Positions 1-28,511 of a DNA stretch of 28,511 bases are shown here, one piece after another. Position numbers and translations under genes: made by a program. Source of the stretch: a virus; the IMG/VR virus record IMGVR_UViG_3300030202_000301, positions 1 through 28,511 of that record. The stretch is one strand, 5' to 3'. Every line of letters starts with the position of its first letter. Positions within the stretch are counted from its first letter, which is position 1. Under the pieces are notes generated by a model. It worked only from the letters and a program-made list of their open reading frames with translations, did no database searches and had not been told where the DNA came from.

Positions 1-402
1 GATGATCCTTTTGGGTACATCAGTCAGTTAAGTAGCTACGTCTATGCAGGTAAGGATGATGATAAGGTTACTAACAAAACGCATGGTGCTTTCCTAGCTA
101 TCGACAAACAGAATGGTCACATATGTCTTGATGTCTATGACTTTACTGAGGAACTAAAAACAAAAGAAGAGGAGATGATTGAGGCTAAAAAACTTGTAGG
201 CGGTGAGCTAACTGTGGCACGTCAACAACAAGTACCTCAATCTAAGACAAGTCCTAACACTAAGCTACCAGTGATGTGCAGTTACTGTGAGTTCAAGAAG
301 AAGTGTTGGCCTGAAGCACGTAAGTTTATCTACAGCTACGGTCCTGTCTTTCTAGTAGATGTTAAGTCAGAACCTAAAGTACCAGAGGTTCCAATGGAAT
401 GA
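1..402 (+). CDS. PD-(D/E)XK (RecB/Cas4-like) exonuclease, 3' end only
   Basis: The frame is open from the first base, so this is the C-terminal 133 residues of a gene that begins outside the window. Residues 9-13 of the fragment (QLSSY) fit the QxxxY motif of RecB-family nucleases. A C-x2-C-x5-C cluster follows at fragment residues 93, 96 and 102, the position where Cas4/AddB-type nucleases bind an iron-sulfur cluster. The catalytic Asp/Glu/Lys motifs would lie upstream and cannot be seen. In T7-like phages an exonuclease beside endonuclease I degrades host DNA and processes replication intermediates, which fits the next gene. The stop overlaps the next start as ATGA. The family call is good; the substrate is inferred. 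Confidence 0.8.
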   Translation, partial: DDPFGYISQLSSYVYAGKDDDKVTNKTHGAFLAIDKQNGHICLDVYDFTEELKTKEEEMIEAKKLVGGELTVARQQQVPQSKTSPNTKLPVMCSYCEFKKKCWPEARKFIYSYGPVFLVDVKSEPKVPEVPME

Positions 403-800
403 AACTTAAAGTAAGACAGAGAGCATTGAGGGCAGGTTATAGATCAGGACTAGAACAAGACACTGCAAAGTTCTTAAAGAAAAGAGGGATAGGTTTTACA
501 TACGAAGAGATGAAGATCAAGTGGGTAGACCCTAAGACTAAGACCTACACTCCTGACTTTGTATTAGACAACGGCATAATCATTGAGACTAAAGGAAGGT
601 TTATATCTCCTGATCGTGCCAAACACCTAGCAGTTCGTGACCAATACCCTGAGTTAGACATAAGGTTTGTGTTTACAAATAGTAAATCAAAGCTTTACAA
701 AGGAAGTAAAACAACGTATGGTATGTGGTGTAACAAGTATGATTTTAAATACGCTGACAGGTATATACCTGAAGCATGGCTAAAGGAACCAAAGAGATGA
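399..800 (+). CDS. Endonuclease I (Holliday junction resolvase, T7 gp3-like)
   Basis: This 133-aa protein matches phage endonuclease I, which resolves branched DNA during replication and breaks down host DNA. T7 endonuclease I is of similar size (149 aa). The sequence RSGLE gives the first acidic residue, E19. It is followed by TYTPDF with D53, then IETKGR with E63 and K65, the PD-(D/E)XK catalytic set. E36 is a further acidic candidate. The start is fixed by the ATGA overlap with the upstream nuclease. The C-terminus is rich in aromatic and basic residues, plausible for DNA contacts. The function is well supported by the ordered motifs; activity has of course not been tested. Confidence 0.93.
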   Translation: MKLKVRQRALRAGYRSGLEQDTAKFLKKRGIGFTYEEMKIKWVDPKTKTYTPDFVLDNGIIIETKGRFISPDRAKHLAVRDQYPELDIRFVFTNSKSKLYKGSKTTYGMWCNKYDFKYADRYIPEAWLKEPKR

Positions 801-1030
801 AACTTACTTTACATAAAGTTATACGAGAACCGTTTGAATACCCTGAGTTAATTGACAATGAAACAGGAGAGCACCCTATCTGTGTTGTTTATCTATCTGA
901 GTTCAACGGAGAGTTAGAAGAAACAGAGATGTTATATACTACATTTAAAGAAGCTTATGAAGAATCGACTAGGGTAAACAGAACTATAGAAGGTGTTGTC
1001 ATAGAGAACAACGACATATATGATGCTTAG
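797..1030 (+). CDS. Hypothetical protein, 77 aa
   Basis: Unrecognised small acidic protein. A longer version starting at 776 is possible. I prefer the ATG at 797 because it overlaps the endonuclease stop as ATGA and has an AAGGA ribosome site nine bases upstream, whereas the ATG at 776 has none. The sequence suggests a small alpha/beta fold with many Glu and Tyr residues and no cysteine pair, signal peptide or membrane segment. It lies inside the DNA-metabolism operon and its end overlaps the metallophosphoesterase start, so it is surely co-translated with it. No function can be assigned. Confidence 0.7.
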   Translation: MKLTLHKVIREPFEYPELIDNETGEHPICVVYLSEFNGELEETEMLYTTFKEAYEESTRVNRTIEGVVIENNDIYDA

Positions 1031-1817
1031 AAAAAGAAAAACAGTATTAGTTTACACATGTGCTCACGCTGATCCTGATACAAGTAACGAGAGATTTGAT
1101 TGGCTAGGTGCATTCATCTACGACTTGAAACCAGACTATGTTGTAGACTTAGGTGATGGTGCTGACATGCGTAGCTTGAATAGCTTTGATACAAAGTATC
1201 CTCAAGCAATAGTGTCGCAAGGTTATGAACGTGACATCAACCACTACAACGATTCACAGGAGAGACTACGTTGGAGATTCAGACATCACAAGAGAAAGCG
1301 TCCATACTGGATAGGATTCGAGGGGAACCATGAGAATAGAATCAAGAAAGCTATCGCCCATGATCCAAGACTTCAGGGAGAAAAGTACGGGATTTCCTTC
1401 AGCCATCTTCAAACGAAGCAATGGTTCGATGAATACCATGAGTACCGCAATTCAGCCCCCAGTATCGCTGATTACGATGGCGTATCTTATGCTCATTTCT
1501 TTGGTGCAGGTAATTATGGCACACCTATCTCTGGTGTTCATCATGCTTACACCTTACTACAAAACAGGAATCACAGTTCTACTTGTGGTCACAGTCATAA
1601 ACGTAGTATGTATTTCAAAGATTCTGCACATCCTAATTCAATTATCGGGCTTGTCGCAGGGTGCTTCAAAGGTGCAGAAGAATCTTGGGCAGGTCAGTCG
1701 AATAATGAATGGTGGAAGGGTGTCGTAGTCAAACGTGAATTAGAGAATGGTGTTTATGAACCTGAGTTTATTTCATTGAACACCATCCGTAAACTCTATG
1801 GGGGGAAGGATGTTTGA
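1020..1817 (+). CDS. Calcineurin-like metallophosphoesterase with variant first metal motif
   Basis: This 265-aa protein has the ordered motifs of the calcineurin-like phosphoesterase fold: GDxxD at residues 45-49 (GDGAD), GNHE at 102-105, a lone His at 159 in a beta-strand context, and GHSH at 190-193. These normally bind two metals and hydrolyse phosphodiester or phosphomonoester bonds, as in SbcD or Mre11-type nucleases. The first motif, normally D-x-H, reads C14-A15-H16, so a usual metal-ligand Asp is replaced by Cys. Two ATGs at 1020 and 1023 are both possible starts; either overlaps the previous gene. The setting suggests DNA or nucleotide processing. Whether it is active with the altered site is unknown. 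Confidence 0.82.
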   Translation: MMLRKRKTVLVYTCAHADPDTSNERFDWLGAFIYDLKPDYVVDLGDGADMRSLNSFDTKYPQAIVSQGYERDINHYNDSQERLRWRFRHHKRKRPYWIGFEGNHENRIKKAIAHDPRLQGEKYGISFSHLQTKQWFDEYHEYRNSAPSIADYDGVSYAHFFGAGNYGTPISGVHHAYTLLQNRNHSSTCGHSHKRSMYFKDSAHPNSIIGLVAGCFKGAEESWAGQSNNEWWKGVVVKRELENGVYEPEFISLNTIRKLYGGKDV

Positions 1818-2004
1818 TTATCAGGGGCAATTAGATTTACTAATAGAAAGCTATGGACTAGCTCAGTTATTAGAACAGAATGATATAACAGAGAACGTTG
1901 TTCTTGAGTTGTTGATTGAAAGAGGAGACATAGACTTGGGGGATTACTTCTTCAAGGACATGCCATTGGATATACTAGAAGAGGAGTTAGAATATGATCA
2001 ATGA
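1810..2004 (+). CDS. Hypothetical protein, 64 aa
   Basis: Small, very acidic, leucine-rich protein of unknown role. I chose the ATG at 1810 over the one at 1798 because a purine-rich G-tract (1799-1809) precedes it and it overlaps the metallophosphoesterase stop closely. The sequence looks wholly helical, with two predicted helices around an Asn-Asp-Ile-Thr turn, reminiscent of small helical adaptor or helix-turn-helix-like proteins. It lacks the basic residues expected of a DNA binder. It overlaps the start of the MazG gene by 11 bases, so the three genes are translationally linked. No function is assigned. Confidence 0.7.
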   Translation: MFDYQGQLDLLIESYGLAQLLEQNDITENVVLELLIERGDIDLGDYFFKDMPLDILEEELEYDQ

Positions 2005-2353
2005 ATCCTGGGAATACTACAAAGAAGTTTACAAAGACATGATAAGTCTTGCTCAGTATCAGAGTGCTGCAGCTAAGACTGCAATGTACAAACACAATCA
2101 CAAGATACTTTACCCTGCACTTGGGTTAGCAGGTGAAGCAGGTGAGGTAGCCAACAAAGTAAAGAAGATGTTACGAGATGATAACTTAGATAAGAACGCT
2201 ATTGAATCTGAGCTAGGAGATGTCTTGTGGTATGCAGCTATGTTGTCTAAAGATTTAAATATACAGTTACATGATGTAGCTATGAAGAATCTAGAGAAAC
2301 TATATGGACGTAAAGAACGTGGAACTATACAAGGGGATGGTGACGAAAGATGA
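1994..2353 (+). CDS. mazG: MazG-like nucleotide pyrophosphohydrolase
   Basis: A 119-aa all-helical protein carrying the MazG metal-binding pattern: E48-x2-E51 in GEAGEV and E73-x2-D76 in ELGDVLWY. MazG-type enzymes convert NTPs or dNTPs to monophosphates. Phage copies have been proposed to clean the nucleotide pool or alter stringent-response alarmones. The start at 1994 has a GAGGAG site about nine bases upstream; the ATG at 2039 has none. The stop overlaps the ribonucleotide reductase start (ATGA at 2350). Placement between phosphoesterase and reductase indicates a role in nucleotide supply. The family call is secure; the substrate is not. Confidence 0.92.
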   Translation: MINESWEYYKEVYKDMISLAQYQSAAAKTAMYKHNHKILYPALGLAGEAGEVANKVKKMLRDDNLDKNAIESELGDVLWYAAMLSKDLNIQLHDVAMKNLEKLYGRKERGTIQGDGDER

Positions 2354-4242
2354 ACAATTACTTGCCAACTGACTACCAAGCTTTTATACATACTTCACGG
2401 TATGCTCGGTGGCTTGAGGACGAGGGAAGACGTGAGTCTTGGTCAGAGACAGTAGACCGCTACATGGGTAACGTTGTTGGTTATGACATCGATCATAAGA
2501 TTTACAATGCCTTGAGAGAAGCAATACTATCTCTAGAAGTTATGCCAAGTATGAGAGCAATGATGACTGCAGGTGCAGCGTTAGACAGAGATAACACTGC
2601 AGGTTACAACTGTAGTTATCTACCTGTAGATGACCCAAAGTCCTTCGATGAGGCTATGTTCATCCTCCTCTGTGGCACTGGAGTTGGGTTCAGTGTCGAG
2701 AGGCAGTTCGTCTCTAAGCTTCCAGAGATACCAGAACTCTTCGAGAGTGATACTACCATTGTGGTAAAGGACAGTAAGGAAGGGTGGGCTAAGGCTCTTC
2801 GACAAGTTATTGCTCTCCTTTATAGCGGTGAGATTCCTAAGTGGAATGTTAGTAGGATCAGACCTGCAGGTGCTAGACTAAAGACGTTTGGTGGACGTGC
2901 TAGTGGACCTGCTCCTCTGGTAGACTTGTTTAACTTTGTAGTTCATGTATTCAAAGAAGCACAAGGACGTAAGCTATCAAGCATCGAAGCACACGACATC
3001 ATGTGTAAGATAGGTGAGGTAGTTGTAGTAGGTGGTGTTAGGCGTAGTGCTATGATTAGTCTGTCTAACCTATCAGATGATAAGATGCGACACGCTAAGT
3101 CAGGTGAGTTCCCTTCTCATAGATACTTAGCTAACAACAGTGTAGCATACGTAGAGAAACCAGACAGTCTTTCATTCATGCGTGAGTGGATGGCACTAGT
3201 AGAATCAGGAAGTGGAGAGAGAGGTGTATTCAATAGGCAAGCGAGTAAGAATCAAGCTGCGAAGAATGGGAGACGTGATCCTAACTACGACTTCGGAACT
3301 AACCCCTGTAGTGAAATCATTCTTAGGCCGTATCAGTTCTGCAATCTTACAGAAGTTGTTGTCAGGGCTACGGATAGTGTGGATGATCTGGAGCGAAAAG
3401 TCCGTTTGGCAACAATACTGGGAACTATACAATCCACGTACACCAACTTCCCCTACCTGCGAAAAGTGTGGCAGAGGAATACAGAAGAAGAACGACTGCT
3501 TGGTGTGTCATTAACTGGTGTCCAAGACAATCCTCTTATGACTGCAAAGAACAAGGGATTAGACAAGACACTAGAAAGACTTCGAGAGGTTGCTGTAGCT
3601 ACTAATGCTGAGTGGGCTGAACGTCTTGGTATTAACTGTAGTGCAGCTATAAGTTGCAATAAACCTAGCGGAACTGTCTCCCAACTTGTTGACTCTTCTT
3701 CTGGTATTCATGCTAGGTATAGTCCTTACTATATCCGAACAGTAAGAGGTGACAACAAAGACCCTCTCACTCAGTTTATGAAGGATCAAGGTATACCAAG
3801 TGAGCCTTGTGTTTACAAACCAGATCAGACTACAGTGTTTAGTTTTCCAGTAAAAGCACCAACCAATGCTGTAGTAACATCTGACTTGTCAGCTATCGAT
3901 CAACTAGAAACGTGGTTGATGTATCAACGTCATTGGTGTGAGCACAAACCTAGCGTGACAATCAACGTCAAGAAAGATGAGTGGTTTGAGGTAGGTGCGT
4001 TTGTATACGAGCACTTTGATGAGATGTCTGGTGTAAGTTTCTTACCATACGATGATCACATCTATCAGCAAGCACCATACCAAGAGTGCACTAAAGATGA
4101 ATACAAAGAACTTATGAAGACAATGCCTAAGAGTATTGATTGGACTAAGCTATCAGAGTATGAGTCAGAGGATACAACTAAGTCTAGTCAGACATTCGCA
4201 TGTACTGGCGAAACATGTGAGATTGTAGACATATCAGCGTAG
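2350..4242 (+). CDS. nrdJ: Class II (adenosylcobalamin-dependent) ribonucleoside-triphosphate reductase
   Basis: A 630-aa monomeric-type class II reductase, which uses coenzyme B12 to make the thiyl radical and converts ribonucleotides to deoxyribonucleotides. Visible residues are C88 (NCSY) and C331, the redox pair; C320 within NPCSE, the radical cysteine, with E322; PSGT at 439-442 for phosphate binding; and a C-terminal C618-x4-C623 pair that would pass electrons to the active site. The C320/C331 spacing of 11 equals that between C408 and C419 in the Lactobacillus leichmannii enzyme. It is shorter than that enzyme (739 aa), with no intein or frameshift. No small subunit or activase gene is nearby, as expected for class II. 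It implies a host that has or imports cobalamin. Confidence 0.95.
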   Translation: MNNYLPTDYQAFIHTSRYARWLEDEGRRESWSETVDRYMGNVVGYDIDHKIYNALREAILSLEVMPSMRAMMTAGAALDRDNTAGYNCSYLPVDDPKSFDEAMFILLCGTGVGFSVERQFVSKLPEIPELFESDTTIVVKDSKEGWAKALRQVIALLYSGEIPKWNVSRIRPAGARLKTFGGRASGPAPLVDLFNFVVHVFKEAQGRKLSSIEAHDIMCKIGEVVVVGGVRRSAMISLSNLSDDKMRHAKSGEFPSHRYLANNSVAYVEKPDSLSFMREWMALVESGSGERGVFNRQASKNQAAKNGRRDPNYDFGTNPCSEIILRPYQFCNLTEVVVRATDSVDDLERKVRLATILGTIQSTYTNFPYLRKVWQRNTEEERLLGVSLTGVQDNPLMTAKNKGLDKTLERLREVAVATNAEWAERLGINCSAAISCNKPSGTVSQLVDSSSGIHARYSPYYIRTVRGDNKDPLTQFMKDQGIPSEPCVYKPDQTTVFSFPVKAPTNAVVTSDLSAIDQLETWLMYQRHWCEHKPSVTINVKKDEWFEVGAFVYEHFDEMSGVSFLPYDDHIYQQAPYQECTKDEYKELMKTMPKSIDWTKLSEYESEDTTKSSQTFACTGETCEIVDISA

Positions 4243-4251
4243 GAGAACTTG

Positions 4252-4443
4252 ATGGGAAACAGCGGTATATACTGGATAGATTCAGTCTTTGATGCTTGTG
4301 TTTTATTTCTGTTGTGGGCAGCTAAGATGATGGGGATTACATACGAAGAAATAAATGTGTATCTTTTTTGTATTGCAGTTCCGTTGATAATAGTGTATCA
4401 ACATTATAGAATCAAGTATCTAAAGAGGAGAGCCTATGGCTAA
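4252..4443 (+). CDS. Small membrane protein, 63 aa
   Basis: Unrecognised protein with two hydrophobic stretches at about residues 11-25 and 36-51, followed by a basic tail (RIKYLKRR) that would stay in the cytoplasm by the positive-inside rule. The start is the ATG at 4252, six bases after an AGGAG site at 4241-4245; a TTG at 4249 is also in frame but not needed. The 3' end overlaps the DUF3310 gene by eight bases. It belongs to the early or middle gene block rather than the lysis block, so a holin role is unlikely. No function is assigned. Confidence 0.7.
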   Translation: MGNSGIYWIDSVFDACVLFLLWAAKMMGITYEEINVYLFCIAVPLIIVYQHYRIKYLKRRAYG

Positions 4444-4732
4444 CTGTGAAATATGCGAAAGGGTGTTGGATGATGATGGTGTTTGTGGTGAATGTATTGA
4501 GGGTGGTCCAGATCAAGTCAACAACCCTGTCCACTACAACCACAGTGGGATAGAATGTATACAAGCTATCGAAGCTATGACTGAGAATATGTCTGGTAGT
4601 ATAGCACCACACGCTGCCAATGTCCTCAAGTATCTCTGGCGTTGCGAGTACAAGAATGGTTTAGAAGATATAGACAAAGCTATCTGGTATCTCAATAGAC
4701 TACGCAAGAGGTGGACTCAGACACACAAGTAA
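4436..4732 (+). CDS. DUF3310 protein with N-terminal zinc-ribbon-like motif
   Basis: A 98-aa protein. Residues 4-20 hold C-x2-C-x9-C-x2-C, likely a small zinc site. The rest matches DUF3310: NPVHY at 30-34, GIECIQAI at 38-45, and a helical stretch with LKYLWR and the W-Y-L-N-R-L pattern. T7 gp1.7, a dTMP/dGMP kinase, has a DUF3310 region, so a nucleotide-metabolism role is plausible, but this short form is not shown to be a kinase. An AGGAG-type site lies just before the ATG. It is the last gene of the plus-strand block and ends two bases before the bidirectional terminator. Confidence 0.85.
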   Translation: MANCEICERVLDDDGVCGECIEGGPDQVNNPVHYNHSGIECIQAIEAMTENMSGSIAPHAANVLKYLWRCEYKNGLEDIDKAIWYLNRLRKRWTQTHK

Positions 4733-4733
4733 G

Positions 4734-4770
4734 AAAAAACCCCCAAGGAGAAATCCAAGGGGGTTTATTT
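4734..4770. terminator. Bidirectional intrinsic terminator between convergent gene blocks
   Basis: AAACCCCC (4737-4744) pairs with GGGGGTTT (4759-4766), and the inner GG/CC can extend the hairpin. On the plus strand it is followed by TTTATTTTATTT, and on the minus strand the stem runs into six T residues. It sits exactly between the last plus-strand gene and the last minus-strand gene, so it can stop transcription from both sides. Confidence 0.9.
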
Positions 4771-4997
4771 TATTTCTTTTTTCTTTTCTTACCAGAGGCG
4801 GTTACTGACCACTTGACTCTCTTTGGTCCTGTTTTCTTTCTGGCCTCGCTCTTTGATATTTTTCCTGCAACTGCTTTAGGTCTACACGCAGGGTAGCCTC
4901 TGCGCTTATCTTTCTTCCCTGACCTTCCACACTTTTTACCTGTCTTGACATCACGCCAATCCTCTTTGAACCATTTACCTAGACCGCCTTTAGCCAT
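4770..4997 (-). CDS. Small basic protein, 75 aa (DUF5872-like)
   Basis: A lysine- and arginine-rich protein starting GLGKWFKEDW, with two cysteines (C23, C38) flanking a basic segment and RRGYPAC, and ending in a run of lysines. The GLGKWFKExW...CGRS...RGYP pattern is one I associate with DUF5872 proteins of marine phages; that link is from memory, not a search. The strong positive charge suggests nucleic-acid binding. The gene is the last of the minus-strand unit; its start lies one base after the stop of the 58-aa ORF upstream. No experimental function is known to me. Confidence 0.75.
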   Translation of the reverse strand: MAKGGLGKWFKEDWRDVKTGKKCGRSGKKDKRRGYPACRPKAVAGKISKSEARKKTGPKRVKWSVTASGKKRKKK

Positions 4998-4998
4998 A

Positions 4999-5175
4999 TC
5001 ACTTCTTCTTTTTCTTTACTCTGTTATCCTTGCCTTTCCATCCACCGCCTTTAGACTTGTACCACTTAGCAGCCCAAGCATTTGCGTATGCTGAAGGATA
5101 GACCTTGAACTTCTTCTTAGCTTCTGCCTTGGCTCTAGACCACAGAGCAGGTTTTGTAGGTGTAGGACTTGCCAT
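4999..5175 (-). CDS. Small basic protein, 58 aa, YPSAYAN motif
   Basis: This ORF of 58 codons falls below common length cut-offs. It reads ATG at 5175 to TGA at 4999. It is basic and aromatic, with the core KKFKVYPSAYANAW followed by AAKWYKSKGGGW and a five-lysine tail. The Y-P-S-A-Y-A-N-x-W core recurs in small proteins of marine phages and some algal viruses in my recollection, which argues it is a real gene. It is two bases downstream of the 31-aa ORF and one base upstream of the next gene, so it fits the tight operon. Function unknown; nucleic-acid or virion binding is a guess from charge. Confidence 0.75.
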   Translation of the reverse strand: MASPTPTKPALWSRAKAEAKKKFKVYPSAYANAWAAKWYKSKGGGWKGKDNRVKKKKK

Positions 5176-5177
5176 GA

Positions 5178-5273
5178 CTAAACCTTACACACACACTCAG
5201 GGCAGCACTTACGATTCAACATAGCACACCCAACTCGTTTGATATACTTCCATATCCACTTTACTATATTCAT
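5178..5273 (-). CDS. Cys-rich small peptide, 31 aa
   Basis: A 31-codon ORF from ATG at 5273 to TAG at 5178. The start overlaps the stop of the preceding gene as ATGA, and the next gene begins two bases after its stop. This perfect fit into the operon is the main reason to call it. The first half (KWIWKYIKRV) would form a cationic amphipathic helix with three aromatics. The second half holds five cysteines (C16, C24, C25, C28, C30), arranged as CC-x2-C-x-C, which could bind metal or form disulfides. It could act on the membrane, but no function is known. Confidence 0.6.
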   Translation of the reverse strand: MNIVKWIWKYIKRVGCAMLNRKCCPECVCKV

Positions 5274-5461
5274 AATGTAACTCCTATTTCTACACATGTA
5301 CCTTGTGAAAAGATACCTCTTGAAATAAATCTATCTACCATACTACGCATCTCAACTCTACATGTTTCCCTAGTTCTGTATAAGTTTTCATTGTTAACTG
5401 TGAGAGTACACGTTGTTGAGTTTGTAGGTGTCATGCAGAACATGACTATAGCTAACCACAT
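5270..5461 (-). CDS. Small exported two-Cys protein, 63 aa (copy A)
   Basis: Unrecognised protein with a short hydrophobic N-terminus (MWLAIVMF) that looks like a signal or membrane segment. The body contains C34-x2-EM at 34-38 and a second cysteine at C56 followed by VEI. The same pattern, C-x2-EM and a later C-x-E-[IV], occurs in the 57-aa protein encoded at 6766-6939, which also begins MW plus hydrophobic residues. The two may be diverged relatives. Two extra cysteines are C9 and C18. The start overlaps the upstream barrel gene as TGATG. Export and a disulfide are inferences; no function is known. Confidence 0.6.
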   Translation of the reverse strand: MWLAIVMFCMTPTNSTTCTLTVNNENLYRTRETCRVEMRSMVDRFISRGIFSQGTCVEIGVTL

Positions 5462-5826
5462 CAGAAACTAAAGGTAGCCCCTACAGTTACGTCACCAAAT
5501 TCTAGGTCTGCATCTGTTGAAACTTCTGTATATAGATTGATATTAGTGTTAGCTATTTCATAGTCTGCAGTGAAGTCTAGACCCTGAAAGATGTCACCCT
5601 CATCAAGAGTTAACATATCAATGTCTGTGGCTACACTTAAGCCAATACCTAGTGCAGTTACTCCTGCAGATGGTGTCAATTCCCATACCCATTCTTCTAC
5701 ACCAGTAGTATAGTTGAGGTCAGTCTCTGCACCAATAGATAAAGTCTGTCCTGCTACAGAGAAGTCCATAGCTGATGTGGACGTTGCTGCTAACATAGCG
5801 GCTGTTACGATTGCTGTTGTTTTCAT
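5461..5826 (-). CDS. Predicted exported small beta-barrel (outer-membrane-protein-like), 121 aa
   Basis: The protein starts with a clear Sec signal peptide, residues 1-19, with cleavage after STSA. The rest, about 100 residues, is built of alternating polar/hydrophobic beta-strands and acidic turns, and it ends TFSF. A terminal aromatic Phe is the hallmark of Gram-negative outer-membrane barrels recognised by the BAM machinery. The start at 5826 is preferred over 5844 because AGGA precedes it by seven bases. It is too small for a porin trimer, but an OmpX- or OmpA-barrel-sized protein is possible. It sits in the late lysis cassette just after spanin and a basic protein. A role in lysis, superinfection exclusion or surface masking is conjecture. 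Confidence 0.7.
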   Translation of the reverse strand: MKTTAIVTAAMLAATSTSAMDFSVAGQTLSIGAETDLNYTTGVEEWVWELTPSAGVTALGIGLSVATDIDMLTLDEGDIFQGLDFTADYEIANTNINLYTEVSTDADLEFGDVTVGATFSF

Positions 5827-5837
5827 TGTATTATCCT

Positions 5838-6089
5838 TTACCATTTTACTTTAGCAGCCCAATATGCTGCACTCATTTTTCCCTTTTTAATATTCTTAGC
5901 ATGTCTAGCACGAAAAGCCTTATTCCTAGCTGAACCTTTAGGGCTTCCTCTGACACCTTTCTGACCAAACCTGATAACCTTTTCTTTTCCATTTGAACAT
6001 GCCTTTACTACGTGTGATTTACTAGGATGATTAGGCGTAGCTCTAGGACTATTGCACTTCATCTTTGACTTGTTAAGTCGTGCTGCCAT
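5838..6089 (-). CDS. Small basic protein, 83 aa (KSHVVKAC / ARHAKNI type)
   Basis: A strongly basic protein with two cysteines (C12, C31) and the segments KSHVVKAC, RFGQKGV, ARHAKNIKKGKMSAA and a terminal AAKVKW. I recognise this pattern as a recurring family in marine phages and large algal viruses without a known activity. The start at 6089 has an AGGAG site eight bases upstream, inside the 3' end of the spanin gene, which it overlaps by 17 bases. Charge and abundance of Lys/Arg suggest it binds DNA or RNA or is a minor virion component. There is no signal peptide or membrane segment. Confidence 0.75.
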   Translation of the reverse strand: MAARLNKSKMKCNSPRATPNHPSKSHVVKACSNGKEKVIRFGQKGVRGSPKGSARNKAFRARHAKNIKKGKMSAAYWAAKVKW

Positions 6090-6459
6090 CTTTCTTTCTC
6101 CTTAACGTTGCAATAAGAGTAAGTAAACCACGTCCCATTTCCTGTGGACTAGGTGCTAGCCAACCTAGTACTAGAAGTATCAATACCCAAGGTGGAATCT
6201 CATTTATATTTATGTTTCCCACATTTTCTGTACTTACTTTATTTTTATCATTACTTTGATTTAGGTTTCCTTCAAGAGTCTGTACACTAACTTCTTGATC
6301 TGTATTGTTTGTAGTACCTATTGTTTGTGAGTTTGTTTTACCTGCCTGTACGTTAGCATTGACACTAGGTCCACCCCCACCGCCAAGTAGGTTCATTGGA
6401 TTCAACATACAACCTGCTAGTAGACTACCTAGAATCAGACTTGCTATAAGATTCCTCAT
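6073..6459 (-). CDS. Putative unimolecular spanin (u-spanin) lipoprotein
   Basis: A 128-aa protein with a lipoprotein signal peptide ending in the lipobox LAGC (C17), a low-complexity Asn/Gly/Ser/Gln-rich middle region (residues 25-88) and a C-terminal transmembrane segment at about 89-103 followed by a basic tail. This layout, an outer-membrane lipid anchor at one end and an inner-membrane anchor at the other, is that of u-spanins such as T1 gp11, which fuse the two membranes in the last step of lysis. It overlaps the holin 3' end by 35 bases and has its own AAGGG site. The call rests on topology and position, not on a sequence match. Confidence 0.72.
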   Translation of the reverse strand: MRNLIASLILGSLLAGCMLNPMNLLGGGGGPSVNANVQAGKTNSQTIGTTNNTDQEVSVQTLEGNLNQSNDKNKVSTENVGNININEIPPWVLILLVLGWLAPSPQEMGRGLLTLIATLRRKKDGSTT

Positions 6460-6682
6460 GTATCACCCTTGTTGGAGTCACTGTTGTCTTAGATTCTTTG
6501 CCCATCCATATGCCAAAGCACCCTGTCAGAGCACCCATGCAAACAGATACTAGACCTGACTGTTGTATTGTTGGATCAGGTAAAGCCATATACCAATGTA
6601 CAGCCTGATATGTTAGTATAGTTACAGCCAACATCATCAGCCTTGGTATAACTTTCCAATCGTCAACTATTGTGTGTGCCAT
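6425..6682 (-). CDS. Putative holin, two transmembrane segments
   Basis: An 85-aa protein with transmembrane stretches at about residues 12-30 and 42-60, separated by a short acidic turn (PDPT), and a charged C-terminal tail. Size and topology fit a class II holin, which forms the inner-membrane lesion that starts lysis. It lies between the endolysin (upstream) and spanin (downstream), as expected. I chose the ATG at 6682 (MAHTIVDDW) over 6694 because GAGGAAG directly precedes it; the extra MRGR is less likely. A dual start, as in some holins making an antiholin with added positive charge, cannot be excluded, since the longer form would add two Arg residues. Confidence 0.72.
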   Translation of the reverse strand: MAHTIVDDWKVIPRLMMLAVTILTYQAVHWYMALPDPTIQQSGLVSVCMGALTGCFGIWMGKESKTTVTPTRVIHEESYSKSDSR

Positions 6683-6782
6683 TCTTCCTCGCATACTTTA
6701 TAGCTATGTTTTTACTACGAGTAATTATTATTACTTTACCGTTCTTATCATATACTACAAACTTATTATTTATTTCTATCAA
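6663..6782 (-). CDS. Possible small ORF with TTG start, 39 aa
   Basis: An open frame between the 57-aa protein and holin reads from TTG at 6782 (or TTG at 6788) to TGA at 6663. The residues are coherent: a beta-hairpin-like FVVYDKNGKVIIITRS followed by KNIAIKYARKNG, which resembles small DNA- or metabolite-binding phage proteins. It fills an otherwise empty gap and overlaps both neighbours slightly. There is no ATG and no well-spaced ribosome site (GAGG abuts the TTG), so it is less sure than the other small ORFs. Confidence 0.4.
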   Translation of the reverse strand: MIEINNKFVVYDKNGKVIIITRSKNIAIKYARKNGTHNS

Positions 6783-6939
6783 CCTCAAAGCAATGTACCG
6801 CTGACTTGCTGTTCGTTACCATTACTCTTGCTCTTACCATCTCTTCTTTACAGGCTTCCTCTGATCCGTAAGTACCTATTTGGTAGTACTCGAACTCATT
6901 CGTCCCCACTAGAAACTGCATCCACACGAGGAACCACAT
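6766..6939 (-). CDS. Small exported two-Cys protein, 57 aa (copy B)
   Basis: An ORF of 57 codons from ATG at 6939 to TAA at 6766, below common length cut-offs. Its start overlaps the upstream gene's stop as TGATG. It begins with MWFLVWMQFLVG, a short hydrophobic stretch that may be a signal or anchor, then has C30-x2-EM and C50-x-EV. This matches the pattern of the 63-aa protein at 5270-5461. Proteins of this form next to phage lysis genes are familiar to me but uncharacterised. A periplasmic domain with one disulfide is plausible. Confidence 0.65.
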   Translation of the reverse strand: MWFLVWMQFLVGTNEFEYYQIGTYGSEEACKEEMVRARVMVTNSKSAVHCFEVDRNK

Positions 6940-7415
6940 CACCATCTACCTTGCTGTTTGCCGATGAGGTAGAATACCAATAGTAGTATGCCGCCCCCAA
7001 GGATAAAGATAACACCACCAATACTGAAATTAATAATCGCATCTATTCTCTCCTGCTTCTTATAAAGTTCTTCTTTTCTTTGTCTACGCATTTTAGCTTC
7101 AATCTGTAAGACTTCTTCCCATGCACTAGGACCATAGTTCCAAGAGATGTGATCTTTTATCTCTTGACGCATCTGCTCCATCTTCTTCTTGTTAGCAAAT
7201 ATCTCTAGAGCAGTCTCTTCGTCACTACCTTTGAACGTTTGTTTCCACCAAGGAGGATTCTTTTCTCGTTCTTCTAGATTAGTAAAGTCAGAGAAAGCTT
7301 TACCCCAGTTGGCAAGCTGACCTGTCATATCCTGTAAGTCTCTACCTGCACCAATCGCACCCTTGAGTGCTTTGAATGCGCCAGTTGCCATTGCAACACA
7401 AGTTACTGGGTCCAT
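6939..7415 (-). CDS. C-terminally membrane-anchored protein, 158 aa
   Basis: Unrecognised protein in the lysis block. The N-terminal 45 residues are Ala/Gly-rich and mildly amphipathic. A charged helical middle (residues about 65-126, many Glu/Lys/Arg, likely coiled coil) leads to one strong transmembrane segment at about 128-150 and a short GKQQGRW tail. The start overlaps the stop of the 75-aa gene as TAATG. A tail-anchored coiled-coil protein beside holin and endolysin could regulate lysis or join a membrane complex with the 75-aa protein, which has the mirror topology. That is an inference from layout only. Confidence 0.65.
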   Translation of the reverse strand: MDPVTCVAMATGAFKALKGAIGAGRDLQDMTGQLANWGKAFSDFTNLEEREKNPPWWKQTFKGSDEETALEIFANKKKMEQMRQEIKDHISWNYGPSAWEEVLQIEAKMRRQRKEELYKKQERIDAIINFSIGGVIFILGGGILLLVFYLIGKQQGRW

Positions 7416-7642
7416 TACTTATCTCTTAGTGCTTGCTCTATGTTGTCTAGTTTGTTGAAGATTGCCTTGACAGTTTCTTTTAGTTCTTTCATCTCTCTGT
7501 CGTAGGCTAGTCTGTTAGATTCATACTGTGCTTGTAATACTGCAATGTCTCTCTCGTTCTTTGTTGACTTCATAAATAGAAACCATACAACAAACGCAAG
7601 AGGTGCGGCTAACCACTGGGCTATGAACTCTAACATCTCCAT
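7415..7642 (-). CDS. N-terminal TM plus coiled-coil protein, 75 aa
   Basis: One transmembrane segment at about residues 8-24 is followed by a heptad-like, charged helix (about 28-72) ending in a basic/acidic tail. The layout recalls XhlA-type holin-associated proteins and inner-membrane spanin subunits, but it has no diagnostic motif of either. It sits between endolysin and the 158-aa tail-anchored protein, with TAATG overlaps at both ends, so all three are co-translated. It could be a second holin-like or i-spanin-like component. Function not established. Confidence 0.65.
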   Translation of the reverse strand: MEMLEFIAQWLAAPLAFVVWFLFMKSTKNERDIAVLQAQYESNRLAYDREMKELKETVKAIFNKLDNIEQALRDK

Positions 7643-8109
7643 TACATTTTCTCGAAATGTGGGGCATCAATGAAGGGTCTTCGGGATTGTGATCTACGTA
7701 AGTCTATATATGACATCATAGCCTCTTCTGAGGTTCCTGGATAGGTTCTTATGTCACCTTCACTCCAAGCTGCTCCCCACTTTATACTGCAACCTACTTC
7801 TTTAGCTGCTTCTTTGAAAGCATCACAGATGTCATCATACAAGTTCAGTTCCCATGACACATCTGGACCTACATACGCTACTACATCTACAGCATGACTG
7901 AATCCATCATCTTGTAGTAGGTGTTTAGACCTCATGGTTTGTGATCTTCCTGCAGCTACGTTAGCTTTCTGCTCTTCTAAAGTTCTGACTCCTTGCGTTA
8001 CTCCGAAGTCTACTTTAGAAAGTTTTATAGCTCTCTCAACTACTGCAGTCATATCTGGATGTACTCCTTCGAGTCTATCCAATGACCTTTGACTTAATCT
8101 AAAACTCAT
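7642..8109 (-). CDS. M15-family peptidase endolysin (L-alanyl-D-glutamate / D,D-peptidase type)
   Basis: A 155-aa zinc peptidase of the M15 type, which cuts peptide bridges in peptidoglycan and serves as phage endolysin. Visible landmarks are GVRTLEEQ at 40-47, S61-x-H63, S71-H72-A-V-D75, a WG pair at 111-112 and the final PHF with H151. The usual SxHxxxxAxD metal motif is stretched here: H63 and D75 are 12 residues apart instead of about seven, because of a QDDGFS insertion, and H72 is another ligand candidate. No signal peptide is present, so it needs the holin. The start overlaps little with upstream DNA and its stop overlaps the next start (TAATG). Confidence 0.88.
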   Translation of the reverse strand: MSFRLSQRSLDRLEGVHPDMTAVVERAIKLSKVDFGVTQGVRTLEEQKANVAAGRSQTMRSKHLLQDDGFSHAVDVVAYVGPDVSWELNLYDDICDAFKEAAKEVGCSIKWGAAWSEGDIRTYPGTSEEAMMSYIDLRRSQSRRPFIDAPHFEKM

Positions 8110-8110
8110 A

Positions 8111-8332
8111 TTATGGCCTCGGTTTTGGTTTCATGTAAGATGGAGTAAAACTTCTAGACACAGCCCTCTTTATAGCACTCTTCTGTTGTTTACTTTTAGC
8201 TGTAGAAGCAAACTGCATAGGTTTAGTTTTTAACTTAATCCCTGCATTGTGTGCCATTGCTTTATTTGTAGTTCCTTTTAGCATTGAAGAGTATGAAATT
8301 CTAGATACTCCTCTTTTATTACTTGCTCTCAT
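8111..8332 (-). CDS. Small basic protein, 73 aa
   Basis: Unrecognised, very basic protein (Lys, Arg, Ser rich) without cysteine or a membrane segment. It ends with a proline-rich SYMKPKPRP tail. The middle (residues about 37-58) could form a cationic helix. It lies between the large ejection proteins and endolysin. Small basic virion proteins that accompany the genome or the ejection machinery would have this character, but nothing in the sequence proves it. The start is preceded by an AAGGAGTAAGAT-like site at the end of the upstream spacer. Confidence 0.65.
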   Translation of the reverse strand: MRASNKRGVSRISYSSMLKGTTNKAMAHNAGIKLKTKPMQFASTAKSKQQKSAIKRAVSRSFTPSYMKPKPRP

Positions 8333-8342
8333 ATCTTACTCC

Positions 8343-10760
8343 TTATGGTCTTTGTTGAGGGCTTTTACTTTCCCTTAAAGGTTTGTTTTCAGGTTTCATT
8401 CTGTCACCGTATAGTATATCCCAAGCTGCCCCAAGAGTTTCATCATCAGGACGCACAGGTATTCTTTCTATAGTAGCTTGCTGTGGGTCTTCATCTATAC
8501 CAACATCCTGTGATGCAGTAGATTCTAATGCTAGTCTTACACCTTCGTTTATTATACTAGGGGTAAAGTACTTGACTGAGTCAGAACCACCTTCCATTTC
8601 AATCATAGCTGCTATTACTTTCTTCATATCTTCAGGATTATCTTGGAGAGTAATCTTTCTGTTTCTTGGAATACCTGACTTTTCAGATACAAACTTAATG
8701 TAGTTCTGAGTATCATTCTCTGTAGGTGGTGCAAATCTAGAAACCATACCAGATATATCATCTAGGTTATACTGTGTGTTGTATGTATTCAAGACTCTCG
8801 CTAAAGCTCTGACACCCATCTCAGGACTCTCGAAAGATACAAACGTAGAGTCAGCTTGCTCCTGAGTCATACCTTCCCATTGAGTATTTGTTTTCTTTAT
8901 ATTTCCTGGATTGTTGTTTCGGATACTACGTACTGATGATTCTCTTAAATCTTCAGAATCTACTTGATCAAGAGCAGTAGTAGCTATTTCTTCTACACTT
9001 GGTTGATTACTATCCTCGTCTTCTATTGCTAAATCATTTATAATACGATCAAGAATAGGTATAGATTTTCGTCTATCTAACGCTTCATTATATCCTTCAG
9101 GAAATGTTACACTTGTAGCGGCTATTTTAAAACCTTTGTCTGTCATTTCTCCAGAAATTGCAGAGCTAGGCATGTTTAAAAGTTTACCTTGATCTCCAGT
9201 TATGTAGTATGTTTGATCTTGTTCATCCCATACTGCACCTGCTAATGCAGATTCAATACTTTCTAGATTCTTTTGCAATGCTGTTCTCTGTAAAGTAGCA
9301 GCACTACGTAAAGCTATACGCATTTCATCTGCAGCTTCACGATCTACAGTCGCTACCATATCTATAGATTTAACTAGGTTAGGGTTATTAAATATTTTAG
9401 ATATTTTAGCAGACGTAAAGAAGTCATTATCCGTCATCATACCTGCAGTCAAAGACATAACACCGTTATAAAACTGTTTTATAGAATCGCTGCTTTGCAT
9501 TTCATTAGGTTTTAAAACTTTTATTGCAGATAAACCGCCTTCTACATTTCTGTTTCTTTCTTCTTTAGACATTTCTAAGTAAGGCTTTAAGGCATCTGGT
9601 GCAGTTTCTACAGTGAACGTAGTATTACCATTAACAGGAGTAGTAACATCAGCTTGTTGTAAGTCTGATATGATACCACCTTTTTGATTAAATAGATTCT
9701 TAACAACTTCACTATTCGCTAAAGAATTTAATTCCTCTGCTACATTAACACCCCTAGCTGCAACCCATGCTTCTGCGTTTAGAGCAGAGTTAGCAGCAAA
9801 AGCTTTGTCTATATCACCATCAGCCGCTTGTATCAAAGCTGAACCGTAGTTTTTAATTAATGTATCAGGATCAGCAGATTTTTCAATAGTTTCTAGAAAG
9901 GCTCTTTGACCATCTAGTTGTTGTTTAATTTCATTCCACTGCTCTTCTTCAACATATGCAGGTTTTACTATCTGTATTCTCATAAGATCGTGAGAAGCCA
10001 TTGCGTCTCTAATTTCTTGAATAGTAATAGGCTCTCCCTTTTTACTTTTTTCTACAAAACCTGCAATGATTCCTAGATTAAAAGAGTTTACAATCTTTTT
10101 GTATTCTCCTTTTAGTTCTGTTTCCCAATCAAGTTGATTACCTGCACCTACCATAGCAAGTTTAGTTTTAGCAATACCTAGACTCTGCACAGTCATCAGA
10201 GCTTCTGTTCTAAGTTCATCCGCTGAAGCATTTGGTTTTGTAAAAGAAGCGGCTGCAAGAGCCATCTTAAACTCATTAGTATTCTCTACTGATGATATAA
10301 GTTGCTGCTCACGAGACTGTCCAACATACTCAAAAGGTCTTTCAAACACTATTTCATATTCTGTTTTAAGACGATCTACATCATAACCTAAACTATTATA
10401 CTTTAAAACAGCTTCTTTTTCTATTGTTCGAGCTTTAGCGAAGTTATTATTCTGCTCCCTCTCTAGTTCTGCTTGATCAAAAGCTTTAAATAATTCAGAT
10501 TTAGCTTTGTTTTCTCCACGCTTAACTTCTGTTTTAGCATACCCTGTAGCAAACTGACCGATACCACCAAGAAGTGTATTAGCCATACCAAGTTTAGAAC
10601 GCTCTATTTGAGTCTGCGCTCTTATTTGTGCAGCTTGAATATTTGTAGCCATAGCTTCAAACTTAGCTTGTGTCTCACCTCTTTTATCTTCTACAGGTTG
10701 AGCAACTGGACGCTCATACCCGATATTAAAAGATGTTTTAGGTGCGAATATATCTGCCAT
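8343..10760 (-). CDS. Internal virion (ejection) protein with C-terminal peptidoglycan-hydrolase-like domain
   Basis: An 805-aa protein. Residues 1-600 are mostly helical with Ala, Glu and Lys, as in podovirus core proteins. Around residues 605-720 is a domain starting IRNNNPGNI, then W-E-G-M, FESPEMGVRALARVL and a later IPRN; the R-N-N-N-P-G-N-I signature is typical of lysozyme-like/transglycosylase domains in phage virion proteins. Such a domain would open the cell wall locally during DNA ejection. By order it corresponds to T7 gp15 or the enzymatic part of gp16, though T7 puts the transglycosylase at the N-terminus of gp16. The start has an AAGGTAAAGGA site. Catalytic residues cannot be assigned with certainty. 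Confidence 0.78.
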   Translation of the reverse strand: MADIFAPKTSFNIGYERPVAQPVEDKRGETQAKFEAMATNIQAAQIRAQTQIERSKLGMANTLLGGIGQFATGYAKTEVKRGENKAKSELFKAFDQAELEREQNNNFAKARTIEKEAVLKYNSLGYDVDRLKTEYEIVFERPFEYVGQSREQQLISSVENTNEFKMALAAASFTKPNASADELRTEALMTVQSLGIAKTKLAMVGAGNQLDWETELKGEYKKIVNSFNLGIIAGFVEKSKKGEPITIQEIRDAMASHDLMRIQIVKPAYVEEEQWNEIKQQLDGQRAFLETIEKSADPDTLIKNYGSALIQAADGDIDKAFAANSALNAEAWVAARGVNVAEELNSLANSEVVKNLFNQKGGIISDLQQADVTTPVNGNTTFTVETAPDALKPYLEMSKEERNRNVEGGLSAIKVLKPNEMQSSDSIKQFYNGVMSLTAGMMTDNDFFTSAKISKIFNNPNLVKSIDMVATVDREAADEMRIALRSAATLQRTALQKNLESIESALAGAVWDEQDQTYYITGDQGKLLNMPSSAISGEMTDKGFKIAATSVTFPEGYNEALDRRKSIPILDRIINDLAIEDEDSNQPSVEEIATTALDQVDSEDLRESSVRSIRNNNPGNIKKTNTQWEGMTQEQADSTFVSFESPEMGVRALARVLNTYNTQYNLDDISGMVSRFAPPTENDTQNYIKFVSEKSGIPRNRKITLQDNPEDMKKVIAAMIEMEGGSDSVKYFTPSIINEGVRLALESTASQDVGIDEDPQQATIERIPVRPDDETLGAAWDILYGDRMKPENKPLRESKSPQQRP

Positions 10761-10764
10761 TCCT

Positions 10765-13700
10765 TTACCTTCCTAGTACTGATCTGAGGCGTTCTGCTTC
10801 AGCATCTTGATCTGCTCTTAGTAGAGTTTCGTATACATTAAAGAACTGATCATCAAGTCTACGGTTCATACTTTTTCTTAGAGATGTTTGAATCTCAGGA
10901 GAAAACCCACTCATGTCAATCTTTACTTTCAATTCATTGAACAACTTGAATGCTTTCTCTTTATCTGCAGTGTCACCTTTTAATAAATCAAAAGCGTAGT
11001 TAGCTTCAGTGTTTATTTCTTTACGGAACTTAGTTAGTTTCTTGTTACTTGTAAACATAGTTCTTCGAGTGTCGTACCACTCAGCCTGTTTTAAGCTACC
11101 AATACCAAGTAACTGTAAGATACCTTCTGTTGTACCCATCTCTCCTGGAATTGTTATACCATTCTTACTACGATAGATACCGTTATTGAAGATACCGTAA
11201 GCTTTAGCAATGTTATCTATACCTGATGGCTGTCTTAGAATCTTAATGACATCATCACTCAGCATAGTTCCACGATTATCTCTTAGAGATGAGTATGCTT
11301 CAATAAATGCGTCTGCTATTCCACCAGTAATATCTCCTGAAGGGCCGCCTACAACCTCAATAAACTGACCTTCTTTGATCTTACGGTATGTCTCTACAAC
11401 AGCACCTGCAGGAGCCAACCTACCTGCTAGTCCTGTTCCAACTTTACCATCTGTATCTTCCATGAGATAGTCAGTAAGTGCATCAATCGCACCCCATTTT
11501 AAGAATGTGAATTTAGTACTATCTGGTTCTACACCGAAGTAGTCTGCTAGAGAGTCAGCTGCATGTGTAAGACCAAATCCTGCAGCACCGTAGAAAGGCA
11601 TCAAGATTCCAAACATCCGTATTCGTTCTGCTTTAGTGAAGTTACGCCCTACAAACACAGACTCCATAGCTCTAAATGTATGAGATAACCACTGTGTAGG
11701 AACTCGCATCAGACCACTTTGAATCTGAGGTCTACCTACTGCAGTCATATTGAACGTCAAATCCTGATCACGTCTACTAATCCACATACGAGCACGATCA
11801 CTTGTGAGAGATACTCCAGGATTCTTAGCCTTAAACTCTAGTATAGCAGTGTAAGTACCAGTAAGTCTTCCTAGTCGTTCACCTTGATTGAACGGTATTA
11901 GCCCTAAGTCCATGCCTTTACGTGCAGTTTTCTTTGTAGATAACCAAGCTTTACGTAATACTGATGGTTTGTAGCTTTCTCCTTGGAAACCAGAAATACC
12001 ATACGATACACCAGTACCTTGTTCGATTGCTTCAGCATCAACTACTTCACGTCCAGAGGTACGGACATACTCCATAATCTCTTTTATCTCATCTTCTGGC
12101 ATGTTGTAGTATTTAGATAGACGTTGAATACCTAAGTCTACTACTTCAGGAGACTTGTGGTACAGACTACGCATAGTTAAAGCCATACTTGCACCACGAA
12201 AACCATGCTTCGGTGAAATAGCTATAACTGTAGCAGCATGAGAACCCTGAACAAAAGCCTGAGATACGTTCAAGAAACCAAATGCAGACTGAAAGCCAAT
12301 GTTTAGCAGAGCATTACTTGGATCACCTAGACGTGTAGGTATGTGAGTCTTTTGAAACACGTACTCAGAAGCTTGTCTTCCTAAGTCTTCCATTGTCTCT
12401 ACGGCTGCACTCTTGACACCCATGCGTCTCATCTCAATATCACGTATCTCTTTCATACGTCTATCGAATGCAGTGTTACCTTTTATTTCAGCTTGCATAA
12501 ACAAGGTTCTGTAGTCGTTAGGTGAAACACCTTCTTTAAACCAGTTAACACCTGCTTTCTGTGCTGACTTTACCCATCCTACCATAGCATTGTATGTGTA
12601 TGCGTGATTAGCTAACTCTTGTACGGCTGTTCCGAACTGTTGAGTTATGGTATCCATAGGATCAACATTGTAGGTTTTCTTACCACCAAACTCAGGTAGA
12701 ACTCTGTCTTGTCTTGACATATCTTTTTCTACGTAATCAGAAAACGTCATTTGAAAAGAAGCATCGTCAGCATCTACATCTTGAACGTATGAGTTACGTT
12801 CCTTATAGGCAATCTTACCTTCTTCTAAGTTCCAGTTATTTTCATCTGAGAATCTACGTAATTCTTCTAGATTAGTAATAGCAGGATTCCAATCATTATT
12901 AGCAGCTATTACATCATCTATGTTGCCTTCACCTTGAATCAAAGCAGTTTGTATATTTTCTAGTTGTGTTTTAGCTGTAAAAGCATCAGTATCAGTAAAC
13001 GTTGTCAACAAAGACTTAGGAAACCTACCTTCACGTCCTAATACTACAAAGTAGTTAGCATTAGGGTTAGTTCGAGGACCACCTGCATTGAACCCCATAA
13101 CATCTTGTGGTTCTAGTGCATCAACTTTTCTTGGTTTAGTTACGTAACGCACTCCAAGATCATCACGATCTAGTTTCCATACGTCAAACCCTGCGTCTAT
13201 CTCATTCTTGTAAAGACGAACATTATCATTCAAGTCTAGGATGTATTCGTCTGCCCCTATTTTAGATGTAGATGTAGTCTTTGCAGGTACACGAATACCA
13301 TCAGGCATTTCTACTGCGCGGTATCCCTTCTGCACATAAGTACGCATAATGTTGTTAGCACGAATAACGGCTGCAGTGTTAGATATAGCAACCTCTGCAT
13401 CGTAAGCATCTATAACTTTCTGGCTTGGTTGTCTTCCTGTTAGTTCTGCATATCGTACAGCAAACTCTTCTTCACTGTACCATCCACGTCTAACAGCCTC
13501 TACTGGATCATCTCGTAGTTTACCTACAATAGATGCAAGTGTTGCACGATCACTAGGACCAAGAGCATTTATCTTCTTTGCTTCTTTCTGAAATACACCT
13601 TTGACTGCAGACTGAGCAGACTCACCCATCTGAGCTAATGTAGTTAATCTGTCAACACCACGTAAAGCAGTAGAACCCATAAGAGTATTACCGAACACTC

Positions 13701-15090
13701 TACCTAGAGTATTCCTAACTATACCACGTTCCATCCTAAGAAGTTCATCAGGATCAATCGCACCTACTTCTTTAGATAAATCTACGTTTTCTCTGTATTG
13801 AACGACATAACCTTGAAGTTCATCTGCAGAGTTCTTAACTGGAACTACCTCGCCACCTGTTTTCTCAGCTAAACGATTGACACCTGCAGAGGGTTCACCT
13901 CTTGGTGTTGGCTTGTAAGGAGTACCATCAGTAGTTTTACCTAGTTGTATGTTGACTGTGTAGTTTCCAAATCCTGTTTCTTCTAAGTCTGACTTGTATA
14001 CAGGGTTGTCAACTCGTTGTCTAAACTTAGATACAGTAGCAGCTACAGAAGTACGTAGAGCATCTTCATCCACAACACGTCCCATAGCTCCACTTTTATA
14101 AATAGTAGAAATCTCATCTGCTAGTTGATTTTCTCTTAGAGCACGAGAGTACCAACCTTCAGGTGTAGCAACTGTAGGAGCATGTGGGTTTACAACTCTA
14201 GGTCCAAGATCAGCATTTACTTCTGGATCAATGTTACGAGCAGCTATACCTTCACCAATTCTAGCAGCTTGCTCTGGGCCTTCAAGTTCAGCAACTCGTC
14301 CGATACGTGTAGCAGGTTTTGTAGCTGTACGTGCAACCTTAAAACCTAAAGTAGCTAATTCACCAATACCTATAAGATCAGCTATAGCAAATGCTTTATT
14401 TATGTTAGCATCTCTATCATAACCATTGTTAGCTACTACACTTTTTAACCAATCAATCTTATTAGCATCGTTCTCACGAATGCCTTCCTGCATTATTTCG
14501 TTTACTGTCTGTTGAAACCATTCTTTGTATTCGCTATTAGACATCTTCATGCGATTAAAAAGAAACTCAGCACCTAGTCTTTCTGTTCGATCAGTAAGTG
14601 TCTCAGGAATACCTACAGTAGCTTCTCTTGCAATATACGCACCGAAGTCTAAAACACGATCAATAAGTCCTGTTTCTTCTTGTGCGGATAAATCCTCTAA
14701 GATACGTTGCTCAATAGCCAAGTTTACTGCAACCCTTATATCTAAAGGACTAACAGTATCATCAGCTAAAGTTACAGCTTGCTCATAGAAGAAATCAGGA
14801 TTTTCAAAGAAGTCTTTAGTTTTAAACTGAGCATCCTTATAGGCTTTTTCAAGCTCTTCTGCTTTCATTTCTTCAGTATAAAACTTATCTCGAATTAAAG
14901 CCTCTATAGGATTAGCACTTTCAAACAACATTTGTTTAGCTTGATTAGGCTCAACATCCTTATTGGTAGCCATAAAAGCTTCTTGAATACTTTCTTCTGA
15001 ATCTTGTTGTAATGTTACAGGTCTGTTAAACTCATCATCAATAGGAGCAACAGTCTCTTGAACATAGTCGATGGGACGTTCTATATCCAT
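10765..15090 (-). CDS. Large internal virion (ejection) protein, 1441 aa
   Basis: The largest gene of the window, in the place where T7 carries gene 16 (1318 aa). The sequence is mainly charged helices, with hydrophobic patches near residues 925-965 and 1153-1178 that could insert into membrane. No lysozyme or transglycosylase signature is seen; that activity appears to have moved to the 805-aa neighbour. T7 gp16 and its partners form a channel across the cell envelope for genome entry, and this is the best guess here. Assignment rests on length, gene order and composition. The spacing to its neighbours is under 15 bases on both sides. Confidence 0.75.
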   Translation of the reverse strand: MDIERPIDYVQETVAPIDDEFNRPVTLQQDSEESIQEAFMATNKDVEPNQAKQMLFESANPIEALIRDKFYTEEMKAEELEKAYKDAQFKTKDFFENPDFFYEQAVTLADDTVSPLDIRVAVNLAIEQRILEDLSAQEETGLIDRVLDFGAYIAREATVGIPETLTDRTERLGAEFLFNRMKMSNSEYKEWFQQTVNEIMQEGIRENDANKIDWLKSVVANNGYDRDANINKAFAIADLIGIGELATLGFKVARTATKPATRIGRVAELEGPEQAARIGEGIAARNIDPEVNADLGPRVVNPHAPTVATPEGWYSRALRENQLADEISTIYKSGAMGRVVDEDALRTSVAATVSKFRQRVDNPVYKSDLEETGFGNYTVNIQLGKTTDGTPYKPTPRGEPSAGVNRLAEKTGGEVVPVKNSADELQGYVVQYRENVDLSKEVGAIDPDELLRMERGIVRNTLGRVFGNTLMGSTALRGVDRLTTLAQMGESAQSAVKGVFQKEAKKINALGPSDRATLASIVGKLRDDPVEAVRRGWYSEEEFAVRYAELTGRQPSQKVIDAYDAEVAISNTAAVIRANNIMRTYVQKGYRAVEMPDGIRVPAKTTSTSKIGADEYILDLNDNVRLYKNEIDAGFDVWKLDRDDLGVRYVTKPRKVDALEPQDVMGFNAGGPRTNPNANYFVVLGREGRFPKSLLTTFTDTDAFTAKTQLENIQTALIQGEGNIDDVIAANNDWNPAITNLEELRRFSDENNWNLEEGKIAYKERNSYVQDVDADDASFQMTFSDYVEKDMSRQDRVLPEFGGKKTYNVDPMDTITQQFGTAVQELANHAYTYNAMVGWVKSAQKAGVNWFKEGVSPNDYRTLFMQAEIKGNTAFDRRMKEIRDIEMRRMGVKSAAVETMEDLGRQASEYVFQKTHIPTRLGDPSNALLNIGFQSAFGFLNVSQAFVQGSHAATVIAISPKHGFRGASMALTMRSLYHKSPEVVDLGIQRLSKYYNMPEDEIKEIMEYVRTSGREVVDAEAIEQGTGVSYGISGFQGESYKPSVLRKAWLSTKKTARKGMDLGLIPFNQGERLGRLTGTYTAILEFKAKNPGVSLTSDRARMWISRRDQDLTFNMTAVGRPQIQSGLMRVPTQWLSHTFRAMESVFVGRNFTKAERIRMFGILMPFYGAAGFGLTHAADSLADYFGVEPDSTKFTFLKWGAIDALTDYLMEDTDGKVGTGLAGRLAPAGAVVETYRKIKEGQFIEVVGGPSGDITGGIADAFIEAYSSLRDNRGTMLSDDVIKILRQPSGIDNIAKAYGIFNNGIYRSKNGITIPGEMGTTEGILQLLGIGSLKQAEWYDTRRTMFTSNKKLTKFRKEINTEANYAFDLLKGDTADKEKAFKLFNELKVKIDMSGFSPEIQTSLRKSMNRRLDDQFFNVYETLLRADQDAEAERLRSVLGR

Positions 15091-15102
15091 TTATAAATCC
15101 AT

Positions 15103-15804
15103 TTATGCAATATTGAAATAACCGCCAGGAGAAATACCTGTAGTAAACATGCTAGTGCCTATATTAAGAGCAGTTCCTGCTATGCCCATATAACTTGCAG
15201 CTTGAGAAGAATACATACCTGCTTTTGCAGATGCAACATTAGCTTGTGCTTGAAGGACACCTGCTTTTCCGTATAAAGTATTTATTTCAGATTGTAAATC
15301 TAAGCCACGTTGTCTTCCTTGGAATATCTTTTCGGACAATCCAGACTGTTGTGTTGAGTATCCTAGTGCAGCTGATAATTCTGATCCAATAGACGCAGCA
15401 CCACCAGATACAGCTGAACCTTGAGCACCCATAGCTTGTGCTATATTTCGTTGCCTTGCTCTTACTATTTGAGCCTCTCGTATAGCTTGTCTACGTTGTC
15501 TTCGTACAGCGAGTCTTTCTTGTTCCTGTTGTTGTCCTGCTATTTCTTGTTGTACTTGAATCTGCTCAGTCTGAACACCTGCTACATCCTCACTTATCTG
15601 ACCAATATCTTCTTGTATTTCTGTTAGTTCTTCAGTATAAGTCTGAGCCTGAGACTGTGCTTTCTTTGCTTGCTTAACCATAGCTACTGTTGTACCGACA
15701 GCAGCACCAATAGCAGCCCCTGCAAGAGTGGCAGCAGTACCACCTACGACAGCTGCGCCTATTGCTCCACCAAGAGCAGCACCTACTAGAGTAAAAACAG
15801 CCAT
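15103..15804 (-). CDS. Internal virion protein, T7 gp14-like by position
   Basis: A 233-aa protein with a glycine- and alanine-rich hydrophobic N-terminus (residues 2-42, with GxxxG-type spacing) able to span or insert in a membrane. This is followed by a Gln/Glu-rich coiled coil (about 47-100), an Arg-rich stretch (about 98-120) and a Ser/Ala/Gly-rich C-terminal part. T7 gp14, the smallest ejection protein, reaches the outer membrane, and this gene stands in the equivalent place before the two large core proteins. An AGGA site precedes the ATG by eight bases. The role is inferred from composition and gene order; there is no catalytic motif. Confidence 0.75.
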   Translation of the reverse strand: MAVFTLVGAALGGAIGAAVVGGTAATLAGAAIGAAVGTTVAMVKQAKKAQSQAQTYTEELTEIQEDIGQISEDVAGVQTEQIQVQQEIAGQQQEQERLAVRRQRRQAIREAQIVRARQRNIAQAMGAQGSAVSGGAASIGSELSAALGYSTQQSGLSEKIFQGRQRGLDLQSEINTLYGKAGVLQAQANVASAKAGMYSSQAASYMGIAGTALNIGTSMFTTGISPGGYFNIA

Positions 15805-15805
15805 A

Positions 15806-16264
15806 TTATAATTCCTTTATGTATGCGGTTTCTACTTCTTTGAAACCTTTTCGTTTAAATAGAATACCTGCTTTACCTGATAGTATTCCATCTAAGGCTG
15901 ACAACCTAACGAAGTCACAACCTTTCTTACTTGCCCATTCTACATATCCATCGATTAACTTAGGAGCAGTTTTACCGTTTCTATGTGAAGGGTCTAACCA
16001 TAGCATAAGTTCTTGAGCTACTACTAAATCATTTATTGGTAACTCAGAAACTACACCTGCTATAGCACCTATAATTTCTTTATTGAAACATGCAACCTTT
16101 ACTAAACCTACGTCACTGTCTAATAGTTGTTGCAAAGTTGCAGCTACTTTGTTTGGGTTTATTGTATTCAGAGCAGGATGGTTAGTTTCCTTAGAGAATA
16201 GTTTGGCTGCAATCGTAATATCTAAGATGTCGCTATGGTTAGCGTCACGTATTGTATAAGACAT
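15806..16264 (-). CDS. GNAT-family N-acetyltransferase
   Basis: A 152-aa protein with the GNAT fold pattern: N-terminal TIRDANHSD, a central beta-strand pair around IIGAIAG (64-70), then the acetyl-CoA loop at DPSHRNGKTA (91-100) and a C-terminal FKRKGF segment. It transfers acetyl from acetyl-CoA to an amine. It sits between the nozzle gene and ejection proteins, the place T7 uses for gene 13, which is needed for virion assembly. It might acetylate a virion or host protein, or be a minor structural factor. The R-x-x-G-x-G/A loop is slightly atypical (RNGKTA). A CAGGAG site precedes the start. Confidence 0.82.
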   Translation of the reverse strand: MSYTIRDANHSDILDITIAAKLFSKETNHPALNTINPNKVAATLQQLLDSDVGLVKVACFNKEIIGAIAGVVSELPINDLVVAQELMLWLDPSHRNGKTAPKLIDGYVEWASKKGCDFVRLSALDGILSGKAGILFKRKGFKEVETAYIKEL

Positions 16265-16288
16265 TTAGTCTCCTGTTCGCTTTCGCGG

Positions 16289-18460
16289 TTAATGTGTGTT
16301 GTTACGTCCACCTAAAACGGAGTAACCTAGAAGTATAAAGTCCTTGCCTTGTTCGCTTTCGAACTTTATACGCATTGATCTTCCCCTGCCTCTTAACTTC
16401 ATTCTTGTTGTAATGACAGACTCAGGGTAATCGAAGTCTAATAAGTTAGTAGAATCAACTATCGGCATTGACTTCAATCTGTATGCTTGTTGTGCAGCAC
16501 TAGATGAGCTAGTCTTGAAATCCCAGAAAGCAGATACTAACATTGAAGATGGATTGTTAGGAGCGTATCCATCTGTTTCGTTACCTTCCCATGCAGATTC
16601 TGTTAGTCTCATGTAGGTGGTAACGTAAGGTGCATTTTTTCTTAGAAGTAAGTCACCCATAAAGTCATAACCTGCTTCAGCAAAAGAACTGTAGTTTGTA
16701 GTTCCCCAATCCAAGAAGTTATCTTCAGTAAAGGAACCCATAGTCATCTTATTTGTATCACCATCTCTTATAATCAAGATGATTGCAGGTGATCCTGTAG
16801 CTACTGCAGCGGTTTGAATAGATACAACATCATCTCCTGCAGAAGTTATAACATCATCTCCATTTGTTGTAACCACATCTAAAGTAGAAGCAGCCGCACC
16901 AAACCCAGAGAAGAACTCAATACCCATTATTGAATCTGTAGTTACTCCTTGATCTTCTACATACCAAGGATAAAATGCTTTCAAAGGTACGTCTAAAACA
17001 AGAATATTATTTACTTTAGATTCTACGGTTTCGCCCTGTTTAGGCCATGCCCAGTAAGCACGTTTGTTTATAGGATCGAAGGTAGATATTAGTTTAGTCT
17101 TAGCTGCAGTAGGAACTTCATCCCAGTACTTCTGTATTGTAGAAATAGTAAGATTGTTTTCTACTGGTCTACCACTTGTAGAGTCAAACTGTAAAGTGTG
17201 TATACCGTTCTTACTCCACCAGATAGGAGAACCATCAGCTACTACAAAACTACCTGCATCTACGATACCGACATCAGTAATCTTTTTAACTGCGAATCCT
17301 GTAGGACTAAAAACACCATCGATACCTTCAATACGCCACACACCATTTTCAGCAAAGACATACAAACTAGCATCAATAACGTAGAGTACTTTGATACCAA
17401 CAGCACCTGATATTCTTATTGTACCACCGTCTGTAGCCAGAAGATCACTTACCTGTTCTGATGTAGGATCATTTCTTTGTAAGCACTCGCCTAGTTGATA
17501 GAAGTCATCTATTAATTGACTAAACAGTATTACATCAGAGTTCTTACTACTGTTTAGACCTGCATAAAAAGCACGTCCTGCGAAGTTAGCTACAGTTTTA
17601 AATCTACTTGATTCTACTTCTGTTGTGAGGCCAGATATACCTGAAGCAGTAGCACGATCTTTACTGAAGAAGTCTAGTATGTAGTGTCCGTTACCTGTAA
17701 GACTATTACCTGTGTAGACCTTTGCCCACTCAGCCGCATCAAAAGAACCAGTAGAGTCTTTACCTGCATACCAAGCATGTGTTAATGGTGGGTGTTTACT
17801 GGAGTTAGCTGTTTGATATGCACTTAATGCAGTGTCACCGTTAGGTGCAACCCATCCTGCATTCTGTGTATCATATTTACGGTTATCTGAAGGGCTAGCT
17901 TTAGACTCATCGTACTCTGTCGTGTCACCTTGCCAATCAAAGTCACGAGTACGAAAGCTTATCTGACTTACTGTGATTGCTTCCGTTACATTGTTGTATT
18001 CTACATAGATAGGGTTGATAGCTTCAGATACTACAATCAACGCACCTTTGAGTGAAGTAAAGCTACACTTGGCGTTAGATGCACCAACACCCCCTGATAC
18101 TTCGTATGTTGCTAGATTGACTGTGCCTGTTTCTATGTTAGCTGAGAAAGGTACATCAGACTTATTGAAGAAGTATAGTGTAGCACCTTTCTGGAATACT
18201 AGAAATTCTTGACCTGACTCACCACCAACATTGAACCACGTCCCTGTTGTAGTAACTTCTGAATCAGATACTGTAAAGCTAGATAGTACGTGGTTAGTTT
18301 CTTTAGCTGCACCTTTACGTCTACGTCTTGAACCGTCACGTCTAAGATCACAGTTAAGTTCATCTACTGAAGCATCTGGTGGAAACGTTAACTCACCTGC
18401 CTCAGTAATCAAACCTTTTACAAATGTATTAACTACCCTTTGTGTTAGACTCTGTGGCAT
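16289..18460 (-). CDS. Tail tubular protein B (nozzle, T7 gp12-like)
   Basis: A 723-aa beta-rich protein starting MPQSLTQRVVNTFVKGL with ELTFPPDAS and RRRRKG close to the N-terminus, a pattern typical of T7-like nozzle proteins, which form the tip of the tail tube and hold the fibres. T7 gp12 is 794 aa. An in-frame TTG at 18493 would give 734 aa, but the ATG at 18460 matches the family start as I know it, with GAGGAG further upstream. It overlaps the preceding 104-aa gene by 32 bases. The C-terminal part ends in a basic FESEQGKDF-like strand region. Good confidence from order, size and N-terminal motif. Confidence 0.85.
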   Translation of the reverse strand: MPQSLTQRVVNTFVKGLITEAGELTFPPDASVDELNCDLRRDGSRRRRKGAAKETNHVLSSFTVSDSEVTTTGTWFNVGGESGQEFLVFQKGATLYFFNKSDVPFSANIETGTVNLATYEVSGGVGASNAKCSFTSLKGALIVVSEAINPIYVEYNNVTEAITVSQISFRTRDFDWQGDTTEYDESKASPSDNRKYDTQNAGWVAPNGDTALSAYQTANSSKHPPLTHAWYAGKDSTGSFDAAEWAKVYTGNSLTGNGHYILDFFSKDRATASGISGLTTEVESSRFKTVANFAGRAFYAGLNSSKNSDVILFSQLIDDFYQLGECLQRNDPTSEQVSDLLATDGGTIRISGAVGIKVLYVIDASLYVFAENGVWRIEGIDGVFSPTGFAVKKITDVGIVDAGSFVVADGSPIWWSKNGIHTLQFDSTSGRPVENNLTISTIQKYWDEVPTAAKTKLISTFDPINKRAYWAWPKQGETVESKVNNILVLDVPLKAFYPWYVEDQGVTTDSIMGIEFFSGFGAAASTLDVVTTNGDDVITSAGDDVVSIQTAAVATGSPAIILIIRDGDTNKMTMGSFTEDNFLDWGTTNYSSFAEAGYDFMGDLLLRKNAPYVTTYMRLTESAWEGNETDGYAPNNPSSMLVSAFWDFKTSSSSAAQQAYRLKSMPIVDSTNLLDFDYPESVITTRMKLRGRGRSMRIKFESEQGKDFILLGYSVLGGRNNTH

Positions 18461-18743
18461 TTCGTTTCTTACGCTCCTCGTAGTCCTTACCAAACGCTTC
18501 TCTTCGAACTGTTTTAGAAGGAGTAATTCCGTTTAGATATACTTGTATTGCTTTCTTTGCACTATCTAGTGATGTATACTTTCCACTTAAATCTCCTGGA
18601 ACCTTGCCTTTTTCTACATGGACCTCGAAGAATATAAAGCCATCTGGTGATTTTCTTACATGGATAGGAGTAACTAGTTTTTCTGGACATGTAGCCTTCA
18701 GTGTTTTACTGTCGTAATCAATCTCGAAGTTAACGTCTACCAT
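18429..18743 (-). CDS. Hypothetical protein between tail tubular A and B, 104 aa
   Basis: Unrecognised protein with a small alpha/beta front half (about residues 3-70) and a highly charged tail (RREAFGKDYEERKKRN). It lies between the gatekeeper and nozzle genes and overlaps both, by 14 bases at its start and 32 at its end, so it is made together with them. Other marine podoviruses carry a small gene at this place in my experience. It could be a tail assembly factor or a minor tail protein. There is no signal peptide, metal motif or membrane segment. Confidence 0.7.
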   Translation of the reverse strand: MVDVNFEIDYDSKTLKATCPEKLVTPIHVRKSPDGFIFFEVHVEKGKVPGDLSGKYTSLDSAKKAIQVYLNGITPSKTVRREAFGKDYEERKKRNATESNTKGS

Positions 18744-19461
18744 AGTACGGCCTTTTGTTTTCTTTCTTTACTCTGTACATATCACTCTGCATGTAAGACT
18801 TTTGCCTACGTGCAGCTTGTTCTATCTTTTGATCTACACCACTCTTAAATAACGAGAAGCATGTAGACTTAGCTTCAGCAATCAGATACGGAAACAAAAC
18901 TGCATCAATGTCAGGTGTGAAGTTATCACTTATTGTAAATGTAGGAACCTTGTGTCCTAGTGCTTGTGTCTTAGATTCTGCTAGTATCTGATCAACTGCA
19001 CTGTCATATGAATCCATTACGATATGAAGATCATCGAAGGATGTATAGAAGTTAGGCATCTTGTCGTTACGGATTAGTATAGGCGTACTTCCGTTTACGT
19101 CATTAACAACTATTACATCATCACCTTCATTGTTTAGTGTTAGGAATGTTAGAGGTTCAATGTATTCTATTTCTCTGAACTCATTACCTGAAGTTGCTTT
19201 AACATTATATCTAATTAAATCTATTCTTTTCACACCGTCAGGTACTTGAAAGTGTGTAGGCTTTGTAGAATCTGATAAACTTACAAGCCTCATTAATTCT
19301 TGGTGTTCTGGTATCATCCTTGTAGATACCATGTTAAGATAAACATCACGTACTACAGATGCAATTTGTTCTGCTTCTATAGAATCACTGATGCTGTTTA
19401 CATCTTCGGAATCCATATCCGATAAAATGTTCTGTACTATTTGTAGTAGAGTTCTTTTCAT
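18730..19461 (-). CDS. Tail tubular protein A (gatekeeper, T7 gp11-like)
   Basis: A 243-aa protein with the helical N-terminus typical of the family (MKRTLLQIVQNIL, then SDSIEAEQIA) and a body of mixed strands and helices. It ends in a basic tail (PYYGRR). Tail tubular A binds beneath the portal and links it to the nozzle; T7 gp11 has 196 residues. The ATG at 19461 overlaps the upstream stop as TAATG, which I prefer over the further ATG at 19494 whose extra residues (MCNSCLCGW) are out of keeping with the family. Placement between capsid block and nozzle agrees. Confidence 0.85.
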   Translation of the reverse strand: MKRTLLQIVQNILSDMDSEDVNSISDSIEAEQIASVVRDVYLNMVSTRMIPEHQELMRLVSLSDSTKPTHFQVPDGVKRIDLIRYNVKATSGNEFREIEYIEPLTFLTLNNEGDDVIVVNDVNGSTPILIRNDKMPNFYTSFDDLHIVMDSYDSAVDQILAESKTQALGHKVPTFTISDNFTPDIDAVLFPYLIAEAKSTCFSLFKSGVDQKIEQAARRQKSYMQSDMYRVKKENKRPYYGRR

Positions 19462-19919
19462 TATGATCCATCCACACAAACAACTATTACACAATCTTTG
19501 TGTGAAGTTGCGCCACCGTTACAGGCTATTTTTATAAAACTACCTGCAGTTACTGTATTGTTAGACGATGGAGCTAATGTGTCTACGTCTCCTGCAGCCG
19601 AACCTGATTGGGTTACAGTTAACACACCCATCGAAGCACCTGCAGAATTGGTTACTGTAAATGTTGTATCTGAACCTGATATTGCTCCACTTAAAACACT
19701 TTGTATCTTTGTTACAGTACCTGCATACGGCATAGGTACGTATATATTACTTGCACTAGATATATCAGCAAAGTGAACAGTAAGCATTGACTGTCTTGAA
19801 GTCCATGTTCCTGATCCTGATCCATTTGCTAAATAAACATCTCCTGAACTAGCAGTAGACGCACCCTTTGGCTCATGAAGATAAGGGTCTGAAAGTGCTG
19901 AATGGTTTACGTTTGCCAT
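19461..19919 (-). CDS. Beta-rich structural protein, possible head fibre or decoration, 152 aa
   Basis: A Ser/Thr/Gly-rich beta protein beginning MANVNHSALSDPYLHEPKGA, a start I associate with head-fibre or capsid-decoration proteins of marine phages, followed by short beta-strand repeats. It contains two cysteines near the C-terminus (HKDCVIVVCVDG). It is the first gene after the terminator that follows the capsid block, and its stop overlaps the gatekeeper start. Its amount in the virion is probably lower than that of capsid because of this terminator. It could alternatively be a tail component. Assignment is moderate. Confidence 0.6.
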   Translation of the reverse strand: MANVNHSALSDPYLHEPKGASTASSGDVYLANGSGSGTWTSRQSMLTVHFADISSASNIYVPMPYAGTVTKIQSVLSGAISGSDTTFTVTNSAGASMGVLTVTQSGSAAGDVDTLAPSSNNTVTAGSFIKIACNGGATSHKDCVIVVCVDGS

Positions 19920-19940
19920 ATTATAAATTCCTCAAGAGCA

Positions 19941-19970
19941 TAAAAGAAGGTAGCCCCCGAAGGAGCTACC
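19941..19970 (-). terminator. Intrinsic terminator after the head gene block
   Basis: In the 59-base gap, GGTAGC (19949-19954) pairs with GCTACC (19965-19970). An inner CC/GG pair closes a CGAA loop with one C-A mismatch. Read on the minus strand, the stem is followed by TTCTTTTA. It lies directly behind the capsid-associated gene and would reduce transcription into the tail genes. Confidence 0.85.
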
Positions 19971-19978
19971 TGTTAGTA

Positions 19979-20458
19979 TTAAGTTTCGATGTAAGTAATA
20001 ACTAACTTAGCAGCACCTGCAGTGAATGCAGCCGTTCCGTAGTTAGCTTTGATGTATGCGTCTGCAGCACCAGTCATTACTGCACCACCTACTAAAGCAC
20101 CGTCACAAGCGACTGCCTTAGTTGTAGCGTTAATGGCTGAAAGTGCAATGGTTGCATCGATACCATCAGCATCAATAGCAGAACCTGCAGAGTTATACGC
20201 ACCGATTCCCAAGGTTGCAGAACCACCTGAAGTAAAAGCAGTAGTCACCATTAGGTGAGCACCTGTAATGTAAGAGTTAGCAGGAATGAATGGATCATTC
20301 GCTGCAGGTGTTGCAGCTGAAGAACCTAGTTCTGTAGCATCTGCAATATCAATTACAAGGGTTTTTACTTCGGACTTGGTTGTAGTACCTGCGTCAATCG
20401 CAGCACCTTGGTCAAGACCTGTGATGACACGTAGGCCATCTGAGTTATTGTAAGACAT
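19979..20458 (-). CDS. Capsid-associated (decoration-type) structural protein, 159 aa
   Basis: An Ala/Gly/Thr-rich, acidic protein of predicted beta-strand content directly downstream of the major capsid gene. It has one cysteine in VACDGALVGG. Its composition (many small residues, few bulky ones) and a strong AAGGAGA ribosome site suggest it is made in large amounts, as expected for a decoration or head-stabilising protein. It is followed at once by the terminator. There is no family match that I can name; it might also be a minor capsid or fibre component. Confidence 0.65.
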   Translation of the reverse strand: MSYNNSDGLRVITGLDQGAAIDAGTTTKSEVKTLVIDIADATELGSSAATPAANDPFIPANSYITGAHLMVTTAFTSGGSATLGIGAYNSAGSAIDADGIDATIALSAINATTKAVACDGALVGGAVMTGAADAYIKANYGTAAFTAGAAKLVITYIET

Positions 20459-20479
20459 GTATCTTTCTCCTTATCTTAA

Positions 20480-21442
20480 TTAGACGTTAGTTTTAGATAC
20501 AACGCGAACCATGTTCTCTGGACGGTACAACTTGACACCGTAACGAGCAGTAGTTACAAACTCATCACGTTGGAAGTCTTTGTTGTAATCGTAGTCCACT
20601 TCTGGCATTTGCCGCCATGCACCCACTAATGGGGAAGCACTTGGGTCTGCAGAGAAGAACAAGTTAGCCTTACCATTAACAGATGAGAAGTCCACATTAG
20701 CATTTGCTGATGTAGGCAACGCACTGTCAGTAACGTCAGCTAGATAGTTCGAGCAGTACACGTCAAAACCATACACGTTTGCAACGAATTGCATACCTGT
20801 CGCAATACCATCACGTACAATACCTTCGAAACGTGGGTTGTTTGACACGTTTGTTAGGTTTGTTAGAGTATTCAATGTGTACTCTACTGATGGATCAACG
20901 ATAGCAACTAGGTTACGATCAGGTACATTTGATTTCTTCAGAGCGTGTCGAGCACGAGCGAAGTCCTCAAGTGTGATAACCGCACCAGTTCCTCCTGCAG
21001 CGTATCTGTGCTCTACACCATCGATTGTCTCGTTGGAGTTTGCTGATACACCTGCTTCGGGAGCAGCCATAGTCGTTGTTTCGAAGTGTGCCATAATAGC
21101 ACGTTCTTGTTCTGGAACAAAACGAGAAACCATTTCGTTCATGTAGAACATGTCTTGTTTAGCTTTCTTAGTAATATAAGTAGCTGATGATAGATACTTG
21201 TCAACACTGAATGTGAATTGACCTGTATCCAATGGACGATACTGAACCGCTGTATCTTCAGCGTAGTTGTCCACTTGCGCTTGACCGATTGATGGTATCT
21301 TGAACGTATCGCCATCAGGAAAACCTTCTAGCATACGGACATAACGCTGTGCCATCATCTCGTCACGCAGAATCTCTTTTAGCTCACCAGACCATACCTC
21401 TGAGCGAGTTAAGAGAGACACGTTACCAGTTGTCATAGACAT
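20480..21442 (-). CDS. Major capsid protein
   Basis: A 320-aa protein with the features of a T7-like major capsid protein: an N-terminal helical part with SEVWSGEL and MMAQRYVRMLEGF, a DTFKIPSIGQ strand, PDRNLVAIVDP in the middle, and the late FVTTARYGVKLYRPENMV segment that resembles the T7/HK97-fold C-terminal domain. T7 gp10A has 345 residues. A strong AAAGGAG site lies upstream of the ATG at 21442; a second ATG two codons later is possible. It follows the scaffold gene, as in T7. No sign of a frameshifted longer form was seen at the 3' end. Confidence 0.92.
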   Translation of the reverse strand: MSMTTGNVSLLTRSEVWSGELKEILRDEMMAQRYVRMLEGFPDGDTFKIPSIGQAQVDNYAEDTAVQYRPLDTGQFTFSVDKYLSSATYITKKAKQDMFYMNEMVSRFVPEQERAIMAHFETTTMAAPEAGVSANSNETIDGVEHRYAAGGTGAVITLEDFARARHALKKSNVPDRNLVAIVDPSVEYTLNTLTNLTNVSNNPRFEGIVRDGIATGMQFVANVYGFDVYCSNYLADVTDSALPTSANANVDFSSVNGKANLFFSADPSASPLVGAWRQMPEVDYDYNKDFQRDEFVTTARYGVKLYRPENMVRVVSKTNV

Positions 21443-21472
21443 ACTGCATCTCCTTTATTAAAGTTATGTTGA

Positions 21473-22264
21473 TTAAACACCGAACTTATCACCTAGACGT
21501 TGACGATCTTCCATCATCTGTTGTTGTATCTTTGGTGTGTAGTATAAGCTACGGTTTTCTCTACGCATAGTTTGATAATAATTAAAATCACGTTCTGCGT
21601 TAGCTTTAACTCCAACAGCTTCTGTGCGAACAGACCCCTGAGTAATAGGTTTGAATGTCTGTTGTTTCTCGCCAATCAAAGCAAAGAACGCTGATGGTGA
21701 TTCGGCTGCTAAATCTTGCATACGTTCCAAACTAATTCCAAGTTCTTGCGACTTGTTAACTAGTACGTTACGTGCCTCAGTACCATATGTCTCTTGCAAC
21801 GTAGCGTCAACAGTAGAAATATTCTGTTGAACAGTAGCTTGAGTCTCACGTTCTGTTAGAGTTTTTTCAACAAGGCTTTTTAGATCATCCTCACTCACTG
21901 CAAGATTGGTGTTACCTTCAGTATTAGTGCCACCATTATTATTGTTATTGGACTCTAGAGGTTTTTCGTTGGTGGGAGCCGAAGCCTTTCCCTCTAGTTG
22001 TTGCAACAACTGGGCTGCATAGTCTTGCTTACTGAGGTCTTCTCGCATTTGTGTGAGTTGAGTCTCAAGGTTCTTGATATGCTCATCAGCCTCAAGTTTA
22101 CCTTTAGCAAGAACTTCAGGGTCTTTCCAGTTATCACCCCTTGTCTCTACGAGCTTTTGCAAGTAAGAATCCTTTGGTTGTTCTTCTTGTTGCGTCTGCT
22201 CTGGTGTAGTCTGAGCTTCCTGTGGTTGGGCATCTGCAGACTTTGCTTCATCAAATATTGACAT
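21473..22264 (-). CDS. Capsid scaffolding protein
   Basis: A 263-aa protein of strongly Glu/Gln/Asn-rich composition: a Gln-rich acidic N-terminus, a coiled-coil stretch at about residues 60-95, an Asn/Gly linker around 104-118, and a basic C-terminal tail (QQQMMEDRQRLGDKFGV) that could bind capsid protein. T7 gp9 (307 aa) has the same character, and it sits between portal and capsid in the same order. Its start overlaps the stop of the 82-aa gene as TAATG. Identification is by position and composition. Confidence 0.85.
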   Translation of the reverse strand: MSIFDEAKSADAQPQEAQTTPEQTQQEEQPKDSYLQKLVETRGDNWKDPEVLAKGKLEADEHIKNLETQLTQMREDLSKQDYAAQLLQQLEGKASAPTNEKPLESNNNNNGGTNTEGNTNLAVSEDDLKSLVEKTLTERETQATVQQNISTVDATLQETYGTEARNVLVNKSQELGISLERMQDLAAESPSAFFALIGEKQQTFKPITQGSVRTEAVGVKANAERDFNYYQTMRRENRSLYYTPKIQQQMMEDRQRLGDKFGV

Positions 22265-22512
22265 TATTGTAATCGATCCTTACGGTTGAGGTCTATTAGT
22301 TTCAGAATGTCCTCAAGAGCAGCATTGTACTCATTAACGGCAATCTGTTTTTCAGCCCATCCAGGGCCATAATCACGAACAGAATCTTTCTTGAATAGTG
22401 TCTGCTCAATGACATCTTGTAAATCATCGAAGGCATTCTTGTAGTACATGATCTCTTCGATGCGTTTGTTCTTTTCCTCACCCTTTAGACCTTTGGTCCA
22501 AGCTGAGTGCAT
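22264..22512 (-). CDS. Hypothetical helical protein in head block, 82 aa
   Basis: Unrecognised helical protein with alternating charges (KGLKGEEKNKRIEE) and a possible helical hairpin separated by a RDYGPGW turn. It begins immediately after the stop of the 31-aa Lys/Pro-rich ORF and its stop overlaps the scaffold start, so it belongs to the head operon. It may assist head assembly. No membrane segment or cysteine is present. Function unknown. Confidence 0.65.
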   Translation of the reverse strand: MHSAWTKGLKGEEKNKRIEEIMYYKNAFDDLQDVIEQTLFKKDSVRDYGPGWAEKQIAVNEYNAALEDILKLIDLNRKDRLQ

Positions 22513-22608
22513 TTACTTCATTACCTTCTTTTTCTTAGGCATAGGCTTCTTCTTAGGCATAGGTGCTTTAGGAGCCTTTTTCTTATATGGTTGTCCTTTT
22601 CCTGGCAT
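22513..22608 (-). CDS. Lys/Pro-rich small peptide, 31 aa
   Basis: A 31-codon ORF from ATG at 22608 to TAA at 22513, below common length cut-offs. It contains repeated P-M-P-K-K-K units and begins MPGKGQPYKKK. It starts one base after the portal stop and ends directly against the next ATG, filling a 97-base gap exactly. Similar Lys/Pro-rich peptides after the portal gene are familiar in marine podoviruses. The high charge suggests binding to DNA or to acidic scaffold. No function shown. Confidence 0.65.
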   Translation of the reverse strand: MPGKGQPYKKKAPKAPMPKKKPMPKKKKVMK

Positions 22609-22609
22609 A

Positions 22610-24349
22610 TCAAATCCCCATTTCTTGTGCAGCCATTAGTTCTTCTTCGTTAAGCATCTCTGCTTCTTGAGCCATCTTCTGAGTTTCTAGTTGCTCAGTT
22701 ACGGTTATGTTCTCACCGTATAGTGTTGGCTCACCTAATTCGTATGCAATGATACGAGCTAGTTCTTTACCTGATAGGTGTGGTGCTACAGTCGGGTCTT
22801 GTGCTTTTACTGCAGACAACTGAATCAGGTTCTGTACTCTACGAGCACGTTCAGCAAAGTGTCTTGCTCCTACAGGAACTATCTTACCACTTGCTGTAAT
22901 ATCTTCTCTAGTAATTTCTAAGAACTGTAGAACACCTGAGTCTTCGTCAGATACTCTTACTATGTCAGCACGATTCATGTAACGTCTAGCTACCTCAAGC
23001 ATTGCATTCAACATAGGTTCTATAAATGTACGCTCGAAGTGTGCAGCCTTGTGTTCGAAGATACGTGACGCTGAGTTCTGTAGTGTCTGTACTTCGAAAG
23101 CAGTCTTCTCTCCTGGAGTACGGATACCCATAGCTTGTCTAGGAGCACCTGCCATTTCTTCCATCTTATTCTCTAAGATTTGTATTTGAAGGTCAGCGTT
23201 TAGTGCAGTAGCATCAGGAGCCATGTACCCTACGTCACCTTCTTCACCCATGTAGATTCTAGCTCCAGGCTCGAAGTCGAAGTCCTCTACGTCACCTTTT
23301 ACTTTTAGTATCGGGTATGCGATCTGATCAAAGACATCTGCCTTGAGATTCTCTAGGTGATCAATCCTGTACTGCATTCCTACAAGATTATCTAGTGGAC
23401 CCATTGCGTATAGGTTATCTGGACGGTTACGCCACCCACTATGGAAGATAGGAGCCTTACCCATCCATGATGGATTCTCTTGATTGTCTAGTACGTGAGC
23501 ACGATCTACGATAGTAATCACACGGTCTGACATTAACTCACCAGACTCTTGATCATAGATGTCACCATAGAATGTCATAATCTCTACGTAGTCTGATTCG
23601 TAGTATTGTTCTATGCTTGTGAAGCCATCAGCAATAAAACCTTCAGCTTTCTCGAAGTGACCATCTGTTCCTCGTACATTCTTACGAGCAGACATCATCT
23701 TCTCGAATACACCGTTAAGGTACTTGTTACGAGGATCAGCATCTACCATACGCTTGATCTCACCTAAAGACTTAATGCTTTTGATTATCTTTGGTGAATC
23801 ATCAAATGATGCAGCCGTAGGATTAAAACAAATGTCGTATGGTGAGATACGTAAAACTCTTGGTCCTACATACTTCGGTATAAACTCACCATCTTCTTTT
23901 GTAGTATAACCGTCTTCCCACTCTACCATAGCGAAACAGTTACCGTAAAGAATCCAATCCTGTATAAGATTAGACACTGTGTTCATTAGGTCAGACTGTC
24001 TTACCTTGTTTTCCATGTAAGACTGAATGATGTCACGTTTAGCTTTTACTGCAGCATCTCGTGAGTCAGCTTCCCAACGCATCCAGTTCTGTTGAGGAAA
24101 CAAAGTAGCAAAGTAGTTAGCGTGAAGGTTATCTGCAATCTGTGTTATCTTTGGTGTAGTCGTTGTATTAGACCAAGGAAGGATTGCGTTAGCTGTTGTG
24201 GTTGTATCAGTAGCGTAAAGGTAGTTACGTAACTCTTTAGTACCTTCAACCCAATGGTGACGTAACTGATGCCATAGTCTCCACTTGTCTGCGATCTCTA
24301 CGGCAAGGTTATCTGGATCGATAAGATTTTCAATATCAATAGTTTTCAT
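22610..24349 (-). CDS. Portal (head-tail connector) protein
   Basis: A 579-aa protein, comparable to the T7 portal gp8 (536 aa). It shows family-typical segments: an N-terminal helical stretch with KWRLWHQLRHHW, WSNTTTTPKI, LHANYFATLFPQQNW, DWILYGNCFAMVEW, and RISPYDICFNP. The second half has helical FEVQTLQNSASRIFEHKAAHFERTF with an MGIRTPGEKTA clip region. The portal forms the dodecameric ring through which DNA is packaged and ejected. It follows the terminase gene with a TAATG overlap and precedes scaffold and capsid. High confidence. Confidence 0.9.
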   Translation of the reverse strand: MKTIDIENLIDPDNLAVEIADKWRLWHQLRHHWVEGTKELRNYLYATDTTTTANAILPWSNTTTTPKITQIADNLHANYFATLFPQQNWMRWEADSRDAAVKAKRDIIQSYMENKVRQSDLMNTVSNLIQDWILYGNCFAMVEWEDGYTTKEDGEFIPKYVGPRVLRISPYDICFNPTAASFDDSPKIIKSIKSLGEIKRMVDADPRNKYLNGVFEKMMSARKNVRGTDGHFEKAEGFIADGFTSIEQYYESDYVEIMTFYGDIYDQESGELMSDRVITIVDRAHVLDNQENPSWMGKAPIFHSGWRNRPDNLYAMGPLDNLVGMQYRIDHLENLKADVFDQIAYPILKVKGDVEDFDFEPGARIYMGEEGDVGYMAPDATALNADLQIQILENKMEEMAGAPRQAMGIRTPGEKTAFEVQTLQNSASRIFEHKAAHFERTFIEPMLNAMLEVARRYMNRADIVRVSDEDSGVLQFLEITREDITASGKIVPVGARHFAERARRVQNLIQLSAVKAQDPTVAPHLSGKELARIIAYELGEPTLYGENITVTEQLETQKMAQEAEMLNEEELMAAQEMGI

Positions 24350-25893
24350 TACCTACTCCCTGCTCTGAAACGGCTATTCGCCCAGACAATGTTATTCTCT
24401 CGTTTCCTGTTAAGGTTACGTGTTGGACGTACAGCCATATCAACTGCAGATGCTAGAGCGTCAATTACGTCATCATGTGGGGGGTTACGTGTAGACAGTT
24501 CGTCTTCCAAGTACTGAGTGTTACCACCACGATAATGCCACATTTGAAGATTATCGTATCTAGGTTCTAGAACCGAAGCAATACGCTCTTGTTTATTACC
24601 TTGTTGTTTGTTAGGTCTGAACTCATCAATGCTTAGTGCTAGACCGTGTTGTTTAATTAATTCTTTTAGTTGTTTAACGATTGCCATCTGAGCTACAGTA
24701 ACTTCTGCTCTTAGCTTTCTGAAAGACCATTTGCTATGTAACTCAAAGATATGATCGAAGTATTCAGATATACGATCAGTCCTGAACCTGTCAATGTCTA
24801 AGACGTATACGTTGTTCTCTGAGTCAACACCTATGAGAACGAGTGCAGTGTAGTCAGCCTTTGATCTTAAACTAAATGCGAAGTCAATAGCTCCGAATAG
24901 ATTTAGTTTACTATCTTTGTAGTGCCAATGACCGTTATCTAAGTGTAGATGTTTCCTGTCGAAGTATTGTATCTTGTCTCTTGATACTGGTACATTGTCA
25001 GGATCACTTGGATCATTGTAGTACTGTGCTTTGAACTGTCCTTTGTCTAAGTACTTACCACGTTTCTTAGCTAACGTAGCAATGTCGAACCCAAACCACT
25101 TACCGTCTTTACGTTGTTGTTTAGGCCACAAGAACTGTCCAGTACCATCACCTTGCTCTTCTACAGGTTTCTCTAAGATTTCGTATATGTTATCTTCACC
25201 TGTTTGTTCTCCTTCATCATCGTAGAGAACTTCTTTCATTTCCATCAAATCGTTGTATAAATCTTTACTGTGATACCTCGTGCCTACAACCCACTCTCTA
25301 GCGTCAGCACCTTCGATAGAGGATAGTAGTGAGTACTGACTTGCAACCTTCGATCTACCCTCAGATGTCAAAGCATTCTCAGCAACTACAACATCATCTA
25401 GTACAGCTATGTCACAGTGTAAACCTGTGAGTGATGTAGTAAGTCCACCTGTGAATATACTTGGATCACGAACATTCTCTTCTTTACGTAGTGGGTGATC
25501 TAAACTAATTTCTGAGTTAGTCCACCTTGATCGTTTACCTTCTTCTTGGTTTACGTGTTCAGGCCAGTACCGTCTGTATATCTCAGATGTCAGTATACCT
25601 TTTATGAAACTAAGTTGTTTCTCTGCAAGGTTAGCTGTAGCTGATATGTACAACACACGTAAGGTTGGGTCTTTGGTTAGTTCCCACGCTACCCTGTAAG
25701 CTATGAGTCTTGACTTACCGTGATCTCGTGGAAACAAAAGTAACTGATAGTTTCTAGCGTCCTCTCTTGTCCACCACTCTATAACTTCTTTGTGACAGTC
25801 ACCTAGTAATTGTTGAGGAGCTACTAGCTGTATGAAGAACTCTAGATCATTCTCAGCGGCTTGTCTGATCTGGTCTAGTGCTTGTTTAGCCAT
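24349..25893 (-). CDS. Terminase large subunit
   Basis: A 514-aa packaging motor. The ATPase part has a Walker A-like PRDHGKS at 55-61, Walker B at VLDD (164-167) and the coupling motif GTR at 204-206. The nuclease part holds D337 in AIDFAF, E397 and D474-D475 in HDDVIDAL, the RNase H-like metal ligands. The enzyme pumps DNA into the head and cuts it at the end. The start is supported by an AAAGGAA site. No small-terminase gene is adjacent, as the preceding gene is a tail protein; T7 also separates its order differently. Assignment is firm. Confidence 0.93.
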   Translation of the reverse strand: MAKQALDQIRQAAENDLEFFIQLVAPQQLLGDCHKEVIEWWTREDARNYQLLLFPRDHGKSRLIAYRVAWELTKDPTLRVLYISATANLAEKQLSFIKGILTSEIYRRYWPEHVNQEEGKRSRWTNSEISLDHPLRKEENVRDPSIFTGGLTTSLTGLHCDIAVLDDVVVAENALTSEGRSKVASQYSLLSSIEGADAREWVVGTRYHSKDLYNDLMEMKEVLYDDEGEQTGEDNIYEILEKPVEEQGDGTGQFLWPKQQRKDGKWFGFDIATLAKKRGKYLDKGQFKAQYYNDPSDPDNVPVSRDKIQYFDRKHLHLDNGHWHYKDSKLNLFGAIDFAFSLRSKADYTALVLIGVDSENNVYVLDIDRFRTDRISEYFDHIFELHSKWSFRKLRAEVTVAQMAIVKQLKELIKQHGLALSIDEFRPNKQQGNKQERIASVLEPRYDNLQMWHYRGGNTQYLEDELSTRNPPHDDVIDALASAVDMAVRPTRNLNRKRENNIVWANSRFRAGSR

Positions 25894-25903
25894 GTTAGTT
25901 CCT

Positions 25904-26428
25904 TTACGGTTCTACAGGCCAATCATCATCTGCTAGGTTAGGCCATGCGTCTAGATCAGTAATGCCACGTAGTTCTTGTCTGTATGTAGCCCACGCAGTT
26001 TTATCTTCGTTGCTTAGAGGACTATCATTTATTTGTGTCCAATCAGTATCAGCTAGAAGTTTGTTACGTGTAGTCCTGTGACCTTCGGCTGTCTTAGCGT
26101 CTAGTGTAGCTTGATAGGCTGCTTCGTGTTGAGCCTTAGTCGTAGTCGTTACATTACCATCATCGTCTTCTTCTGTAGTATCAGCAAACATATCCCTTGC
26201 TACATACTTCTCAACCCAGTTGCCGTTTGCATCTTGTTTGACACCATCACGTACACTTGTTTGATATGCTGTTGTTGTAGCCGCAGGGCTTGCGAGTACT
26301 GCGTCTAGGTTTAGTGAGTCTAGCGTTGCTGCTTTCCACACTCTAGGCAATGACATGTTAGCAAAGTCTGCTCTCCATTGCCCTTGCGTTTTAACTTCGC
26401 CTGTTGTTCGTTCACGATATTCTGACAT
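25904..26428 (-). CDS. Tail fibre assembly-type protein (tail assembly chaperone-like), 174 aa
   Basis: An acidic 174-aa protein. Its second half has R-N-K-L-L-A-D-T-D-W followed by YRQELRGI and DAWPNLADDDWP at the end. This pattern, a short helix with a TDW turn then YRQxLR and PxxxWP, is common in small proteins next to phage tail fibre genes and is usually annotated as tail fibre assembly or tail assembly chaperone. It sits directly downstream of the fibre gene. An AAAGGAG site lies ten bases before the ATG. The role is likely but the family name is from memory. Confidence 0.65.
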   Translation of the reverse strand: MSEYRERTTGEVKTQGQWRADFANMSLPRVWKAATLDSLNLDAVLASPAATTTAYQTSVRDGVKQDANGNWVEKYVARDMFADTTEEDDDGNVTTTTKAQHEAAYQATLDAKTAEGHRTTRNKLLADTDWTQINDSPLSNEDKTAWATYRQELRGITDLDAWPNLADDDWPVEP

Positions 26429-26458
26429 AAGTTGATACTCCTTTCGTCAGTTGATTTG

Positions 26459-27118
26459 TTAAGCTGCAATTGCGTAGAAGATAAAAGTTTTACCTGAACC
26501 ATTAACAGCAGATCCAATAGTATTAACTGCAAATCCAGAGGAATGTGGGTCTATGTAATCATAACTATTTACTTCTGCGTCAGTGTTATTAAGAGCTAGT
26601 TTTGCATCATTACCTGCTACGATTCCTCGTTCCGTATCAAATACAAACCAATCTCCTGTGGTTGTAGTACATTTAATCATAACAAATTTTGCACCATTGC
26701 TAAAACCACAATCTATTACTTTACCATCGCTTGAGTCACCAGTATAGCTTCCCACCTTGGATACACCTGCTACGGTAGCGAAAAGGTAGGCTATGTAGGT
26801 AATACCACTTCCACTTACTTCGGTGTAATTGCCTAGTGAAAAGACAGAACTTGTTGGGGCAGTATCATTAAATATAGGAAAATTTGCTTCGGCTGGTGTT
26901 CCACCTCCATTGGAGAAGCTTACATAATAGTCCTCTGGGTCTGTTCCTCCATTTAATCCTTTGTGATAAACAATCCAATGATCTGCCGCACTACGTTTTT
27001 TAACCCACATCATCTCAGGCACTACGCCAAGATTATGATTTACAGTCATTGCGCTTCCTGTGCCGCTGTAGCAACAAACATCGAAATAGCCAGGTGCACG
27101 CTTCCACATCCATGAGTA
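26459..27118 (-). repeat. Second copy of the duplicated tail fibre segment
   Basis: Counting residues from the GTG at 28492, residues 459-677 repeat the plan of residues 132-361: W-x-W-K-R-A-P-G-Y-F, V-x-H-N-L-G, HWIVYH, SLGN, TYIAYLFA, GSYTG and a final Y-A-I. The copies are diverged at protein level, not recent DNA duplicates. Confidence 0.7.
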
Positions 27119-28511
27119 ATTATTTGAATCTAAACCAGTAAGGTTTCCGATACCATCCATTACATCAAATCCATACGCAGCCCCCCCATAGGCAGCTTCC
27201 GCATCAGTTGCAGCTGTCAGCAAAACTTGTAACTTTCCACGCAATCTATCTAATACGTAATTATGACCACCTAAAGTAACATCTGCACGATTTATAAACA
27301 TATCAGTCACGAAATTGCTGCGATACAGAGGTGGTGGACTGTCTGCGCCACGTTCCGCAACAGCAAACACATCAGTCGCACTGGTAGGCTCTGCGAGTGG
27401 GCCACGTCTGATTGCCATGTAGATGTAGGTGTCTCCATTTTTATTTGTTTCATCTAAATTATCTGGACCAACTTCAAAACCAGTAGGAGTAATATTAAAT
27501 ATTCCAAAAGTTGTTTCTTCTGCGTTATTAGCGTTAGGTCTAAGTCTTGCATCTTGAACACCACCACCACTAACTCCTGATCCATTATACCATCCACGCA
27601 TAGTATCAATCATCTGCCATTCTTGATTAGAAGAAGAAGTATTTTTTACCATTAACCATTGTGGCTCAAACCCAAGATCAATATTAGGTTTAGTAGAAGT
27701 ATTACCAGTATAACTCCCACACTTAATAATATCTTGGTCGCTTGATGGCCCAAACTCACCGTCACTGTTGTTGTGTGCGAATAGGTAGGCCACGTATGTT
27801 TGTCCAGATGTATTTACTCTAGCTGTATTGCCGACAGTAAATTGTGTGGATGTAGGCTCAGTATCGGCCCATATTTGATTGAATGTTTGCGCTCCCTGAG
27901 TACCGTTCAAATTTAAATACTTTGTTGCTCCAAGGCTTCGATGGTAAACTGTCCAATCTTCTGCTGAACTAGTACGTTTTACAATCATCATTCCAGGTTG
28001 TGATCCTAGTGAATGCGATATATTACGAGGTGATGTTCCATCTCCAGTCCATGTTACAATGTCAAAGAACTTAGGGGCTTTGCGAAATGTCCATGAACAC
28101 AAATCAGCATTGTTCAGATTATAATTATCTGTTGAACCAACTGTAAAACCATTAGAATTAAAAGATGTTAAACCTTGTCCCTCTGTTCCCTCTGCTGCAT
28201 CGTTACTAGTTTCTAGTTTTTTTGTTACGCCTCTTGCAGTATCCACTAAACGATGAGAAAAACCTTGATCTCTCATTTTAAACCAAACCAAACCACCTTC
28301 GCCAGTATTGCCAGTGAAAGGGCTAGATGATGATACTTGTGGATTGCCTTTTTTTGTGAATGTAATCTTATTTGGGCCTTCATCCTCTAGGTTATTTGAA
28401 GTGCAAATAAGAAGCTCTGTGCCAGATATTGCGGTTAACGGCTCTGTTGAAGGAGTAAAATTAGAGGTGTAAAGAGCAGTACCTATAACCACTCTAACAT
28501 TAGATAAAAGT
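26459..28511 (-). CDS. Tail fibre / receptor-binding protein, 5' end outside window
   Basis: The frame is open to the right window edge, so the start is beyond it. The GTG at 28492 is just an internal Val: the codons before it read LLSNVRV and continue as VIGTALYTSNFTP. S-N-V-R-V-x-x-G-T-A-x-Y-T-S-x-F-T-P is the end of a LamG-like (concanavalin-like) domain seen in marine phage fibres. Two homologous segments follow, each with W-x-x-[KR]-x-A-P-x-[FY]-F, W-x-V-Y-H, T-Y-x-A-Y-L-F-A and GSYTG motifs. The final residues (KTFIFYAIAA) end a beta-domain. It probably binds the host surface and is followed by its assembly-type protein. At least 683 residues are visible. Confidence 0.82.
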   Translation of the reverse strand, partial: LLSNVRVVIGTALYTSNFTPSTEPLTAISGTELLICTSNNLEDEGPNKITFTKKGNPQVSSSSPFTGNTGEGGLVWFKMRDQGFSHRLVDTARGVTKKLETSNDAAEGTEGQGLTSFNSNGFTVGSTDNYNLNNADLCSWTFRKAPKFFDIVTWTGDGTSPRNISHSLGSQPGMMIVKRTSSAEDWTVYHRSLGATKYLNLNGTQGAQTFNQIWADTEPTSTQFTVGNTARVNTSGQTYVAYLFAHNNSDGEFGPSSDQDIIKCGSYTGNTSTKPNIDLGFEPQWLMVKNTSSSNQEWQMIDTMRGWYNGSGVSGGGVQDARLRPNANNAEETTFGIFNITPTGFEVGPDNLDETNKNGDTYIYMAIRRGPLAEPTSATDVFAVAERGADSPPPLYRSNFVTDMFINRADVTLGGHNYVLDRLRGKLQVLLTAATDAEAAYGGAAYGFDVMDGIGNLTGLDSNNYSWMWKRAPGYFDVCCYSGTGSAMTVNHNLGVVPEMMWVKKRSAADHWIVYHKGLNGGTDPEDYYVSFSNGGGTPAEANFPIFNDTAPTSSVFSLGNYTEVSGSGITYIAYLFATVAGVSKVGSYTGDSSDGKVIDCGFSNGAKFVMIKCTTTTGDWFVFDTERGIVAGNDAKLALNNTDAEVNSYDYIDPHSSGFAVNTIGSAVNGSGKTFIFYAIAA
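27410..28099 (-). repeat. First copy of the duplicated tail fibre segment
   Basis: Residues 132-361, counted from the GTG at 28492, contain W-T-F-R-K-A-P-K-F-F, SHSLG, DWTVYH, TVGN, TYVAYLFA, GSYTG and a closing YIYMAIRRG, in the same order as the copy at 26459-27118. A spacer of about 97 residues with PPPLY separates them. Confidence 0.7.

Follow-up and report, generated by a model that had tools for sequence, protein, structure and literature searches.

The lysis region and the gene at 5461-5826

The window, that is, the whole stretch of 28,511 nucleotides analysed here, belongs to an IMG/VR virus record of 29,229 bases. Its closest isolate at the DNA level is Roseobacter phage CRP-4 (Cobavirinae, Zobellviridae), with which it shares 77% identity in parts of the region coding for portal, capsid and terminase. 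In cobaviruses, a group of roseophages encoding a B12-dependent ribonucleotide reductase, lysis genes adjoin the virion genes (PMC6775973, PMC6918029). At 2350-4242 of the window (see also loci L214-L216 and L229) such a reductase is encoded; copies 68-77% identical to it are found on contigs filed as Poseidoniales archaea, Verrucomicrobia and Dehalococcoidia, which are possibly viral contigs binned there. The features considered below are the following.

4740..4761 (-): terminator-like hairpin where the left (+) and right (-) gene arms converge (sequence)
5270..5461 (-): small exported-looking protein, 63 aa, with conserved cysteines (ORF, relatives at other loci)
5461..5826 (-): candidate small outer-membrane barrel, an exported six-stranded beta-protein of 121 aa (ORF, family, strand model, dN/dS)
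5770-5826 (-): signal peptide of the candidate barrel, codons 1-19 (inspection)
5464-5769 (-): mature part of the candidate barrel, 102 aa (inspection)
5838..6089 (-): basic protein, 83 aa, phrog_7595, flanking the barrel cassette on its upstream side (PHROG match; 75% identical to CRP-4 gp31)
6073..6459 (-): unimolecular spanin (u-spanin) with an N-terminal lipobox LAGC and one C-terminal transmembrane segment (phrog_1804 Rz-like spanin, E 4e-5, and sequence)
6425..6694 (-): holin candidate, 89 aa, with two hydrophobic segments (sequence; phrog_10198, of unknown function)
7642..8109 (-): endolysin of the peptidase M15 type (phrog_465, E 1e-53, and Pfam search)

Along the minus strand, the order is thus M15 endolysin, small membrane proteins, u-spanin, phrog_7595 gene, candidate barrel gene and 63-aa cysteine protein, the barrel gene being located near the 3′ end of the right-arm run. 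It starts with an ATG at 5826, just 3′ of an AAAGGAT ribosome-binding site read from the sequence, and its stop codon at 5463-5461 overlaps by one base the ATG of the cysteine gene (TGATG). No open frame is found on the plus strand over 5461-5826, where stops occur throughout. Pairs of relatives including the window gene have a median dN/dS of 0.085, indicative of strong purifying selection. Together with the start and the ribosome-binding site, this value establishes the open reading frame singled out in the earlier note as a real gene.

The association with the cysteine gene is recurrent: among 108 unique barrel genes, 67 have the same one-base overlap and 94 have a relative of the cysteine protein within 700 bp. 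The lysis region of the window actually contains two small exported-looking cysteine proteins of similar pattern (6766-6945 and 5270-5461), homologues of which occur elsewhere among marine phages, CRP-4 gp30 being one of them. The minus-strand arm ends with two small proteins of 75 and 58 aa, both very rich in Lys and Arg (4770-5175).

The link with lysis genes extends beyond the window. A cell-wall hydrolase is found within 4 kb of the barrel gene (62 M15 endolysins, 9 SleB-type enzymes) in 71 of the 76 unique loci having at least 1.5 kb on both sides of it, a count that does not represent 71 independent events because ancestry is shared within lineages; the independent part amounts to three unrelated phage lineages and two endolysin types. 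Since gene order and flanks vary between these lineages, the link reflects more than one inherited arrangement. The gene therefore does lie among lysis genes, as had been noticed from the window alone, and it shares a lysis region with the spanin; the two are not immediate neighbours, however, as the phrog_7595 gene stands between them.

As an accessory cassette, the barrel gene is optional. CRP-4 lacks it, the cysteine gene gp30 coming directly after gp31, the homologue of phrog_7595, and loci L240-L246 have the same empty junction. In L240, the spacer from the phrog_7595 stop to the next ATG is identical to the spacer preceding the barrel gene in L005. When loci were chosen by endolysin similarity alone, with at least 4 kb of downstream sequence, 38 of 54 carried the gene and 16 did not. 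Since only about 70% of the near relatives possess it, lysis does not require the gene.

A family of exported proteins with alternating strands

Scans of IMG/VR yielded 103 distinct proteins of the family, 98 of them complete and about 116-128 aa long, all from uncultured marine phage contigs. Three lineages are represented: Cobavirinae-like phages, HMO-2011-type phages (the TerL of locus L185 is 77% identical to that of CRP-9) and T4-like marine phages, the latter recognized by a gp41-type helicase. In T4-like relatives (L176:1839-4844 and, similarly, L152:6899-9723), a row of consecutive signal-peptide-like proteins, most of them lacking any Pfam or PHROG function, comes after the barrel gene. 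The curli protein CsgG, suspected from marine T4-like phages, was not found in the barrel-gene relatives.

Searches with tblastn using four diverse members as queries found no relative in 50,697 isolate-phage records, and in the bacterial and archaeal genomes of the GTDB collection no relative was confirmed by a single pattern scan; a distant host origin may nevertheless be envisaged. The window protein matches no Pfam, PHROG, NCBIfam or PADLOC family and no defence-system model, and a PDB sequence search with the family profile gave chance matches to DNA primase only. These proteins hence form a real, conserved and previously unannotated family, even if phage-carried exported barrel-like proteins as such are already known.

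Three features had first attracted attention to the window protein: a Sec signal peptide, an alternating strand pattern and a C-terminal Phe. All three stand in the family at large. By inspection, the signal peptide corresponds to residues 1-19, with K2, the hydrophobic stretch AIVTAAMLAA and a cleavage site TSA|M, and such a peptide is present across 49 family representatives. In the member at L176:1387-1764, the signal peptide region contains a lipobox-like LAAC, and this protein might be a lipoprotein variant. In the strands, the mean 180-degree hydrophobic moment reaches 0.90, as compared to 0.39 +/- 0.12 in shuffled sequences (0 of 5000 shuffles reach 0.90), with strand limits taken from the sequence and a first model, which makes the test somewhat favourable. 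The C-terminal residue is F in all 98 complete members, versus 9% of the other ORFs in the same loci, and 94 of the 98 display the outer-membrane beta-signal pattern, versus 7% of the background.

The composition is unusual. The 102 residues of the mature window protein include 11 D and 8 E and not a single K, R or H; the mean net charge in the family is about -15. All strands have hydrophobic faces free of D and E, and indeed of any charged residue, in the weighted profile of the family. The polar faces mostly consist of small residues and are conserved above the hydrophobic faces in four of the six strands. Such a bias is usual for a membrane barrel and not for a soluble core; it is expected if the polar residues face the lumen and the hydrophobic ones the lipid. 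If the termini are periplasmic, the three outward loops are acidic, two of them, YTTGxE and DADLEFGD, being very conserved, and the inward turn S4-S5 is the most variable part of the profile.

Predicted fold and possible action at the outer membrane

The mature window protein was modelled with AlphaFold2 using the alignment of 49 family sequences (pLDDT 91.0, pTM 0.75). The model has six long strands of 9-14 residues (8-21, 26-39, 42-51, 61-71, 77-85 and 91-100) and an extra short N-terminal strand (2-5). A model including the signal peptide was poorer, with seven strands, one of which was the signal peptide itself, and the mature model was preferred. The top PDB fold matches are the outer-membrane barrels OMPLA and OmpF, followed later by the R. 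blastica porin and OmpG, with non-barrel proteins lower. These matches are weak, the best E value being 0.026 and the TM-score by query at most 0.55 among the matches listed, and the top 50 contain no eight-stranded barrel such as OmpA. Among viral models, Foldseek matched Q58LB0, a DUF680 protein of Prochlorococcus phage P-SSM4, with a probability of 0.97.

Known single-chain outer-membrane barrels have eight strands, and six is below that number. Measured against a closed barrel of at least eight strands, formed alone or as an oligomer, the monomer model offers its six long strands and the short one. The structure prediction suggested in the earlier note, a search for a closed barrel of 6-8 strands, has thus given the strands, at high model confidence, and a closed barrel would be a possible arrangement of them. 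The outer-membrane barrel claimed there is supported in part. Signal peptide, amphipathic strands, beta-signal, an all-beta six-stranded model and fold matches led by barrels speak in its favour; the closed barrel and the outer-membrane location are putative. From export, beta-signal and strand chemistry, it is nonetheless quite probable that the protein inserts into the outer membrane.

The explanation that we tentatively prefer is a very small, Sec-exported outer-membrane beta-barrel or barrel subunit that would be made late and act at lysis or release. After export by Sec, the host BAM machinery would insert the protein into the outer membrane as a barrel, or as a subunit of a barrel, with six long strands. 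Its synthesis would most likely be late, alongside endolysin and spanin, if judged from the position of the gene. The protein would then loosen the outer membrane at lysis or release or, alternatively, make cell remnants unattractive to the released progeny. The role at lysis or release, taken by itself, is conceivable but uncertain. Some observations do not fit easily: besides the weak fold matches (E at least 0.026), 19 acidic and no basic mature residues would be odd for a barrel lumen, and a cyanophage look-alike (see below) is located outside any lysis cassette. A bolder version, in which late-made six-stranded subunits would form the smallest natural outer-membrane barrel or a shared pore, the outer-membrane counterpart of the holin beside endolysin and spanin, has to be regarded as a long shot.

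Among the functions proposed earlier (superinfection block, altered outer membrane at lysis, receptor masking), the genome context would favour lysis or release. The main rival remains surface exclusion, where an outer-membrane barrel would block or alter the phage receptor and thereby close infected cells to additional phages. It would work as T5 Llp or the Cor proteins do, with a barrel in place of the lipoprotein. The outer-membrane features of the protein agree with such a role, an outer-membrane-associated exclusion protein of T5 is encoded beside the receptor-binding protein (PMC9586334), and an optional accessory cassette suits a competition gene. Surface exclusion appears unlikely all the same. 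If the protein blocked a particular receptor, variation from host to host would be expected, yet the loops YTTGxE and DADLEFGD, which would point outwards, are among the most conserved parts across phage lineages and variation is greatest in the inward turn S4-S5; besides, from its location in the lysis region, the gene would seem to be expressed late and not early. The conserved outward loops, along with unrelated endolysins nearby, rather point to a protein acting on the outer membrane in a general way, during lysis or release.

Two other rivals question the membrane barrel itself or its use. The hydrophobic faces could be the core of a soluble periplasmic beta-protein, a sandwich or a lipocalin-like barrel, binding a ligand or an envelope protein. 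The dyad pattern alone is compatible with this, as are the very acidic, soluble-looking composition and the weakness of the fold matches, closure and membrane insertion both being putative. What makes it rather improbable is the C-terminal F and beta-signal of nearly all complete members, the acid-free hydrophobic faces opposite a polar face of small, mostly better conserved residues, and the lead of membrane barrels among the fold matches. The protein could also be an auxiliary nutrient or ion channel supplying the infected cell, as proposed for the cyanophage DUF680 protein; DUF680/PhCOG173 has been suggested to act in phosphate limitation, as cited in PMC6224464, and an acidic lumen could select cations. 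This last idea is very improbable, considering that the neighbours are lysis genes instead of pstS or psbA, that a six-stranded barrel would be almost devoid of a pore unless oligomerized, and that sequence homology with the cyanophage family is undetectable.

Whatever the mechanism, an unannotated gene family of marine bacteriophages, mostly uncultured (Cobavirinae-like, HMO-2011-type and T4-like), gains a name and a test set, and naturally occurring relatives with and without the gene make its role testable. Should the protein work at lysis, a further component of outer-membrane disruption would be added to the spanins.

Comparison with known phage envelope proteins

Spanins are neighbours of the barrel gene and, like the action proposed here, theirs takes place at the outer membrane during lysis. 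They differ in crossing the periplasm, by means of a lipoprotein and a transmembrane segment, and the window has its own u-spanin. Lom of lambda is a textbook phage outer-membrane protein. Lom and Ail-type proteins resemble the window protein as phage-encoded exported beta-barrels of the late region; they have eight strands and long outer loops and belong to temperate phages, and no Pfam, PHROG or NCBIfam model of the Ail/Lom family matches the window protein. T5 Llp and the Cor proteins are likewise small, encoded by phages and present in the envelope of infected cells (PMC9586334), but they are lipoproteins without a barrel, and Llp binds FhuA from the periplasm.

The closest resemblance is with PF24653, named in Pfam 'Cyanophage outer membrane protein like beta barrel domain' (Phage_OMP; DUF680/PhCOG173). 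This type is present in 416 records, those of cyanophage isolates and of a small number of other marine phages; P-SSM4 has one member, PSSM4_188, of the same length as Q58LB0. Common traits are the signal peptide, a mature beta-protein of about 100 aa, the C-terminal F, a similar size and apparent strand number, and the occurrence in lytic marine phages. Membership of the barrel family in PF24653 was rejected on sequence: the model does not match the window protein, one of 28 family members gives an E value of 0.096, with no match above the cut-off, and the profile-profile comparison gives an hhalign probability of 2.8%. Moreover, the cyanophage genes examined are near psbA, pstS or nrdC and not in a lysis cassette, and their products are less acidic (mean net charge -8 versus -15). 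In S-SCSM1 (L206:1438-2366) and SynMITS9220M01 (L213:884-1806), two tandem genes of the PF24653 type lie beside a phosphate-transport (pstS-type) gene. The particle proteome of S-SZBM1 has been reported to include a DUF680 protein (PMC9146016), whereas the DUF680 protein of S-TIM4 is listed as not particle-associated. When S-TIM4 was evolved on Synechococcus WH8102, mutations in its DUF680 gene rose to about 100% in the populations, and many of these were disruptive (PMC6224464), which implies that carrying a gene of this kind can entail a cost in certain hosts. With 416 records carrying this look-alike, and with Lom, the earlier idea that few lytic phages carry an outer-membrane protein can no longer be held. 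Taken together, the barrel family and PF24653 rather suggest that lytic marine phages commonly carry small exported beta-proteins destined for the outer membrane.
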